A stretch of DNA of 64,000 nt, taken from Sulfobacillus sp. Lineage in GTDB: Bacteria; Bacillota; Sulfobacillia; Sulfobacillales; Sulfobacillaceae. The DNA lies in the NCBI GenBank assembly GCA_027309085.1, contig DAIDDL010000003.1:51643-115642 (forward strand), read 5' to 3'. The notes beneath the pieces were generated by a model, which saw only the letters and a program-made list of their open reading frames with translations, did not search any database and had not been told where the DNA came from. Numbering within the stretch: position 1 is the stretch's first letter; each line of letters opens with the position of its first letter. A program made the position numbers and the translations under genes. Of this stretch, positions 1 to 64,000 are shown piece by piece.

Positions 1-463
1 TAATCCGGCGCGGGACCCCTTGGGACCAATCGCTGCCACTTTTCAAGGCCGCTTCCGTAAAGAGAGGGCGGTCAATGCCCACCTGATGGAGATGGTGGAC
101 GACATAGGCGGCGGTTTCGGCGGCCGTTAACGGCCGCACTTGATACGCGATGGTAATGCGTTGGCGCAAAGCTTCCAGTGGCCGCAGGGATAATTTGCGC
201 CGTAACTCCGTGTGCCCCGCTAAAATCAGCACCAGGGGGGCGGTACTGTCCATGGCAAAGTTGAGCAAGTGTCGCAAAGATTGCAGTAAGTGCGGAGAGA
301 GCAAATGCGCTTCGTCGAGGAGAATCAGCGGCACACGATTTTGTTGTGTCGCCATCGCCCAGAGCGTCTGGCGCACCGTGCGTTCGGTTTCCAAGGCAAA
401 CGGGCTCGGCAGCAACGCGAGTTCATACGCCAGGGCCCGGTAGAACACGCGCGTGTATATGGC
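1..463 (-). pseudogene. 5'-truncated AAA ATPase of a transposition system (ExeA/TniB-like)
   Basis: Read on the minus strand from 463 down to the window edge, one open frame gives a P-loop ATPase core. It has the Walker B segment LILLDEAHLLSP, then SLRHLLNFAMDST, a sensor-like LVLILAGHTELRRKL and RPLEALRQRI. This is the layout of ExeA/TniB/MuB-like ATPases that assist DDE transposases. The N-terminal Walker A part is absent: the frame meets a TAG at 464-466, next to the left end of an ISL3-like element. The gene runs off position 1, so its C-terminus is not visible. I infer a transposon ATPase cut by the neighbouring insertion; a host ExeA-like protein is a less likely reading. Confidence 0.6.
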
Positions 464-474
464 CTAATAGAAAT

Positions 475-496
475 GGCTCTTCCGCATTTTTGGTGT
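475..496 (+). repeat. Candidate left terminal inverted repeat of an ISL3-family element
   Basis: The segment begins GGCTCTTCCGCATTTTTGG, which resembles the GGCTCTT-type ends of ISL3-family elements. It lies about 75 bases upstream of the transposase start. No matching right end is visible downstream of the truncated transposase, so target duplication cannot be checked. Confidence 0.45.
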
Positions 497-570
497 AATG
501 GTGATCCGGTGTCGAAATGCGGCGGTATAATAAGGACAAGTTTTCCAAATAATCCCAAGGGAGGAAGGCT

Positions 571-1614
571 ATGTCGCTCTCAATTTTGCCCGCCGTGCCG
601 ACCCAAGACCTCACGATCACGGATGATGGGCACCAGTTTTTTCTGACGCTCTGGATCGCGGCCGCGTGTGCTCCGTGCCCTCACTGTGGCGAGGTCTCGT
701 CCCGTGTTCACAGCACGTATGCGCGACAAGTGCATGATCTGCCCTGGAGTGATGCGGCGGTCTCGGTGGAATTGGTGGTCCCGAAATGGTGGTGTGACAA
801 TCCCGACTGTCCTCAGAGCATTTTCTGTATGCGGTTAACGCCCTGGGTGCCGGCCTATGGCCGACGATCGGCCCGTTTGACGGAGTGGATTGCCGACTGG
901 GCCTAGACCACGAGTGCCGAAGAAGTGACCGCCACCGCGGCCCGGCATGGAGTCACGCTCAGTAGCTCCACGGTGGTGCGCATTTTGCGGGCGCAGCCGG
1001 ACCCCACGTTTCCGCCCCCGCGGATTGTGGGTATTGATGACTGGGCGATAGCCAAAGGGCATCGCTATGCTACCGTGGTGGTGGATTTAGAGCGCCATCG
1101 TGTCATCGACATCTTGCCGGATCGCACGGCCGACACCGTAGCCGCGTGGTTGCGGGAGCACCCGTCTGTCGAGACGGTGAGCCGCGATCGGGCCGTCGGG
1201 TATGCGAACGCGGCGCGCGAGGGAGCCCCCCAGGCGGAACAAGTGGCCAACCGTTGGCATCTCCTGAAAAACTTAGGAGAGAGTATCGAGCATTTTTTGC
1301 GACGGCTGTCCCCTTTTGCGAAGGGGCCGTCGCCGAACGGCGACGCGGAGGCGCCACCACCGAATTTACCGCCAGAGGAAGAACCCGCCGCACCAGACAC
1401 GCCGGCTCTGACCCCTCGCCAAATACGCTATGCCGAAGTGCATCGACTCGCCGAGGCCGGGTGGAAAATTTCCCAAATTGCCCGGGAGTTAAGCTGTGAT
1501 CGGAAAACCGTGCGTCAAGATTTACTCGCTCCACCGCCCGACGCTCACCCTCCGCGCGGGGCGTATCCTCGTCTGTTAGACCCCTTTGAGCCCTTCCTCC
1601 CGGTGAAGCGCTGG
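571..1614 (+). pseudogene. ISL3-family transposase, broken by an in-frame stop and truncated at the 3' end
   Basis: The N-terminal part (571-906) starts after the site GGGAGGAAGG and carries the zinc-finger of ISL3 transposases (CPHCGEVSSRVHSTY, then WWCDNPDCPQSIFC). A TAG codon at 904-906 interrupts the frame, but the same frame continues to the DDE core: IVGIDDWAIAKGHRYATVVV, then VSRDRAVGYANAA, QVANRWHLLKNLGE and a helix-turn-helix GWKISQIARELSCDRKT. After about 1614 similarity stops and the remaining frame (to 1779) is unrelated, so the C-terminal end and the right end of the element are lost. The single nonsense codon means the gene is dead unless suppressed. Confidence 0.8.
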
Positions 1615-1895
1615 TCGTGCATAAGCTCACTCACACGCAGGATTCCTCCACTTTTCGTCGCAGGTAAAAAACACCAGATCCTTCTCGGGGCTTCCAGGGC
1701 GTACGGAGAACAGCTGCAGGAGCCGAAGCGCGCACCTCACTCAGAAGAGACGGGGATCGTCTCCCAATATCTGGTATAACACGCACTTCCTCCACGCAGC
1801 CGGGGTGATGCTCGCTCCCAGATCTCTACGGGTCTTCGCCCTGTCATTCCTTCGTCCTATAAACTATAATTTTTTAATTGATTTGAAATTAGGTA
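1615..1895. other. Non-coding stretch after the ISL3 relic
   Basis: The frame that follows the transposase has no recognisable protein. The last 100 bases are AT-rich and lead into the promoter of the importer operon. I see no IS right end and no clear terminator. Confidence 0.4.
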
Positions 1896-1924
1896 TTGAT
1901 AGACACTTTACCAAAGCGTATTAT
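1896..1924 (+). promoter_or_regulatory. Sigma-A-like promoter of the sugar ABC importer operon
   Basis: TTGATA at 1896-1901 and TATTAT at 1919-1924 are separated by exactly 17 bases, followed by the gene start 49 bases later. This is a good housekeeping-type promoter for the operon beginning with the binding protein. Confidence 0.6.
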
Positions 1925-1929
1925 TACGC
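1916..1929. promoter_or_regulatory. Palindromic operator candidate overlapping the -10 box
   Basis: A perfect inverted repeat GCGTA-TTAT-TACGC covers the -10 hexamer of the importer promoter. An IclR-type regulator is encoded at the end of the same operon, so it is the natural candidate to bind here. That assignment is inference from position. Confidence 0.45.
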
Positions 1930-1972
1930 ATATAAAGACTGCAGTTCACAATAGTGTAAGGAGGAGATGTTT

Positions 1973-3001
1973 ATGAATATCCCCAAAAAGACGATGGCTT
2001 TCGGTGGTGTTTTCTTATTGGTTGCCAGTCTCACGGCTTGTGGATCCAGCTCAGCCGCTTCTGCAAAAACAAAAAAACTTGATATCGTTCTCAGTAATTC
2101 ATATATCGGTAACAGTTGGCGCACTCAAATGGTTCATGCTTTTGAGTCAGCAGCTCAAAAAGCGAAGGGCCAGGGTAATATTGCCAGCTATGAAGTTGTT
2201 AATGCCAACAACACGGCAAGCCAGCAAATTTCACAGATGGATGATATGATTCTCCAACATGTCAGTGCGATTACAATTGATGCGGCATCAACTACCGCGC
2301 TCAATGGGGTAATTGCCAAAGCTCATGCTCAGGGGATTCCTGTGATTTCATTTGATTCTGTGGTGACAAGCCCTTATGCGTACAAGATCAATTACAATTA
2401 TTTCGGAGTAGGTGTATCCGAAGCTAAATATGTCGTAAAACGTCTGGGTGGCAAAGGTAATGTGTTGCTCATTCGTGGGGTGGCAGGTACTTCTGTCGAC
2501 CAAGGTTTTTATAATGGCTGGATGTCCGTGCTATCAAAATATCCAAATATTAAGGTGGTTGGCAGTGTGTATGGGAATTGGACCGAAACAACTTCCCAAA
2601 GTGCTGTGGCAACCTTACTTCCTAGTCTTCCGCATGTAGACGCTGTCTTTGGGGAGGGGGGCGAAGCCTACGGAGCGGCGGAAGCTTTTAAAGCAGCGCA
2701 TCGGCCTATACCTCTCCTCATTGGAGGAAACCGAGGGTACTTTATCCAGTGGTGGATTAAAGAAGCAAAAGCCAATGGCTATACAACTCTTTCGGCATCG
2801 TCCACACCCGGCGTGGGAGCTATAGCGTTCTACGTGGCTTTGGACATCCTCAAAGGTGTGCACGTGCCTCACTCAATGACGGTGCCAGCCGTAACTATTA
2901 CTCAAAAAACATTGTCACAGTATTCCGCTATTCCATTGAATGGAGTTGCGAGTCCCGTTTATACCAACCAATGGGTAAAAACGCATCTATTAAATCAATG
3001 A
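1973..3001 (+). CDS. Sugar ABC transporter substrate-binding lipoprotein (ribose/CUT2 type)
   Basis: Extracellular receptor of a carbohydrate ABC importer, anchored as a lipoprotein. A signal peptide with hydrophobic core FGGVFLLVA ends in the lipobox LTAC (residues about 17-20), followed by a Ser/Ala-rich linker. The mature part has the periplasmic-binding-protein type I fold: LDIVLSNSYIGNSWRTQM near the start, then VNANNTASQQISQMDDMI, ITIDAASTTALNGVIAKA, GIPVISFDSV and DAVFGEGGEAYGAAEAF. Start ATG 1973 is preferred over ATG 1967 because AAGGAGGAG lies at the right spacing. It precedes the fused ATPase-permease by 25 bases. The sugar or sugar acid cannot be read from sequence; the downstream enzymes suggest a pentose, pentonate or uronate. 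Confidence 0.88.
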   Translation: MNIPKKTMAFGGVFLLVASLTACGSSSAASAKTKKLDIVLSNSYIGNSWRTQMVHAFESAAQKAKGQGNIASYEVVNANNTASQQISQMDDMILQHVSAITIDAASTTALNGVIAKAHAQGIPVISFDSVVTSPYAYKINYNYFGVGVSEAKYVVKRLGGKGNVLLIRGVAGTSVDQGFYNGWMSVLSKYPNIKVVGSVYGNWTETTSQSAVATLLPSLPHVDAVFGEGGEAYGAAEAFKAAHRPIPLLIGGNRGYFIQWWIKEAKANGYTTLSASSTPGVGAIAFYVALDILKGVHVPHSMTVPAVTITQKTLSQYSAIPLNGVASPVYTNQWVKTHLLNQ

Positions 3002-3026
3002 GTGGTAACACTCGAGGAGGGGAATC

Positions 3027-5489
3027 ATGAATAAATCCACCGCCTTGACACCCCTAAATACTGACATTACCACGACTTTGCGTTTAGACCATATTGTCAA
3101 AAAATTCGGCACTACGGTCGCTATAAACAATGTATCTTGTGCCATTAATCGAGGCGAAATCGTTGGTTTGGTCGGCGGGAACGGTGCTGGCAAGAGTACC
3201 TTAATGCGCATCTTGAGTGGTGTTGTAAGGCCTGATGAAGGGAGCTTGTCTATTGGCACAAACATAAATTGGGATGAATTCGGCCCAAAACCAGCACGAG
3301 AGTTGGGCATTCGTGTGGTGACCCAGGAGCTTTCTCTCTGTACGAATCTCACAGTCGCAGAAAATTATTTTATTGAATACCCAAAGTTAGAAGGATCGTG
3401 GCGAGTTGCGGCAAGTCAACGGATTAGCAGAGTGTTGGCAGACATTTTTCCGAATCCTCATATTGGCGTAACAACCATTATCGACGATTTAAATCTTGCC
3501 CAACGCCAAATGGTAGAAATTGCGCGGGCGGTTTCCGATCCAAACTTGGCATGGCTTGTGCTTGATGAGCCAACGTCATCGCTTCCGCGTGAACGGGTCA
3601 ATCAACTTCTGGACTATTTAAAACGGTTAAGGCAACAAGGAGTTGGAATAATCTATATCTCCCATCGACTTCCTGAAGTTCTCGCGGTGACAACTCGCGT
3701 GGTGGCTATGAGAAACGGGAGTACTTCCGGAGAAGTAAATACAGTTGACACAACCGAATCGGATGTTGTTGGGCTAATGGGAGGTAAGGTAACTCTAGCT
3801 GGCGCTGGAGTTCATGTAGCGAAGAACGATGGGGAAAGCGAAGATTGTCTGCTTCGTCTCGATCAATTTGATCAGGGTATTCTGCAAAATATTGACATGA
3901 CCATAAATCGAGGAGAAATTATAGGAATTTCTGGGCTTGAAGGTAGTGGACAATCCGAACTCATTCGGTTGTTGTATCGCTTACGACAAAAACGGTCAAA
4001 GTCACTCCAATACCATGGGAATGTGGCCCTAGTTAGCGGCAACCGAGCTGAAATGGGCATATTTGCCTATTGGTCAATTGCGAAGAATATTACTATTGCT
4101 AGCTTAAGACAAATCGCTCGGCTTGGAATACTATCGAACCAACAAGAAAGTAAAGTTGCTGACTATTGGTACAATCGTTTGAAATTTCGGGCTGCAGGAA
4201 CTGATAGTCGCATTACGTCGTTAAGTGGAGGGAATCAACAAAAGGCACTTATCGCAAGGGCATTAGCGACGAATGCCGATATTCTGCTACTAGATGACCC
4301 AACGCGTGGTGTGGATCTTGAGACCAAATTTGAGCTATATCAGCTTCTACACGAGTGGGCAAACCAAGGACATGGTGTAGTGTGGTTTAGCACTGAGGAT
4401 GACGAGATGGAACAATGCGACCGCGTATACATTTTGAGGCGGGGTCGGGTCGTCGATGAGTTAAGTGAAGGAATTACCGCTGACCGAGTGGTTGCATCCG
4501 CGTTTATGGAAGTAAAAGATGAAAAGAAACAGAGTGTTCACGAGTCAACATTGCACAGAGGTGTTGGTTGGCGTTTACTGACTGCCCGATGGAACCTTTC
4601 ATTATTTTCTCTGATCATTATTTTTATTGTTATGGGTGTTCTTAATCCAACCTCTATATCAACATTTGGGCTAAATCTGCTAATCGGTTCGGCCGTTCCT
4701 CTAGTTTTTGCAGGCATTAGCCAAATGTTTGTCATCGACTCCGGAGGAATCGACTTAGGGCTGGGAGCTTTTATTGGGCTGATTAATGTCATTACGGCGA
4801 CAACGCTCGTCCATGATCCTGTTCTAGCTTTGGTCATCATAATCGTGTTAATTGGACTTTATGCGCTCATGGGAGCGCTAATTTATCTCAGTCGGGTACC
4901 CGCCATTGTCATCACCCTTGGAGCGTCGTTTATTTGGTTGGGCTTAGCCCTCACCCTCCAGCCCATACCTGGAGGATCTTCTCCCGCATGGTTGGCGGGG
5001 TTTTGGAATGTCAATATTCCTGTCATTCCTTTACCGATCGTTCTTTCGATTGCCGGTTTAGTTGGCGTATACATCATCGTTCAAAGGACGAAGCTCGGAG
5101 TCCTGCTCAGGGGATTCGGTAACGCACCCAACGCTATCAGTCATGCAGGCTGGTCGGGGTTGAAATTACAAATGGGCCTTTATGCCTTGGCAGGCACCGC
5201 TGCAGTTATTGCGGGACTATTTGTGACTGCGGCAAACGGCGCAGCTGATGCAAACTCTGCCAGTTCCTATACGCTACTAAGTATAGCGGCTGTAATATTA
5301 GGGGGAAGTGAGTTTGTAGGGGGAATTATCATTCCGATAGGCGTTGTCATTGGCGCACTTACTCTCTCATTGATTGGGGCGCTACTGGGATTTTTATCAT
5401 TGGGTAGTGATTATCAGTCGGCTGTCGAAGGGATTCTTTTGTTGGCCGTATTGGGTGCGCGAGCTCTCACTAGAAGGGAAGAAAACTAA
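3027..5489 (+). CDS. Fused sugar ABC transporter ATPase-permease (RbsA-RbsC-like)
   Basis: A single 820-residue protein carries both energising and membrane parts of a CUT2-type importer. Residues about 15-490 are two tandem ABC domains, as in RbsA. The first has Walker A GGNGAGKST (about 50-58), a divergent signature LNLAQRQMVEIARA and Walker B LVLDEPTSSLP. The second has the usual degenerate P-loop GLEGSGQSE, signature LSGGNQQK and LLLDDPTRGVD, where Asp replaces the usual catalytic Glu. Residues about 510-820 are a hydrophobic RbsC-like permease with many membrane segments and motifs such as VIDSGGIDLGLGA and AAVILGGSEFVGG. RbsA and RbsC are normally separate. GAGGAGGGG precedes ATG 3027. 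The next gene is a second permease, one base after the stop. Confidence 0.88.
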   Translation: MNKSTALTPLNTDITTTLRLDHIVKKFGTTVAINNVSCAINRGEIVGLVGGNGAGKSTLMRILSGVVRPDEGSLSIGTNINWDEFGPKPARELGIRVVTQELSLCTNLTVAENYFIEYPKLEGSWRVAASQRISRVLADIFPNPHIGVTTIIDDLNLAQRQMVEIARAVSDPNLAWLVLDEPTSSLPRERVNQLLDYLKRLRQQGVGIIYISHRLPEVLAVTTRVVAMRNGSTSGEVNTVDTTESDVVGLMGGKVTLAGAGVHVAKNDGESEDCLLRLDQFDQGILQNIDMTINRGEIIGISGLEGSGQSELIRLLYRLRQKRSKSLQYHGNVALVSGNRAEMGIFAYWSIAKNITIASLRQIARLGILSNQQESKVADYWYNRLKFRAAGTDSRITSLSGGNQQKALIARALATNADILLLDDPTRGVDLETKFELYQLLHEWANQGHGVVWFSTEDDEMEQCDRVYILRRGRVVDELSEGITADRVVASAFMEVKDEKKQSVHESTLHRGVGWRLLTARWNLSLFSLIIIFIVMGVLNPTSISTFGLNLLIGSAVPLVFAGISQMFVIDSGGIDLGLGAFIGLINVITATTLVHDPVLALVIIIVLIGLYALMGALIYLSRVPAIVITLGASFIWLGLALTLQPIPGGSSPAWLAGFWNVNIPVIPLPIVLSIAGLVGVYIIVQRTKLGVLLRGFGNAPNAISHAGWSGLKLQMGLYALAGTAAVIAGLFVTAANGAADANSASSYTLLSIAAVILGGSEFVGGIIIPIGVVIGALTLSLIGALLGFLSLGSDYQSAVEGILLLAVLGARALTRREEN

Positions 5490-5490
5490 G

Positions 5491-6444
5491 ATGACAATTC
5501 GCCCCAGTGTCGCATCCCGCGCGTCTAACATGCCTTGGATTTGGAGTCTACTCGGTTCACTTATACTATGGATTGGAATTGGCATAGTCTCTTCGCGATT
5601 CAATTTACAGACTCTAACGATAAATGCCACGCTGGCCACGTTTTTAGCCATCATTGGGCTAGGACAAATGACCGCAATCACGGGGGGGGGCGGGGGTATT
5701 GACTTGTCTATCCCATACGTTGTGACCCTTTCTGCGTTCTTGTCGGCTGGATTAATGCGGGATAGTAATGGGCTCTTTCTCTACGGGATGGGAATAACGC
5801 TGGCAGTCGGCCTTTTGATTGGCCTGTTTAACGGCATCATTATTGTCTGGGTCAAGGTTCCTCCCATTGTGGCGACATTGGCCACTGGATTTATCGTTGA
5901 TTCTGCTGGGTTGGTTTACGCTCATGGCTTTTCGTCTAGTCTTCCTAGTCCCATCTTGACTAACTTTGTCACCGGTACGGTAGCTGGTGTGCCCCTTATG
6001 ATTGTTGGTGCCATGATGGTGGCTCTGGTCCTCGGAGGAGTATTTAGGAAAATGATCTACGGACGCAGCCTGCTTGCTGTGGGACAAAGTAATAAGGCGG
6101 CCAGATACGCTGGAGTTCCTGTCACACGGGTGATTTTAATCTCCTATGCCATTAGTAGTGTATTGGCAGCGCTCGGAGGTAGCCTGCTGGGGGCTTACAC
6201 GGGTGGAGCTTTTCTCAATATGGGCAACCCTTACCTTTTGACCTCCATAGGGGCCGTCGTCATTGGTGGGACTCTTATTTCTGGTGGTCGGTCGACGATA
6301 ATCGGAACATTAGGTGGTGCGTTATTTCTCACTTTAGTGGTAACCTTGATGGAGGCTTCGAAGATGGCGATTGGTGTACAGGATATGGTTGAGGGGGTTC
6401 TTGTCATTGGGGTGCTTTTAGCCAGTAGAATATTACCGACTTAA
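5491..6444 (+). CDS. Sugar ABC transporter permease (RbsC-like)
   Basis: Second integral membrane component of the importer, about 317 residues with a series of hydrophobic helices. RbsC-type motifs are visible: GQMTAITGGGGGIDLS near residue 60, AVGQSNKAARYAGVPV, and AVVIGGTLISGGRSTIIGT near the C-terminus. It probably pairs with the permease half of the upstream fusion to form a heterodimeric channel. The start is ATG 5491, just after the upstream stop and preceded by AGAAGGGAAGA; an in-frame upstream extension overlaps the previous gene and is rejected. The GGGGG-I-D motif is written in DNA as a run of nine G, a C and five G (5682-5696), a possible slippage site. Confidence 0.87.
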   Translation: MTIRPSVASRASNMPWIWSLLGSLILWIGIGIVSSRFNLQTLTINATLATFLAIIGLGQMTAITGGGGGIDLSIPYVVTLSAFLSAGLMRDSNGLFLYGMGITLAVGLLIGLFNGIIIVWVKVPPIVATLATGFIVDSAGLVYAHGFSSSLPSPILTNFVTGTVAGVPLMIVGAMMVALVLGGVFRKMIYGRSLLAVGQSNKAARYAGVPVTRVILISYAISSVLAALGGSLLGAYTGGAFLNMGNPYLLTSIGAVVIGGTLISGGRSTIIGTLGGALFLTLVVTLMEASKMAIGVQDMVEGVLVIGVLLASRILPT

Positions 6445-6485
6445 CGTATGTTTTTGAGTCACGTGGGTGTAGGGAGGGAGCTGCC

Positions 6486-7304
6486 GTGCGTAATACTTCG
6501 TCGGTCATCAGAGCGATGCAGATCATAGAACTACTGGCCAATGAGGGACCCAAGATGTTGTCGGAAGTGGTCGAGAAGCTGAATATGCCTAAAAGCACGG
6601 CATACGTCTTGTTAAAGGACTTAATACAGGTAGGTTATGTCACTCGTTCTAATAAGGGAGGACCTTATACACTGGGTTTGCGTTTGTTTTCTTTGTTATC
6701 ACTAACTTGGCCCCATCCAGACTTAAGGAATACGATTCGGCCTGTTTTGGAATATATGACCCAGGAAGTCGGAGAGACGGCACATCTCGGAATTTTAGAC
6801 CGCATGGATTTCTCAGTCGTGTATATCGACAAAGTGGAAAGCCGGCAAGCAATGCGTCTAGCATCCCGTATTGGCATGCGTAATCCTCTATATTGCACGG
6901 GAATTGGGAAAGCTCTCTTAGCGTTTGCGAGCCATTTTATCCAAGAAACCTACTATCAGCGGTTGCAGTTGGTGCCATTTACCAAGACCACCATAACAAG
7001 TCTCGGGGTTTTGCGCGAAGAAATGGATGCGAGCAAAACTGCAGGATATGCTATCGACCTTCAGGAACATGAAGTGGGTGTGAATTGCGTAGCGGTGGCT
7101 TTGACCGCAGGCGAGGACGTACTAGCTGCTGTGTCTGTCGCAGGCCCCAGCATTAGGTTTACTGCAGATAGGCTGCCCGTTACAGCACGAATTCTCGGCG
7201 ACCGGCTCGCTATAGCGCTTCAGGGGTTACCTATTGATATTAGTTTTCGTTATGCAATGAAAGGAGACGCCGTTGGAAATTTGGAAGATAGCCATCTTAA
7301 CTGA
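6486..7304 (+). CDS. IclR-family transcriptional regulator
   Basis: Regulator of 272 residues. The N-terminal winged helix-turn-helix (about 1-65) includes AMQIIELLANEGPKML and LNMPKSTAYVLLKDL. The C-terminal effector domain has typical IclR segments: TAHLGILDRMDFSVVYIDKV, SRIGMRNPLYCTGIGKALLA, and GVNCVAVALTAGEDVLAAVS. The start is GTG 6486, eight bases after GGGAGGGAG. It closes the importer operon and overlaps the next gene by 32 bases. IclR proteins commonly control catabolic operons for aromatic or sugar acids in response to a pathway metabolite; here it likely acts on the promoter at 1896-1924, which is inference. Confidence 0.9.
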   Translation: MRNTSSVIRAMQIIELLANEGPKMLSEVVEKLNMPKSTAYVLLKDLIQVGYVTRSNKGGPYTLGLRLFSLLSLTWPHPDLRNTIRPVLEYMTQEVGETAHLGILDRMDFSVVYIDKVESRQAMRLASRIGMRNPLYCTGIGKALLAFASHFIQETYYQRLQLVPFTKTTITSLGVLREEMDASKTAGYAIDLQEHEVGVNCVAVALTAGEDVLAAVSVAGPSIRFTADRLPVTARILGDRLAIALQGLPIDISFRYAMKGDAVGNLEDSHLN

Positions 7305-7653
7305 CGATATACCGGCAGCTCGCGCCCTTTACGTAGATAAATTAGGTATGAAGGTTTTGCAGGAGATTAACACGGGTGATACGGGGATGGCCCTGATGCT
7401 CGATGCAGGCCCGATAGTTCTAGAGATTATTCCCTCTCCCTTATTCGCCTCTATCTCAGACTTGCACCAAGTGGGGTTGCACCATATGTCGTTTAAAGTA
7501 GAAGATGTGGACCGCACATCTCAGGACTGGAAGTCCCAAGGTATCACGGTTATCACCGAGCCGTTCTTTCCTAGTCCGGGAATTCAGGCTGCCTTCTTCG
7601 AAGGCGGACCGGGGGTGATTTTACAGTTATTTCAGTCAGAATTGACCAATTGA
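7273..7653 (+). CDS. VOC-family (glyoxalase/dioxygenase fold) small protein
   Basis: A 126-residue protein with the two beta-alpha-beta-beta-beta modules of the vicinal oxygen chelate superfamily. Module one covers IWKIAILTDDIPAARALYVD to IVLEIIPSP. Module two covers GLHHMSFKVEDVDRTSQDWK to GPGVILQLFQ. Candidate metal ligands include E51 or so in VLEI and His in GLHHMSF. It starts at TTG 7273, with AAAGGAGACG just upstream inside the 3' end of the IclR gene, so translation of the two is probably coupled. The reaction cannot be told from sequence: lactoylglutathione-lyase-like, epimerase or isomerase roles are all possible. The location suggests action on an intermediate of the imported sugar acid. 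Confidence 0.75.
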   Translation: MEIWKIAILTDDIPAARALYVDKLGMKVLQEINTGDTGMALMLDAGPIVLEIIPSPLFASISDLHQVGLHHMSFKVEDVDRTSQDWKSQGITVITEPFFPSPGIQAAFFEGGPGVILQLFQSELTN

Positions 7654-7792
7654 TTTTCTGGATAAAGTGAATGGCTGTTTCCTTGTAAAAAGGTCATCAC
7701 GCTAACTCTATACACAGGGGTGGGTCTGATCGCGCGTAAACCCATTGCGGACTAAACGTAACCAAGAAAACAACTACTCATGGAGGTGACCG

Positions 7793-9838
7793 ATGAAAAA
7801 GGAACCGTATGAACATGAGGATGCAGACACCTCTCCAGAGACAGTGGGCACTGAAGTTCTCGCGCATCTTATGGACCGAGCAACCCCGGATTTGTATCAA
7901 ATTCCTACCCACGCGCCCGGTCCGGCAGGGCATCTTCCGCTGACGCCCCAGATGTTGCGGGACTGGCCGAGTGGAAATCTGTTTGGGCTGTCACAAAGTG
8001 TCGGCATGGGCTGGGATCCGGCCCGAGCCCTCGCGCCTCCGGTGCTCATAATCTCGACACAAGGAGGTCTGCGGGATTCCGATGGCAGACCCATAGCACT
8101 CGGGTATCATACGGGACATTGGGAAGTAGGGCGCCTTGTCCAGATCGCTGCTGAAACTTTCCAGGCCTGTGGCGCTGCCCCTTACTCCGCTACGGTGAGC
8201 GATCCTTGCGACGGGCGGACTCAGGGAACTCCGGGCATGTTTGACTCATTAGCGTACCGCAATGATGCGGCGCTTGTCATGCGACGTTTAATACGGTCCT
8301 TACCCACCCGGCGAGCTGTGATGGGGATTGCGACGTGTGACAAGGGGCTGCCGGCCACGATGATGGCACTCGCATCGTTGCATGATTTGCCTGGTATCCT
8401 AGTTCCCGGAGGCACCACCTTGTTAGCGACGCACGGGGAAGATGCAGGTAAGGTACAGACTATCGGCGCGCGATATGCGCGGGGAGAATTGACGTTGGAG
8501 GAGGCCGCCGAGAGCGCGTGCCATGCATGTGCGTCGCCGGGTGGTGGATGCCAATTTCTGGGTACGGCGGCCACGGCGCAGGTTGTCGGGGAAGCACTCG
8601 GCATGGCCCTCCCCCACTCTGCGCTGGTCCCCTCAGGGCAGCCCATTTGGGAGGAACTAGCCCGACAATCGGCTCAAGCTCTATGGAATCTAATCGAACA
8701 CCAGACGACTATGGACGACATTCTGACTAATGCCGCCATTCAAAATGCCATGGTGGTCCATGCGGCGTTTGGCGGGTCGACGAATCTCCTGATGCATTTA
8801 CCAGCCATAGCGCATGCAGCGGGACTGCGCATACCTACCATAGAGGATTGGCGCACGGTTAACCGGGAAGTACCCCGTTTGGTAAGCGTTCTGCCCAATG
8901 GACCGGTTCACCATCCGACGGTTCGCGTGTTTTTGGCCGGAGGCGTGCCCGAGGTCATGCTTTACCTGCGTGATCTCGGCCTGTTGGATACGACCGTGCA
9001 AACGGTTTCAGGGTTGTCATTAGGTGGTGTATTAGATTGGTGGAAAAATTCATCCCGTCGCCAGAAAGTACGGCAGCACCTGGAAGATATCGATGGGGTG
9101 GATCCCCGTGATGTCATTAGAGATCCCGACAGGGCCCGCCAAAGCGGCATGACCCCCACCTTAACGTTTCCGTCGGGGAACCTTGCCCCCCATGGCGCCG
9201 TCATTAAATCAACTGCTATCGACCCCCAGGTGCTGGATGCGGATGGGGTTTATCATCACCGCGGGGTGGCCCGGGTATTTACAGATGAGCCGACCGCCAT
9301 CCACGCCATTAAAAAAGGCGTAGTGCAACCGGGTGATGTGCTGGTACTCATGGGGCGAGGGCCCTTGGGCACGGGCATGGAGGAAACCTACCAGTTAACC
9401 TCCGCTTTGCGCTATTGGTCTTTCGGCAATCAAGTCGCGTTGATTACGGATGCGCGTTTTTCAGGTGTATCCACGGGCGCCTGTATTGGACACATCAGTC
9501 CTGAAGCCCTGGCAGGAGGGCCGCTGGGCAAAGTGCGCGATGGAGATCTCATCGACATCACCATCGATCCGCGTCGACTTGAGGGCCACCTCCACTTCGT
9601 AGGGTCCACCGACCAGCCAATCACCCCCGAAGAAGGTGCCCTTGTTTTGGCCTCGCGTCCAGTTCATCCGCAACTGGCTCCTGACCCGGGATTGCCAGAC
9701 GATACACGGCTCTGGGCTGCTCTCCAAACGGTGAGTGGGGGACCATGGAACGGATCTGTCTATGATGTCCCCCGAATTCTTGAAGTGCTCGAAGCAGGCC
9801 AGCAGGTACTAAGGCGGGAAGGTATCGCACCAAAATGA
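7793..9838 (+). CDS. yjhG: Aldonate dehydratase, YjhG/YagF branch of the IlvD/Edd family
   Basis: Dehydrates an aldonate, D-xylonate in characterised members, to the 2-keto-3-deoxy acid using an Fe-S cluster and Mg. The 681-residue protein follows E. coli YjhG almost segment by segment: [104 protein letters not shown] and [16 protein letters not shown]. The three cysteines in SDPC, ATC and GGGC are the conserved cluster ligands of the family. It is somewhat longer than YjhG at the N-terminus. GGAGGTGACC precedes ATG 7793. The substrate could be another pentonate, since the family is related but not identical in specificity. Confidence 0.9.
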
Positions 9839-10118
9839 CCGGATTAAGTTGAAATGCGGATCGTGTTTATGGTTTTCAAATTTTATTCTGGTTCAGGTAA
9901 TTAATACGCGCGGCCAAAGCGCGAAGGCCGATGTGATTCGGTGATTTCAAAGGATAATGGCTAGGGAGGTGAGGCTAAAAGATGTGACCCTTTCATTTAG
10001 ACAGGGCAGAGTAGAGTTTTGTTGCAGAATGGTCCTGATGGTCAGTTGTGCGTAGCTGGCATTTTGCTTGAGAACAGATGTATAGGCGATATGGAAAATA
10101 ATGGAGGTGTTTTATTCA
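9839..10118. other. Intergenic region before the aldehyde dehydrogenase
   Basis: A 280-base gap between the dehydratase and the next operon. I find no convincing gene. It ends with the strong ribosome binding site GGAGGTG at 10103-10109. A promoter is likely but no well-spaced hexamer pair stands out. Confidence 0.3.
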
Positions 10119-11552
10119 ATGATCGATGCTAAAAATGTGATTGCGGGAGAAGAGAGGGACGCGCAAAATCGTGAGGACGTCTATAATCCGGCTCATCCTC
10201 AGACTGTAGTCGGCACAGTACCTCGCTCGAGTGCGAACGACATCGACCGAGCTGTTCATGCTGCTAACGAGGCGAGGACAGGTTGGCGGCGCTTAGGATC
10301 TATGGCACGCGGCAATATTTTGTTTCAGGCTGCTCAAGTTCTCGAGGCCCACGTGGAGGAACTCGGACAACTAGCGGCGGCGGAAATGGGGAAACCGATT
10401 GGGGAAGCGCGCGGAGAAGCCCAGCGAGCGGTCGCAATCCTGCGCTATTATGGCGGTGAAGGCTTTCGCACCATGGGTGATGTTATCCCTGCCAGTAATC
10501 CCCAGACCTTGCAATATACGGTGCGGGAACCCCTTGGCGTCGTCGGATTGATTACGCCGTGGAACTTCCCGTTAGCGATTCCCATGTGGAAGGCGGCGCC
10601 CGCCCTAGTGTGCGGCAACACCGTCGTGTTGAAGCCGGCGGAATTAAGCTCACTCACGGCTTATCGGATGCTCGCCTTAATTTCGTCGCTGTTTCCCCCA
10701 GGGGTATTCAACCTAGTCTTGGGGCATGGGACCGAAGCGGGAGAAGCAATGATTCGTCATCCAGATGTTAACGCGCTGAGCTTTACGGGATCGGCGGCCG
10801 TGGGTCAACATATTGCTCAAATTGCCACGGCGCGGGGAATCAAATATCAGCTGGAAATGGGAGGCAAAAATCCGGTGGTGGTGGCCGATGACGCGGATAT
10901 CGATTTAGCGGTGGACTTTACCGTATCGGGAGCGATGCGATCTGCGGGACAAAAATGCACGGCCACCTCACGCGTTATCGTCATGGACGCCGTGCGGGCG
11001 GCATTTTCCCATGCGTTGGTCGAGCGGGTGCGCACCTTGAAAATGGGCGATCCCTTAGACCCCCAGAACTACCTCGGTCCGGTCGTCTCCCAGGCTCAGC
11101 ACACCAAAGTGCTCGGACTAATAAATCAAGGGCAGGCGGAAGGAGGCCGCGTGCTTCTAGGCGGACTGGTCTCTGAAGAACAGTCCGGCTACTTCATTCC
11201 CCCCACGGTGTTCGACGAGGTGGTCCCGACGGCAACGATTGCGCAGGAAGAGATTTTTGGTCCCGTGGTCGCGCTGTTGCCGGTTTCCAATATTGACGAA
11301 GCGATTCGTGTCGCCAATGGGGTCCGGTATGGGCTCAGTGCGTCCGTGTTTACGCGCAGTCTGTCGACGGCCCTGACCTTTGTCGACGGGATTCAGGCGG
11401 GGATGGTGCGCGTGAATGAAGAGACCGCTGGCGTGGAACTTCAAGCCCCTTTTGGAGGCATGAAGGCCTCCAGCTCGCATTCACGTGAACAGGGCCATGC
11501 CGCCATAGAGTTCTATACGGAAACAAAAACAGTCGCCATTCGGGCGGTCTAG
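10119..11552 (+). CDS. NAD(P)-dependent aldehyde dehydrogenase, probably 2-oxoglutarate semialdehyde or related
   Basis: Oxidises an aldehyde to the acid. All ALDH hallmarks are present in 477 residues: GLITPWNFPLAIPMWKAAPA, NTVVLKPAELSSLTAYR, NALSFTGSAAVGQH, LEMGGKNPVVV with the catalytic Glu, GQKCTATSRVIV with the catalytic Cys, and EEIFGPVVALLPV. In a cluster with a pentonate dehydratase and a 2-keto-3-deoxy-acid dehydratase, the expected substrate is 2,5-dioxopentanoate, giving 2-oxoglutarate (Weimberg route); glyceraldehyde or glycolaldehyde are alternatives. Start ATG 10119 fits GGAGGTG nine bases upstream; an upstream in-frame ATG at 10101 overlaps that site and is rejected. Confidence 0.85.
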   Translation: MIDAKNVIAGEERDAQNREDVYNPAHPQTVVGTVPRSSANDIDRAVHAANEARTGWRRLGSMARGNILFQAAQVLEAHVEELGQLAAAEMGKPIGEARGEAQRAVAILRYYGGEGFRTMGDVIPASNPQTLQYTVREPLGVVGLITPWNFPLAIPMWKAAPALVCGNTVVLKPAELSSLTAYRMLALISSLFPPGVFNLVLGHGTEAGEAMIRHPDVNALSFTGSAAVGQHIAQIATARGIKYQLEMGGKNPVVVADDADIDLAVDFTVSGAMRSAGQKCTATSRVIVMDAVRAAFSHALVERVRTLKMGDPLDPQNYLGPVVSQAQHTKVLGLINQGQAEGGRVLLGGLVSEEQSGYFIPPTVFDEVVPTATIAQEEIFGPVVALLPVSNIDEAIRVANGVRYGLSASVFTRSLSTALTFVDGIQAGMVRVNEETAGVELQAPFGGMKASSSHSREQGHAAIEFYTETKTVAIRAV

Positions 11553-11621
11553 CCATGATGGCAGCCCCCGCCGAGGGGTAAGAGACTTAAACCGAGTGGT
11601 CACCGAATGGAGGAGATGTTT

Positions 11622-12236
11622 ATGGACGAGACAGTACTGGACTTGTTGCGCGGTGAACGTCTCGTGGCGATTGTGCGATCACAAGATGTGGCCACAGCCG
11701 TGACGATCGGCCAGCGACTGATCGACGCGGACGTGCGCATGGTAGAGATCGCGTGGACTACGCCGGGAGCGGCGCAGGTCTTGTTGAAACTTTCTCACCA
11801 GGCGCCCGAAATTGTCTGGGGGGCGGGAACCATCTTGTCGGCCACTATGGCCGAAGAGGCGCTCGCAAGCGGCGCAAGCTTTTTGGTGGCGCCCGACTTT
11901 AACGCGGATGTGTGGCAGATCACCCAAAAGCACGGCATTGCCTATATCCCCGGAGTCTGGTCGGCCACGGAAATCGGCCAAGCCTTGCGGTATGGATTAA
12001 CCGTGCTCAAACTTTTTCCGGCACAAACGGGGGGCATCGCCCATATGCGGGCGTTGCATGAACCTTTTCCCCAGGTAGCATTTGTTCCTACCGGCGGCGT
12101 AACCCCAGACAATAGTCGCGATTGGTTGGATGCCGGCGCGGTGGCTGTTGGCATGGGAGGCGCCTTATCGCGGTTGAGCATCGCGCCACTACGTACCCTG
12201 GCGCAGAGTCTTCGGTTAAGAACGCCGGCGTCATGA
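11622..12236 (+). CDS. eda: KDPG/KHG-family aldolase
   Basis: Class I aldolase that splits 2-keto-3-deoxy-6-phosphogluconate or 4-hydroxy-2-oxoglutarate type substrates to pyruvate plus an aldehyde. The 204-residue TIM barrel shows LVAIVRSQD at the N-terminus, MVEIAWTTPGA with the catalytic Glu, VWGAGTILS, GASFLVAPDFNADV, the Schiff-base Lys in LTVLKLFPAQTGG, and FVPTGGVTPDN as phosphate loop. Start ATG 11622 lies eight bases after GGAGG. Its stop overlaps the start of the sugar kinase gene by ATGA, so kinase and aldolase are translationally coupled, which fits a KDG to KDPG to pyruvate and glyceraldehyde-3-phosphate step. Confidence 0.88.
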   Translation: MDETVLDLLRGERLVAIVRSQDVATAVTIGQRLIDADVRMVEIAWTTPGAAQVLLKLSHQAPEIVWGAGTILSATMAEEALASGASFLVAPDFNADVWQITQKHGIAYIPGVWSATEIGQALRYGLTVLKLFPAQTGGIAHMRALHEPFPQVAFVPTGGVTPDNSRDWLDAGAVAVGMGGALSRLSIAPLRTLAQSLRLRTPAS

Positions 12237-13186
12237 CGAGAACGCTGACCTTTGGGGAAGCTTTGGGAGTGTTGTCACCAGTACAAGCGGGACGTCTATG
12301 TGTGGGATCGCTGATGACTCTGTCGGTGGCCGGCGCAGAATTCAATGTGGCCGTAGGCTTGGCGCGTCTGGGCATCCCCACCACCTTTGCGGGCGCGGTG
12401 GGGTCCGATGCTACGGGGCGCCTGATTATCCAGACGCTGAAGGCGGAGGGCGTCGATACCGCAGATATCCTCGTGCGTCCCGAACCGACGGGGCACTTTA
12501 TCAAGGAACGCTATGGTCTGCGGATGGAACCCAATGTCTATTATGTGCGGGAAGGCAGTGCCATGCGACAATGGAAGGCTCCGGATCCACTGCCGGAAGC
12601 ATGGCTGAGCATGGATTGGATTCATACCACCGCGATCACCTGGATGCTAGGGGAACCGCTACGGCGCCAGGCGCAAAACCTTCTCGAAAATCTGGCGCGG
12701 AGCGCTTCGGGAATCATCTCGGTGGACCTGAATATTCGGAAGAAATTAGGCGCCGTCCCGGAATGGCGCGAGGTGATCGAGCAGATGATCCCATTGACTG
12801 GAATCCTGTTTGCGACACAATCCGAAATAGAGGAGCTGTGGGATATCCACCAAGTTTCCGAGTTGTGGTCGCAGCACGTGTTGCAGGGGGGGCACATCCT
12901 GGTGGTGAAGCACGGGGCCGAGGGCGCCCGCGTATTCCAGGATGGGGAGTTGCTGGCCGAGGCCCCAAGCCGGGCAGTGCGAGCAGTTCAGGATGTTGTG
13001 GGGGCCGGCGACGGTTTTGCCGCTGGCGTGATCGCGGGCCGCCTTAAAGGCCGGGACTGGCGGGATTGCTTGCGGCTGGGCCATCTGGTAGGCGCGTTTT
13101 CCGTCGCGCATCCCGGGGATTGGGAAGGCTATCCTCTCTGGGAGGAGGTCCAAGCGGTGGGAGATGACACATGGGTGGACCGCTAG
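12233..13186 (+). CDS. kdgK: PfkB-family sugar kinase, probably 2-keto-3-deoxygluconate kinase
   Basis: Phosphorylates 2-keto-3-deoxy-gluconate or a relative at C6. The 317-residue ribokinase-fold protein starts TRTLTFGEALGVLSP, has the substrate region GAEFNVAVGLARLGIPTTFAG and GSDATGRLI, and ends with the PfkB signature VVGAGDGFAAGVIAGRL carrying the catalytic Asp. ILVVKHGAEGARVFQDG is the typical strand before it. The start ATG 12233 overlaps the aldolase stop codon (ATGA), a mark of co-translation. A longer upstream in-frame start inside the aldolase gene is rejected. The specific sugar acid is inferred from the neighbouring aldolase. Confidence 0.85.
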   Translation: MTRTLTFGEALGVLSPVQAGRLCVGSLMTLSVAGAEFNVAVGLARLGIPTTFAGAVGSDATGRLIIQTLKAEGVDTADILVRPEPTGHFIKERYGLRMEPNVYYVREGSAMRQWKAPDPLPEAWLSMDWIHTTAITWMLGEPLRRQAQNLLENLARSASGIISVDLNIRKKLGAVPEWREVIEQMIPLTGILFATQSEIEELWDIHQVSELWSQHVLQGGHILVVKHGAEGARVFQDGELLAEAPSRAVRAVQDVVGAGDGFAAGVIAGRLKGRDWRDCLRLGHLVGAFSVAHPGDWEGYPLWEEVQAVGDDTWVDR

Positions 13187-13252
13187 CCATGAATCTAACG
13201 GTGTCGAAACAGCACGATTGAAACACAAGAGAAGGCATGAGGAGGAGAAATA

Positions 13253-14410
13253 ATGCAGATTACGGAAGTCGAAACCTTTATTGCAGGAAATCCCTGGAAA
13301 AATTGGCTTTTTTGCCAGGTACATACCGATGAAGGGCTGACCGGCATTGGGGAAGGCACAGTTAATGGATTCGCCAAGGCCACAGAGTCTGCCATCCACG
13401 AAATGTTCCAAGTTGCGAAGGGCATGGATCCCTTTGACACCAGTCGATTAAGTCTGCTCCTGTTCCGGGACTTCTTTTCTGATGGCGGGCAGATCCAGGG
13501 GGCGGCGTTGAGCGCGCTCGAAACGGCCTGCTGGGATATCAAGGGCAAGGCCTTAGGGGTCCCTCTCTATCAGCTTCTGGGGGGGAAAGTCCATGAGCAC
13601 TTGCGGGTCTACGCGAACGGGTGGTACCAATCCGCCGGGGGGCGAACGCCTCAGGCATTCGCCCAGCAGGCTAAAGAGGTGTGCCGAAGGGGATATACGG
13701 CGTTAAAGTTCGATCCGTTTGGGACGTCTTGGCGGGCCGTCGACCGCCAAGAGTTTCATCTCGCCGTCGACATCGTGGCCGCCGTGCGGGAGGCTGTGGG
13801 GCCGGAGGTCGACGTCCTCGTCGAGGGGCACAACCGCTTTTCCGTGGCGACGGCGCTCCAGTTTGCCGAGGCGATCGCGCCGTTCCACCCGTCATGGTTT
13901 GAAGCCCCAGTGCCACCAACCCGCATCGCCTCGATGATTGAGGTCGCGCACCGCTCTCCCGTCCCGGTGGCCTGCGGCGAGGATTATTATTCGCGGGAAC
14001 AATTCTCGGAACTCTTGGCCCACGATGCCGTCAGCATTGTTCAACTGGAACCCCAGCACATGGGACTGACGGCAGCGCGGGATGTCGTGGGGATGGCCCA
14101 TGCCCATAATGCGGTCACCGCGCCGCATAGCGCGCAAGGCCCAATCTGTTCTTTAGTGTGTGCGCACCTGAATGCTGCCAGCCCCAATTTTTATCTTCAC
14201 GAGTTTTTTGATGAGTTTAATGCGGAATGGGAAGGTAATCTGCTGACCCATCACCTGACGCGGCACGAGGGGTATATCACCCCACCTGAGGCCCCAGGAC
14301 TTGGAGCCGAACTGAATATTGAGGAAATTCTCCGGCATCCTTACCAGCCTCAGAATTTTCTTCCCTTATTTCGATCAGGCTGGGAACGTCGTCAGGGATA
14401 TCAACAGTAA
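13253..14410 (+). CDS. Enolase-superfamily acid-sugar dehydratase (MR/MLE, galactonate-dehydratase-like)
   Basis: Mg-dependent dehydratase of the mandelate racemase subgroup, 385 residues. The N-terminal capping domain begins QITEVETFIAGNPWKNW and contains ALSALETACWDIKGKALGVP. The barrel carries the usual acid ligands in VLVEGHNRFS, WFEAPVPP and ACGEDYYSR, followed by the general-acid/base His in VTAPHSAQGP. AHNAVTAPH and the overall length match the D-galactonate dehydratase branch. GAGGAGGAG precedes ATG 13253. It gives the locus a second, Fe-S independent entry for aldonates, alongside the YjhG-type dehydratase. The exact acid sugar cannot be read from the sequence. Confidence 0.85.
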   Translation: MQITEVETFIAGNPWKNWLFCQVHTDEGLTGIGEGTVNGFAKATESAIHEMFQVAKGMDPFDTSRLSLLLFRDFFSDGGQIQGAALSALETACWDIKGKALGVPLYQLLGGKVHEHLRVYANGWYQSAGGRTPQAFAQQAKEVCRRGYTALKFDPFGTSWRAVDRQEFHLAVDIVAAVREAVGPEVDVLVEGHNRFSVATALQFAEAIAPFHPSWFEAPVPPTRIASMIEVAHRSPVPVACGEDYYSREQFSELLAHDAVSIVQLEPQHMGLTAARDVVGMAHAHNAVTAPHSAQGPICSLVCAHLNAASPNFYLHEFFDEFNAEWEGNLLTHHLTRHEGYITPPEAPGLGAELNIEEILRHPYQPQNFLPLFRSGWERRQGYQQ

Positions 14411-14639
14411 TGCCGCGCGTGCCCCACCGCTGGGTCGTGGCACATGGGATCGTGATGAGAGGGCGGGTACTACTCATAATTTAAGAGAAGAAAACGGGAA
14501 TCGGGCCTACCGAGCCCAGATGCTTTAAAAAGGAGGAAAATAAGCCTCAGATTATGGTCTTTCGTGGATGTAGATAGGGGACAGTGGCCACCCGTAGGGG
14601 CAAATCAGGGCATTATCCCTGAGAAGGAGGATGCAATCA
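14411..14639. other. Intergenic region, nothing recognised
   Basis: A 229-base gap containing a solitary AAAGGAGGAAAAT motif near 14530 without a convincing gene after it, and the strong ribosome site GAAGGAGG (14623-14630) for the next gene. Confidence 0.3.
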
Positions 14640-15575
14640 ATGGATACACCAGCCATGCGTGCTTTAGCAGTCTTAGGCTTGCCCGTGTCTGATGATCGGG
14701 ACCAGGAGAGCCCGTATCGGTTCGCCGATGGAGGGGCCTTTCGATTAGAAATTCCTAGCGTGGAAGGGCCCCGTGTGTTCGAAGCGGTCTTGAAAGAAGC
14801 GGAGACTTTGGATGTGCCTCTGCACCGGGTTAGCGAGGGCAGCGGGATCCAGCTGCTAACTGATCAGGACATCCGCGATATGGCGCAGATGGGCCATGAG
14901 CATCATATCGAGGTGAGTCTATTCTTAGGTCCCCGGGCGGGATTTGAACCGTCCGCGATGCAATTTAGTCCTAACGGCGGCGTGATCCGACCGCGGTTAC
15001 GGGGAATGGATGCGGTGAGAGCCGCCCTGGATGATGCGTTCCGAGCGTATGAACTAGGAATTCGTTCGGTTTTGGTGGCCGATGAAGGGATGATTTGGCT
15101 TCACCACACGCTCAAATCCCAAGGATTATGGCCCCCCGATCTGACAATCAAAGTGTCCGTGATGATGGGGGCGGCCAATCCGCTCGCGATTAAAAGGCTG
15201 GCGGATTTAGGCGTGGCCACCTATAATTGTCCGACGGATCTGACGATTGACCAATTGGCGACCATTCGGCGCGTGACCCCAGTGCCTCTCGATATCTATG
15301 TAGAGTCACCCGATGACGTCGGAGGATTTATTCGCTATAGAGAGATTGAGGAATTTATTCGGTATGTATCGCCGGTATATTTGAAGTTCGGGGTGAGGAA
15401 CGGCCCCAATATCTATCCCAGCGGATATCATTGGGAAAGTCAAGCAGTGCTTATGGGGCGGGAACGGGTTCACCGGGCGCGGGTAGCGTGGGAGGCCATA
15501 CAACGGCTAGGGCTGGCGGCGATGATGAGCCCTCTACGCACAGTTGCCAAGGATTTAGCCGTTCCCGTTCTTTAG
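14640..15575 (+). CDS. TIM-barrel protein resembling U32-type peptidases, function unknown
   Basis: A 311-residue soluble protein. Visible segments are FADGGAFRLEIPSVEGP, VSEGSGIQLLTDQDI, VSLFLGPRAGFE, YELGIRSVLVADEGMIW, KVSVMMGAANPLAIKRL, ATYNCPTDLTIDQLA, PLDIYVESPDDVGGFIR and YLKFGVRNGPNIYPSG. This repeats a strand-then-helix pattern of a TIM barrel and recalls a family often labelled U32 peptidase in automated annotations; I do not see a demonstrated catalytic motif. Neighbours are all sugar-acid enzymes, so a metabolic lyase, epimerase or aldolase role is more likely than proteolysis. ATG 14640 fits GAAGGAGG nine bases upstream better than ATG 14631. Confidence 0.6.
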   Translation: MDTPAMRALAVLGLPVSDDRDQESPYRFADGGAFRLEIPSVEGPRVFEAVLKEAETLDVPLHRVSEGSGIQLLTDQDIRDMAQMGHEHHIEVSLFLGPRAGFEPSAMQFSPNGGVIRPRLRGMDAVRAALDDAFRAYELGIRSVLVADEGMIWLHHTLKSQGLWPPDLTIKVSVMMGAANPLAIKRLADLGVATYNCPTDLTIDQLATIRRVTPVPLDIYVESPDDVGGFIRYREIEEFIRYVSPVYLKFGVRNGPNIYPSGYHWESQAVLMGRERVHRARVAWEAIQRLGLAAMMSPLRTVAKDLAVPVL

Positions 15576-15793
15576 CGACAAGGACTCCGGTCGGCGAGTG
15601 GGTGCGCGGGATGCAAGCGATCAGATGGGGCGGCATCGAGCGTGATGACGGGGATGGATTGCAGACAACCGTTCGATATCTCTGTTGTGATGTTCGGTAA
15701 GGTGCACCGTAGAGGAATTCATTGAATCGACGGTCGTAATCATAGCACGGGCTGGGCCAAAATGAGAACGAACAATTTGAGGAGGTCATAATG

Positions 15794-16714
15794 ATGCGCG
15801 TGCTTTTTGCTGGACTGGGGAACATGGGAGGTCCCATGGCCAAAAATCTTTTATCTCAAGGAGTTTCCGTTACCGTGTATAACCGCAGTGCACCTGCCAC
15901 CGATTGGTTTAGCACACACGGTGCTACCGTCGCGTCTTCTCCGTCCGAAGGGGCGCAGGAAGCGGATGTGATCATGACCATGCTATCGGATGACAGGGCG
16001 GTGGAACAGGTATTATTGGACCCGCATACGGGATGCATACAGTCTGCGCGACCAGGGACCTTGGTCATCGATTCGAGCACGGTTTCGCCGCAACTGAGCC
16101 GGCGCTTAAGCCAATCATTCGCCACAAAAGGGGTGGCTGTGCTCGATGCCCCGGTGACGGGAAGTGCTCCCCAAGCCATCGACGGGACTTTAACATTCAT
16201 AGTCGGGGGAGCGAAAGAGGACTTCGAACGGGCACGCCCCCTATTTAATGCAATGGGACGTCAAGCCTTTTATGTGGGTGCTGCCGGTACCGGCAGCACC
16301 GTCAAGTTGGCAAATAACACCATGGTGGCATTGAACCTCATGGCGGTCGTGGAAGGATTGTCCATTGTCGAAACAGCCGGAATTGATGCCGAGTTATTCC
16401 TCGACATCATTGCGGGCGGCGGGGCTCAGAACGGAATGGCGATGTCCAAGCGAAAGAAGCTTCTAGCCAACCGGTTTGACGCCGATTTTGCTATGCACTT
16501 GATGTTGAAGGACCTCCGTTTAGCGGGAGACGTGGCGGGTCAATGGGAAATCCCTCTTCCGGGGTTGGCTTTAGCGACAACCCTCTATCAAGTCGGATGC
16601 CGCACAGGGGAGGCCCAGCAGGACCTGTCAGCTTTGCGCACAACCTATCGGAAATTGGCGGGACAACAAAGTCTGTTGACATCCTTGAATGGCCAAGGTA
16701 TGGCTGATCAATGA
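15794..16714 (+). CDS. 3-hydroxyisobutyrate dehydrogenase-family oxidoreductase (GarR-like)
   Basis: NAD(P)-dependent beta-hydroxyacid dehydrogenase of about 306 residues. The Rossmann loop FAGLGNMGGPMAKNLL is at the N-terminus, followed by DAPVTGSAPQAIDGTLTFIVGG (substrate-binding DAPVSG motif), GSTVKLANNTMVALNLMAVVEG with the catalytic Lys, and DFAMHLMLKDLRLAGDVA. This matches tartronate-semialdehyde reductase, 3-hydroxyisobutyrate or sulfolactaldehyde reductases. Within the cluster it may reduce a C3 semialdehyde made by aldol cleavage. GGAGGTC precedes two adjacent ATG codons at 15791 and 15794; the second has better spacing. Confidence 0.85.
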   Translation: MRVLFAGLGNMGGPMAKNLLSQGVSVTVYNRSAPATDWFSTHGATVASSPSEGAQEADVIMTMLSDDRAVEQVLLDPHTGCIQSARPGTLVIDSSTVSPQLSRRLSQSFATKGVAVLDAPVTGSAPQAIDGTLTFIVGGAKEDFERARPLFNAMGRQAFYVGAAGTGSTVKLANNTMVALNLMAVVEGLSIVETAGIDAELFLDIIAGGGAQNGMAMSKRKKLLANRFDADFAMHLMLKDLRLAGDVAGQWEIPLPGLALATTLYQVGCRTGEAQQDLSALRTTYRKLAGQQSLLTSLNGQGMADQ

Positions 16715-16979
16715 AGCGACAGGACCGGTGTCCGATCGCGTCTACTCCAGAACGTCGTCTTCGCCCCGTGAGGACCATGAGAGTCCTTGCAGTGACGACC
16801 ACAGGAAAGGACATATGATCCCGAGAAGGCGGTCGTGTTTCTTCATATACCGACGAGGATTGCGGCCATCGATGGCAATGTGAGGATCCGTTGTGAAAAG
16901 ACGAGTCTCGGAGTCCATGCTACTTGAAGGATCCGTGCTATACGATAAAACGACTGACCATAATGAGGAGGGAAAATTC

Positions 16980-17753
16980 ATGAGGCTGCAAGGCAAAGTC
17001 TGCTTAATTACGGGTGCCGGTAAAGGCATCGGAGCGGCTACCGCAGAGGTCTTTGCGAAAGAGGGAGCCATTGTGGAAATGGGAGACATCGACGATGTGG
17101 CTGGTCAGGAGACCCTCACGCGCATTATACGGGCCGGTGGTCGCGCATTTTTGGAACACGTTGATGTCACACGGGAATTGAGCGTACAAACATGGAAAAA
17201 CGCGGTCAGACAACGTCATACCCGCGTGGACGTCTTGTTCAACAATGCGGGAATCAGCGCCGTGGGAGAACTGCATGAAGTGCCAAGAAAACTCTGGGAT
17301 GATGCGATGGCCGTCAATGTCACCGGCGTCTACCTGGTATCACAGGCGATCATTCCTCTGATGATAGAGCAAAAGGCGGGCGTGATCATCAATATGTCCT
17401 CGTGCATTGTTCACACGGGCTTGTTGCGACGTGCCGTGTATGCGGCGACGAAAGGGGCAATCATGGCCATGACAAAGTCCATGCAGGTAGATTATGCTCC
17501 CTATGGCATCCGCGTCAATGCTTTACTGCCTGGGACAATTTATACTCCATTTGTAGAAGACTACTTGAAAAACTCATACGATGATCCCAATGTCGCTATA
17601 GAACAACTCAAAAAGCGCCAACTGGGCAACGCACTGGGGACGTCGGAAGATGTCGCCTATGCGGCTTTGTATCTGGCATCAGATGAAGCCAAGTACGTTA
17701 TGGGCAGTGGCCTGATTGTCGACGGCGGGGTGACGGCAGGGAAACCCTATTAG
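16980..17753 (+). CDS. Short-chain dehydrogenase/reductase (SDR)
   Basis: Classical SDR of 257 residues. The cofactor loop ITGAGKGIGAATAEVFA is at the start, DIDDVAG follows the second strand and points to NAD(H), then DVLFNNAGISAVGEL, VIINMSSCIV with the catalytic Ser region, YAATKGAIMAMTKSM with Tyr and Lys, and the C-terminal SGLIVDGGVTAGKPY. Start ATG 16980 is chosen because GAGGAGG precedes it and the domain begins directly; an in-frame GTG at 16893 would add 29 unrelated residues. It sits 34 bases before the UxaA-like gene. SDRs in such loci oxidise sugars, lactones' parent aldoses or uronate-derived alcohols; the substrate is unknown. Confidence 0.85.
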   Translation: MRLQGKVCLITGAGKGIGAATAEVFAKEGAIVEMGDIDDVAGQETLTRIIRAGGRAFLEHVDVTRELSVQTWKNAVRQRHTRVDVLFNNAGISAVGELHEVPRKLWDDAMAVNVTGVYLVSQAIIPLMIEQKAGVIINMSSCIVHTGLLRRAVYAATKGAIMAMTKSMQVDYAPYGIRVNALLPGTIYTPFVEDYLKNSYDDPNVAIEQLKKRQLGNALGTSEDVAYAALYLASDEAKYVMGSGLIVDGGVTAGKPY

Positions 17754-17787
17754 ACGAGGGCATTAAGGAAGGAAAGGGATCAGCGCG

Positions 17788-18954
17788 ATGGATGAATTAA
17801 CATTTCAAGGCTATGTGCGGGCCGATGGCCGGGTGGGCACTCGCAATCATATATTGGTGTTACCTCTGGCGCCCGCCGTGAGTCCGACGGCATCATCCGT
17901 TCAGGCTCAGGTGGTCGGCACGGTGCATGTCGAACTCCATCAGGATGTCGGCCCTCAAATGGCGGGCTATGCCCTGGCGATTCGGACCTTATTAGGATGG
18001 ATCGATCATCCGAATGTCTTTGCGACAGTGATTCTCGCCCTCAGTGCGGACGACCCCGTGGTGACCGCATTGGTGGACGCGTTACCTGACCACGTCCGGT
18101 ACCACGTGGTGGCCTTTGACCGAGAAAACGGGCGAATCCGCGCGACCGAGCGCGCCTGTACGGTGGCGACGCATTATGTTGAGGACGCGGCACAAGAGAC
18201 CCGTCGAGTGACACCTCTCCAGCACTTGATTTTGGCCACGGAGTGTGGCGGGTCCGATGCCTGTTCGGGATTGTCCGCCAATCCCGCCTTGGGGTATGCC
18301 AGTGATTTGGTAGTGCAGGCCGGGGGGACCTCCATCTTGGCGGAAACCACGGAGCTGATCGGCGCCGAACGCATTCTGGCGGAGCGTGCGGTGGCGCCGG
18401 CGGTGGCCGAGGCGGTCTGGCGCACGGTGGCCCATGCAGAACAATCTGCCATGCGCATGGGCGTCGACTTTCGCGGCGGGCAACCGGCCCCGGGCAACAT
18501 AGAGGGCGGGATTACGACGATCGAGGAAAAATCGCTGGGATGTGTGCATAAAGGCGGTACCAGCCCCGTGGTGGACGTCGTTGACTATGCGGAACGACCG
18601 GCCCAGCATGGTTTGATCGTCATGGATACCCCCGGGCATGATGTCATGCAGTTTGTGGGGATGGCCGCCTCGGGTTCGCAACTCGCGGTTTTCACCACGG
18701 GGCGTGGCACCCCGACGGGAGCTGCGATTTTTCCCGTCATCAAGGTCTCGACGCGGTCGGCTCTCAAGCGTCAGCTACCAGATTTGATTGACTTTGATGC
18801 GGGGGGGATTGTCGATGGCTATCTCACGGTGGAACAAGTCGGTCGCGCCCTATTAAGGAAAATCATCTCCGTGGCCAATGGGGAACTGGTTGCAGCCGAG
18901 CGGTTAGGGCATCGAGAATTTGGCATCTTTCAGGGATGGGGGCGCGAGGCATGA
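17788..18954 (+). CDS. UxaA/GarD-type dehydratase subunit with intact C-terminal but degenerate N-terminal motifs
   Basis: Homologue of the large part of altronate/galactarate dehydratases, 388 residues, without a SAF domain. The entry GYVRADGRVGTRNHILVLP is conserved and the C-terminal half is complete: ATECGGSDACSGLSANPA (from residue 152), GNIEGGITTIEEKSLG, HKGGTSPVVDVVDYAE, MDTPGHD (about 279), TTGRGTPTG and VIKVSTRS. In contrast the three cysteines usual in the N-terminal half (VVCAN-like, GCGQIG-like and LGCE-like motifs) are all missing; the places read APAVS, VGPQ and LSADD. The paralogue at 20159 keeps exactly those cysteines and lacks these C-terminal motifs. The stop overlaps the next start (ATGA). 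I infer a heteromeric enzyme. Confidence 0.8.
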   Translation: MDELTFQGYVRADGRVGTRNHILVLPLAPAVSPTASSVQAQVVGTVHVELHQDVGPQMAGYALAIRTLLGWIDHPNVFATVILALSADDPVVTALVDALPDHVRYHVVAFDRENGRIRATERACTVATHYVEDAAQETRRVTPLQHLILATECGGSDACSGLSANPALGYASDLVVQAGGTSILAETTELIGAERILAERAVAPAVAEAVWRTVAHAEQSAMRMGVDFRGGQPAPGNIEGGITTIEEKSLGCVHKGGTSPVVDVVDYAERPAQHGLIVMDTPGHDVMQFVGMAASGSQLAVFTTGRGTPTGAAIFPVIKVSTRSALKRQLPDLIDFDAGGIVDGYLTVEQVGRALLRKIISVANGELVAAERLGHREFGIFQGWGREA

Positions 18955-20162
18955 GTGACGCAATTCGGTTGCTGCGGTGGAAGACAGACGAGGGCGGCAT
19001 GCGCTTGGGAGTGGGGGGGGACGAGCGAATTGTGCCGATAGATTCAGTCGTGCCTTCGCTCACATCGGTGCCGGACGTGCAAAGGTATTGCCGTACCCAG
19101 GGAGTCCCCGTGGCCGATTGGGCTCGGAACATCTTAGATCGCGCGACGGAGTCCATTGAGGTCCGGCCGGACCAGTACCGGATTCCGCTGGAACTGGGTG
19201 AGTTGTGGGCGTGTGGGGTGACTTATGAACTGAGCCGGGATGCGCGGGAAGCTGAAACCGCCAGTGCGCAGACCATTTATGCCAAGGTCTATCACGCCGA
19301 GCGGCCAGAACTGTTCTTTAAAGCCCCCGGGTCCCGCGTCGTGGGGCCGGAGGACTTTGTGGGATTACGCCGCGATGCAACATGGCACGTGCCAGAACCC
19401 GAGATGACTGTCATATTGGATGAGTGCGGGGACATCTTTGGCTTTACCGCCGGTAACGACATGACCGCGCGAGACTTAGAAGTGGAAAACCCGTTGTATC
19501 TTCCGCAAACCAAGACCTATCATCATAGTGGGTCAATTGGTCCGAGCATCGTGCTCGCGGGTACGGTGGACCCCCATGCCCTGACGATTGCGCTCGACGT
19601 GCGGCGCCGGGACCAATGCGTGTTTCACGGCACGACCTCGACCGATCGCATGCGACGACGGATCGAGGAACTGGTGAGGTATTTAAAGGTGGCGTGGCCG
19701 GTAGCGCCGTGGACGGGTCTGATGACGGGTACCGGGATCGTACCCCCGGAAGAGTTTGCGTTAGAAGACGGAGACGATATTGCCATTACCGTGTCGGAAA
19801 TCGGGACGTTGCGGAATACCGCCCGCACAATTGACGCGTCGTGGGCCCACGTGCCTGAGGGGCCACCGCGCGTGTTACGCATTGATGCGCGGGATAATGT
19901 GGCGGTGGCTTTAGGCGCCCTGGAATCGGGCCGCGGGATCGTGGTCGGAACCCTGACTATTACGGTCCGCGATCCCATCCCGTTTGGCCATAAGGTGGCC
20001 CTCGCGAACATTTCGGTCGGCGACCCGATTATCAAGTATGGGGAGTGCATCGGGGTAGCCACTCAGCCCATAACGATTGGACAGCATGTGCATACGCAAA
20101 ATGTTGAAAGTCAGCGGGGACGTGGAGACTGGGCGGATGCGAAAAGAGGGCAAAATCAATGA
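18951..20162 (+). CDS. Fusion of FAH-type 2-keto-3-deoxy-acid dehydratase with a C-terminal SAF domain
   Basis: Residues 1 to about 300 resemble the 2-keto-3-deoxy-D-arabinonate dehydratase branch of the fumarylacetoacetate hydrolase family: LWACGVTYELSRDAREAE (from residue 86), VYHAERPELFFKAPG, TWHVPEPEMTVILDE with two acidic metal ligands, GNDMTARDLEVENPLYLPQ, TGTGIVPPEEF. This enzyme turns the 2-keto-3-deoxy-pentonate into 2,5-dioxopentanoate. From about residue 306 to 390 a second domain follows, VLRIDARDNVAVALGAL, then FGHKVALANISVGDPIIKYGE and IGVATQPITIGQHVHT, which is the SAF domain normally found at the N-terminus of altronate/galactarate dehydratases. Both ends overlap neighbours by ATGA. 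A run of eight G lies at 19013-19020. The domain order is unusual. Confidence 0.85.
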   Translation: MSDAIRLLRWKTDEGGMRLGVGGDERIVPIDSVVPSLTSVPDVQRYCRTQGVPVADWARNILDRATESIEVRPDQYRIPLELGELWACGVTYELSRDAREAETASAQTIYAKVYHAERPELFFKAPGSRVVGPEDFVGLRRDATWHVPEPEMTVILDECGDIFGFTAGNDMTARDLEVENPLYLPQTKTYHHSGSIGPSIVLAGTVDPHALTIALDVRRRDQCVFHGTTSTDRMRRRIEELVRYLKVAWPVAPWTGLMTGTGIVPPEEFALEDGDDIAITVSEIGTLRNTARTIDASWAHVPEGPPRVLRIDARDNVAVALGALESGRGIVVGTLTITVRDPIPFGHKVALANISVGDPIIKYGECIGVATQPITIGQHVHTQNVESQRGRGDWADAKRGQNQ

Positions 20163-21049
20163 CGACCACTTTTGTGGGATATCGTCGAGCCAACGGGGAT
20201 GTGGGGGTACGGAATTATTTATTGGCTCTACCTTCGGTCGTGTGTGCGACGCGGGCCACCGCGCGGGCTGTCCAAGACCTCCCCAATGCCCTGACGGTTG
20301 AACATCCGGTCGGCTGTGCCCAAATTGGGGCGGACCGCGATCAAACCTTGCGCGTATTGGTCGGCATCGGCGCCCATCCGAATGTGCGGGGGACGGTGGT
20401 GGTCGGGCTAGGGTGCGAAGGAGTGCCAGCCGCCGAGGTGTCTGAACAGATTCGCCAGAGGGATCGGTCCAGTGAAGTATTGACCATTCAAGGGGCGGGT
20501 GGCACCATCGAGGCCGGGATGCAAGCGCGAGCCATGTTAACCGCCATGGCGAGTGATACGCCTCGTCACACGGCATCTCTCGCGGACTTGGTGTTGGGTG
20601 TCGGAGAAATTGGGGGTCTCGGGGATTGGGGGCGCCGCATTGTTTCAGCGTTTTTGGAGCGCGGGGGTCAGCTCATCGAAAGGGTGGGCGATGGGCCCCA
20701 TCTTGCCTACGGGGAACGCATGCCGCGCGAGATGACCCGCGCAGTGATGGCGGGTGGTGCGGGCACCAACGAAGTCATCACGGGTCTTGTTGCGTCGGGG
20801 GCTCAGATCGTTCTCGCGCAAAGTGACGCGGAGAATGTTGGGGGACATCCGATCGCTCCGGTAATTCGCATTGGCTATGACGAGCGCCTGCGCCATGCCT
20901 TGTGCGACGACATGGATGGGATGGTATCGGATCGGACGCCCGAGGAATGGGCGGATTGGATCGTGGATGTCGCCAATGGGGTACCCACAATGGCGGAACA
21001 ACTGGGGGCTGCGACGTTTGCGATTCAGCGGATCGGACCGACGCTGTAG
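20159..21049 (+). CDS. UxaA/GarD-type dehydratase subunit with intact N-terminal cysteines but degenerate C-terminal part
   Basis: Second UxaA-like protein, shortened to 296 residues. After GYRRANGDVGVRNYLLALP it keeps the family cysteines: SVVCATRA (C29), HPVGCAQIGADRDQT (C53) and VVGLGCEGVP (C86), plus GAGGTIEAG. The C-terminal half is eroded: the ECGGSDA...ANPA motif is replaced by GVGEIGGLGDW, the GGxTTIEEKSLG and MDTPG motifs are gone, yet GAGTNEVITGLVASGAQIVL and GHPIAPVIRIG still align to the family. Thus it complements the 388-residue paralogue two genes upstream. The start ATG 20159 overlaps the stop of the FAH-SAF gene. Probable partner subunit in one dehydratase complex (inference). 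Confidence 0.78.
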   Translation: MTTTFVGYRRANGDVGVRNYLLALPSVVCATRATARAVQDLPNALTVEHPVGCAQIGADRDQTLRVLVGIGAHPNVRGTVVVGLGCEGVPAAEVSEQIRQRDRSSEVLTIQGAGGTIEAGMQARAMLTAMASDTPRHTASLADLVLGVGEIGGLGDWGRRIVSAFLERGGQLIERVGDGPHLAYGERMPREMTRAVMAGGAGTNEVITGLVASGAQIVLAQSDAENVGGHPIAPVIRIGYDERLRHALCDDMDGMVSDRTPEEWADWIVDVANGVPTMAEQLGAATFAIQRIGPTL

Positions 21050-21208
21050 ACCGATCGGAGGGGAAGAGCATGAACCCGAGGGCCGGGTGGCACGCGGCTG
21101 CTGTTGTATCTCTCTGCCCCGAAAAATCCCCATCGCACACGGGACACGACGACTTACACCCCCCCAGAACACGCGAAAGGCGGGCGGCTGTCTCCTGAGG
21201 GCCTCCGG

Positions 21209-21720
21209 TTACCCGGTCGTCGGTACGGGATCGGCGGATGCGACGGTCACGCGATAGCCTAGACGCTCCAGGCGACGGACCGTCCGCTGCACGATTTGGG
21301 TCCGATCGCGTGCGTCATGGTACGTCGGCCCGAGTTCTTGGTAGGGTTAGCCTGTCGTGATGACAGGATGATCAGGATCCGATGCGCCAGGGCGATGATC
21401 GCTTTATTTTTCGGCAGGCGTTTGATCCACCGCCGATATAGCGCCCCCAGAAACGTGGTTTGGGTGTGGCTGGCCGACCATGCGGCCAGCGTCAAGGCGG
21501 ATCGCAAAGCCCGGTTCCCCTTGCGGGTGACGCTTTTCCGCCGCTTTCGTTCTGCCCGGCCGCCAATCCGGCCCACGCGGCCAAATGATCGGCGTCGGGA
21601 AAGCGCGACAGGTCGGTCCCGATTTCGGCCAGCACCGCCTCCGCCGTGCGGCGGTCGATGCCCGGGATCGTGTCCAGGAGGTCAATCGTCGGCTGCTGAG
21701 GGTCTACGCCGGGAACTCGT
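21209..21720 (-). pseudogene. IS110-family transposase, C-terminal fragment with a frameshift
   Basis: On the minus strand the conserved IS110 C-terminal (transposase_20) domain can be read: TIDLLDTIPGIDRRTAEAVL, AEIGTDLSRFPDADHLAAWA, GLAAGQNESGGK. After a frame change near 21540 it continues RKGNRALRSALTLAAWSASH, TTFLGALYRRWIKRLPKNKA, IIALAHRILIILSS. The last part, RTQIVQRTVRRLERLGYRVT, ends at a stop at 21209-21211. The N-terminal DEDD domain is missing. Its arrival point lies 160 bases after the UxaA-type operon, at its boundary with the minus-strand block. Confidence 0.85.
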
Positions 21721-21854
21721 GTGGGGATGTTCGTTGTCCGCGCATTGTGAACGAGTCGTTGAGGATAATGGCAAACCGGGAATACGGGGGAAGGGAATCA
21801 GGATTTCCTTTCGCCCTCGTGTTCTACTAGCGACGTCTCCGAGTTCCTTTGTAC

Positions 21855-22892
21855 TTACGGTCGACAGCGCCGCTGGGCTTGGACTCGGGCGTCATCTGAC
21901 GCAGCCCGAAGAGCATAGACCATACTCGTTTCGTGGGCGACGCCCTTGCCGGCGATCTCAAAGGCAGTCCCATGGTCGACAGAAGTTCGGATGATAGGAA
22001 GTCCAATAGTCTGATTCACGCCGGTATCGATTCCGAGCATTTTAATGGCAATGTGGCCTTGATCATGATACAGGGCGACAACCATGTCGAATTCTCCAGT
22101 TTGGGCACGAGCAAAAATAGTATCTGCTGGCCACGGGCCGCTTACTTCTAAGTTTTGCTGTCGTAGCTGGTCGAGTGCGGGGCGGAGAATGGCGTCTTCC
22201 TCGTCGCCAAAGAGGCCATCATCGCCAGCATGAGGATTCAGCGCTGATACGGCAATGCGCGGCTTTTCGATACCGATCGATTGAAGATATTGGTGTGCGA
22301 GTTGGGACACAATCACGACACGCTCCGGTGTCAATCGATTAACGATGTCGCGAAAGGCGATATGGGTGGTGCAATGTGTTACGCGAAGCCGTTGGTTTTT
22401 GAGCATCATCGCATAATTGTTGGCACCCGACAGTTTGGCCAAGGCTTCCGTGTGTCCGGGAAACGGCACTTGGGCCAATTCCCAAGATTTTTTGTGGATA
22501 GGGGCGGTGCAAATGGCATCTACCACGCCTGATTGTGCCAGTTGGACTGCTGTTGCAACATAAGCAAAGCTTGCCTCTCCAGCCTCTTGTGAAACAATTC
22601 CCCATGGCAGATCGTCCGGCACGTTTTGGAGGTTAACCACGCCGATGACGAACGGGTGGTTGGATAAATATGCCATATCAGAACGTGCGGAGACCGGTGA
22701 AAATTCTGGAAGGCGGGGCAGCCGCCCCCCATGGTAAAGAATTGCGGCGGCTGATTCTAGTCTGGCCTGATCGCCGATAATGACACTGGGAATATGGTCG
22801 TTCTGCACCAGAAATGAAGCGCTCAAGATAGACACTTCCGGGCCAATGCCTGCGGGGTCCCCCATAGTGATGGCTAGTACGGTGCGGTCCAT
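21855..22892 (-). CDS. PdxA2-like 4-phospho-acid-sugar dehydrogenase (4-hydroxythreonine-4-phosphate dehydrogenase family)
   Basis: NAD-dependent oxidative decarboxylase of about 345 residues. Motifs of the PdxA family are all visible: AITMGDPAGIGPEVS at the N-terminus, DAICTAPIHKKSW, FPGHTEALAKLSG, HCTTHIAFRDI, VSALNPHAGDDGLFGDEE and ALYHDQGHIAIKMLG with metal-ligand histidines and aspartate. It lies 18 bases behind a DUF1537 kinase. That pair is known for D-threonate and D-erythronate catabolism, where the phosphorylated acid is oxidised and decarboxylated to dihydroxyacetone phosphate, so a catabolic rather than vitamin B6 role is likely. ATG 22892 is preferred over TTG 22907, since GGAGG sits at correct spacing. 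Confidence 0.88.
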   Translation of the reverse strand: MDRTVLAITMGDPAGIGPEVSILSASFLVQNDHIPSVIIGDQARLESAAAILYHGGRLPRLPEFSPVSARSDMAYLSNHPFVIGVVNLQNVPDDLPWGIVSQEAGEASFAYVATAVQLAQSGVVDAICTAPIHKKSWELAQVPFPGHTEALAKLSGANNYAMMLKNQRLRVTHCTTHIAFRDIVNRLTPERVVIVSQLAHQYLQSIGIEKPRIAVSALNPHAGDDGLFGDEEDAILRPALDQLRQQNLEVSGPWPADTIFARAQTGEFDMVVALYHDQGHIAIKMLGIDTGVNQTIGLPIIRTSVDHGTAFEIAGKGVAHETSMVYALRAASDDARVQAQRRCRP

Positions 22893-22910
22893 GGTTATCG
22901 CCTCCAAATG

Positions 22911-24080
22911 TTAGTCGTTACTCCTTTTGTACGTTGTCGACGGGACAACGTTACCGTGTAATGTGGTAAATTGGCGGGCCATGTCGGCGAAGAAAGTTGG
23001 GGAGCCAAAAGCTCCCGACTTGGATACGAGATAGAGGCTTCGCTGTCGTCCGACACCGCGACTCAGAACTACTCCGGGTTGAGGTTCCGTCAATGGTTCT
23101 AGTGTTTCAATACATAGTCGCTGGATTAAGGCTAAAGTGGTGTCTCCGCCAGTGGAAACGAGCAAGGAATGCGATGCGGTCTCCTTCAGATATTGATGCA
23201 CGGTCACATCGACCAATCGGTCAAGAAGGTTGTCCGACGGTTCTTTGGATTCTTCCACGGTCATGAAAATGCGATGCTTCGCCGAAGAAGTTCTCCCGTC
23301 CATGACAATTTCCCATTCGGCGTGACCCGTCATAAACTGTGCTTGGCGGCGAGAAACGGGATGGCGAGATCCTACCACGGCTAGTATGCGATCGAATGCA
23401 TCCCAATTAGCATGAGGTGGCTTTTCGGTTCGCCAATGGGTGGCGAGTATCGCCGCCCATCCTGCCGATCCTACTGGCAAGAGCTGTGGATTTTGGTCTG
23501 ACACAGTTGTTAAACGTGCTAAGTCCTCATCCGTCGATGCGTCAGCTACGTAAATAGCATCTCTCGACCAATCGGTGGTGGGGAAATCTTCTTGAGAAAC
23601 CACAATTATAGGGTGTTGTACTCCCGGCCCCAATAATGTGGCAATGTCATCAGTGTGGATCGGGTTCTTGGGGTCATGGGAAAAGGCCGTGTGGTGGGCG
23701 GGTCGGCCGCTTATGAGAAGATGCCCACCAATAATGGTGCGATAATTTTCAGGAAATGCCGAGCACAAAATAGCTCCTCGATAGCGACGAAGTCGCCGAA
23801 GACCAGCCTCGATCGTAATTCCAACTGCTCCCCTGAGGGCAGAATCGACCTTGAGGTAGTGCTGATCGGTATCCAATAGAGATTCCGGGATGCACCCATA
23901 TCGTTCGAATATCTCGGCGGGGGTCTGATGCCGCGTATTAGTATTGATGACAAACGCACCATTTTGAACGACGGGAAGGGAAATAGGAATTTGTGGCCAT
24001 ACCTTCGTTGGCATGTAACGGTGAAATACTGCGCCGGTGTCAAGCGCACCGCTTAAGTCATCTGCCCAAACACCAATCAT
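22911..24080 (-). CDS. Four-carbon acid-sugar kinase (DUF1537 family)
   Basis: ATP-dependent kinase of four-carbon acid sugars, about 389 residues. The N-terminal substrate domain has GVWADDLSGALDTGAVF and LKVDSALRGAVGITIEAGL (IDSTLRGN-like motif). The nucleotide-binding C-terminal domain has AVVGSRHPVSRRQAQFM, SLLVSTGGDTTLALI and SRGVGRQRSLYLVSKSGAFG. Followed by the PdxA2-like gene, it fits the D-threonate/D-erythronate pathway described for this family, giving the 4-phospho acid. Start ATG 24080 is chosen as the domain begins there; the ribosome site GGTGG is weak and an upstream start at 24128 cannot be excluded. Confidence 0.87.
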   Translation of the reverse strand: MIGVWADDLSGALDTGAVFHRYMPTKVWPQIPISLPVVQNGAFVINTNTRHQTPAEIFERYGCIPESLLDTDQHYLKVDSALRGAVGITIEAGLRRLRRYRGAILCSAFPENYRTIIGGHLLISGRPAHHTAFSHDPKNPIHTDDIATLLGPGVQHPIIVVSQEDFPTTDWSRDAIYVADASTDEDLARLTTVSDQNPQLLPVGSAGWAAILATHWRTEKPPHANWDAFDRILAVVGSRHPVSRRQAQFMTGHAEWEIVMDGRTSSAKHRIFMTVEESKEPSDNLLDRLVDVTVHQYLKETASHSLLVSTGGDTTLALIQRLCIETLEPLTEPQPGVVLSRGVGRQRSLYLVSKSGAFGSPTFFADMARQFTTLHGNVVPSTTYKRSND

Positions 24081-24734
24081 GATACCAGACCACCATTGGT
24101 AATTTTTATCACCAGAAACATGGGCCAAAGAAACAACGAAATTCGTCTTATGGAAAGAGTTCTTGGGACATTACGCTCCGGTGATCGGGTGTGAAATAAA
24201 AACGTTGACAAGCCATCAATACTCAAGGCATCTAAGTTGTTGCGCAATGCGGCGAGGTAACCATTATAAGAGGAATAGAAGTGTTGGGTAGGGAAAAGCG
24301 CAACTAGAACTACCATGCACAACTTCATCATTCCTCTCTCTATGTTTGTTAAATATTATCACACAAGTATCTGGTTATGGCAATAATCCGAAAGCAGTTT
24401 TCTATTGCAACAGATTACCGTAGGGTACGAAGTGAAGTCGGGTTCGATCATGTTTGTTGCGCGATTTGTCTCGATGGGATTGCACAAAGAGGATGTTGTG
24501 AAGACTTAGTTCATTGTCAAGTCTGCCCGAGGATTGGAAGACGGTTTTCTGATTATTCTTCCAAGGATCCTTGTCGGGAAGATCAAATGCACGGACTTTC
24601 TTTGACAACGATGGTTCCCCCAGTAAAAATTAGCGATTACCTTTTTAGTGCATTTCCGGCAATAGTGTCGTGCAAGATGTGTTGTTTTTCGGCTAACCAG
24701 CAAACGCTTGGTTGCATTATCGCTCATCCCGGAT
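24081..24734. other. Degraded region, no intact gene
   Basis: About 650 bases with short frames only. The plus frame 24377-24772 has odd composition rich in Cys and no recognisable fold. Fragments such as GFDHVCC and DGIAQ could be the eroded N-terminal half of the aldolase pseudogene that follows, but the match is too weak to claim. Confidence 0.3.
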
Positions 24735-25120
24735 TGCGTGCGACTCGATGGACCCGTCCCGGAGGCCCGTGAAGTGATCTCGACCGCGCGCTATGTCATG
24801 GACTGAGAACGCGGGGTAGCTTTTTCGACGCGAGCTTCGGGTGACGCGTATCGTATGGGGCTAGTTTATATGACAAGCGAATCAGCAAGTGACGGTATGG
24901 GGTGGAAACCCGCCAAGCCGTGGAGAGCTTGGATGAAATACTGCACTTGCGGGGAATTAACAGACTGGACTCTTTGTGGCACCCACCGATTTATCGGTGG
25001 CGTATGGCGAAGAAACCGGCCACCCCGCCCTGGTGGTCAGGGTAATTGAGCAGATCCAGGAGGGGGGGCGGCAGACGTTCCCTCGGCCTTCACCGTGACA
25101 GCGGACAATCATCGCCATTG
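24735..25120 (+). pseudogene. HpcH/HpaI-family aldolase, decayed
   Basis: When several frames are joined, a class II 2-oxo-acid aldolase appears: DCVRLDGPVPEAREVISTAR, then after a stop RGVAFSTRASGDAYRMGLVY, then VETRQAVESLDEILHLRGIN and, after another shift, APTDLSVAYGEETGHPALVV. In intact relatives the run TDLS carries metal-binding Asp in the active site. At least three frame changes and one stop codon are needed, so it is dead. It lies on the plus strand, opposite to the adjacent intact genes. Confidence 0.7.
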
Positions 25121-25234
25121 TGGCGGGGTAAGGGAGTTGGTATTGCGACTGGTTGGTCCGGGAGCCGCTGTCATGAGACGGGTATGAGTGCCGTAAGCCA
25201 TCGAGCCCGCTGGCAGCGCTATTTTGAAACATCC

Positions 25235-25898
25235 CGAACTTTTTTGGGCCCACTTGGACATCCGGAAGAGCTTTGGGATGCTCTTCGAGAGGTCGGCACG
25301 GTGTTGATTCGCTTATGGCCGATTTCTAGCGTGGCCACTCGGTCGGCGGACCGGCTCAAGATTTGCCAAGCGCGGCGAAGGCATGGACAATATCATCTCG
25401 ATGCTTGCCGCGAGAAGGGGGTAGCGGTCGCAATTACCGAAACCGCAATCGGGAATCTTCAGCGAATATGTTCTCGGGGCCTTTATGGCGGGATGGGGAA
25501 AATAACTCCGCGCCGGCGATTACGAAGGCGCACGCGCTACTATGGCGTGGAATGGGGAGGAAGGACCATCGCGATGGTCGGCTACGACCGCATTGACCGG
25601 GCCCTCCCCGCGTCTGGTCCATGGATTACAGAGTCAGGTGGTGGTGTAAGGCGACCTGTTGCGGCCCGGTGGTCCGAAATGTCGGGCTCACTCGGATAAG
25701 GCGGGATCATTTCTCATCAATGCTGCAGGTGGTCCCATTGCGGATTCCATGGGGCGGGGGTTGATGTCTTCGATCCAGAACCGCCCCCTTCCGATAACCC
25801 GTTATGGACGGCCCCACTTGTTGGTGACCCCGAACATTACCGCCTCAATGCATGAGGCGGTCAGCCATAATGGAACACATGAGTGCCTCAGAGGCTAG
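25235..25898 (+). pseudogene. D-isomer-specific 2-hydroxyacid dehydrogenase, decayed
   Basis: Segments in changing plus-strand frames reproduce the family: LGHPEELWDALREVGTVLIR, ADRLKICQARRRHGQYHLDA, CREKGVAVAITETAIG, then VEWGGRTIAMVGYDRIDRAL (GxGxxG-type loop with changes), FLINAAGGPIADSMG (usual FINxxRG, with the catalytic Arg lost), and HLLVTPNITASMHEAV at the C-terminus. Multiple frameshifts separate these parts. The gene ends against the minus-strand LarA-like gene, with tails touching at 25895-25898. Confidence 0.7.
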
Positions 25899-27176
25899 CT
25901 AAGGTCGACACTGCCTACGCGATGGAGGGTGCCTGTGTCATCAAAGTTGAGAACGGTCCAGTCGCCCAGCGGGGTGAGTCCCGCGTCGACGGCGTCGTTC
26001 CACAGAGCCTCACTAATCACCATCTGCTCTAGATGCAGCGTATCACGGATGATGAGCACTCGGGCCTTGGCAGGATCGCGACCATTGACGGTGCGTAGCG
26101 CGACCTCAATGGCGTCGTGGTCATTGGCCATCACCATGGGAGTTTTAATGGGATTGAATTCGGTCGAGGTTAACGCGTTGGTGTACGTCTTCGGCCAGTC
26201 AATCGCCTCATACGCGCGGCGCGACACACTGTCTGCAAGGCCAATACCATTGGCATTGCCTTGGGTTTCCGGCGTGAGGCTCAGCACGACGATTTTTGCA
26301 ATATGAGGGCCGGGATAGGGGGCATCCGGCGGACCATATCGACCGGTGACGTTGGGATCCATTCCATCCCCAGAAATGTTCTTGCCCAATTTAGCGACGG
26401 CTAGCACATCCAGATCATCGAAGGGCAGACGGGCCATCCAGTCGCGTGCCTTTTCCAGCAGTTTTGGCTCTTCCTCGAGAATTTCGTTAGCGGGCACGGC
26501 ACGGATGAGGGCGGTCTCTTCATGTCCATTCTCAACTAAAGCCAAGCCGAACGCCACTGGGAGTGTTTTGATGATCAAGGACGCGACGTCGGGAATGACT
26601 GTCAAAGACAGGAAATCCACGCGTGTGGACGGCAGCCGCCCCTCGTTGCTTGCCGAACCCAATCGCCAGCATTTTCGCCAGTCCGCTTTCAATGGGGCCA
26701 TGAAAGGCGGTGTGGGGCTTTACACGGTTGATGGGAATGATGCCATCGGCTTCCAAAGCGGCACGGCTAAAGTGGATGGGGGTCCCATCATCTTGTTCGC
26801 CAATTACTTCGGTGTCCATGCGGGCGTCGATGCGGACCCTCATTGATTTCTCAGTAATTCCATAACTGGCGAGCACTTCCTTTTGTCCCTCGGGTGTCGA
26901 GCCGCCATGCGATCCCATGGTCGGCACAATAATGACGTCCGCTCCTAAAGCCCTGATTTCATCGATGGTGACCTTGGCAATGATGGCGAGATTTGCGATG
27001 CCGCGGCTGCCGATGCCAATTGCATATGTCTTGTTGGGAGAAATCTGTAACGACACATGGGCTATCTCGCGTTTTACTGCGGCCACGATGTCGGTCTCTA
27101 GGGGACCTTTGAGGGTCTGGTAGATAGGCCGGAAGCGTGGCCAGTCTACCGATGGAAATGAGGATAAGTCTAACAT
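25895..27176 (-). pseudogene. Lactate-racemase-domain (LarA-like, DUF2088) protein split by one frameshift
   Basis: Full-length homologue of LarA-type nickel-pincer racemase domain proteins if one frame change near 26600 is allowed. The first part, starting MLDLSSFPSVDWPRF at ATG 27176 after AAAGGAG, contains YAIGIGSRGIANLA, VPTMGSHGGSTPEGQ, IPINRVKPHTAFHGPIESG and KMLAIGFGKQRGA. The second part continues VIPDVASLIIKTLPVAFGLA, EILEEEPKLLEKA, LGKNISGDGMDPNVTGRYG, and ends GTLHRVGSVDLS. The rest of the sequence is well preserved, so the lesion is recent, or a base-call error. Role in relatives: racemisation or epimerisation of hydroxy acids; the DeoR gene upstream likely shares its transcript. 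Confidence 0.72.
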
Positions 27177-27234
27177 GACGACTCCTTTCATGAAAACCAG
27201 CGGTTGCCATCCCCGGCCCCTCAGTGCACAGTCC

Positions 27235-28035
27235 TCACAAAAGGTTGCTGGATGTCTGACTCGACTGATTAAGTGGCGGGTTATAGGGTACCAGTATAAG
27301 TTCCACCCCAAACTTCCGAATTTTTTTTTGTACTTCAGTGGGCATGCGATCATCACTGACCAAAATATCGATGCTCTCCAATGGGGCTACTGTGATGAGG
27401 GCGGATTCTTGAAATTTGGTGAAATCAGTGACCAAAATGACCTTCCTAACGCGAGAAATCATAGTGCGCTTGGCGGCGACCGAATCCACAGAAAAGTTGC
27501 TTAAGCCGTGGTCCACATTGACGACCGCTGTTGACAAGATGACAACGTCTGCATTGATCTGGTCGAGAAAGGCGGTCGTAAAGTGCCCCAATAAAGACGC
27601 TGTATCGGGCTGGTACTCACCGGCCGTTACGAGCACTTGTACCATGGCCTTCTCGCCTAAAGCTGCTGCTGTAGGGAGAGAATTGGTAATAGCAGTGAGT
27701 GGGAGGTCATTGGGAATGTGACGCGCAACTTCGAGAACGGTGGTGCCCGCGTCAAGTATCACAACCTGTTTAGGTTCCAGCAAACTCGCGACCTGAGATC
27801 CTAGTAGTCTTTTAACCTCGGGTTCTTCCTTGAGACGTTCAGCCCACTTGCGACCATATTGCAGGTTGGGCCGGATTATCGCCCCTCCCGTGGTTCGGAT
27901 GATAAGATTACGTTCTTCAAGGGACTGTAGGTCTCGATAAATGGTCATTGGAGAGACGTTAAAACGGTCGGCCAACGTACGCACCGACAATTGAGTCTCG
28001 CGAAGCAGCATGTGGATAATTTCATCTTGACGCAT
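27235..28035 (-). CDS. DeoR-family transcriptional regulator
   Basis: 266-residue repressor. The N-terminal helix-turn-helix reads MLLRETQLSVRTLADRFNVS, PMTIYRDLQSLEERN, LIIRTTGGAII, the standard DeoR signature. The C-terminal sensor domain (ISOCOT/DeoRC fold) shows VVILDAGTTVLEVARHIP, LTAITNSLPTAAAL, ADVVILSTAVVNVDHGLSNF, and SRVRKVILVTDFTKFQ. Such proteins sense phosphorylated sugars or sugar acids. It precedes the LarA-like gene on the same strand by 58 bases, and may also control the DUF1537-PdxA2 pair. Start ATG 28035 follows AGGAGATTTCC. Confidence 0.9.
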   Translation of the reverse strand: MRQDEIIHMLLRETQLSVRTLADRFNVSPMTIYRDLQSLEERNLIIRTTGGAIIRPNLQYGRKWAERLKEEPEVKRLLGSQVASLLEPKQVVILDAGTTVLEVARHIPNDLPLTAITNSLPTAAALGEKAMVQVLVTAGEYQPDTASLLGHFTTAFLDQINADVVILSTAVVNVDHGLSNFSVDSVAAKRTMISRVRKVILVTDFTKFQESALITVAPLESIDILVSDDRMPTEVQKKIRKFGVELILVPYNPPLNQSSQTSSNLL

Positions 28036-28489
28036 TCAGGAAATCTCCTTGTTGGTCGTTTAGGAGACCGAAAAGGCCCTCTTTTGTACAGGGGCTGATC
28101 CGATGCGGTATCCCGGATTCACCCCCCGCGAAAATTTCGGTAGACGGTGAGAGACATACGAGCTTGCTTGTGTGGATAGTCGTCTCGTGAAAAGGCCTAC
28201 CCCCGTGTCAATGTTAATTCTGCACAGCCACTGTGATTGTTTCGCATCTATTGTCTTACTTATCGTACGCGTTTTGCAACATGAAAAGTAAAACGAGATC
28301 CGCGATTATTTGCAGCACAATGCAGTAGAATAAAGACAGGAAAGAAATTAGAAGAAATCCGAGTCAAGTGCACCATGTGCTGGCACGCGGATTTCGGGGA
28401 CTTAATCTCTTAAAATTGGTGGTATGGACCGTGTTGGCGATCGTCGCTGTGGAGGTAATACGCGACGAGGGCGGCGCGGAATTTTTGGG
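28036..28489. other. Intergenic region upstream of deoR-like gene
   Basis: About 450 bases. The minus-strand promoter of the regulator should lie here. The plus strand from about 28430 onward begins to show eroded enolase-superfamily sequence. No RNA gene or perfect repeat seen. Confidence 0.3.
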
Positions 28490-28910
28490 GGAGTAGATGC
28501 CAACAACAGGTTGACTTATCCGGACGCCCTCTGGTGGAGCTCACAACGGGAAGAGCTTGGCGAGCATTACTTTTAGGAACCCATCCCGACTGACCAACCA
28601 ACATTATCTGTCTGGCGCAGACACTCGATATTACGATAGCGGGATACGAAATCGAGACTAGCGCGTTCGGACGAGATTTCATTATTTCGGGGTGGATATT
28701 GTGCAGTCCGGCTGCCTATGGGCGGGATAACCGACGTCCGACGCGTTGCAGATCTAGCGCGAGTGTTCGGCCTTCCGTTTATTCCCCACTATCTTGCGGG
28801 AGTGCGGGCATTGTTCGGATTTACACCTTGCAGCAACAATGTCCAGTACATCGTGGCAGGAACTTCATTTCCGAATCCGCTTCGGGGTGAACTGCTCACG
28901 GAACCTCTCA
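28490..28910 (+). pseudogene. Enolase-superfamily (MR/MLE) dehydratase, decayed C-terminal part
   Basis: Plus-strand pieces line up with the barrel domain of acid-sugar dehydratases: GVDANNRLTYPDALW with the first metal Asp, REELGEHYF followed by a stop, then EPIPTDQP (second ligand), LAQTLDITIAGYEIETSAFG (third ligand region), and, in another frame, MGGITDVRRVADLARVFGLP, FIPHYLAG, PNPLRGELLTEPLSV. Stops and frameshifts separate them. It directly abuts a fragment of a 3-hydroxyisobutyrate-dehydrogenase-like gene. Confidence 0.7.
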
Positions 28911-29115
28911 GCGTGGTTGTCTTAACCATCGAGACGGTGGCTGAAGCCTTAACATTGGCAGAGCCCGCAGGGGTAGACGCGGGTTTCGCATCGGGCTTCA
29001 TGGCAAATATCTGGGTATCGCGCTTGAGACTGCTGATGCAGTTCAACTTTCCACTGCCTCATTCGGCTTTAGCGCTCATGCACATGGCCAACCTGATCCA
29101 AAAGGGATACGGGGG
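28911..29115 (+). pseudogene. Internal fragment of a 3-hydroxyisobutyrate dehydrogenase-like gene
   Basis: In the frame that ends the preceding pseudogene, the sequence changes to TIETVAEALTLAEPAGVDAG, RLRLLMQFNFPLPHSALALM, which resembles the all-helical C-terminal domain of beta-hydroxyacid dehydrogenases (AEAL-x-LAE-x-AGVD). No Rossmann domain precedes it. Confidence 0.5.
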
Positions 29116-29178
29116 CGCTAGATCATGCAGCCCCGGTACTCGGTGTTAAGGAGAGGGACCCGAGCATTGAACGTCTCC

Positions 29179-29922
29179 CTAAAGGGTCACGCCGGCGTCC
29201 ACTACGACCACTTGTCCCGTCATGCTGTCGGTCTGGATGAGGGCGATTACTTGTTGGGTCACGTCTTCCAGAGAGGGCATGGCATGAAGCGGCGACTCGT
29301 TAAGAAACGAGGCAACGGTTGCCGGATTGTGTCCACGGCTCCAGCGGGTGTCCAATAATCCTGGCGCCACGCTGTTGACCAGTATTGTGGGAGCCAGTGC
29401 TTTGGCAAGAACGCGTGTCATGTGAATGACGCTCGCCTTGGAAGCACAATAGGGGAGGCTTGATCCTTGGGATTTGAGGCCAGCGACCGAGGAAATGATC
29501 ACAATCCGCCCGCTCCCCCGGGACCTCATTTGGGTCGCTGCACGGCGCGCGGTAAGCCATGTGCCCTTGACATTGACTGCAAAAACATGGTCCCATTCCT
29601 CTTCGGTAACCCCGTCGAGGTCGCTGAAGTCGCGAAATACAGTGGTTCCAGCGTTGGCAACCAAGATATCTACGCCACCGCTGCTGTTGGCGATAGTTGC
29701 AAACATTGCTTCGACGTCTGCGGATCGGCTTACGTCCGCTTGCACCGCAAAGGCGGTGCCGCCTGTCTTTTGGATTACGCTGACGGTATCTTCGGCATCA
29801 GAGACAGATTCTCGGTAATTAATCCAAACGGTGGCGCCCTGAGAGGCTAGAACGCTTGATATAACTCGGCCGAGACCGGTTCCCCCTCCTGTGACTAGCG
29901 CGACTTTATTATTGATGTTCAT
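29179..29922 (-). CDS. Short-chain dehydrogenase/reductase (FabG-like SDR)
   Basis: Intact 247-residue classical SDR. It shows VALVTGGGTGLGRVISSVLA, then NYRESVSDAE (suggesting NADP preference by the Arg after strand 2), VDILVANAGTTVFRD, IVIISSVAGLKSQG with the catalytic Ser, YCASKASVIHMTRVLA with Tyr and Lys, and NSVAPGLLDTRW. Start ATG 29922 lies behind a strong AAGGAGG. It stands alone between pseudogenes on the opposite strand and may be the survivor of a sugar-acid pathway. A longer in-frame start upstream is rejected because the fold begins at MNINNKVALVTGG. Confidence 0.87.
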   Translation of the reverse strand: MNINNKVALVTGGGTGLGRVISSVLASQGATVWINYRESVSDAEDTVSVIQKTGGTAFAVQADVSRSADVEAMFATIANSSGGVDILVANAGTTVFRDFSDLDGVTEEEWDHVFAVNVKGTWLTARRAATQMRSRGSGRIVIISSVAGLKSQGSSLPYCASKASVIHMTRVLAKALAPTILVNSVAPGLLDTRWSRGHNPATVASFLNESPLHAMPSLEDVTQQVIALIQTDSMTGQVVVVDAGVTL

Positions 29923-30033
29923 AAGGGACCTCCTTGATATGTTGGGAACATGTTCCTCTGTATTGTAGCACTGAAGCCTACGGATGTCAGAATTTTGGGG
30001 GATTGGCCAGCGGTAGGTAGGGAGGCGATAGGC

Positions 30034-30590
30034 ATGAATATGGGATGGATAGGATTGGGAGCCATGGGGTTTCCAATGGCGCGGGCTCGGTTGGATCAAG
30101 GGCGGTCGGTGACCGCCTATGACATTCGGCCCTCAAGGGTTCGAGACTTAGCAGATCTGGGTGCAGGTGTGGATTCCATAATTTACGGAGGTGGACGGAT
30201 CGGCTTTGTGGCTCAGTGTCGACGGGTCTTGATGGAGCAAGGGGTGCTTAACCAAAACTCAGACCCGGTACCTTGCTGTGTGTTCAGTACCATTGGTCCA
30301 AAGGCGATTGGGGAGCTGGAATAAGGTCGGGCTCGGGGGCATCTGTCGATTATGTATAGTGGATCAATCCAAGTCCACGATATGGCCAAATCGATTTTTT
30401 AGCGGTTTTGGCCAATAACCAAGGATCTGGGCATGGTGCAGGAGGAGAAGCGGAGGCCTCGGTTTTTCTCGCGTCGACGGTTTTTCAGGTATGTCTGGTC
30501 ACGGGTGGGGGCCGATGGATGACGCCGTCGTTATCGAACTCTATCGAGCCATGGCGGGATTATCCAAACACGAGGGAAAGACAAGGGAGG
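30034..30590 (+). pseudogene. 3-hydroxyisobutyrate dehydrogenase-like gene with its middle deleted
   Basis: The N-terminal Rossmann domain reads MNMGWIGLGAMGFPMARARL, TAYDIRPSRVRDLADLGAGV, then the frame erodes and stops at 30324. Further down, after frame changes, the C-terminal end is recognisable as KDLGMVQEE, AEASVFLASTVFQ and DDAVVIELYRAMAGLSKHEG. The central substrate-binding region (DAPVSG) and catalytic Lys are missing. The fragment at 28911-29115 carries part of a C-terminal domain, but overlaps are unclear. Confidence 0.7.
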
Positions 30591-30674
30591 ACCTGGCGTG
30601 ACCGGGTTCCCCTCGATTGATCAATGCTGTCAGCTTAAGGATTGGCAGCCAGCAATTCCCTTTCAGTACGAGGT

Positions 30675-31592
30675 TTAGTAAATGCCGTCGCGGTACGGAT
30701 GTAATAAAGAGTATACTGCATTGAGGTTAGGAATTTGCGCACCCATTTCGTTTCCCATTCGAATGAGGTCTCCTTGTAAACTTTCCACTTCAAGGGGCTT
30801 TCCTTGTTGCAGGTCCCGTTGCAATGACGAGGTCATTGTGGGTGGAACCGATTTAAAGCGTTTCAGCACATCTTCGACCAATGTCGGCGGCACTTGGGGA
30901 TGTTGTGCTTGTGCGATTGCGGCGGCTTCCTGAACCATAGTTTCGAGAAAGCTCCATGTAATCTCGTCCTCGATGGCGACCCCGATGGAATCCCGTAGGA
31001 CTGCGGTAATGCCGCTAAGACAGGCGAGAAAAACATATTTCACCCACATTTCCGCCAGAATGTCAGAACTCCTCCTCGCGGAAATGGAAGCTCGGACGAA
31101 TTGGTGCTGGAGTCTCTCGGCCATGCCTGTATCGGGTTCGCCAAGCCAGCCGTATACGATATCCTGCATGGATGACGAGTGAATGATCGTACCGTCCGAT
31201 TCGAGGGTGGACTCGATGTAGCAGGCACCGCCCATCACATGCTCCTTACCAAATTCTTGTACAAGCCGTTCGATGTGGCCAATGCCGTTTAACAACGGGA
31301 GGATTACAGCGCCTTGATGCACGAGAGTTTGTAAATTTGGCAACACCGATGTTAGGTGATAATTCTTAACGGCAAGTAAGGCGAGTTCCGGTGCCTCTAT
31401 GTCTGAAACAGTGGTAGTCACCGTGGGAAAGACGGCAAATTCCTCGTTTCCACTTCGAATCCGAAGCCCTTGACTTCGAATTTGCTGCAACCGTTGGTTG
31501 CGAACCAAAAAAGTCACGGACGCACCGCTACGTGCAAGTTTTGCGCCGAAGAATCCGCCCACTGCTCCTGCTCCGATCACAACAACGTTCAT
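30675..31592 (-). CDS. 2-dehydropantoate 2-reductase (PanE/ApbA) family protein, probably not a true ketopantoate reductase
   Basis: Intact 305-residue NADP-dependent reductase. The dinucleotide loop VIGAGAVGGFFGAKLARSG opens the protein, followed by LLAVKNYHLTSVL, ILPLLNGIGHIERL and VMGGACYIESTL. In the C-terminal domain WVKYVFLACLSGITAVLR keeps the catalytic Lys, but the two Asn residues that bind ketopantoate in E. coli PanE (pattern K-x3-N-x3-N) are replaced by Leu and Ser. This is typical for catabolic relatives acting on other 2-keto acids. Start ATG 31592 follows GGGAGGTTG. It sits at the end of the sugar-acid graveyard, next to a decayed acyl-CoA synthetase on the same strand. Confidence 0.82.
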   Translation of the reverse strand: MNVVVIGAGAVGGFFGAKLARSGASVTFLVRNQRLQQIRSQGLRIRSGNEEFAVFPTVTTTVSDIEAPELALLAVKNYHLTSVLPNLQTLVHQGAVILPLLNGIGHIERLVQEFGKEHVMGGACYIESTLESDGTIIHSSSMQDIVYGWLGEPDTGMAERLQHQFVRASISARRSSDILAEMWVKYVFLACLSGITAVLRDSIGVAIEDEITWSFLETMVQEAAAIAQAQHPQVPPTLVEDVLKRFKSVPPTMTSSLQRDLQQGKPLEVESLQGDLIRMGNEMGAQIPNLNAVYSLLHPYRDGIY

Positions 31593-31734
31593 GGATTTTC
31601 AACCTCCCTATCGCAATTAGGTACTGTTTGCATCTTTTGAACCCCTAAAAGTCCTTGGACCGTTGCCGTCCCCACAATGCCCACCTCTCAGGGGTGCCGT
31701 GTCCGGGCCATCGTCTAGATTTGTTTTGACAATC

Positions 31735-32323
31735 TAGCATCAACGAGAGGACTCACGGGCACGACAAATGCGTTAATGATTTCCCCGCGAATTGGACCGG
31801 GCTTCGCGATGACGGCAGCCATGGCGAGGATGTCTAGCGATCACAGAGTCAATTTGGACGGACCGATAGCCTGACGAATCGATAATGTCATCTGCGCGTC
31901 CCGCAAAGAAGAAGTTTCTCTGCTCGTCTTGTTTGGCAACGTCTCCGGTATGAATGCGGTTGGCAAAGGTTTTGGCGGCTGTCTCTTCCGGTAGGTTCCA
32001 GATGAAGAAACCTGGGTCCGATATGCTGACGGTCACCTCGCCGACCTGCCCTATAGGCGTGTCTGTTCCGTCGTACTTTGTGCAAGAAAAACTCCGACAC
32101 GGTCTCCATGACTTATACCCAGAGCTTGGAGGCCGTTGGCTAATTGAGCACTTTTTATTGGTAGTTCCCCAAATGTGTACCGCGTAAAAGAGAAGTCTTC
32201 ATGCACGGTCAGGATGGCGACTACCGTGTCGTCTTTACTATTGAAGACTCCGCTTCCAATATTGAACTTGGAGAGAATGTCCCACCGAAACTGACGGCAT
32301 AGCGCCTCATACTGGTCTTTCAT
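31735..32323 (-). pseudogene. Acetyl-CoA-synthetase-like AMP ligase with its core deleted
   Basis: The N-terminus is readable from ATG 32323: YEALCRQFRWDILSKFNIGS, RYTFGELPIKSAQLANGLQA, LGISHGDRVGVFLAQS. The sequence then jumps to the C-terminal domain, GQVGEVTVSISDPGFFIW, FANRIHTGDVAKQDEQR, FFFAGRADDIIDSSGYR and, after a frame change, IRGEIINAFVVPVS. About 300 residues including the AMP-binding signature are missing, and the catalytic Lys region at the end is absent. A dead gene made by internal deletion. Confidence 0.75.
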
Positions 32324-32895
32324 GCGTCTTTTGTCTCCTTCGATCCCTTATCTGAAGAGATATTGGTCTCCGCATCGTTTGGAGTGCTCGAATGTCTTTC
32401 GATGACAGAAATAAAAAGCAGACTTCACAACTATCTTAGTCTAATTATCGGCTTGTGACGTAATAATTTTTAAATTTGGCTTCATGGTGCGGGGGTTGTC
32501 AAAACCGTTGGCAATGGTAAATGTGCAACCGTGCGTATCCGCAGAATGTCCGCAAGTAGTTGATAACCTGTGTTAAAAAATAAAGTATGAGACTGTTGAC
32601 ATACATCTAAATATACAGTATTCTCAATTTATAACTATTGAAAATTTATCCTCCTGCCGACTTGGATTCTTCGTGAAACCCAGATGGCGGTTCGTATTCA
32701 GAAAAGTCATGGCACTCGGTTTACACCTTAGACATAATTCCGATCACTAGGAAGTCCGATAAAGAGGAACGAACCTGCTCTTCGCTATATTGCGTTGCTG
32801 CTGTTAAAAAATCACAAGTCCGTGGAGAATGTCGTTTGCGCATGCTGTCCGCGAGGCGACAGGTTCTGCCGTAACATACAAGGGGGAAGACTTTC
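32324..32895. other. Regulatory/leader region of the LIV-type operon
   Basis: 570 bases without a convincing gene. It contains the promoter described separately and then a leader of about 265 bases before the binding-protein gene. A minus-strand frame covering 32721-33317 is antisense to the real gene and shows no family. No classical riboswitch was recognised in the leader. Confidence 0.35.
32596..32624 (+). promoter_or_regulatory. Sigma-A-like promoter of the branched-chain-type ABC importer operon
   Basis: TTGACA at 32596-32601, a 17-base spacer and TATTCT at 32619-32624 lie in an AT-rich patch. If used, transcription starts around 32632 and leaves a leader of roughly 265 bases before the first gene. 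Confidence 0.5.
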
Positions 32896-32898
32896 GTG

Positions 32899-34116
32899 AT
32901 GAATGCAAAGATTAGTGTAGGTGTCATGGTGCTAGTAAGTGCTGGGTTACTTGCTGGGTGCGGATCAAGCGCCACTGGGGCTAGCGGGTCTAGTTCTACA
33001 GTCACCATTGTGTCTCTACGGGCGACATCGGGGCCGACTGCCTCACTGGGAGTCCCGGGCAATAATGCACTGGAGACCGAGGTGAAGGCTATCAATGCAA
33101 AAGGGGGGTTGCTCGGAAAGAAAATTGTGCTGAAGATTATTAATACGCAGGGATCGCCTGACCAAGCGACGAACGACGCGCGGCAGGCTGTTCTTGATGA
33201 CCACGCAGTGGCGCTGTTTGGTGGTGTGAGCAGTGGGGACCTGGCATACACTGAGGAAGTGGCAGCGAAATACAAGACCGTTCTGTTTTCGTATACTGCC
33301 AATGATGCGGTATTCACCAGAACTAAGGCGTATACGCCCTACTTTTTTTCTATTGTTCCGAGTACCCTGATGGAACCCATGGCAGTAGCACGACTCTTCA
33401 AGAAAGAGGGATGGACCCGCATTTACACCATCTCGCCCAACTATTCATTTGGCCACGCGGAAGTTTCTGGGTTCCTAAGTGCGCTAAAGCAATTGGGCGT
33501 ACACTATACACTCCTTGGGGAACAATGGCCTGCGCTGGGAGCGTCAAACTTTACGAGTAACATCTCGGCTATTTTAAGCGCACATCCTCAAGCGGTGTTT
33601 GGGGGCATATACGGATCTGACCTGGAGACCTTTACCAAAGAGGCCGTAGGATATAACTTCTTCAAGAAAACACATTTCGCGGCACAATACGGGGCAATCG
33701 ACATGCAGGCACTCGAAGGCTCGTTGCCGGTCGGGGCGATTGGATTTGCGCGAGGTGGCTGGTGGACCCTTAATTCACCTCAGGTGAAATCGTGGGCGAA
33801 ACAATATGACTCAACCTACGGGAGTTATCCCTCCTCGTACTCAATGCTTGGCACTATGGCGTTTCAATCATGGGTCTATGCTGTCAAGAAGGAGCATTCG
33901 TTCGATTCCTCTAAACTCATTAACGTTCTTCCTGGTGCTACAATCTCAACAGCGTTTGGGAACATGACTATCAGGGGGTGTGACCACCAGGCCGAAATCC
34001 CGGAATATGTTGGTGCTCTGAGTAACACCAATTCACCTTATCCCTTTGGGACCTATAACCCAGAATACACCGAACCAGCCAGCAAGATTCTCCCCGCGTG
34101 CCCCACGGGCCAGTAA
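32899..34116 (+). CDS. ABC transporter substrate-binding lipoprotein (LIV/HAAT type)
   Basis: Receptor of a branched-chain-amino-acid-type importer, about 405 residues. A signal peptide VGVMVLVSAGLLAGCG with lipobox LLAGC is followed by a Ser/Gly-rich linker. The mature protein follows the PBP1 LivJ-like fold: VSLRATSGPTASLGVPGNNA, KAINAKGGLLGKKIVLKIIN, DARQAVLDDHAVALFGGVSS, RIYTISPNYSFGHAEVSGFL and HPQAVFGGIYGSDLETFTKE. GTG 32896 and ATG 32899 both follow GGGGGAAG; ATG is taken. Members of this family also bind aromatic, carboxylic or amide compounds. The CoA-transferase at the end of the operon hints at a carboxylic acid rather than an amino acid. Confidence 0.88.
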   Translation: MNAKISVGVMVLVSAGLLAGCGSSATGASGSSSTVTIVSLRATSGPTASLGVPGNNALETEVKAINAKGGLLGKKIVLKIINTQGSPDQATNDARQAVLDDHAVALFGGVSSGDLAYTEEVAAKYKTVLFSYTANDAVFTRTKAYTPYFFSIVPSTLMEPMAVARLFKKEGWTRIYTISPNYSFGHAEVSGFLSALKQLGVHYTLLGEQWPALGASNFTSNISAILSAHPQAVFGGIYGSDLETFTKEAVGYNFFKKTHFAAQYGAIDMQALEGSLPVGAIGFARGGWWTLNSPQVKSWAKQYDSTYGSYPSSYSMLGTMAFQSWVYAVKKEHSFDSSKLINVLPGATISTAFGNMTIRGCDHQAEIPEYVGALSNTNSPYPFGTYNPEYTEPASKILPACPTGQ

Positions 34117-34154
34117 TTTTTCGCGTCATAATTCCACGGTAGGAGGGCGTGCCT

Positions 34155-35036
34155 GTGTCGGGAGAAACTCTGATAATCGAGATTGCATCTGCACTTTCAA
34201 TTGCGGCGGTGCTATTCATTGTATCAAGCGGTATGACCCTCGTCTTTGGTACCATGCGTGTGATCAATATGGCCCACGGGTCCTTTTATATGTTCGGAGC
34301 ATATCTGTTGGCGATTACGTTTAAAAATTTTGATCATCGGCTGGTTAGTTTTGCTTTAGCCTTGATCCTTTCAGCAGCAGCCGTGGCATTGGTCGGGATT
34401 ATTATTGAATTTGTGATTCTGCGGCGTCTGTATGAGGGGGAGCATCTTTTACAATTGTTGGCGACGTGGGCACTGATGCTAATTTTCGAGGAGGTTGCTA
34501 TAGACGTCTGGGGCTCTGCGACGGTGACGCCGCCGAGCCCTGTTGAAATTTCAGGCTCACTTACGCTTGGAGGCGCCAGCGTACCTACCTTCGACATCTT
34601 TCTAGTCATTGTGGCGGCGATAATTTTTGTGGCGCTATGGCTATTTACCAACCGCATGGGAATTGGTCGGTTGTTACGTGCCGCGGTTGAAGACCACGAG
34701 TTGTTGTCTACGCTGGGTGTAAACGTTCGGCAACTATACACGGTGGCCTTCGCAGTTGGTGCAAGTCTTGCAGCGCTAGGTGGGGCAGCTATCGCACCGC
34801 AAATCTCGGTGGGCCCGGGTATTGATCTTAGTATTTTAGTGGAGTCATTTGTAGTGGCCGTCGTGGGGGGGCTCGGTAGCATTAACGGAGCCGTGATCGG
34901 GGCTATTATTATTGGGTTTGCAGAGACCTTTGGCTCCCGGTATTTTCCAAATATGTCGGAGGCTGCAATCTATATCGTGATGGTCGTGGTCTTAATCGTT
35001 CGTCCACGGGGAATTTTGGGACGGGAGGAGTTTTAA
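34155..35036 (+). CDS. livH: LivH-type ABC transporter permease
   Basis: Membrane subunit of the importer, about 293 residues with hydrophobic helices throughout. LivH motifs include LFIVSSGMTLVFGTMRVINM, AHGSFYMFGAY, LLRAAVEDHELLSTLGVNVR (EAA-like cytoplasmic loop) and VVGGLGSINGAVIGAIIIGF. AGGAGGG at 34141-34147 gives best spacing to GTG 34155; GTG 34149 is too close. It lies 38 bases after the receptor gene and one base before the LivM gene. Confidence 0.88.
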   Translation: MSGETLIIEIASALSIAAVLFIVSSGMTLVFGTMRVINMAHGSFYMFGAYLLAITFKNFDHRLVSFALALILSAAAVALVGIIIEFVILRRLYEGEHLLQLLATWALMLIFEEVAIDVWGSATVTPPSPVEISGSLTLGGASVPTFDIFLVIVAAIIFVALWLFTNRMGIGRLLRAAVEDHELLSTLGVNVRQLYTVAFAVGASLAALGGAAIAPQISVGPGIDLSILVESFVVAVVGGLGSINGAVIGAIIIGFAETFGSRYFPNMSEAAIYIVMVVVLIVRPRGILGREEF

Positions 35037-35037
35037 T

Positions 35038-36051
35038 ATGCAACGAGAAGTTAGGACTGTGTCACTTCCGCCTCTTGGTCGCTCAAGGCACCTTGCATCC
35101 ATTGGAACGATAATTGGTGTCATCATTCTTCTTGTGCTCGTTCCCATCATTTTACCGCCTGCCCAAGAATTTTTGGCTCAGACGGTTTTAGTCTATGCAC
35201 TGTTTGCGGTTGCAACTAATTTCCTCATTGGGTTCAGCGGCTTGCTTAGTTTTGGACAGGCGGTATTTTTCGGTTTTGGGGCATATACGGCGGCACTACT
35301 GTGGACCCATGGGGTTCCTTTTTGGATTGGGTTTATTATTTCTCCGATAGCGGCGGCTGTGGTCGCGGCATTGGTGGCGATAGTGTCCCTAAGAACGTCT
35401 CGACTTTACTTTGCCCTATTGACCTTGGGATTCTCGCAACTTGCATATGAAGTCGCAAGCGGGCTTTATAATCTGACAGGAGGAGAAACAGGCATTCCAG
35501 GGATTACTATGCCGAACGCGATTTCAGGAGTGGTTTCCAATTATGAGTTCATCTTAGTGTTTATCGTCGCCGCTGTTATAGCACTTTATTGGATCCAGAG
35601 ATCCTCATTTGGCATGGCCTTGAAGGCCATCCGGGAAAACCCGACACGGGCCGAAGCGGTGGGTATCCATGTCTATTGGCATCACGTTGTAGCATATGTA
35701 ATTGCTGGTTTCATTTGCGGTTTGGCCGGCGTGCTCTATGTGGTGTACCAGCAACAGGTTGATCCCGTCTTATTAAATTGGACTGAATCGGGTGAGCCAG
35801 TTTTAATGGCAGTTCTTGGTGGCATGGGATTATATTTGGGCCCGGCTGTCGGATCCTTCATCTATATCCTCCTCGAGCAGTGGGTGGGCGCTTTGACTCC
35901 ACAATGGCCACTATTGGTGGGACTGGTCGTTTTGGTGATGGTGATTGTCTATCCACGCGGGCTCGGTGGAGGCTTTGTGAACTTAGTTACTGCCATACGG
36001 AGAAAACGTCGCAAAGCAGATGACAGTGTTTCGATAAGGAGGACATCATAG
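35038..36051 (+). CDS. livM: LivM-type ABC transporter permease
   Basis: Second membrane subunit, 337 residues. It has the LivM core: FAVATNFLIGFSGLLSFGQA, VFFGFGAYTAALL, RTSRLYFALLTLGFSQLAYE, and the cytoplasmic loop SSFGMALKAIRENPTRAEAV, then AVLGGMGLYLGPAVGSFIY. A basic tail (RRKRRK) ends the protein. Its last base overlaps the start of the LivG gene. Confidence 0.88.
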   Translation: MQREVRTVSLPPLGRSRHLASIGTIIGVIILLVLVPIILPPAQEFLAQTVLVYALFAVATNFLIGFSGLLSFGQAVFFGFGAYTAALLWTHGVPFWIGFIISPIAAAVVAALVAIVSLRTSRLYFALLTLGFSQLAYEVASGLYNLTGGETGIPGITMPNAISGVVSNYEFILVFIVAAVIALYWIQRSSFGMALKAIRENPTRAEAVGIHVYWHHVVAYVIAGFICGLAGVLYVVYQQQVDPVLLNWTESGEPVLMAVLGGMGLYLGPAVGSFIYILLEQWVGALTPQWPLLVGLVVLVMVIVYPRGLGGGFVNLVTAIRRKRRKADDSVSIRRTS

Positions 36052-36821
36052 TGACTGAAATCGAGGCGGATACGGCACCGGCTTTAACCACCAAAGGTCT
36101 CACACGCAAGTTCGGTTCTTTCATGGCTGTGGATGGCGTGGATGTGGAGGTGCAGGAGGGGGAAATTCGGGCGGTGATTGGTCCCAATGGTGCAGGAAAG
36201 ACCACGTTCTTTAACCTCCTCACCGGTCATTTGCGCCCAAGCGGCGGAGAAATCATATTGGGAGACCTGGTGATTAGTGGACGCCGGGCCCATGAGGTCG
36301 CACGGTTGGGGATGACTCGGGCATTCCAAACCACAAATATCTTTCCTTCAATGACGGTCCACGAAAATGTCGTGACAGCTTTGCTAGGGTATTCGGGGCG
36401 TACTTTACGTTTTTGGAAATCTCCTGACGCATCTATACAAAGGCGTGCCGACGAGGTTTTGGATATGGTGGGGCTATCGGAAGACCGGGGGCGGCAGGCA
36501 GGAATCTTGGCACATGGAGATCAACGTGCTCTAGAACTGGCAATGGCGCTAGCTCCATTGCCCAAAATCATTCTCTTGGATGAACCAACCTCGGGAATGT
36601 CTCCGTACGAAACGCAGAGGAGCGTACAGATTTTGCAAAAGATATGGCGCGATCTACACCTGACCATCGTTCTTAGCGAGCACGACATGGAAGTTGTCTT
36701 TGAGCTGGCTCACACGGTGACGGTGTTGGTGTCTGGTCGAGTGCTCGCTACCGGCGAGCCGGGGGAAGTGCGGGCTAATTCGGAGGTTATTAGCGCCTAT
36801 TTGGGCGGGGTAGGGGACTGA
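36051..36821 (+). CDS. livG: LivG-type ABC transporter ATP-binding protein
   Basis: ATPase subunit, 256 residues. Walker A is GPNGAGKTTFFNLLTG (about 45-60); the LivG-specific stretch RLGMTRAFQTTNIFPSMTVH follows; the signature is unusual, LAHGDQRALELAMAL instead of LSYGxQR; Walker B with catalytic Glu is IILLDEPTSGMSP; then LSEHDMEVVFELA with the switch His. GTG start at 36051 follows AAGGAGGA and overlaps the LivM stop. Confidence 0.9.
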   Translation: MTEIEADTAPALTTKGLTRKFGSFMAVDGVDVEVQEGEIRAVIGPNGAGKTTFFNLLTGHLRPSGGEIILGDLVISGRRAHEVARLGMTRAFQTTNIFPSMTVHENVVTALLGYSGRTLRFWKSPDASIQRRADEVLDMVGLSEDRGRQAGILAHGDQRALELAMALAPLPKIILLDEPTSGMSPYETQRSVQILQKIWRDLHLTIVLSEHDMEVVFELAHTVTVLVSGRVLATGEPGEVRANSEVISAYLGGVGD

Positions 36822-36822
36822 C

Positions 36823-37530
36823 ATGGCGGAACGCATTCTTGAGGTCAAGGACCTTCACGCATACTATGGGCAGAGTCATGTTCTCCAGGGAATCTCTGTG
36901 TCCATCCATGAAGCAAAGTGTGTAGCTCTCTTAGGGCGCAACGGCGTCGGTAAAACCACTACATTTCGGACCATTGCAGGATTGATGGCAAAGGCAAGTG
37001 GGTCCATCATGCTGAATGAGCAACCGCTTCTCGGGCTCCCTCCTCATCGTATTGCTCAGTCTGGCATCGTCTACGTGCCGTCAGGTCGCCGTGCGTTTGC
37101 GCGACTAACTGTGATGGAAAATCTGCTATTGTCCGTACCTCGGTCGATCCGAGATAAGAAGAAGGCGCTGGATGAAGTCCTGGAGGTATTTCCCGGGTTG
37201 CGGGAACGACTTAACGTAGCGGCTGGGGTCTTGTCAGGTGGCCAAAACCAAATGCTGAAAATGGCGAGAGCGCTTTTGGTTAATCCAACATTTCTGCTCT
37301 TAGATGAACCAACCGAAGGGTTGGCTCCGCAGGTTGTGTACCAAGTCGGTGAACACATACGCACTCTTCTGCAGCGGGGGGTTGGAGTTTTGCTGGCCGA
37401 ACAGAACGCGCGGTTTACTCTTCGATTATCTGACCATCTTTATGTTTTGAATAAGGGCCGAATCACGTTGGAGCGCTCAGGGGAGCATTTGGTTGAAGAT
37501 CAGGAGGTGTTAGCGACCCTTGGACTTTGA
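36823..37530 (+). CDS. livF: LivF-type ABC transporter ATP-binding protein
   Basis: Second ATPase subunit, 235 residues. Walker A GRNGVGKTTTFRTIAGL, LivF-type IVYVPSGRRAFARLTVMENL, signature LSGGQNQMLKMARALL, Walker B FLLLDEPTEGLAP, and LLAEQNARFTLRLSD. It starts one base after the LivG stop and its 3' end overlaps the CoA-transferase gene by 11 bases. Confidence 0.9.
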   Translation: MAERILEVKDLHAYYGQSHVLQGISVSIHEAKCVALLGRNGVGKTTTFRTIAGLMAKASGSIMLNEQPLLGLPPHRIAQSGIVYVPSGRRAFARLTVMENLLLSVPRSIRDKKKALDEVLEVFPGLRERLNVAAGVLSGGQNQMLKMARALLVNPTFLLLDEPTEGLAPQVVYQVGEHIRTLLQRGVGVLLAEQNARFTLRLSDHLYVLNKGRITLERSGEHLVEDQEVLATLGL

Positions 37531-38692
37531 GAGACGTACCGGCCCCAGTCGGCTTGAGCACCTTCGCATACTTGACTTCACCCAGGTTCTGTCTGGCCCG
37601 TTTGCAAGCATGCTACTTGCCGACGCGGGTGCCGATGTGGTCAAGGTGGAACGCCCGCCGAGCGGCGACTTGACACGGCAGTGGGGACCGCCGTTTATTC
37701 ATGGCGAGAGTTTATATTTTGCCGCCTTTAATCGTGGAAAGCAAAGCGTAGTTGCTGATTTAGCGAATGCTGATGATGTCATGCTGGTTCACAAGCTCGC
37801 TCGAAAAGCGGACATCCTTCTCGAGAATCTCCGCCCCGGAACGTTAACAAAGTTTGGATTGGGATATGAAGACCTCAAAGCCGACATGCCTGGCCTGATC
37901 TATGTCTCGATCTGCGGATATCGAGAGCAGTCTGCTCGATATGAGGACCCGGCTTTAGAAGTAGTACTTGAGGGAGAATCGGGGCTCATGGCGATTACGG
38001 GAACTGGTCAGCCGCCGGTGCGTCAAGGCGTCGCAGTAATTGATATGATGACCGGGGTCCTCGCGGTGTCAAAAATGATGGAGGCTCTCTACACACGTGA
38101 ACGCACAGGTCGGGGCCAGCGTGTGGTCCTAAGCCTTCAAGAAACGGCGCAACTTCTTATGACACATCCGTACTTAGTCCATACTGCTGGGAATACGGCA
38201 TATCCTGCTGGTGGCACGACTCACCCGAGCATTGCGCCATATGAACACTTTAAAACTAGAGACACTCCGATAATTGTCGGGGCGGTCAATGATAGCCAGT
38301 TTGCACGGCTCTCGCAGTTGTTAGAACATCCGGAGTGGACCCTTGGAATGTGGTCTAGTAACGCCCGCCGTGTATCGGATAGAGCGGTGCTTCACCGTAC
38401 GTTGGAGTCCATTTTTGTGACACGACCGGGGACGGAATGGGTCGATTTGCTTCGGGCATCTAAGCTGGTTGTTGGGTTGGTCCGTCCGTTGGATATTGCA
38501 GCCGATGCATGGCGCACGGATGGCCTACCGAAGATAGTATCTCGTGATAACCGTTACGGTGATCTCGCCTACCCTTCATCGCCGTGGTTAGACGGTGGTG
38601 AAGTCCGCGCGGCTCCTATTCTTGGAGACGATAAGGCGCGGGTGATGGAGCACTGGCTTGGGGAAAAAATCGAGAATGGGGTTGAAGACTGA
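37520..38692 (+). CDS. Class III (CaiB/FRC-family) CoA-transferase
   Basis: Transfers CoA between acyl-CoA and a free carboxylate. 390 residues with family features: LRILDFTQVLSGPFASMLLA, DAGADVVKVERPPSGDLTRQ, FNRGKQSVVADL, ADILLENLRPGTLTKFGLGY, and GLMAITGTGQPPVRQG. The position of the covalent catalytic Asp (usual RPGFDLV-like motif) reads DPALEVVLEG, so Glu (residue 147) appears to replace Asp. The TTG start 37520 has GGAGGTG ten bases upstream inside the LivF gene, and both genes overlap by 11 bases. Coupling with the importer suggests that the imported acid is activated to its CoA ester. Confidence 0.85.
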   Translation: MDFERRTGPSRLEHLRILDFTQVLSGPFASMLLADAGADVVKVERPPSGDLTRQWGPPFIHGESLYFAAFNRGKQSVVADLANADDVMLVHKLARKADILLENLRPGTLTKFGLGYEDLKADMPGLIYVSICGYREQSARYEDPALEVVLEGESGLMAITGTGQPPVRQGVAVIDMMTGVLAVSKMMEALYTRERTGRGQRVVLSLQETAQLLMTHPYLVHTAGNTAYPAGGTTHPSIAPYEHFKTRDTPIIVGAVNDSQFARLSQLLEHPEWTLGMWSSNARRVSDRAVLHRTLESIFVTRPGTEWVDLLRASKLVVGLVRPLDIAADAWRTDGLPKIVSRDNRYGDLAYPSSPWLDGGEVRAAPILGDDKARVMEHWLGEKIENGVED

Positions 38693-38835
38693 TTAGCTGG
38701 GAAAATTCAGGATCGATTAATGGTCTTAAAGGTTGGGGATTCCAGGAAGACCCTAGGGAATGCCAACGAGCCGCTGGTGTAAGTTCATACCCAAGCGTAA
38801 TGCGCAATGCCATATCACTTAAAGAATAGATGACA

Positions 38836-39990
38836 ATGATGCAATATCTTAAGGCTGGCAAGACGCAATTGGAACAAGCGGAACCTGACCGAAGTATTTC
38901 GCAGGGGGTCCAAACAATTTTAGATGTCGAACAACACGATTACCGTGCGGCACCGGGACCAATGCTCCCCTCCGGCACCATAGCTGCTGCAGTCGCGCGA
39001 GTTCCTGCGGCGACTATCAGAGACATTGAGATACGCAAATTCGCAAGTTTGCGGAAACGCAACGGGAAGTGCTAAGACATATCGAAGTAGAAGTGCCCGG
39101 GCACGGTCATAGGACACCGCAATATTGCGGTAAACAGTGTGGGTTGGTACGTGCCCGGGGGTAGTTATCCTATGGTGGCGTCGGCGCATATGAGCATTGT
39201 GACAGCCGAGGTGGCACGAGGGAAACGGATTATGGCATGCACGCCGCCGACAGGCGCAATCCCGGACGCCGCGATTACGGCGATGATGTTGGCGGGAACT
39301 GTTGAGATCTATGTGTTGGGTGGTGTTCAGACCATGGCGGCAAAGGCTTTAGGCACAGAAACGATGGCGCGGGTGGATATGCTGGTTGGTCCGACGTAAC
39401 CCGAACTTCCGATACTCTCCCTCGGGTAATGTATATGTGGCAGAGGCCAAGCGTCAACTGCTTGGCCGTGGTCGGCATCGATCTATTGGCTGGTCGTACG
39501 GAGGTCCTAGTCGCAGCAGACGATACTGCAGACGTGGAGATGGCGGCCATAACTTGACCAGGCAGAACATGGACCTACGTCGCATGGCGCGTTGATAACA
39601 ACTTGTGAGCGATTGCCATACGAAGCACTAGGAGAGATTCAAGGTCAACTCCAAACGATAGCCACCGCTGATGTTGCTCGAGCATCCTCGTCAGAATATG
39701 GGTCAGTGATCGTCGTTGATAGTCAGGCAGAGGCCGTAGAAGAAGCAGACAAACTAGCGGATGAGTACGTCGAAATTCTAACAGTGGATCCTGATTATTT
39801 TCTCCGAAATATGAATTACGGTGCTATGTTTCCCGGTCCCAAAACAAATTTCGCATATGGGGACAAAGTGATCGGGACGACCCACATCCTGCCGACTCGA
39901 GGGGCTGATAAATTTACTGAGGTCTGTGGGTTGGAAAGTTTTTTAAAACTTGTACATATCAACGTTGTACGCAAGAGACAAGCGTTGTGA
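38836..39990 (+). pseudogene. Histidinol-dehydrogenase-like (HpsN-type) oxidoreductase, multiply frameshifted
   Basis: Pieces in three frames cover nearly the entire family: MQYLKAGKTQLEQAEPDRSI, GTIAAAVARVPAATIRDIEI, then [60 protein letters not shown], and after a shift SPSGNVYVAEAKRQLLG, VGIDLLAGRTEVLVAADDTA, then DSQAEAVEEADKLADEYVEI, MFPGPKTNFAYGDKVIGTTH and ILPTRGADKFTEVCG. The GWYVPGG and lone HILPTRG-like motifs suit catabolic HisD paralogues such as sulfopropanediol dehydrogenase more than histidine biosynthesis. At least four lesions; the gene is dead. Confidence 0.8.
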
Positions 39991-40289
39991 TAGGCTGACG
40001 AATATGCGGAGCGTTTGTGTGCTCTCGAAGGTGTTTGAGGCCACCGCGAGTGGGCGAACCTGCGTGTCCGCAGGTTCGCCCAACAAAAATAACATGGTGA
40101 TAAACGACGATGCATGTCGATAGGGTAGGAATATGGCGGGGTGGATAGGGTGCGGCCTTGCTCCTTACTTTCTTTGGGGGTCTGACGTGTGCCGTAATGT
40201 TCGGCCCGTCCTAGCTTTAGTTACTTACACCGATGAGTTTGTCATGACTTGTAACTTGAAGCCGATAATACTCTATGGGAGGCTTAATT
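39991..40289. other. Intergenic region before the tartrate-dehydratase-like gene
   Basis: About 300 bases with no gene. The main feature is a perfect hairpin listed separately; then about 200 bases lead to GGGAGG before the next gene. Confidence 0.35.
40051..40082. repeat. Perfect 14-bp inverted repeat (hairpin with TGTC loop)
   Basis: TGGGCGAACCTGCG is followed by TGTC and its exact complement CGCAGGTTCGCCCA. The GC-rich stem would be very stable, but neither strand has a T-run after it, so it is not a standard intrinsic terminator. It may shield the 3' end of the upstream transcript, or be a mobile-repeat remnant. Confidence 0.7.
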
Positions 40290-41456
40290 ATGAGAATTGT
40301 TGACATCCGAGAAAAGACTGTTCCGTTAGCATCTAACATTCAAAATGCCTATATTAATTTCAGCAAAATGACGGCATCTGTGGTAGCGATTATCACTGAT
40401 GTTAAGCGTGAGGGGCGTCCTGTGGTCGGGTTTGGGTTTAACTCCAATGGTCGCTATGGCGCGTCAGGTCTCCTGCGTGATCGGTTTATTCCCCGCTTGC
40501 AAGAAGCAGCCCCTGAGAGCTTACTCAACGAGCGCGGCGATAACTTTGATCCGCATCGGGTTTGGGACGTGTTAATGATGGACGAAAAGCCGGGCGGTCA
40601 TGGGGAACGATCCGTTGCGGTGGGTGTACTCGATATGGCCTTGTGGGATGTGGTGGCCAAAATTGAGAACAAGCCGTTATATCAGGTCTTAGCAGATACC
40701 TATCATGGGGGGACGGCCGACCCGTCTGTTTTCGTGTATGCGGCCGGCGGATATTACCAGCCGGGGAAAGATGTGAGTGCATTGCAAAAAGAAATGAAAC
40801 ACTATTTAGATTTGGGCTATCGGCACGTCAAAATGAAGATTGGCGGGGCCTCGCTCGCCGAAGATCTTCGGCGTATTGACGCTGTCTTAGACGTCGTGGG
40901 CGACGGACAGGCGTTGGCGGTGGACGCTAACGGCCGACTCGACTTCCCGACAGCTTTGAGCTATGCTCAACGACTGGAGCCGTATGGGTTGCTTTGGTTT
41001 GAAGAACCTGGGGATCCGCTGGACTTTCGCCTACAAGCGATGCTGGGGGAATATTATCCTCATGCCATGGCGACGGGTGAAAATTTGTTTTCGCACCAAG
41101 ATGCGCGTAATTTGATTCGGTATGGCGGGCTACGCCCTGATAAAGATTATTTGCAATTCGATTGTGCCCTGAGTTACGGGGTGGTCGAATATCTGCGGAC
41201 CCTCGAGATGTTATCGGCACATGGATGGTCGGCCCGGCGCTGCATTCCCCATGGTGGACACCAACTGTCCCTTCATTTAGCAGCAGGGCTGGGGCTCGGC
41301 GGCAACGAATCTTATCCAGGGATCTTTCAGCCCTTTGGGGGATTTGCTGATGGTTACGATGTAGAAGATGGATATGTACGCCTCCCGGAAACACCCGGTA
41401 TTGGATTTGAACACAAAGCGGCTTTATATAAACTACTCCGTGATCTCATCATGTAG
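40290..41456 (+). CDS. tarD: D(-)-tartrate dehydratase-like enolase-superfamily enzyme (TarD)
   Basis: Predicted to dehydrate D-tartrate to oxaloacetate. The 388-residue sequence matches characterised TarD closely along its length: RIVDIREKTVPLASNIQNAY, VVGFGFNSNGRYG, MMDEKPGGHGERSVAVGVLD, VFVYAAGGYYQPGKD, HVKMKIGGA with the catalytic Lys, LAVDANGRLD, WFEEPGDPLDFRLQA, ATGENLFSHQDARNLIRYGG, CIPHGGHQLSLHLAAGLGLG with the second catalytic base His, and NESYPGIFQPFGGF. The three metal ligands are in VDAN, FEEP and TGEN. ATG 40290 follows GGGAGG. It is an isolated intact gene after the wrecked HisD-like gene. Confidence 0.9.
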   Translation: MRIVDIREKTVPLASNIQNAYINFSKMTASVVAIITDVKREGRPVVGFGFNSNGRYGASGLLRDRFIPRLQEAAPESLLNERGDNFDPHRVWDVLMMDEKPGGHGERSVAVGVLDMALWDVVAKIENKPLYQVLADTYHGGTADPSVFVYAAGGYYQPGKDVSALQKEMKHYLDLGYRHVKMKIGGASLAEDLRRIDAVLDVVGDGQALAVDANGRLDFPTALSYAQRLEPYGLLWFEEPGDPLDFRLQAMLGEYYPHAMATGENLFSHQDARNLIRYGGLRPDKDYLQFDCALSYGVVEYLRTLEMLSAHGWSARRCIPHGGHQLSLHLAAGLGLGGNESYPGIFQPFGGFADGYDVEDGYVRLPETPGIGFEHKAALYKLLRDLIM

Positions 41457-41611
41457 ATACGGTTGTTTTGGTAACGGAAATACGAATTGGCAAGTCCGGT
41501 AAACGGGTTGATATAACGTTGTCTAAAACGGTGGTATTGGCTATCAGTTCGCCCGCAGTTCTGAATTTGTACTTAGGGACTGTGGGAGCGCCGAGATATG
41601 GCCTGGCCATG

Positions 41612-41865
41612 CCACAGAGCGCCCTGGCGCGGCCACCACCCTGACGACACTGGAGGTCGTGGTGAACCTGATTGCGCACACGACCAATCAGGGCGGTTTA
41701 AAAATCTTCTGCGATCTCGATAAAAAATACGTATGGCATTGACAGACAAGGGGGTTTAAATTTCGCCAGAGGAATGGGCCCGACTCCGCATTGAGCACCA
41801 TGAAGATCACAACCTTCAGTGGAATTATACCGTCGCGCCGCGGCCGCAGGATGACTTACAATAAC
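41612..41865 (+). pseudogene. ISAzo13-like transposase C-terminal fragment
   Basis: The plus strand reads TLEVVVNLIAHTTNQGGLKI, FCDLDKKY, then after a stop and frame change ISPEEWARLRIEHHEDHNLQ followed by WNYTV. This is the conserved end of ISAzo13-family transposases (EVVVNLIAATTT...GLKV..., H-x5-WNYTI). Only the last about 80 residues remain. Confidence 0.6.
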
Positions 41866-42112
41866 GAATCGTATTATATCCTGAATCCGCGACAGCACTC
41901 AAGCCATAATATTCCCCAGTTAAAATCTGGGTAGGTAGAAGGCGGCACGGACGCTTGCCGCGGTGAGTTTTCGTTGAGCGTCCCCGGGAGACCGCGGGGC
42001 TGGCGGGGTGTCTGTTGGGCCGCGATTCCCGCAGAACCGAACGTGCGGAATTACCATGTTTCACGAATTCTTATGGGAAAATACTGGGTGTCGTCACGGC
42101 TTCAGGTATATA
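41866..42112. other. Intergenic region, nothing recognised
   Basis: About 250 bases between the transposase fragment and the 3' end of the minus-strand oxidase gene. No gene or clear terminator. Confidence 0.3.
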
Positions 42113-43336
42113 TCAGGATGTTCCGGAATCCGCGAAACTATGGTAGATATTGGCAATGTATTGGCCTATGCTGAGTGATGCGGTCGCAGCAGGAGATGGA
42201 GCGTTACATATATGGAGAGTGCTTTTGCCGTAAATAATCAAAAAGTCATCGACAAGTGAGCCGTTTGGCCGCACCGCCTGGGCTCGTACACCGGCCGGAG
42301 CTGGTGCCAAATCGGCGTCATGGATATCCGGCAGAAGACGCTGCAAATTACGAACGAACTGCTTTTTGTAAAATGAACGGCTCATTTCTTCCATGCCACT
42401 TTTCCAGTATTCTTTGGCCAAATGCTGGAATCCCGGATAAGTTAACACGTCGCAAAGGTCAAAGAAATCAATATTCAACTTGTTATAACCTTCCCGTTTA
42501 AATGCTACCACCGCATTGGGCCCAGCTTCTACTTTGCCATCCACCATACGGGTAAAATGCACCCCGAGAAATGGTAGTTGTGGGTTAGGCACAGGATAGA
42601 CTAAGTTGTTAATAAGTGAACGTTTCTCCATAGAGAATTCGTAATATTCGCCGCGGAAAGGCACGATTTTTACGCCAGGATCTACCCCGGTCATGCGGGC
42701 AATACGGTCGCTGAATAAACCCGCACAGTTGATCATATAACGGGTGTGGAACGTTCTGCGTGGTGTCTCTATTGTCACTTCACCTAGCGAATCGTGAACA
42801 TCCTTCACCTCCGTGGACAGTTCGATTGCGGCCCCGTTTCGTTGTAAATCCCCAGCTATCGCAAGACAAACTTGGTGATAATCGGTGATTCCAGTAATCG
42901 GCACATGAATAGCCGCAATACCTTGAATATGCGGTTCCAATGCATGAAGAGCGTCTTTGTCAACCATGCGTACCGCAATACCATTCTCCTGACCAAATGC
43001 ATAGAGTCGTGCTAAACCTTCAAGTTCGGAGTCATCCGCTGCCACAATGACCTTGCCGCAGCTCTCATAAGGTAATCCGTGACGCTCGCAGAACGAAGTC
43101 ATCTTTTGGCTACCATCTCGGGTTAGCTGGGCCTTAAGGCTCCCTGGTTTATAATAGATGCCCGAATGGATAACGCCACTATTATGTTTGCTCTGATGGC
43201 TTCCTACCGTTTGTTCTTTCTCCAACACCAAAAGGCTGACCCCGGGTTGGGCCTCTTGAATGGCATATGCGGTGGCCAGACCAACAATCCCTCCGCCAAT
43301 CACTACTACGTCATAAGTCACCGCCGTGTTCCCCAT
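42113..43336 (-). CDS. lhgO: L-2-hydroxyglutarate oxidase (LhgO)-type FAD enzyme
   Basis: FAD-dependent oxidase/dehydrogenase of L-2-hydroxyglutarate to 2-oxoglutarate, DAO family, about 407 residues. It has the FAD loop DVVVIGGGIVGLATAYAIQ, then VLEKEQTVGSHQSKHNSGVI, HSGIYYKPGSLKAQL, the LhgO-typical pieces ESCGKVIVAADDSELEGLAR, ALEPHIQGIAAIHVPITGIT, VPFRGEYYEF, NPQLPFLGVHFTRMVDG, and DIHDADLAPAPAGVRAQAV. The chosen ATG 43336 lies just before the Rossmann strand and inside the 3' end of the regulator gene; an upstream ATG at 43384 is possible. The FadR-type gene upstream overlaps and likely controls it. Confidence 0.87.
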   Translation of the reverse strand: MGNTAVTYDVVVIGGGIVGLATAYAIQEAQPGVSLLVLEKEQTVGSHQSKHNSGVIHSGIYYKPGSLKAQLTRDGSQKMTSFCERHGLPYESCGKVIVAADDSELEGLARLYAFGQENGIAVRMVDKDALHALEPHIQGIAAIHVPITGITDYHQVCLAIAGDLQRNGAAIELSTEVKDVHDSLGEVTIETPRRTFHTRYMINCAGLFSDRIARMTGVDPGVKIVPFRGEYYEFSMEKRSLINNLVYPVPNPQLPFLGVHFTRMVDGKVEAGPNAVVAFKREGYNKLNIDFFDLCDVLTYPGFQHLAKEYWKSGMEEMSRSFYKKQFVRNLQRLLPDIHDADLAPAPAGVRAQAVRPNGSLVDDFLIIYGKSTLHICNAPSPAATASLSIGQYIANIYHSFADSGTS

Positions 43337-44051
43337 TCCTTGGCCCCATTCTATCTTGGGGCTCAGAGATTTTAAGCCGAACATTGTTCAAGTGAGAGGT
43401 CATTGCTAAACGGGCTTGGCTCGGGTTGCGGCTTTGAATAGCTTGGACGATCCGAGCATGCTCGTCGTAGACTTCCCGTACCTTACGCTCGTTACCAATA
43501 TTTTGATTCAACGTGTATTGCATTCCTTCAAAAATCATATCAGAAATGCGATTCATAAATTCAATTAAAACGTAGTTGCCAGTGGCTTGAGCAATTGCCT
43601 TATGCAAGCGAAGGTCATACTGGTCCCCGCTCCTTTTGGTGGAAACTTCGTCGAGGTATCCTTGCAAAGCGATTTCCATATCTTTCAACGCGGTTGTATC
43701 AGCGCGTTCCGCCGCTAGTTCTGCAGCCGATGCTTCTAAGATTATGCGTACTTCGAGCAGTTGCAGCAGAGCTTCCGGGAACTCTATCATGGAAATAGCG
43801 ACAGGTGGAATGTAGTGGAACACATTGATAGCCTGCACAAAGCTACCTTCTCCATGCCGGATGTCAATTATTTTGGCAGATGAAAGTATGGCCAAAGCTT
43901 CTCTGATTGACATTCGGCTAACACCAAACATTTCAGATAGCTCTTTTTCTGAAGGAAGTTTATCCCCTGGACGATAGGTTTGGCTCATAATCATTTGTTT
44001 AACACGGTTGACCACTTCTTCGCTAAGCTTAAGTTGCTGGATTTTCTGCAT
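43311..44051 (-). CDS. GntR-family regulator, FadR subfamily
   Basis: 246 residues. The N-terminal winged helix reads VVNRVKQMIMSQTYRPGDKL, PSEKELSEMFGVSRMSIREA, LAILSSAKIIDIRHGEGSFV. The C-terminal all-helical FCD domain has LLEVRIILEASAAELAAERA, DLRLHKAIAQATGNYVLIEF (with the metal-binding Asp and His), and DEHARIVQAIQSRNPSQARL (further His). Such regulators respond to hydroxy- or keto-carboxylates such as lactate, glycolate or 2-hydroxyglutarate. Start ATG 44051 follows GAGAGGGAGAG. It lies divergent to the MFS-pxp operon, whose promoter carries a textbook FadR-subfamily half-palindrome (see 44199-44209). Confidence 0.9.
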   Translation of the reverse strand: MQKIQQLKLSEEVVNRVKQMIMSQTYRPGDKLPSEKELSEMFGVSRMSIREALAILSSAKIIDIRHGEGSFVQAINVFHYIPPVAISMIEFPEALLQLLEVRIILEASAAELAAERADTTALKDMEIALQGYLDEVSTKRSGDQYDLRLHKAIAQATGNYVLIEFMNRISDMIFEGMQYTLNQNIGNERKVREVYDEHARIVQAIQSRNPSQARLAMTSHLNNVRLKISEPQDRMGPRNGEHGGDL

Positions 44052-44072
44052 TACGTGCTCTCCCTCTCTAAT

Positions 44073-44095
44073 ACATACATGATCACCTTGTATGT
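44073..44095. promoter_or_regulatory. Inverted repeat upstream of the FadR-type gene
   Basis: ACATACA (44073-44079) and TGTATGT (44089-44095) form a perfect 7-bp dyad around a 9-base centre, about 20-45 bases upstream of the regulator start. It could be an autoregulatory operator; no second copy seen nearby. Confidence 0.35.
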
Positions 44096-44165
44096 TTTCA
44101 TAATAACATAAGAACTAATTGAGCGTGACCAACCTTTCTTCAAAAAACTAACTTTTTGTTTTATA

Positions 44166-44194
44166 TTGACAAGTGAAAATTTCTTCTCTAAGCT
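44166..44194 (+). promoter_or_regulatory. Promoter of the MFS-5-oxoprolinase operon
   Basis: TTGACA at 44166-44171 and TAAGCT at 44189-44194 with a 17-base spacer. The -35 is perfect, the -10 weak. The expected start of transcription coincides with the FadR-type operator that follows. Confidence 0.5.
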
Positions 44195-44198
44195 TTGA

Positions 44199-44209
44199 TT
44201 GTCGGACAA
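44199..44209. promoter_or_regulatory. FadR-subfamily operator candidate TTGTCGGACAA
   Basis: The 11-base perfect palindrome fits the TnGTnnnACnA consensus of the FadR subfamily of GntR regulators and lies at the expected +1 region of the plus-strand promoter. The matching regulator is encoded divergently at 43311-44051. Binding is inferred. Confidence 0.6.
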
Positions 44210-44230
44210 CCTGGTGACTCAGTCACTAGG
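44210..44230. promoter_or_regulatory. Second inverted repeat in the leader
   Basis: CCTGGTGACT and AGTCACTAGG flank a central C, with nine of ten bases pairing. It directly follows the FadR-type palindrome and could be a second operator or an mRNA hairpin. It includes a TGACTCAGTCA core. Confidence 0.4.
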
Positions 44231-44310
44231 TAACACTGACCATTAATTTTACGGATGTGCCACAATCATTCGTGCTTCCTAATCGCACCGAAATTGGGGG
44301 AATTGAGAAA

Positions 44311-45558
44311 ATGGCAACAGAAAAAAACGGCATTATTCCCATTACGACCGCAGAACGTCCAGCCTTTTGGGCGACTTTCATGGGATGGGGTCTAGACGGA
44401 TTCGACTATATGATGTATGCAATCGTCTTGACAGCGATGATCCAGGCCTTTCATCTGTCTGACGCTGCTGGTGGCCTTATTGGCACCACCACATTAGTCT
44501 TTTCCGCTATTGGTGGCATGTTGGCCGGAACCGTCGCGGATCGAATTGGTAGAGTGCGCACGTTGAGTTTAGCCGTCATTGTCTATTCGGTATTTACCGC
44601 GTTGTCGGGATTGGCGACATCGTTCCCTGAGCTTTTGGTATTTCGAGCAGCAGAAGGATTAGGGTTTGGGGGTGAATGGGCGGTCGGTGCCGTCTTGATT
44701 GCCGAAACCGTGCGTGGCCCGGTTCGCGGACGTGTGCTCGGATTTGTACAAGGAGCCTGGGCTTTTGGCTGGGCTCTGGCGGTAATTGCTTCTATTATCA
44801 TTTTGCCGCTAGCGGGTGCCATTGGTTGGCGTATTATGTTCTTCATAGGCATCTTACCTGCGTTCTTAAGTGTCTATATATTGCGTAAAGTTAAAGAGCC
44901 CGAAGTGTGGATGAAGAATCGTACCAAATCTAATCGTAAAACGGGGGTAAGCTTCTTTCGGATTTTTTCCCCGGGTATCTTGCGCAAAACCATTTTTGCC
45001 ACGCTGTTAGCAGTTGGTGCTCAATCTGGATACTATGCGATTTTCACATGGCTTCCGACCTATCTTAAGGTGGACAAACATCTCTCACTGATTGGTTCGA
45101 GTGGCTATTTGGCTATTATCATCGTGGGATCGTTTGCGGGCTACGTGCTATCGGGATATATTAACGATGGAATAGGCCGAAAGGCGACGTTTGCCATCTA
45201 CGCCATCTTCAGCGGAGCGATTATTTTGATCTACACGCATTTCCCGATCAGTCCCGGTCTGATGATGGTCTTGAGTTTTCCTTTGGGGTTCTTTGCCTCG
45301 GGAATCTTTACCGGGTTTGGCCCATTTTTGTCAGAGCTCTATCCGACGGAATATCGGGGTGCTGGTCAAGGATTTACCTATAATTTTGGTCGCGGAGTAG
45401 CTGGATTTGCGCCACTATTGGTAGGAACACTGGCAGGCCGTTATGGGCTCGCTGGAGGAATATCCATATTTGGCCCGGCAGCCTATATATTGTGCCTAAT
45501 TGCCCTTCTGTTTCTACCCGAAACGAAAGGTGTAGACTTGGCTAGAGTCAGTGCTTAA
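44311..45558 (+). CDS. MFS permease (SHS/aromatic-acid or carboxylate symporter type)
   Basis: Twelve-helix secondary transporter of about 415 residues. Seen are WGLDGFDYMMYAIVLTAMIQ in helix 1 (the D-x-x-D/F-D-Y-M pattern of acid symporters), loop 2-3 GTVADRIGRVRTLSLAV (MFS motif G-x3-D-R-x-GR), FRAAEGLGFGGEWAVGAVLI, and the mirror loop YINDGIGRKATFAIYAIFSG. Start ATG 44311 follows GGGGGAATTG; an upstream in-frame ATG at 44257 is less suitable. It heads the operon with pxpB and pxpC, so 5-oxoproline, a 2-hydroxy dicarboxylate or a related acid is a plausible substrate. Confidence 0.85.
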   Translation: MATEKNGIIPITTAERPAFWATFMGWGLDGFDYMMYAIVLTAMIQAFHLSDAAGGLIGTTTLVFSAIGGMLAGTVADRIGRVRTLSLAVIVYSVFTALSGLATSFPELLVFRAAEGLGFGGEWAVGAVLIAETVRGPVRGRVLGFVQGAWAFGWALAVIASIIILPLAGAIGWRIMFFIGILPAFLSVYILRKVKEPEVWMKNRTKSNRKTGVSFFRIFSPGILRKTIFATLLAVGAQSGYYAIFTWLPTYLKVDKHLSLIGSSGYLAIIIVGSFAGYVLSGYINDGIGRKATFAIYAIFSGAIILIYTHFPISPGLMMVLSFPLGFFASGIFTGFGPFLSELYPTEYRGAGQGFTYNFGRGVAGFAPLLVGTLAGRYGLAGGISIFGPAAYILCLIALLFLPETKGVDLARVSA

Positions 45559-45592
45559 GACAAACACTCAAATTGGATAGGTGGGAAAGGCC

Positions 45593-46324
45593 ATGGCTAA
45601 TACGTTATGGCAACAAGCGTTGTGGGCCGGAGACGGTGCCATCGTGCTGAAGTTTGGCCAACTGATTGATCCGGATGTCAACCGGCTCGTACACCGTGTA
45701 GGAACTGCAGTGCGTTCGGCCGATATTCCTGGCGTATGGGGCATTGTACCCGCATATACGACGTTGCTAGTGGAATATGATCCAGTTGCCACCAGCGGTG
45801 AGCGGGTATTGTCCATTATCGAGAAACTACCTGTCGAAGAAGATAACCGGCTACCGCGAACCTTTGTGGTTCCAGTACTCTACGGAGGAGAGGGAGGGGC
45901 GGATTTACTGTACGCAGCGAACACATTGGGACTAGCGCCTGAACAGGTGATACGCCAGCACACTGCGTCACCATATCTCATTTACTGTCTCGGGTTTTCT
46001 CCGGGATTTCCTCTTTGTGGAACTCTTGCATCAGAACTACAGCTTCCACGGCGTTCGTCGCCACGGACGGTAGTGCCTGCCGGGTCAGTCGCGATTGCTG
46101 GCGCGCAAACCGGCGTCTACCCAACGGAAACTCCCGGGGGATGGCATCTCCTTGGTCGAACTCCCGTGCAACTCTTTGATATCCAAAGGGATCCGCCTAT
46201 TTTATACCAACCAGGCGATTATTTGTGGTTTCGTGCAGTGGATGACGATGAATTTATCCATCTTAAGGACTTAGTCCTTACTGGCCATGAGGTCGTCAAG
46301 GAGGTGCCTTATGCCGCGAATTAA
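45593..46324 (+). CDS. pxpB: 5-oxoprolinase subunit PxpB (KipI/allophanate hydrolase subunit 1 family)
   Basis: Subunit of the ATP-dependent 5-oxoprolinase PxpABC that opens 5-oxoproline to glutamate. 243 residues with GDGAIVLKFGQLIDPDVNRL, GIVPAYTTLLVEYDP, FVVPVLYGGEGGADLL, YLIYCLGFSPGFPLCGTLA, RSSPRTVVPAGSVAIAG and GVYPTETPGGWHLLGRTPV. These are the usual PxpB/KipI motifs. ATG 45593 follows GGGAAAGG; a GTG at 45581 would add four residues. It overlaps pxpC by 14 bases. Confidence 0.9.
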   Translation: MANTLWQQALWAGDGAIVLKFGQLIDPDVNRLVHRVGTAVRSADIPGVWGIVPAYTTLLVEYDPVATSGERVLSIIEKLPVEEDNRLPRTFVVPVLYGGEGGADLLYAANTLGLAPEQVIRQHTASPYLIYCLGFSPGFPLCGTLASELQLPRRSSPRTVVPAGSVAIAGAQTGVYPTETPGGWHLLGRTPVQLFDIQRDPPILYQPGDYLWFRAVDDDEFIHLKDLVLTGHEVVKEVPYAAN

Positions 46325-47249
46325 AGTTTTGCGGCCAGGGCTTCAAACGTCCGTACAGGACGCTGGTCGCCGGGGATATGAACATCTTGGCATCATGGTC
46401 AGCGGCCAAGTAGACGACTATGCAGCGGCATGGGCGAATCGTTTGTTGGATAATCCGCAAGGAGCTGCCCTTCTCGAAATAACTCTTTTGGGTCCTGAAT
46501 TAGAAGCCCTCGACGATGGTTGGGCCGCATTGGCGGGAGCGGACTTGTCGGCCGTTATTGGTAAAAGCCCTTGGAGTCCGGGGTGTTCGCGATATCTTAA
46601 AGCGGGAGATCGGGTTCGCTTTTCAAGAAGTAAGAAAGGAGCCAGGGCATATCTTGCCCTGGCTGGTGGTATAAACGTGCCACACATTCTTGGTAGCCGA
46701 TCGACTGATCTGGTCTCGAAGTTTGGAGGTGTGTCGGGCCGCACAGTAGCAAGCGGAGACATATTAAGTTACCCCGGTGGAGCAAGACGCCTAGTGTTTG
46801 CGCCTGTGGAGACCTGTCTTTGGAGCGAGGAAATCCGTATCTTGCCTGGTGTACATCTTGATCGGTTTCGGGATAGCATGTGGAACCGGATGCTGGCGAC
46901 GAGCTTTCAGGTTAGCCAACATTCGGATCGAGTAGGCATTCGACTGGAGGGCGGGCCCCTCACTGATGAATATTTGCGGGGTGATGCCATTTCCGAAGGG
47001 CTCGCTATTGGTTCTATTGAGGTGCCACCTAGTGGCGAATTGCTTATACTCCTGAAATCACGGGGAAGTATCGGAGGCTATCCCACAGCGGCTCACGTCA
47101 TTCAAGCCGATTGGCCGGTTCTAGGGCAACTCAAACCCGGTAATACGGTGCATTTTGGTGCCGTGAGCCGCAAAGAAGCCAGAGATGCCTTAGCGGAGCA
47201 ACAAGCGTGGCTGAAGATAAAACCTTTGGAGGTGGGATCCCCTAATTAG
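46311..47249 (+). CDS. pxpC: 5-oxoprolinase subunit PxpC (KipA/biotin-dependent carboxyltransferase-like family)
   Basis: Partner of PxpB, 312 residues. It starts IKVLRPGLQTSVQDAGRRGY, EHLGIMVSGQVDDYAAAWAN, then NPQGAALLEITLLGPELEAL, LAGADLSAVI, RAYLALAGGINVPHILGSRS, TDLVSKFGG, SDRVGIRLEGGPL, and ends near SIGGYPTAAHVIQADWPVLG, all typical. AAGGAGGTG precedes ATG 46311. PxpA follows after a gap of about 265 bases. Confidence 0.9.
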   Translation: MPRIKVLRPGLQTSVQDAGRRGYEHLGIMVSGQVDDYAAAWANRLLDNPQGAALLEITLLGPELEALDDGWAALAGADLSAVIGKSPWSPGCSRYLKAGDRVRFSRSKKGARAYLALAGGINVPHILGSRSTDLVSKFGGVSGRTVASGDILSYPGGARRLVFAPVETCLWSEEIRILPGVHLDRFRDSMWNRMLATSFQVSQHSDRVGIRLEGGPLTDEYLRGDAISEGLAIGSIEVPPSGELLILLKSRGSIGGYPTAAHVIQADWPVLGQLKPGNTVHFGAVSRKEARDALAEQQAWLKIKPLEVGSPN

Positions 47250-47515
47250 AAGCGCATTGTTCCGATAAAGGACAGGTAACCGTGATACCTTCGTACGTGA
47301 AATACATTGAGGAGCCCGGGCAGAGAGCCTTCCCGAAAGGGAACCAACGGGGTAAGAGGGCCATGCCTTAACGACTTTTGCAACTAAACACTGTCAGGAT
47401 CGCATTCGGTCTTTGCAAGCATGGTGCTGGCTATCTATCTGGGTGAGGCAGCAATTGTCGAAGAAGAACCCGGTGGAGTAGAAGAAAAGGATAACTAGGG
47501 AGGTTTAATTAAGAA
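47250..47515. other. Spacer between pxpC and pxpA
   Basis: 266 bases without a recognised gene, although pxp operons are usually compact. A tiny frame at 47419-47500 encodes an acidic peptide of about 26 residues just before the ribosome site GGGAGG; no family recognised. It may be the scar of a lost gene. Confidence 0.3.
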
Positions 47516-48286
47516 ATGGCCAATGTAGTGGATATCAATTGTGACATGGGAGAGAGTTTTGGTGCATGGAAGATTGGTGAGGATGCACAAGTTATGCGGT
47601 TTATCTCTTCGGCAAATGTTGCCTGCGGATTTCATGGCGGCGATCCCCGGGTCATGGCTCACACGGTTGCCATGGCACGAGACCTGGGTGTCGGAGTAGG
47701 AGCTCATCCGGGGTTTAGCGATCTAGTCGGCTTTGGTCGTCGTAATCTTGATGTGACGCCCGATGAGGCACGAACCGACGTTTTGTACCAAATTGGCGCG
47801 CTTTTTGGATTTAGTCGTCGTTTTGGGGTACCGCTTCAACACGTTAAACCCCATGGACAATTAAACAACCTGAGCATGACTGATCGGACTTTGGCGGACG
47901 CCATCGTAGCCGGAATTCGAGACTTTGACCCCTCGCTCTTGGTGGTTTCCTATGGGGGAGAACTAGGTAAAGCGGCCGAGGCGGCTAGGATGCGGGTGGC
48001 CTATGAAGTATTTGCTGACCGTGAATATAATCCCGACGGCACCTTGGTATCCCGGCGAATTCCTGGAGCCGTGATCCACGATCCTGACCGCGTTGTGGAG
48101 CGGGCTATTACCATGGTCCGTGATGGGCGAGTCAAAACCATGGAGGGTAGCTGGTTGGAGTTGGTGGTTCACACGATCTGTGTGCACGGCGATACGCAAG
48201 GGGCGACAGGTCTAGTGGCACGTTTACGAGATGGATTTCGCGAAGCAGGTATCAAAGTGGTACCCATGTCTCAGATCGTGGAGTAA
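47516..48286 (+). CDS. pxpA: 5-oxoprolinase subunit PxpA (LamB/YcsF family)
   Basis: Metal-dependent lactam-opening subunit, 256 residues. It shows VDINCDMGESFGAWKIGEDA at the N-terminus, ISSANVACGFHGGDPRVMAH, GVGVGAHPGFSDLVGFGRRN, LQHVKPHGQLNNLSM (LYN usually replaced here by LNN), YEVFADREYNPDGTLVSRR and ICVHGDTQGATGLV. Each is a family motif with conserved Asp and His. GGGAGG lies before ATG 47516. Together with PxpB and PxpC it makes a complete 5-oxoprolinase. Confidence 0.9.
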   Translation: MANVVDINCDMGESFGAWKIGEDAQVMRFISSANVACGFHGGDPRVMAHTVAMARDLGVGVGAHPGFSDLVGFGRRNLDVTPDEARTDVLYQIGALFGFSRRFGVPLQHVKPHGQLNNLSMTDRTLADAIVAGIRDFDPSLLVVSYGGELGKAAEAARMRVAYEVFADREYNPDGTLVSRRIPGAVIHDPDRVVERAITMVRDGRVKTMEGSWLELVVHTICVHGDTQGATGLVARLRDGFREAGIKVVPMSQIVE

Positions 48287-48415
48287 CGGTCACTGGGGTC
48301 TCCAAGTTTTTGGTTCTTGTGTCACGCTGAATTGCGTAGACCATCTGCGAAGCCCAACTCCAGTTCGATACAGAATAGATGAGTCGGGTCACGAATAGGA
48401 AAGGACGAAACCAAG

Positions 48416-49081
48416 ATGCTCGTGGACCTATCACATACTTTAGAAAATGATCAGCCGAGCTTTCCCACCCACACCAAATTCTTTCGCATGATGTGGAACT
48501 TGCTCGAGTTCGGGGATCGATCGGCACATGCTCAAATTATTATGGGGGAACATTCCGGCACACATGTGGATGCACCTATCCATTTTTATCGGGATGGAGC
48601 GACCATTGACATTATTGAGTTAGAGCGATTTACGGGTTTAGGTCGATGCGTGGACGCAACCGACGTCGGCCCAAATCAGTCATTGTCCGCCGACGATCTC
48701 TTGCGCTTTGAAAAGCGCGATGGTGTCATTGCCAAAGGAGAGACAGTGCTTTTGCATTATGGTTTCGACAGATTATGGCAGAAAGGGGCAGGCGCACATG
48801 AGTACCGCACAGCATGGCCCGGTCTCTCTAATGATGCAGCGGTATTTCTGGTGGAGCGGGGGGTAAAGGCCGTAGGCACGGATGCCATTTCCATCGATAC
48901 GTCTAAGGACCAGGCAATTTTTGCCCATCAACAGCTTTTGGGTGCTGGCGTGGTTATTTACGAAAATTTGACTCGGTTGGAATTGCTGGTGGGTTACCGG
49001 TTTCGTTTTTGGGGAATGCCGCTCCGAATTGGTGGAGGTACTGGATCACCGGTACGTGCTTTTGCCGATATCTTGCTTTAA
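48416..49081 (+). CDS. Cyclase-family metal hydrolase (kynurenine-formamidase-like)
   Basis: 221-residue member of the cyclase superfamily (PF04199). The metal motif HSGTHVDAPIHF (HxGTHxDxPxHF) is intact near residue 45; further segments are GETVLLHYGFDRLW, RTAWPGLSNDAAVFLVERGV, and VGTDAISIDT. Relatives hydrolyse cyclic amides or formamides (kynurenine formamidase, isatin hydrolase). Placed 129 bases after pxpA, it may open a ring related to 5-oxoproline, or process a neighbouring substrate; not known. Confidence 0.82.
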   Translation: MLVDLSHTLENDQPSFPTHTKFFRMMWNLLEFGDRSAHAQIIMGEHSGTHVDAPIHFYRDGATIDIIELERFTGLGRCVDATDVGPNQSLSADDLLRFEKRDGVIAKGETVLLHYGFDRLWQKGAGAHEYRTAWPGLSNDAAVFLVERGVKAVGTDAISIDTSKDQAIFAHQQLLGAGVVIYENLTRLELLVGYRFRFWGMPLRIGGGTGSPVRAFADILL

Positions 49082-49175
49082 CACTTCATACATCCCCGGA
49101 AAATGACGTGTTCCAAAGTGGATGGAAGATGGTATAGTTTCTGCAATTAGTGTGTGAAGTGGAGGGCGTCGCCTG

Positions 49176-49300
49176 ATGACGTTGCGGGAGTCGCAAGATT
49201 ACTTCGGAATGGAAGCGCATGCTAAGAACATGTGTTCCAGCAGCGTTCGCTGAACGGTTTTGTTTGCCCGAAATGCCAGGGCACGAAATACTGGACCGCC
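49176..49300 (+). pseudogene. IS1595-family transposase, N-terminal fragment
   Basis: From ATG 49176 the sequence encodes MTLRESQDYFGMEAHAKN, and after a frameshift VFQQRSLNGFVCPKCQGTKY. This is the start of IS1595-type transposases with the first zinc-ribbon CPKC. The rest of the gene is absent. Confidence 0.6.
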
Positions 49301-49410
49301 CTGGCTGTAGAGGGCTCGGACTGTTCCGAAAAATTCCCGCGAGAAACGGGCGCTTGGCCGCCTTCACTCAAGCCGGGGCCTTCGAGCCGGCTCCGGGGCC
49401 AGAAACTGGC

Positions 49411-50310
49411 TCAGGACGCGGGGTTCAGCGTGACCTGGTAGCCGAGGCCTTCGAGGCGTTTAATGGCCTGTCGCGCGATCCGTTCGTGGTCGCGCTGGTC
49501 GAAGTATTCGACGCCGAGGTCGACATCGGCTTGCTGCCGTGTGAGCATGTACCAGAGGTCCACTACCAGCGTAGCGACAATCACGGCGGCGCGCTTGGGC
49601 CCCTTCGTGCGGGCCATGTGGCGATATTGGGCCCCCACATACGTCGCTTTCGTGCGCCCCGCGGCCTGTCCGGCTTCCACCAGCACCGCGCGGAGACTGC
49701 GATTGCCGGGAATCGTGCGCCCGGACAGGCGTTTGCCAGCACTCTCGTGGTGGCCCGGGGCCAGGTCGACCCACTTCGCCAGGGCCTCCGGACTCCGAAA
49801 GGCGTCCACGGTGGGGTCGATTTCGGCCAAGACCGTCTCAGCGGTCCGGCGTCCCACCACGGGATGCGTCTGCAGGAGATTCCGGGTCTCCGCAAAAGGG
49901 GTGAGACGGGTCTCTTCACTTCGGTGTCGAGGGCGGTAATCTGCTCGTCGAGCGTCGTCAGGTGGCGCAGTTGCTGGATCAAGAGAAACTGCTGGTGGCG
50001 GCCCATCAGCCCTTCTAACGCCCGCATCAGTTCCTCAGGGGTGGCCCGGCCCGGATGCGGTCATCGGCCAACGCGGCCAGTTGGGCGGGGGAATCGGTCT
50101 CCCCCCTCGCGCCAAGGCGCGGAGGATGCGGGTGCCGGAGATGCCGAGGACATCGCTGATCACAGATCCGAGCGGGATGTTGGCGCCTTCCAACACCTTC
50201 TGAATCCGGTTGGCCTCTCGTGCGCGCTCTTCGATTGAAGCTGGGCTGGAGCAGGCCATGTTGCAACAAGTCGGCAATCCACTCACTGTCTTTGACATCG
50301 GTTTTGTCAT
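49411..50310 (-). pseudogene. IS110-family transposase, middle and C-terminal part, multiply frameshifted
   Basis: On the minus strand from 50310 down: KTDVKDSEWIADLLQHGLLQ (last acidic residues of the DEDD domain), EERAREANRIQKVLEGANIP, LGSVISDVLGISGTRILRAL, MRALEGLMGRHQQFLLIQQL, RLTPFAETRNLLQTHPVVGR, RTAETVLAEIDPTVDAFRSP, LAPGHHESAGKRLSGRTIPG, YVGAQYRHMARTKGPKRAAV and the C-terminus RLEGLGYQVTLNPAS. At least three frame changes. The N-terminal part of the same protein is found immediately beyond, but on the plus strand. Confidence 0.85.
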
Positions 50311-50340
50311 GTGAGCAGCCTGAATTTGGGAGGCTGTCCG

Positions 50341-50625
50341 ATGAACGTCGTGTTTCCCCGCTGCGCGGGACTCGATGTGCATAAGAAAACCGTCGTCGCC
50401 TGCGTGTTGATTCGGGACGACGCCGCACCCCGCAAGACGATCCAGACTTTTGGCACCGCTACCGCCGATCTCCGCACCCTAGCGGCCTGGCTCACGCAGC
50501 AGCAGGTCACCCATGTGGCGATGGAATCCACCGGCAGTGACTGGAAACCCGTATTCAATCTGTTAGAGGGCACGTTCACGAGTTGTCTAGTCAATCCCTC
50601 TCACATCAAGGCTGTCCCGGGCCTA
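50341..50625 (+). pseudogene. IS110-family transposase, N-terminal part, inverted relative to the rest
   Basis: The plus strand encodes MNVVFPRCAGLDVHKKTVVA (first catalytic Asp), TFGTATADLRTLAAWLTQQQ, VTHVAMESTGSDWKPVFNLL (Glu), LVNPSHIKAVPG, and then loses similarity. The expected continuation (KTDVKDSEW) lies just before it on the opposite strand, at 50310 downward. The two parts together make one gene with its 5' third flipped in place. Confidence 0.8.
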
Positions 50626-50639
50626 GGCCACGGGGCAAA

Positions 50640-51734
50640 GACGGAAAGAGAAAGGATTCTGTTCCACGTGCTGGGCCAGCGGCTCGCAACAAGGTGAGGT
50701 GCCCAATGGCGCTCCGGATCAAACTAAGGTGCGGCCTCGTGAGACCACAGACGAATCGATCTCCCCATGGGAGCGCCCTAGGATATTCGCCAGAGCCAGC
50801 GCCTGGACCTGCCAACAGGAGCGGTCAAATCGGCAGAGCCGGCCATTTTTCATGCGGCGGGGCGCGGCGGAGCAGCATGGGAAACTAATGCGCGCAATGG
50901 CGGCGGACAACTACTTGCGCTGACAGTTTCCAGAGAAGCTGACTATGAGCTAAGCGCGCAAGAATCTGAATCCTGAAACTTTCGAAGGGCTCAACAGAAC
51001 TGGTCGATTTAACATGGGCCAGCGTCTGGGATCAGATCATCGCCGCCTTCGAGGCGGTTTTGCACGACACACTCGATTTGACGCCCGGGCTGTTCATCCG
51101 TGATCGGCGCGGTAATTCGTGGGAATGGCTGGCGTTGTCCCTGGTCCCCTTCTCGGTTGTCACGATGGTCCCCTTTTGCTCTGCCATTCATAACACGCCA
51201 ACGTGCGCGCGACTTGGCGTAGCATGGCATGCCAGACGGCGGGCGGAATGGCCGCCAAATGGCGGGGCAGAGTATCGGCATTGGGGCACCCCAAACCGTT
51301 TCAAATATCCGGACCGATCCAATCTGCCAGTTGTTCCGCGCTCCGGACTTGCAGAAAACACCCGACCCACCAAAACATCGCCTCGAGGGCTCTGCGCAAA
51401 TGTCTGTCCAATCTCCTTGAACCATTGCGCCGGATGAAATAATTTAGGTATGGAACGCAAAACCTGTGTCATCATGAGGCGTTTCAGCTCCTGTGGAGCT
51501 TGTCAATGGGCACCACAACATAACGCACTGGGCGAACTGGTCCCGGTGCGGGCGTACGCCGCATGCCTGCCGGCGGCGACGGCCAGCCATGGGCGTATGT
51601 GACATGACGGTCCAGTCTGTAATGCACAGACTGGCCTCCCCAATCACTTATTGAGCCGATAAAATGGGAAAAATTCTATCTTTCTTTTATCAGTGCTGGG
51701 ACCGTCGGCTTCATATTGCGGTGGAGGCACATTA
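50640..51734. other. Degraded mobile-element debris, no intact gene
   Basis: About 1.1 kb with only fragmentary frames. On the minus strand around 51435-51200 joined frames give HPAQWFKEIGQTFAQS, MFWWVGCFLQVRSAEQLADW and PRHLAAIPPAVWHAMLRQVA, which reads like a real protein, possibly an unknown transposase. I cannot name the family. Nothing else recognisable. Confidence 0.3.
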
Positions 51735-52328
51735 TTAAGAGTTTGGCGAAGACTTGGCAATACCCTGCAAAAAAATATCGGCAAAATGTTGTCCAATAGC
51801 CGTCGGGGTTAACGGTCCTGCAGGACGCATCCACGTGTAGGTCCAATTACATTGGCCAAAGAGTGCTAGGGCCAGTAGGCGGGGCTCCATGTCGATGCGG
51901 AATACGCCGCTATTTTGACCTGCTTGGATAGTTCTCTCAAACATTTGCTCGTATTGATCGCGGATTGTTCTAACCTGCGCAAGAGAAGCAGGGGACAAAC
52001 GATGCAGTTCGCGAAAGAAAATGGTAACTTGATTTTGATACAGGGCGATCGATTCAATAAGAGAAAGGATTAGGGATCGTAGGGTTACCTCTGGAGACAG
52101 ATGGTGACTTAGAATTTCTTCGGCTTGGTTCATTTCCGATTCAATGAACTGGTGATGTATGGCTAATAAGATCTCTTCCTTTGAGGTGAAATAATAGTAC
52201 ATTGCCCCCTTCGTAACATGCGCTGCCTGAACAAGATCACTGACAGAAGTAGCATCATACCCTTTTTCCGCAAAAAGATTAATGGCCACATCCATTAAGC
52301 GTTTCTTGACATCCACAGTAACTTCCAT
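51735..52328 (-). CDS. TetR-family transcriptional regulator
   Basis: 197-residue repressor. The DNA-binding domain reads KKRLMDVAINLFAEKGYDAT, SVSDLVQAAHVTKGAMYYYF, TSKEEILLAIHHQFI. The C-terminal ligand domain is hydrophobic and typical of regulators of fatty-acid or acyl-CoA genes (RTIRDQYEQMFERTIQAGQN, SGVFRIDMEPRLLALALFGQ). ATG 52328 follows AGGAAGG. The nearest targets are the alcohol dehydrogenase and the acyl-CoA cluster starting at 54285, which has a palindrome across its promoter. Confidence 0.9.
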   Translation of the reverse strand: MEVTVDVKKRLMDVAINLFAEKGYDATSVSDLVQAAHVTKGAMYYYFTSKEEILLAIHHQFIESEMNQAEEILSHHLSPEVTLRSLILSLIESIALYQNQVTIFFRELHRLSPASLAQVRTIRDQYEQMFERTIQAGQNSGVFRIDMEPRLLALALFGQCNWTYTWMRPAGPLTPTAIGQHFADIFLQGIAKSSPNS

Positions 52329-52851
52329 CTTGATATCAATTCCTTCCTGAAAATAGTCTTACACGGACTACCGTGCCATCCAAATATATTTTACCACTCA
52401 CAATAAGCACCCATGGATGTGCCGTACCCCCACATACACAGGTGGTAAAATGACATCTGACGAAATTCGCGCAGGGCCTCCTGCACACGCTTCTGGCATT
52501 GAAGTCGGCCAAGCAGACGCTTGCGGCCTGACATCAAGATAGTAGGGCAGAAGCCGTTGCGAAAATTTGTGTCGGCCGGCGTTCCCTATCGCGAAGGTAC
52601 TCACAACTTCGGGACGCAAGGATCCTTCACGATGGGCCATCCTGTGCTTAATTTACTTGTGGTGTGGATGCGGCGGAGCGCACGTTACTGTAATTTGTCG
52701 TAGTTTTTGGCTATTTTGTCTTGGTTCACTTTAGAGAAGCCATCGAGTCTTCAGATCTAGAGTCGGAAGGCCCCTGTGCCGAGTGCGACATCTAGAGGTC
52801 TCTTTGCATCCTACGAACGTCGGCTAGAGATTGGTTCCTCAAGCGGTCCCT
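52329..52851. other. Intergenic region around the TetR promoter
   Basis: About 520 bases. The first 60 bases hold the TetR gene's own minus-strand promoter (TAAAAT-like -10). The rest shows short frames without families; nothing recognised. Confidence 0.3.
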
Positions 52852-53892
52852 CTATTCGGCAAGTAAAATTATCTTCATAGCTTCTCTGCGGTCAAATATC
52901 CGGTATGCCTCTTCGCTCGCTTCCAGAGGCATCCGGTGGGAAATAACCATTTCAGGCTTGAGACGGCCATTTTTAACCAGAGCCATCACGGGCTCGAACG
53001 CGGAGAGCACGTTAGCCATTCCACTTCTGAGTGTGAGGTCTTTTGCGAATACTCGACCCATAGGCAACGGCAGCGATGATTCCGTAAAAACACCGGCAGC
53101 GGATACCGTTGCAAAAGGTCTCGCCACTCGTGATGCGAGGTCAAGGCTCGCCCCACTGCCTACAGCTTCGATAACGACATCAGCTCCTCGGCCATCCGTT
53201 AGGTCGTGAATGGCTGCCACTTCTTTGCCGTTCACTAAGACTGGCTGGGCACCAATTTGCTGCGCCTGTTCGAGACGTTGGGGAACGAGGTCGAGTGCAA
53301 AGACCAGGGATGCTCCGAACACGTAGGCCGTCTGAATCGCCAGTAAGCCCACTGGGCCCGCGCCGATGACGGCGACAGTGTCGCCAGCGATGATGTTTGC
53401 CCGCTGTGTGGCAAAATAAGCTGTCGATAAAATATCCTCAATTAAGATGCCTTGTTCGTCGGTAATCGAGTCCGGAAGGGTACGGAGCGTTTGGTCCGCG
53501 TAAGGAACGCGTACCCACTGTGCCTGGGCGCCAGATAGATTGCCAAAACGCGATCCGAAGCCAAAAAGTTGAGAATGAATGCACTGAGTGAAAAACCCCC
53601 GGCGGCAGGCCCAGCAGTGTCCACATGCAGTAAAAAACGACCCCAGGACACGGGATCCTGGGGTCATGACTTTTACATCGTCCCCCAGCTGTTCGACCGT
53701 TCCGACGTATTCGTGGCCTACAATGTCGCCCGGTTCCATACCGCGGATGCGCCCATGAAAAACGTGGAGGTCGGAACCGCAAACAGCAGACAATGTTACG
53801 CGAACAATGGCGTCGGTGGAGGATTGCAACACTGGCTTAGGCACTTCCTCGACCGAAACTCGACGAACTCCTTGATAGGTGACAGCTCTCAT
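52852..53892 (-). CDS. Zinc-dependent alcohol dehydrogenase (MDR superfamily)
   Basis: 346 residues. The catalytic-zinc Cys is in AVCGSDLHVFHGR, with GHEYVGTVEQLGDDVKVMTP following. The structural zinc loop FTACGHCWACRRGFFTQC has four cysteines. The cofactor loop is AVIGAGPVGLLAIQTAY with ALDLVP after strand 2, indicating NAD. Sequence style is that of L-threonine/sorbitol/formaldehyde dehydrogenases. ATG 53892 follows GGGGGGTCAC. It is transcribed away from the acyl-CoA cluster. Its alcohol substrate is unknown; in context it may oxidise the alcohol precursor of the acid that the ligase at 55281 activates. Confidence 0.87.
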   Translation of the reverse strand: MRAVTYQGVRRVSVEEVPKPVLQSSTDAIVRVTLSAVCGSDLHVFHGRIRGMEPGDIVGHEYVGTVEQLGDDVKVMTPGSRVLGSFFTACGHCWACRRGFFTQCIHSQLFGFGSRFGNLSGAQAQWVRVPYADQTLRTLPDSITDEQGILIEDILSTAYFATQRANIIAGDTVAVIGAGPVGLLAIQTAYVFGASLVFALDLVPQRLEQAQQIGAQPVLVNGKEVAAIHDLTDGRGADVVIEAVGSGASLDLASRVARPFATVSAAGVFTESSLPLPMGRVFAKDLTLRSGMANVLSAFEPVMALVKNGRLKPEMVISHRMPLEASEEAYRIFDRREAMKIILLAE

Positions 53893-54226
53893 AAGTGACC
53901 CCCCAATCAATTTTTATCATGTCTTCATTTCATATTCAAATGTTGTGCTCAACTCCGTCGACAATGTCATGGCGAGAATTTTTCGGAAAGCGGAAGACAT
54001 TTGGCGTGGATAGTTCCGAGCAGCGGGCACGCGAAAAGACAGCGACCGGTCGGTACGCTCAGAATACTACGATTGCGTACCAAACAAAACCCTCAAGTAA
54101 CAAATAAATAGCCATTGTGGAATTAAACGGCAAAATTTATGAAACAAAAGAATCCATAATAGGGTAAAGGATTAACTATCTAATCTAAATAATCAAACAA
54201 GACGTGATATAAGAATTAAGATTGTA
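53893..54226. other. Divergent intergenic region
   Basis: About 330 AT-rich bases between the alcohol dehydrogenase and the cyclase, containing promoters in both directions. No gene recognised. Confidence 0.35.
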
Positions 54227-54255
54227 TTGACAACATACCGAATGAATGGTATGTT
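54227..54255 (+). promoter_or_regulatory. Promoter with embedded palindromic operator for the acyl-CoA cluster
   Basis: TTGACA at 54227-54232, a spacer of exactly 17 bases, and TATGTT at 54250-54255. An inverted repeat with arms ACATACC (54233-54239) and GGTATGT (54248-54254) around an 8-base centre fills the spacer and the -10. A bound repressor would block RNA polymerase. The TetR protein encoded at 51735-52328 is the closest candidate (inference). Confidence 0.6.
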
Positions 54256-54284
54256 GACGTAAAATTGAAAGGGCTGGTGACGGG

Positions 54285-55232
54285 ATGACGACATTACATG
54301 AATTATTGGAATCCGCACCGAAGAACTGGGGACGTTGGGGTTCCACAGACGAAGTTGGATCATTGAACTTTTTAACGGCTACGGAAGTATTGCGAGGTGT
54401 GCAGGCCGTGCGGCAAGGTAAGGTGTTTACGTTAGGACTGACTATGGGAGGACCGAAGGGGGAGCCCGTATGGCCGGGCCGAACCGGGCCGGTGCGATTG
54501 AACACTCAAGATAAAGCCAGTTACATGGCAGAACGCCTATCCCCCTTGCCGGGCGGACTCGAATATGCTGACGACTACATTACGATGTTTTTGCAAGGCA
54601 GTACGCAGATCGATGCTTTGGGACATACGTGGTATGACGACCAGCTATGGAATGGCTATGACGCAAGGGAAACTATTGACGGCTTATCGAAAGCCAGTGT
54701 CCTCCCGATAGCAGAACGCGGGATTGTGGGCCGGGCAATTCTTTTGGATATAGCGCGCTATAAAGGTGTCGGAGCATTAGACCGTGGCTATGAAATTACT
54801 CTTGATGATATCCTGAATTGCGCTAAAGCGCAAAATACAGAAATAATAGCGCACGATATTGTGTTATTGCGTACCGGCTGGTTTTCCGTGTTTTTCGAGC
54901 AAGGACCCCAGAAATTTTATGAGGATTTTGTAGAACCGGGAATGACCTATCGAGAAGAATTAATCGATTGGTTCCATAAAATGGAAATTCCTGCCTTGGG
55001 GACTGATACCATTGCCAATGAGCGCACGACGCATCCCCAAACGGGAATTGCTTTGCCACTACACGCTGCTTTAATGCGCAATTTGGGAATTGCGTTCAAT
55101 GAAATTCTCTGGCTGGAGGATGTTGCTAGAGACAGTGCGTCTGATGGTCAATGGACCTTCTTATACGTCGGCGCCCCAATAAAGGTGGCTAAGGCCACGG
55201 GTGCGCCCATTAATCCCGTCGTAGTGAAGTAG
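54285..55232 (+). CDS. Cyclase-family protein (long form)
   Basis: 315 residues of the putative cyclase family PF04199. Conserved pieces are NWGRWGSTDEVGSLNFLT, GPVRLNTQDK, and the metal motif in the variant form LQGSTQIDALGHTWY in place of HxGTHxDxPxH; IVLLRTGWFSVF, ALGTDTIANER and PLHAALMRNLGIAFNEI, LWLEDVA follow. Relatives hydrolyse cyclic compounds or imides. ATG 54285 lies 30 bases after the -10 of the regulated promoter and heads the cluster of CoA-ligase and other genes. Confidence 0.82.
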   Translation: MTTLHELLESAPKNWGRWGSTDEVGSLNFLTATEVLRGVQAVRQGKVFTLGLTMGGPKGEPVWPGRTGPVRLNTQDKASYMAERLSPLPGGLEYADDYITMFLQGSTQIDALGHTWYDDQLWNGYDARETIDGLSKASVLPIAERGIVGRAILLDIARYKGVGALDRGYEITLDDILNCAKAQNTEIIAHDIVLLRTGWFSVFFEQGPQKFYEDFVEPGMTYREELIDWFHKMEIPALGTDTIANERTTHPQTGIALPLHAALMRNLGIAFNEILWLEDVARDSASDGQWTFLYVGAPIKVAKATGAPINPVVVK

Positions 55233-55280
55233 TCCTAGACTTCTTGGCTATCCAGATGAAGTGGGGGAGGGGAACAGACT

Positions 55281-56963
55281 ATGCCGAAACCATGGATCAC
55301 ACTTTACGGTCACGTTCCAGACACGTTACCTATCACAAATAGAACGATTGTCGATTTACTAATAGAACGCGCCCGCGTTGCACCAACCCAACCGGCTATT
55401 TACTATTTTGACACCGAAATTAGTTGGCATGCTCTCGTCGACCGAATTCGCAAACTCGGTGCGGGATTTCAAGACATGGGCATTAAGCCTGGAGACCGTG
55501 TCGGAGTAATGCTTCAAAATCTTCCTGCCTTTGTTGTCGTGCAATTCGCGTTGTGGTGGATAGGCGCGGTTGTAGTGCCTTTAAATGTCATGTACCGAAC
55601 GCAAGAACTTATCCACCATCTAGGTGATTCAGAGTGCACGGCCGTTGTCGTATTGCAGTCCTTGGCTGACCGCTTTGACGCAGTCCTGGGGGCAACATCG
55701 CTTCAGTCAATAGTGACTGTGGATGATGAAGAAGATTTTGCTGGGGACCGTCCGGCCTTTTTGCCTGAACCAATATCTGTTACTAAAGGGACGCATTCGT
55801 ACCGTGACTTGTTGAGTTCTGAGCCAATAAACACCATGCCTTATCAATTATCCCCGTCTGATGTGGCTTACCTCAATTACACATCGGGTACAACCGGAGT
55901 AGCCAAGGGCGCCATGACGACGCATGGTAACTTACTTTACAATGCTTCAGTCTATGGTGAATGGCTGCACCTCGGTGATGGTGACGTGAATGTTGTGTTT
56001 GCTCCGCTTTTTCATATTACCGGCTCCGTCTCTGGGGTGGCAGCATCTATCTATGCAGGCATTCCTATGGCGTTGTTATATCGTTTCGACGCGGGTATCG
56101 CCTTGAAGACGATTGAGCGGCGTCGAGCTACTTTTACAGTGGGAGCCATCACTACATATTTAGCAATGATGAATCACGCTGACATTAGTCGCTGTGACTT
56201 GTCATCATTGACTAAAGCATACAGTGGAGGTGCCCCGGTATCTCCGGCCACTGTTGAACGATTTCGTTCTGTTACGGGCCAATACATTTACAACGTCTAT
56301 GGACTCACGGAAAGTACTTCTCCCGCGACCATGGTGCCGTGGCGAAATGAAGCACCGGTAGATCCTGAGTCGGGCGCTCTATCAGTAGGAATTCCCGTGC
56401 CCGGATTAGACGTCAAGATTGTCAGCTTGGCAAATCGCCTCCAAGAGCAGCCGTTTGGTACCGCGGGCGAGTTAGCTCTCCGTGGCCCGCAGATCGTCCC
56501 GGGGTACTGGAAACGTCCGGACGAGACGGCAAAGGCCATTCAAGAGGGATGGTTTTATACCGGGGATGTGGCTGTCATGGATGAGCAAGGGTGGGTGTAC
56601 ATCGTTGATCGCGTGAAAGACATGATTGATGCGTCGGGTTACAAGGTATGGCCTCGCGAAGTTGAGGATGCTCTCTATCTCCACCCTGCCGTAGCGGAGG
56701 CAGCAGTGGTAGGAGTACCTGACCCGTATCGTGGTGAGACGGTGAAAGCCTTTGTTGCACTGCGTGCCGACCAACAAGCCACGACGGCGGAGGAAATTCG
56801 CCTTTTTGTAAAGGAGCGGTTAGCCACATATAAAGTTCCAACTAGTGTCGAAATTGTTTCGGAAATTCCTAAAACTGTTTCGGGAAAGTTTCTGAGAAGA
56901 GTGCTCCGGGAACAAGAAATTAAGAATCAAACAGATCAACGACCTAATGCGCCAGCACATTGA
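55281..56963 (+). CDS. Acyl-CoA synthetase (AMP-dependent ligase)
   Basis: Activates a carboxylic acid to acyl-CoA with ATP. 560 residues with all ANL-family motifs: LNYTSGTTGVAKGAMTTHGN (P-loop-like), YNVYGLTESTSPATMVPW, GELALRGPQIVPGYWKRPDE, GWFYTGDVAVMDEQGWVYIV, DRVKDMIDASGYKVWPREVE and, with the catalytic Lys, IPKTVSGKFLRRVLRE. Length and style are those of medium/long-chain fatty acid or aryl acid ligases. GGGGGAGGGG precedes ATG 55281. Follows the cyclase by 48 bases, so the cyclase's product may be the acid activated here. Confidence 0.9.
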   Translation: MPKPWITLYGHVPDTLPITNRTIVDLLIERARVAPTQPAIYYFDTEISWHALVDRIRKLGAGFQDMGIKPGDRVGVMLQNLPAFVVVQFALWWIGAVVVPLNVMYRTQELIHHLGDSECTAVVVLQSLADRFDAVLGATSLQSIVTVDDEEDFAGDRPAFLPEPISVTKGTHSYRDLLSSEPINTMPYQLSPSDVAYLNYTSGTTGVAKGAMTTHGNLLYNASVYGEWLHLGDGDVNVVFAPLFHITGSVSGVAASIYAGIPMALLYRFDAGIALKTIERRRATFTVGAITTYLAMMNHADISRCDLSSLTKAYSGGAPVSPATVERFRSVTGQYIYNVYGLTESTSPATMVPWRNEAPVDPESGALSVGIPVPGLDVKIVSLANRLQEQPFGTAGELALRGPQIVPGYWKRPDETAKAIQEGWFYTGDVAVMDEQGWVYIVDRVKDMIDASGYKVWPREVEDALYLHPAVAEAAVVGVPDPYRGETVKAFVALRADQQATTAEEIRLFVKERLATYKVPTSVEIVSEIPKTVSGKFLRRVLREQEIKNQTDQRPNAPAH

Positions 56964-57196
56964 TACCGGAGGGTAGGGAGATCGTTCCACATTCATAATG
57001 CAGACAGAGCACCGCCAAGGAAGCTGACTAAGCCTCATTATGATGGACGTTTCCTGACGAGAGTCTCAATCCGGGATATGCATCCCCGGAGATTTACTGG
57101 ATGAAGTTCGACAGGTCCGATATCGGTACAAAGAAAGACCGGGACTTTTTTGGGGCGCGGACGCAAACGCTTTAGGTCTGTGGCGGGGGGGATTTC
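56964..57196. other. Intergenic region, nothing recognised
   Basis: 233 bases. A short inverted repeat TCCGGG/CCCGGA at 57070-57090 could form a weak hairpin but has no T-run. The ribosome site GCGGGGGG lies directly before the next gene. Confidence 0.3.
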
Positions 57197-58270
57197 ATGG
57201 AATTCGATGTGCATGGCATTCAAGAGGTGCGGGCAGAGGATGAGTTCGATCGGGAACGTTTAGCCATCGCGCTCAGCAAGGCCGTCGGTGAATCTGGGCA
57301 AGGCGCGTTGGCTGTGTGGCAGTTTAAATCTGGTGCATCCAATTTAACTTACCTTCTTCAGCGCGGCCAATGGTCAGGCGTCCTACGGTGCCCGCCGAAG
57401 GGTCCCGTTGCCCGGAAAGCTCATGACATTTCGCGTGAGTTTCTGTGGCTTAAGCGCCTTACTCCGACTTTTTCCCTTGCTCCCCAGCCGTATTGGTATT
57501 GCCGCGATACATCGGTGATCGGCAGGCCATTTTATGTCATGGAGTATCGGCCCGGATTCGTTATGGATCACACACTACCATCTAACTTGGCACAATCGGT
57601 TTCTTGGGGAGATGCGATTTCCCGGTCCTTTGTCCTTACGTTTTGCCAGATACACGACCTTGACTGGGAAAGTGCTGGACTTAGTGAGTTTAGCCATCCT
57701 CACGACTTCCTGAAGAGGCAGGTGTCGCGGTGGATTGAACGGTATAATCTTGCAACGACGGAGCGCTTTGCTATGGTGAGAAGCCTTACGGACTGGCTTT
57801 CCACTAACATTCCCGACAGCGGGCCCCCAACGGTGATCCATAATGATTTTAAACTTAACAACTTAATTGTAGAACCGACCCGACCGGACAGGATATTGGC
57901 CGTTGTTGATTGGGAAATGTCAACAGTTGGTGATCCGTTATTTGATCTGGGTTTCGCACTGATTTATTGGCAAGAGTCGTCTGATCCACCAGAAATCAGG
58001 GAGATCATGCGTACGGCGACTGAACTGCCAGGCTTTTGGAGCCGCTATCAAATAGCTGAAGAATACGGCCGCGTGAGTGGAAGGTCTTTGGAAACATTGC
58101 CATATTATATTGTGCTAGGCTATTTCAAGTTAGCGGTCATTTTCCAACAAATATACCGCCGCTGGCAGTGTGGCCAGACCTCAGATCCTCGCTTTGCAAA
58201 GATGGGACAGCATGCACGGACCTTGATAGAGCATGCAAGCGGTTTAACAACCCTGCGTGATGTGGGATAG
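57197..58270 (+). CDS. Phosphotransferase-family protein (APH-like, ACAD10/11-kinase-like)
   Basis: 357 residues with an aminoglycoside-phosphotransferase-like kinase fold. The ATP-binding part has FKSGASNLTYLLQRGQW, VLRCPPKGPVARKAHDISRE, and the catalytic loop is VIHNDFKLNNLIVEP (HxDxxxxN), followed by VVDWEMSTVGDPLFDLGFAL with the Mg-binding Asp. This branch occurs beside acyl-CoA dehydrogenases and ligases and in the ACAD10/11 fusion phosphorylates 4-hydroxyacyl-CoA. In this cluster it could phosphorylate a hydroxyacyl-CoA to help its dehydration. That fits the next gene, which resembles 4-hydroxybutyryl-CoA dehydratase, but remains inference. Confidence 0.85.
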   Translation: MEFDVHGIQEVRAEDEFDRERLAIALSKAVGESGQGALAVWQFKSGASNLTYLLQRGQWSGVLRCPPKGPVARKAHDISREFLWLKRLTPTFSLAPQPYWYCRDTSVIGRPFYVMEYRPGFVMDHTLPSNLAQSVSWGDAISRSFVLTFCQIHDLDWESAGLSEFSHPHDFLKRQVSRWIERYNLATTERFAMVRSLTDWLSTNIPDSGPPTVIHNDFKLNNLIVEPTRPDRILAVVDWEMSTVGDPLFDLGFALIYWQESSDPPEIREIMRTATELPGFWSRYQIAEEYGRVSGRSLETLPYYIVLGYFKLAVIFQQIYRRWQCGQTSDPRFAKMGQHARTLIEHASGLTTLRDVG

Positions 58271-58382
58271 CGAACGAGAGACCTATCCATAGGTTAAAAG
58301 ATATTACCGATGTATTTATCTTTGGCAAAGATGATGATATAGTGCTTACATACCTAAATACCAACTAGTCAGTTTGGAGATG

Positions 58383-59840
58383 ATGGCATTGTTGCAAGAT
58401 GAAGAAGCATATTACCGTTCTTTACAAGATGGTCGGCGTGTATTTTATCGTGGTGAAATAATACAGGATGTGATGCAACATCCTGTATTATCCTCTGCGA
58501 TCCGCCATGCAGCTGTGGACTTTCGCATGGCGCATGATCCTCAGTATCAAGAACTTGCGGTGATCGACGATCTCCACGATCCGTACAGCCGTTTCTATCA
58601 GATCCCTAAAAGCGCATCGGACTTGAAAAAGAGAAGAGACCTAATTGCCGAAGGCACTCGCCTAGGCGGTACGGTCGTTCCATTAATTCATGAAATCGGT
58701 ACGGATGCGATTTGGGGATTGATGGAATCGACTTATCTATTGGATCGTGATTACGGCACGCAGTATAGCGAACGCGTGAAGAATTTTTGGGAGCAAGCCC
58801 GTCATCATGATTATGCGTTAGCGGTTGCCCAGACTGACGTGAAAGGTGATCGCAGCAAGCGCCCGGCAGAACAAGTTGACCCGGATATGTATCTGCGAAT
58901 CGTAAAGCGAACCCCCGATGGGATCGTTGTTCGGGGGGCGAAAGTACACACATCTGTCTCCGTTAATGCAAACTGGCTCATTGTACTCCCAACCCGTGAA
59001 CTTCGGGAATCGGATAAGGATTACGCCGTAGCGTTTGCCATCCCCGTGAATACACCTGGTCTGACATTAGTGGCCAGTCCTTTCTTGAGTGGCCCCTATC
59101 GCGACATGGAACGGCCGATCAGTAGTCATCACAAGATGGTAGAAACCTTTACTTGGTTCGATGATGTCTTCGTTCCTTATGACAATGTCTTTTTGAACGG
59201 AGAGTGGCAGGCGGCAGGCACGATGGCTAAGGCTTTTGTGGAATTCCACCGATTTACTGCTGTGTCTTATAAATTACCCTTGCTTGAGGCGCTGACAGGG
59301 GTTGCTTCGCTCCTTGTGCGCTATAACGGGTTAACTAAGGCGCGGCACATTCAAAATGCGCTAAGTGATTTAGTGCTCTATGAGATGACGGTGCGGTCCA
59401 TTTTGGACAATGCGGCGGATCGGGGGGAATGGGTAGAGCCAGGTATCTTTCGGCCCAATATCCCATTGGTCAATTTAGCTAAATATCACTTTGCCACAGG
59501 GCTTCACCAAGCATTCCATCACGTTCAGGACATTGCTGGAGGGATGTTAGTGACGGCGCCGTCAGCAGAAGACATGGTGCATCCGGAGATCGGACCAGTA
59601 CTCAACCGTTATTTGCAAGGACAAAACATAAACGGCAAACAACGGCTGCAAGCACTCTATTTAGCTAGCGACTTGGTGGCATCTGACTTAGCCGCATATC
59701 ATCTCGTGCTTGCGGTGCATGCGGAAGGATCGATTGAAGCGGAAAAAATGACCGCGGTGAAGGCATATCCATGGGGGCATGCTGAGTCTGAAGCCAAGCG
59801 ATTGGCTGGAATTAAGGAAGAACAGCCTCCGCAGGTATAA
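58383..59840 (+). CDS. 4-hydroxyphenylacetate-3-hydroxylase/4-hydroxybutyryl-CoA-dehydratase family flavoprotein lacking most Fe-S ligands
   Basis: About 485 residues of the HpaB/AbfD family. Similarity is closer to AbfD-type dehydratases: VAQTDVKGDRSKRPAEQVDP, DMYLRIVKRTPDGIVVRGAK, VHTSVSVNANWLIVLPTREL, FVPYDNVFLNGEW, and DIAGGMLVTAPSAEDMVHPE. AbfD binds [4Fe-4S] by Cys99, Cys103, His292 and Cys299. Here the CxxxC segment corresponds to PLIHEIGTDA with no Cys, and the His-x6-Cys segment is EFHRFTAVSYK: the His is kept and the last Cys is Tyr. So the protein probably uses FAD only, as a monooxygenase, dehydrogenase or isomerase. GGAG overlaps several possible starts (TTG 58374, ATG 58380, ATG 58383). 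Confidence 0.82.
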   Translation: MALLQDEEAYYRSLQDGRRVFYRGEIIQDVMQHPVLSSAIRHAAVDFRMAHDPQYQELAVIDDLHDPYSRFYQIPKSASDLKKRRDLIAEGTRLGGTVVPLIHEIGTDAIWGLMESTYLLDRDYGTQYSERVKNFWEQARHHDYALAVAQTDVKGDRSKRPAEQVDPDMYLRIVKRTPDGIVVRGAKVHTSVSVNANWLIVLPTRELRESDKDYAVAFAIPVNTPGLTLVASPFLSGPYRDMERPISSHHKMVETFTWFDDVFVPYDNVFLNGEWQAAGTMAKAFVEFHRFTAVSYKLPLLEALTGVASLLVRYNGLTKARHIQNALSDLVLYEMTVRSILDNAADRGEWVEPGIFRPNIPLVNLAKYHFATGLHQAFHHVQDIAGGMLVTAPSAEDMVHPEIGPVLNRYLQGQNINGKQRLQALYLASDLVASDLAAYHLVLAVHAEGSIEAEKMTAVKAYPWGHAESEAKRLAGIKEEQPPQV

Positions 59841-60038
59841 GGGCAGCGTTGGCGCGACGATGAGCTTCTGCTTTGGCGGAGTTAAAAAGTGGTGTTTAAT
59901 CCCCGGAATTCTTGAGTAAATAGGATTCTGGGGTTGCGGGCTTGAAAGCGTTGGGATGAAAACGCCGGGTGACCCTTGGTGAATATCGTGGGGCTGGATT
60001 GCAAGAAACGAAATTCAAAGAGAGGTGTGAAGTGCGGT

Positions 60039-61217
60039 ATGGTCGAAGATGTGATGATTGTGGATGGTGTGCGTCTGCCTATAGGATCATTTGGTGGTCG
60101 TCTCAAGTCCACAGCGGCCCACGAAATGGGCGGAATTGTCGTGCAGGAAACTTTAAAGCGTGCACAGGTTGCCCCCGAAGCAGTGGATGAAGTGATCATG
60201 GGATGCGTAGGGCAGGTGTCGGGGGACGCCTACATTGGACGCCGAATTGCGTTGCATGCAGGGCTTCCCGTTACATCGACTGCGCAGACCGTTAATCGAT
60301 TGTGTGGGTCGGGCCTGCAAGCCATCATATCGGGAGCTCAATGGTTAAAAGCTGGAGATGCCTCTGTCATCGTGGCAGGCGGGGCGGAGAACATGAGCCG
60401 CTTGCCCTATTATGTGTGGAACCGCTGGGGCCGACGGCTGGGTAACGGGGAACTCGAAGATGGTGTGCTCAGCACGGTAACCGATCCCTTTGCACACTAT
60501 GCTATGGGTGTCACTGCTGAGATTGTCGCCCAACGTTTTCATGTTTCACGCGAGGATCAAGATCAACTGGCTTGGGACTCGCAGCAGCGTGCCTCTCAAG
60601 CAATAAATTCCGGGCGCTTTACCGAACAGATCGTCCCTATTTCCGTTAGTGAAGGGCGGCATCAGGAGATATTTCAAGTTGATGAACATCCGCGCAATAG
60701 CACGATGGAGCAACTTGGCCAGCTGCGCCCAGTATTTCGCAAGGATGGTACCGTAACTGCTGGAAATTCTTCAGGAATTAATGACGGCGCAGCTGCCGTA
60801 CTCATGATGACTGCCTCTGAGTCCTCGCGCAGACAACTTCGGCCACGCGCGCGTCTCGTCAGTTATGCCGTGGCGGGCGTGGAACCAGAAATTATGGGTT
60901 ATGCTCCTGTGGACGCTATTGCAAAAGTCTTGCAGCGCGCTGGCCTGACCATAGGTCAAATGGACTTGGTCGAATTGAATGAAGCTTTCGCAGCGCAAAC
61001 TGTGGCGGTAGTGCGCGATGCTCATTTAAATTGGGAGCGGACCAATGTCAACGGAGGGGCGATCGCCTTAGGTCATCCATTGGGTGCCACAGGGGCTATT
61101 TTAACAGTCAAACTACTATATGAACTGGAAGCGCGTGGAATGCGATATGGGTTGGTTACGATGTGTATAGGCGGGGGGCAAGGGATCGCCGCGATTTTCG
61201 AGAATCTTCGGCGATAG
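60039..61217 (+). CDS. Thiolase (acetyl-CoA C-acyltransferase)
   Basis: Thiolytic cleavage or condensation of 3-ketoacyl-CoA. 392 residues with the complete active site: AQTVNRLCGSGLQAIISGAQ with the nucleophile Cys, GGAENMSRLPYYVWN, VTAGNSSGINDGAAAVLM, VELNEAFAAQTVAVVRDA, NVNGGAIALGHPLGATGA with His, and MCIGGGQGIAAIFENLR with the second Cys. ATG 60039 fits GAGAGGTGTG; upstream in-frame extension to 59976 has no family similarity. It is the last enzyme of the CoA cluster before a gap. Confidence 0.9.
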   Translation: MVEDVMIVDGVRLPIGSFGGRLKSTAAHEMGGIVVQETLKRAQVAPEAVDEVIMGCVGQVSGDAYIGRRIALHAGLPVTSTAQTVNRLCGSGLQAIISGAQWLKAGDASVIVAGGAENMSRLPYYVWNRWGRRLGNGELEDGVLSTVTDPFAHYAMGVTAEIVAQRFHVSREDQDQLAWDSQQRASQAINSGRFTEQIVPISVSEGRHQEIFQVDEHPRNSTMEQLGQLRPVFRKDGTVTAGNSSGINDGAAAVLMMTASESSRRQLRPRARLVSYAVAGVEPEIMGYAPVDAIAKVLQRAGLTIGQMDLVELNEAFAAQTVAVVRDAHLNWERTNVNGGAIALGHPLGATGAILTVKLLYELEARGMRYGLVTMCIGGGQGIAAIFENLRR

Positions 61218-61789
61218 CGAATACATTGCATTGCTGCCGAGATTGCTCTATTTGGGTCCTGATGTGGAGCAGGAACAAATCGTTATCCGTAGCTATGATG
61301 TGATAACCCACCATTTCCCATCAGCTGCCTCAGTAACATCGCACCAGAGAGCGGATTGCTTTCGCCTGATCTAATTTGGCAACCACAATACTTTTTAGCA
61401 CGGTACATCAAATTCATAAATTATCGTAATAGTCGGTATTGAGCATAGGACTTGAATATACCGTCTGAGTGGTCTGGAAGAACATTTTTGTTCTAGCGAC
61501 AGGTAGCGCCTCTTTAATAGGTGAATGGGGCACGCTCTCACGGTGCATGTAGGTGTCTTGAATTGACCAGATGTCCTGGGCCCTTCTACAGAAGTGATGG
61601 AGGAGACACATTAGTAGTAAGTTCTTGAGACAATCCTATCAATTCGACATGCCCATAGGGGTAAGGGGAGGCCAAAAATGGAGAAGAACAACATGCGGGA
61701 GGGAGGTGGTGCGACGCGACGGTGGGAAGACTCATCATGCACGATATGGAAGATTACACCAGGAACGCAGTCAAATTACGAAAGGATGA
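61218..61789. other. Intergenic region, no gene recognised
   Basis: About 570 bases. Only short frames without families. A short dyad AGAACA/TGTTCT lies at 61479-61494. The last part has repeated purine-rich patches (GGGAGGGAGGTGG near 61697) that mimic ribosome sites without a convincing downstream frame. Confidence 0.35.
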
Positions 61790-63190
61790 GTGTACTTGAG
61801 TACAATAATACCTTTAGATTCCGATAAGGATCTGGTGGCACGGTTAGACCGTATTCCCGTATGGCCGTATCGAACCTCAGTGCTATGGGTAATCGGTATT
61901 GGGTATTTATTGGCGTTCTTTGACATTACTAATGTGGGATTTGCCTTGCCTGTGATCAGCAAGCAGTTTCACATCGCGGCGAGCGCCGCCGCGATTCCTA
62001 TTACCGCGAGCTTGTTAGGGTACATCTTAGGATCGTATGTTAATAGTACTTTTGCTGATGCCCGTGGGCGAAAAGTCGCGATTATGTCGGCGACCGTGCT
62101 CTTTACGGTCGGCTCCATCGCCTGTGCAGCATCGTTTGACCTGACGTGGCTCATTATATGGCGGTTTATTACGGGCATGGGAATTGGTGCCGAAATTGCC
62201 GCGATCTCTGCGTATGTTGGAGAGGTGTCACCAGCGCCCATTCGCGGACGTTACACTGGCTGGGCCAATGTTTTTGCCTTTTCCGGCTTTGCCGTGGTTC
62301 CGTTTGTCGCTTTAGCTTTAGTGCCACATTTCACTTGGGGTTGGCGTGGTCTGTTTTTTGTGGGGGCGCTAGGGGGGTTGACGTTGTTTTGGTCTGCGCG
62401 CATGCCCGAGTCTGCGCGGTGGCTGTTAGCTCACGGGCGTGTAGCTGAGGCGGAACGGGTGATCATGGAGGCGGAGCGAGTTGCAATAAACAAGACAAAA
62501 GGGGTGTTGCCTGAACCTATAATTCTCGCGGGAGAGACTCATAGCCAGGAATTTCCTACCCGTGCATTGCTCAAGAATCCCTATGTTGGACGGCTCGTGC
62601 TATTGCTACTTATATGGACATTTATGTATTTAAGTGATTACGCATGGCTGGGACTGGCTCCGACATTTTTGGTAGACAAAGGATATTCATTAACCAACAG
62701 TATTGTGTTTCTGTTGGTGACGGGAATCGGATATCCTGTAGGAGCGCTAACCGCGGCATGGCTGGGCGACCGATTCGAACGAAAGTATTCGATCTTGGTT
62801 GGCATTTTAGTCTGGGTGATTGGTCTCATTGTCATTGGCGTCATCCCGACACCTATTATCATTTATATCGTCGGCTTCGTTCTGTCTGCTGCTCTCACAT
62901 TCTTCTTTCCACTCTTATATGCCTTAACGGCTGAAAGCTTCCCAACGCGGGCGCGTGCATCTGGTGTGGCGTTAACTGATGGCGTTGGGCATATTGGGGG
63001 AGCTTTGGCTCCTATTTTGGCCATGGGCGCTTATGTGGCATTTGGCTCGCAGGGCTTTATGGTAGCATTTCTCTATATGGCAGCGACCGGACTGGTCAGT
63101 GCTCTATTGGTGCCGTTCGGCATTAAAGCAACCCGCCAGTCTCTAGAAGTCGTGGATGACGATACGACTTTGACAACCTCTGTTTCCTAA
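61790..63190 (+). CDS. MFS permease (sugar-porter/acid-symporter-like)
   Basis: Twelve-helix transporter of 466 residues. N-half: YLLAFFDITNVGFALPVISK in helix 1, loop STFADARGRKVAIMSATVLF, GMGIGAEIAAISAYVGEVSP, PIRGRYTGWANVFAFSGFAV (the PESPR-like motif is later RMPESARWLLAHGRVAEAER, as in sugar porters). C-half: AWLGDRFERKYSILVGILVW and LYALTAESFPTRARASGVAL (PTRxRxxG). These suggest the SP or benzoate/organic-acid families. AAAGGA precedes GTG 61790 closely and TTG 61796 at better spacing, so the first residues are uncertain. A terminator follows. Confidence 0.85.
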   Translation: MYLSTIIPLDSDKDLVARLDRIPVWPYRTSVLWVIGIGYLLAFFDITNVGFALPVISKQFHIAASAAAIPITASLLGYILGSYVNSTFADARGRKVAIMSATVLFTVGSIACAASFDLTWLIIWRFITGMGIGAEIAAISAYVGEVSPAPIRGRYTGWANVFAFSGFAVVPFVALALVPHFTWGWRGLFFVGALGGLTLFWSARMPESARWLLAHGRVAEAERVIMEAERVAINKTKGVLPEPIILAGETHSQEFPTRALLKNPYVGRLVLLLLIWTFMYLSDYAWLGLAPTFLVDKGYSLTNSIVFLLVTGIGYPVGALTAAWLGDRFERKYSILVGILVWVIGLIVIGVIPTPIIIYIVGFVLSAALTFFFPLLYALTAESFPTRARASGVALTDGVGHIGGALAPILAMGAYVAFGSQGFMVAFLYMAATGLVSALLVPFGIKATRQSLEVVDDDTTLTTSVS

Positions 63191-63221
63191 AGGCCTGCAA
63201 ACACAACTCAGTCTGTGCGAG

Positions 63222-63246
63222 AGCCCGGAGCAACCTACGGGCTTTT
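63222..63246 (+). terminator. Intrinsic terminator after the MFS gene
   Basis: AGCCCG (63222-63227) pairs with CGGGCT (63238-63243) and is followed by a short T-run (TTTT within 63243-63246). It lies about 30 bases after the stop codon. Confidence 0.6.
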
Positions 63247-63612
63247 CCGCAGGCTGCCCTTTTGTCGCCTCTTCTTGAGCAATTTGTTTCTATAGGAGAA
63301 GGATTAGCTCGATTAATCGTCCGCATGGGTGAAAATCACCGAAGACCCTTCGATCCGCGAGAGTATCAAAATCCCAGATCATCCCCACAGGGCTGATGGC
63401 TTCGATGCACCCCCGCGACTGCAATCCACGATGGGACGGTAGACCTGAACAGGGAGATTGGATTGTAATACTGGAGATCCAGCGGACAGCAGCACAGCTA
63501 CGGGCGCGGAAAGGACCAGAATTGTTGTAGGAACAAGTTCGAGAAGGAAACGCTTAATAGAGAAATAATGATACAAGACGGAATTGACAGAATAACTAGG
63601 CTATAGAGAGAT
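63247..63612. other. Intergenic region, no gene recognised
   Basis: About 365 bases between the terminator and the regulatory region of the last gene. Only short frames without recognisable products. Confidence 0.35.
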
Positions 63613-63642
63613 AAATGCGGTAGGCGCTGCCATACCGCATTT
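63613..63642. repeat. Hairpin upstream of the enoyl-CoA hydratase gene
   Basis: AAATGCGGTA (63613-63622) pairs perfectly with TACCGCATTT (63633-63642); the loop can extend by GGC/GCC. It could be a bidirectional terminator or an operator just upstream of the promoter. Confidence 0.55.
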
Positions 63643-63669
63643 GAATTTACATAGTGCTAAATATAATAA
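63641..63669 (+). promoter_or_regulatory. Promoter of the enoyl-CoA hydratase gene, followed by a small dyad
   Basis: TTGAAT (63641-63646), 17-base spacer, TAATAA (63664-63669). Directly downstream TATTAC and GTAATA (63674-63689) form a dyad around AACC, a possible operator at +1. Confidence 0.5.
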
Positions 63670-63734
63670 TGCGTATTACAACCGTAATATATTTAAAACG
63701 AACCACACAAAAGAACTAGGGAGGATGAACGGTT

Positions 63735-64000
63735 ATGAAATTTACTGAATTAGGACTAGAACATTTCAAGACGCGCGTGGAGGAAGGGGTGGGGATATTA
63801 GAAATTAATAGACCGCCGGCCAATGCGCATAATCTGGAAGTGTTGCAGGAGCTGGACCAGGCAATTATGGCCATTCGATTTGATAACGATGTCAAGGCTG
63901 TCATCTTTACCAGTGCACTCGCGAGGTTTTTTTCTGCAGGGTTTGACATTACCGTGCTGCGGGATCAAACGCCAGAATATGTCGGACTGTCCAGCCAGTT
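63735..64000 (+). CDS. Enoyl-CoA hydratase/isomerase family protein, partial (runs off the window)
   Basis: The first 88 residues of a crotonase-fold protein are visible: FKTRVEEGVGILEINRPPAN, AHNLEVLQELDQAIMAIRFD, VKAVIFTSALARFFSAGFDI. The last part corresponds to the oxyanion-hole region (usually GxGxxFSAGxD), with ARFFSAGFDI here. GGGAGGATG precedes ATG 63735. It fits hydration or isomerisation of the enoyl-CoA in the degradative cluster upstream. Confidence 0.88.
   Translation, partial: MKFTELGLEHFKTRVEEGVGILEINRPPANAHNLEVLQELDQAIMAIRFDNDVKAVIFTSALARFFSAGFDITVLRDQTPEYVGLSSQ

Follow-up and report, generated by a model that had tools for sequence, protein, structure and literature searches.

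A candidate heteromeric form of the UxaA/GarD acid-sugar dehydratases, with active-site residues divided between two paralogues in Sulfobacillia and haloarchaea

Results

The A-F-B locus and its surroundings

The window analysed here (the whole 64,000-nucleotide stretch of Sulfobacillus sp. DNA) carries three consecutive genes on the forward strand, which we refer to as A, F and B. Genes A and B encode two paralogues of the UxaA/GarD superfamily, and gene F lies between them. The features relevant to our analysis are as follows:

7793..9838, + strand: D-xylonate dehydratase of the YjhG/YagF type, IlvD/EDD family (1086 bits, cut-off 808)
10101..11552, + strand: aldehyde dehydrogenase, closest to alpha-ketoglutaric semialdehyde dehydrogenase (656.6 bits, below the cut-off of 770)
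16893..17753, + strand: SDR dehydrogenase directly upstream of A (profile match)
17788..18954, + strand: gene A, 388 residues, UxaA/GarD paralogue with the C-terminal catalytic domain (ORF, Pfam, alignment)
18244..18246, + strand: codon of A Cys153 in ECGGSD, read as the fourth conserved cysteine of the family (alignment; cysteine set as given in PMC6336799)
18951..18954, + strand: ATGA overlap of the A stop and F start (sequence)
18951..20162, + strand: gene F, 403 residues, KdaD-like FAH domain followed by a C-terminal SAF domain (Pfam, PDB matches)
19893..20108, + strand: SAF domain of F, residues 315–386 (Pfam, PDB match 3k3s)
20159..20162, + strand: ATGA overlap of the F stop and B start (sequence)
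20159..21049, + strand: gene B, 296 residues, UxaA/GarD paralogue with domain 2 (Pfam, alignment, AF2)
20243..20245, + strand: codon of B Cys29 (sequence, alignment)
20315..20317, + strand: codon of B Cys53 (sequence, alignment)
20414..20416, + strand: codon of B Cys86 (sequence, alignment)

An earlier note on this DNA had described A and B as linked by ATGA overlaps through the middle gene, and both joins were located at the positions given above. The likely start of F is the one within the overlap with the A stop (18951), not that of the longer open reading frame (18936). Upstream of A and on the same strand lie genes for a sugar ABC transporter, an IclR regulator, a KDPG-type aldolase, a PfkB kinase, a galactonate-dehydratase-like enolase and a 3-hydroxyisobutyrate-dehydrogenase-like protein. 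The surroundings of A-F-B are thus a sugar-acid catabolic neighbourhood, and the D-xylonate dehydratase gene would place the three genes in the context of a pentonate pathway. The same genome carries A-F-B a second time, on a different contig (identity of 73% for A, 59% for F and 56% for B), and this set is also accompanied by a matching aldehyde dehydrogenase and by an SDR dehydrogenase closely related to the one directly upstream of A.

Domain composition of A, B and F

Protein A matched both large-chain Pfam families, GD_AH_second with 60.6 bits (cut-off 27.3) and GD_AH_C with 313.9 bits (cut-off 26.8), and also matched GarD (PDB 6u7l; phmmer E 3e-54). Its predicted structure, a lower-confidence model, matched the same GarD fold (VIA Z 30.1, 313 residues). 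The C domain of A contains the motifs ECGGSDA, AETTELIGAE, TTIEEKSLG, MDTPG and TTGRGTP. The positions of the three N-terminal cysteines, by contrast, are occupied by alanine, valine and alanine, and the alignment bears out the earlier description of a 388-residue protein that has kept its C-terminal UxaA/GarD motifs and lost the three N-terminal cysteine motifs. Also gone from domain 2 of A are G53, D60 and E88, which are present in most lone members of the family, including those without the cysteines. The C-terminal R-x-G-P-T tail, found in B and in many canonical proteins, is absent from A. The AF2 model of A alone was poor exactly in the conserved catalytic stretches, which may reflect a missing partner or, equally, a shallow alignment.

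Protein B shows the opposite composition. It scored 107.7 bits against GD_AH_second (cut-off 27.3) and 36.7 bits against a truncated GD_AH_C (cut-off 26.8), and it retains C29, C53, D59, C86 and E87 together with a C-terminal tail, RIGPTL. The motifs ECGGSDA, TTIEEKSLG, MDTPG and GRGTP are missing, mostly through deletion of the catalytic segments of the C domain; this agrees with the earlier note, in which the 296-residue protein was said to carry the three cysteines and to lack the C-terminal motifs. The AF2 model of B reached a pLDDT of 94.5 and superposed on GarD 6u7l with a Z of 25.0 over 261 residues, so that B is predicted to fold well, as a GarD-like protein from which the catalytic insertions are missing.

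Protein F combines an FAA_hydrolase domain (PF01557, 62.3 bits) with a SAF domain. Residues 67–289 matched Sulfolobus KdaD (PDB 2q18, E 1.6e-53), a 2-keto-3-deoxy-D-arabinonate dehydratase of the FAH superfamily, and share its EPE and ENPLYLPQ stretches; the FAH part of F is thus KdaD-like. The SAF domain, which matched 3k3s with an E of 6e-14, is the small lid domain that in canonical UxaA/GarD enzymes is located at the N terminus or forms a separate small subunit. FAH-SAF fusions were seen only in genomes with A and B, and the other FAH homologues of these genomes are without SAF. The RGRGD tail of the SAF domain was considered as a marker of the divided system and was rejected because ordinary SAF subunits also carry it. 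Judging from domain content, the SAF domain fused to FAH appears to be the third piece of the enzyme, giving a three-part core of A, SAF and B.

Conserved residues are retained reciprocally

We compared 19 A and 19 B homologues from Sulfobacillia with 35 three-cysteine members of the family; an earlier estimate of the reciprocal columns had used 40 canonical rows. The three cysteines were found in 19/19 B proteins and in none of the A proteins, whereas the C-domain residues were retained in 18–19 of the 19 A proteins and in about none of the B proteins. Among the conserved columns of domain 2, nine were kept by B only (C29, G52, C53, D59, G83, G85, C86, E87 and Q111) and none by A only; among those of the C domain, 40 were kept by A only and none by B only. 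The resulting split of 9:0 versus 0:40 (Fisher p = 5e-10, the columns being only partly independent) is not due to chance, and the reciprocity of losses proposed from the single locus holds across these sets with none reversed.

PMC6336799 gives four cysteines as conserved across the superfamily, except in the sulfolactate sulfo-lyase SuyAB, and proposes them as iron ligands. B holds the first three and A holds the fourth conserved cysteine, that of ECGGSD, which on our reading of the alignment would correspond to the fourth of the set given in that text. Neither large chain has all four conserved cysteines by itself, and only the pair brings them together; SuyB-type members also lack the complete set.

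Distribution and linkage in Sulfobacillia

A or B was present in 18 of 34 genomes of the family Sulfobacillaceae. The A homologues (60–82% identity) are sharply set apart from ordinary UxaA (<40%). A B-specific profile, used in a pattern-based search that reaches close relatives only, returned 16 loci from 84,980 species genomes. Of these, 15 match the A/B loci of the family genomes, and the isolate Sulfobacillus harzensis DSM 109850 is among their sources. The remaining locus (L095) is labelled Actinomycetes and was rejected as evidence for a second phylum since its genome falls in the Sulfobacillia class group. No B-type relative was found in the phage collection searched.

A and B occur together in every set except two, both of which are cut by contig ends: in G401 only A is present and in G158 only B, and the partner was not found elsewhere in either assembly. 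The order A-F-B is kept in all Sulfobacillia sets apart from G423, in which A stands next to B and F is encoded on a different contig. The survey of co-occurrence and gene order that the earlier note had called for thus returned A-B linkage in all uncut sets, and the solitary occurrence of either protein, named beforehand as an observation that would count against the proposal, was not encountered beyond the two copies at contig ends. The distance matrices of A and B were correlated (r = 0.87, permutation p = 1e-4), part of which is shared species history. B diverges faster than A (mean distance of 0.49 versus 0.33); its cysteines and G-P-T-L tail are invariant across deep divergence, and its reading frames are open in nearly all copies.

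The same division in a divergent bacterial set and in haloarchaea

A more distant genome of the Sulfobacillia class (L125) encodes an A'-SAF-B' set, in which SAF is a gene of its own coding for 100 residues. A' and B' show the same reciprocal losses as A and B, and A' groups with A with a support of 100/99. In the plasmid collection, A- and B-type chains lie side by side in 16 haloarchaeal records, and these identical 16 records are the top matches for A and for B alike. The 14 that were examined each contain three genes in the order A-SAF-B; most of the A-SAF-B joins examined in L125 and the haloarchaeal plasmids are overlaps of 4 nt. The databases label all three haloarchaeal parts “UxaA family hydrolase”. 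One such trio is that of Haloterrigena turkmenica (HTUR_RS21800/21795/21790).

All 14 haloarchaeal A proteins lack the three cysteines and retain the C-domain residues; all 14 B proteins retain the cysteines, and most of their C-domain residues are gone. The split in these 14 sets is 6:0 (B-only) versus 0:29 (A-only), again with none reversed (Fisher 6e-7). C30, C54, D60, G84, C87 and Q111 (A numbering) are gone from A in both Sulfobacillia and haloarchaea. The haloarchaeal proteins differ in that A retains E88 and B retains more of the C domain. Several haloarchaeal loci have FAH genes nearby, none of them fused. Overall, about 20 bacterial gene sets show the division, as do the 14 archaeal sets that were examined.

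Phylogeny

The A clade and the B clade each received full support. A and B as sisters had an AU p of 0.30; this arrangement is neither rejected nor present in the best tree, and B may accordingly come from another UxaA lineage. The earlier note had proposed an obligate heteromer formed by complementary degeneration after duplication. The complementary losses stand, in 19 Sulfobacillia sets, L125 and 14 haloarchaeal sets; the duplication step is not borne out by these trees.

In the full tree, B and its haloarchaeal counterpart (HB) fell on one side of a branch with a support of 100/99, a test weakened by long branches. With domain 2 alone this branch was not recovered, although a single clade was not rejected (AU p of 0.30), again with long branches. 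Joining A and its haloarchaeal counterpart (HA) in one clade gave p = 0.13 with all columns and 0.04 with the C domain alone, and HA and HB as sisters were not rejected (p = 0.17), long branches weakening both comparisons. A tentative and rather doubtful scenario is that the division arose twice, in Sulfobacillia and in haloarchaea, with losses at almost the same positions, and that Sulfobacillia then fused the next pathway enzyme onto the lid, in which case the complex could hand its product from site to site.

Discussion

A composite active site

We propose that A and B join with the SAF domain of F to make up a single acid-sugar dehydratase of the UxaA/GarD type. It would be an obligate heteromer whose parts share one composite active site, and from the comparisons above we assign this reading a probability of about 0.74. 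The physical complex, the sharing of the metal, the roles of the residues, the substrate and the product hand-over are as we infer them. B would contribute the domain-2 half, with the three cysteines, D59, E87, Q111 and the R-x-G-P-T tail, and A would contribute the C-terminal domain, with the ECGGSD cysteine and the substrate-binding and acid/base residues of the E/N/K/TTGRGTP set. The iron would be bound by three cysteines of B and one of A, and the SAF domain of F would provide the lid. Domain 2 is said to form the dimer interface in the GarD structure paper; if so, an A-B dimer in which domain 2 of B completes the site of A would be a natural arrangement. The product would be a 2-keto-3-deoxy-sugar acid, probably derived from a pentonate. 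KdaD is the next enzyme of a D-arabinonate route, and both its chemistry and the gene context suggest that the fused KdaD-like FAH domain would dehydrate this product to alpha-ketoglutaric semialdehyde.

The main rival is that A and SAF make up a complete lyase that functions without cysteine-held iron, as SuyAB seems to do, and that B is non-catalytic with a structural, regulatory or iron-delivery role. Lone Cys-less members of the family do exist (7/40 in a Bacillota sample, plus two SuyB-like genes); these lone proteins are encoded beside SAF genes, the SuyB-like ones adjoin sulfate/sulfite exporters, and SuyAB itself is described as lacking the conserved cysteines in PMC6336799. The loss of cysteines from A is therefore by itself no proof of a divided enzyme, and A might work without the iron of B. 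However, most lone Cys-less members retain the domain-2 G, D and E residues that A has lost, and an identical division recurs in haloarchaea. An accessory role for B is also hard to reconcile with the presence of the cysteine/D/E/Q set in 19/19 and 14/14 B proteins despite their faster divergence. We consider this alternative unlikely.

We regard it as more improbable still that A and B are each an enzyme in its own right within one pathway, with a reduced site and a substrate of its own. The two genes do lie in one operon-like array, and divergence in substrate is common among paralogues of catabolic operons. Nevertheless, B is without nearly every conserved catalytic position of the C domain and A is without the cysteine site, leaving neither complete, and the reciprocity is strict, with a single SAF domain for both. 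That B is a decaying, functionless remnant of a duplicated UxaA gene, as its shortened length and faster evolution might suggest, is highly improbable and in practice refuted by conservation: its frames are almost always open, its cysteines and G-P-T-L tail are invariant, the genes overlap at their start and stop codons, its fold is confidently predicted, and it occurs in two domains of life.

If the composite enzyme is real, a widespread family of iron enzymes has a heteromeric form in bacteria and archaea in which two degenerate paralogues jointly make up one metal site, and this would be a clean natural case of a homomeric enzyme turned obligate heteromer. It would predict for UxaA/GarD enzymes that domain 2 of one chain completes the C-domain site of the other, and the annotation of A or B alone as altronate dehydratase would need correcting.

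Comparison with known systems

The earlier note knew of no two-paralogue UxaA enzyme, and we likewise found no description of one in the literature searched, most subscription journals lying outside its coverage. PMC6336799 describes a D-arabinonate dehydratase of the UxaA/GarD superfamily with rubredoxin-like iron, of which cysteine-to-serine mutants were made. It also calls the L-fuconate dehydratase of P. mimosarum heteromeric, the text leaving unspecified whether SAF plus one large chain or two large chains are meant; a betaproteobacterial plasmid locus (L148) encodes SAF and one large chain.

Against TIGR03248, the GarD equivalog with a cut-off of 730.85 bits, A scored 228.6, F 41.4 and B 36.5, all below the threshold. 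Taken together, A, B and F show the fold, the four cysteines, the C-domain motifs and the SAF domain of the UxaA/GarD dehydratases (COG2721; acting on D-altronate, D-galactarate, D-arabinonate or D-idonate), with SAF within F here and as a separate gene in L125 and haloarchaea. In those enzymes a single large chain holds an intact domain 2 and an intact C domain, whereas here the two are divided over two paralogues, neither of them complete. F differs from KdaD (2q18) by its C-terminal SAF domain, which is proper to the preceding pathway enzyme.

Mitochondrial processing peptidase and archaeal tRNA-splicing endonuclease are cases in which duplicated subunits retain different parts of one active unit; they are unrelated enzymes, and in neither is a metal site known to be split three cysteines to one. 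SuyAB and the two-gene UxaA enzymes are likewise heteromeric with SAF on a chain of its own, and SuyB also lacks the three cysteines. In these systems there is one large subunit, to which A/B adds a second, reciprocally degenerate paralogue, and A-F-B further departs from SuyAB in its sugar-acid neighbourhood and in having no adjacent sulfur exporter. At the level of sequence, the form with two reciprocal large chains is thus distinct from UxaA, GarD and SuyAB, all of which have a single large chain with SAF fused or separate.

Neighbourhoods of the A-F-B set

We identified a second set comprising the catalytic-domain UxaA/GarD paralogue (A), the FAH-SAF gene (F) and the cysteine-bearing paralogue (B) in the same genome as the window:

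L036 (contig C77) 4287-12099, second A-F-B set

The adjoining SDR and aldehyde dehydrogenase are 89% and 94% identical to their window counterparts, respectively, and A, F and B diverge far more between the two loci than do these flanking genes. The aldehyde dehydrogenase and SDR common to both sugar-acid loci are recent duplicates or exchanged genes.

Two further features lie near the window's own set, which is followed immediately 3' of B by transposase-like remnants (21259-21994):

14631-15575, 314-aa protein within the sugar-acid gene array
25895-27356, minus strand, two overlapping LarA-type frames

The former resembles Peptidase_U32 only weakly and matches nothing in NCBIfam. The latter look like one LarA-type protein jointly; because the homologue at locus L037 (3569-4858) is a single intact frame of 429 aa, the window copy seems frameshifted.

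A-F-B sets in other genomes

In family member G423 (L075 3457-3682, L107), A directly adjoins B with nothing between, and the FAH-SAF gene lies on another contig; all three parts are retained despite the broken operon. The A gene of G428 (L076 2161-3334) is in two frames, reflecting a frameshift or a sequencing error. One further set was found in a MAG labelled Actinomycetes (GC 75%):

L095 1260-6339, A-F-B set, directly preceded by an IlvD/EDD-like frame

This genome shares a class group with that of the window, and the public label of the MAG therefore looks wrong.

As control sequences, we used two haloarchaeal lone large chains resembling SuyB, the large chain of sulfolactate sulfo-lyase, each adjoining a sulfur exporter:

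L146 2492-3658, SuyB-like lone large chain
L147 2492-3655, SuyB-like lone large chain

In both, the three cysteine positions are occupied by Y, R and G; SuyB itself is likewise without the three conserved cysteines.
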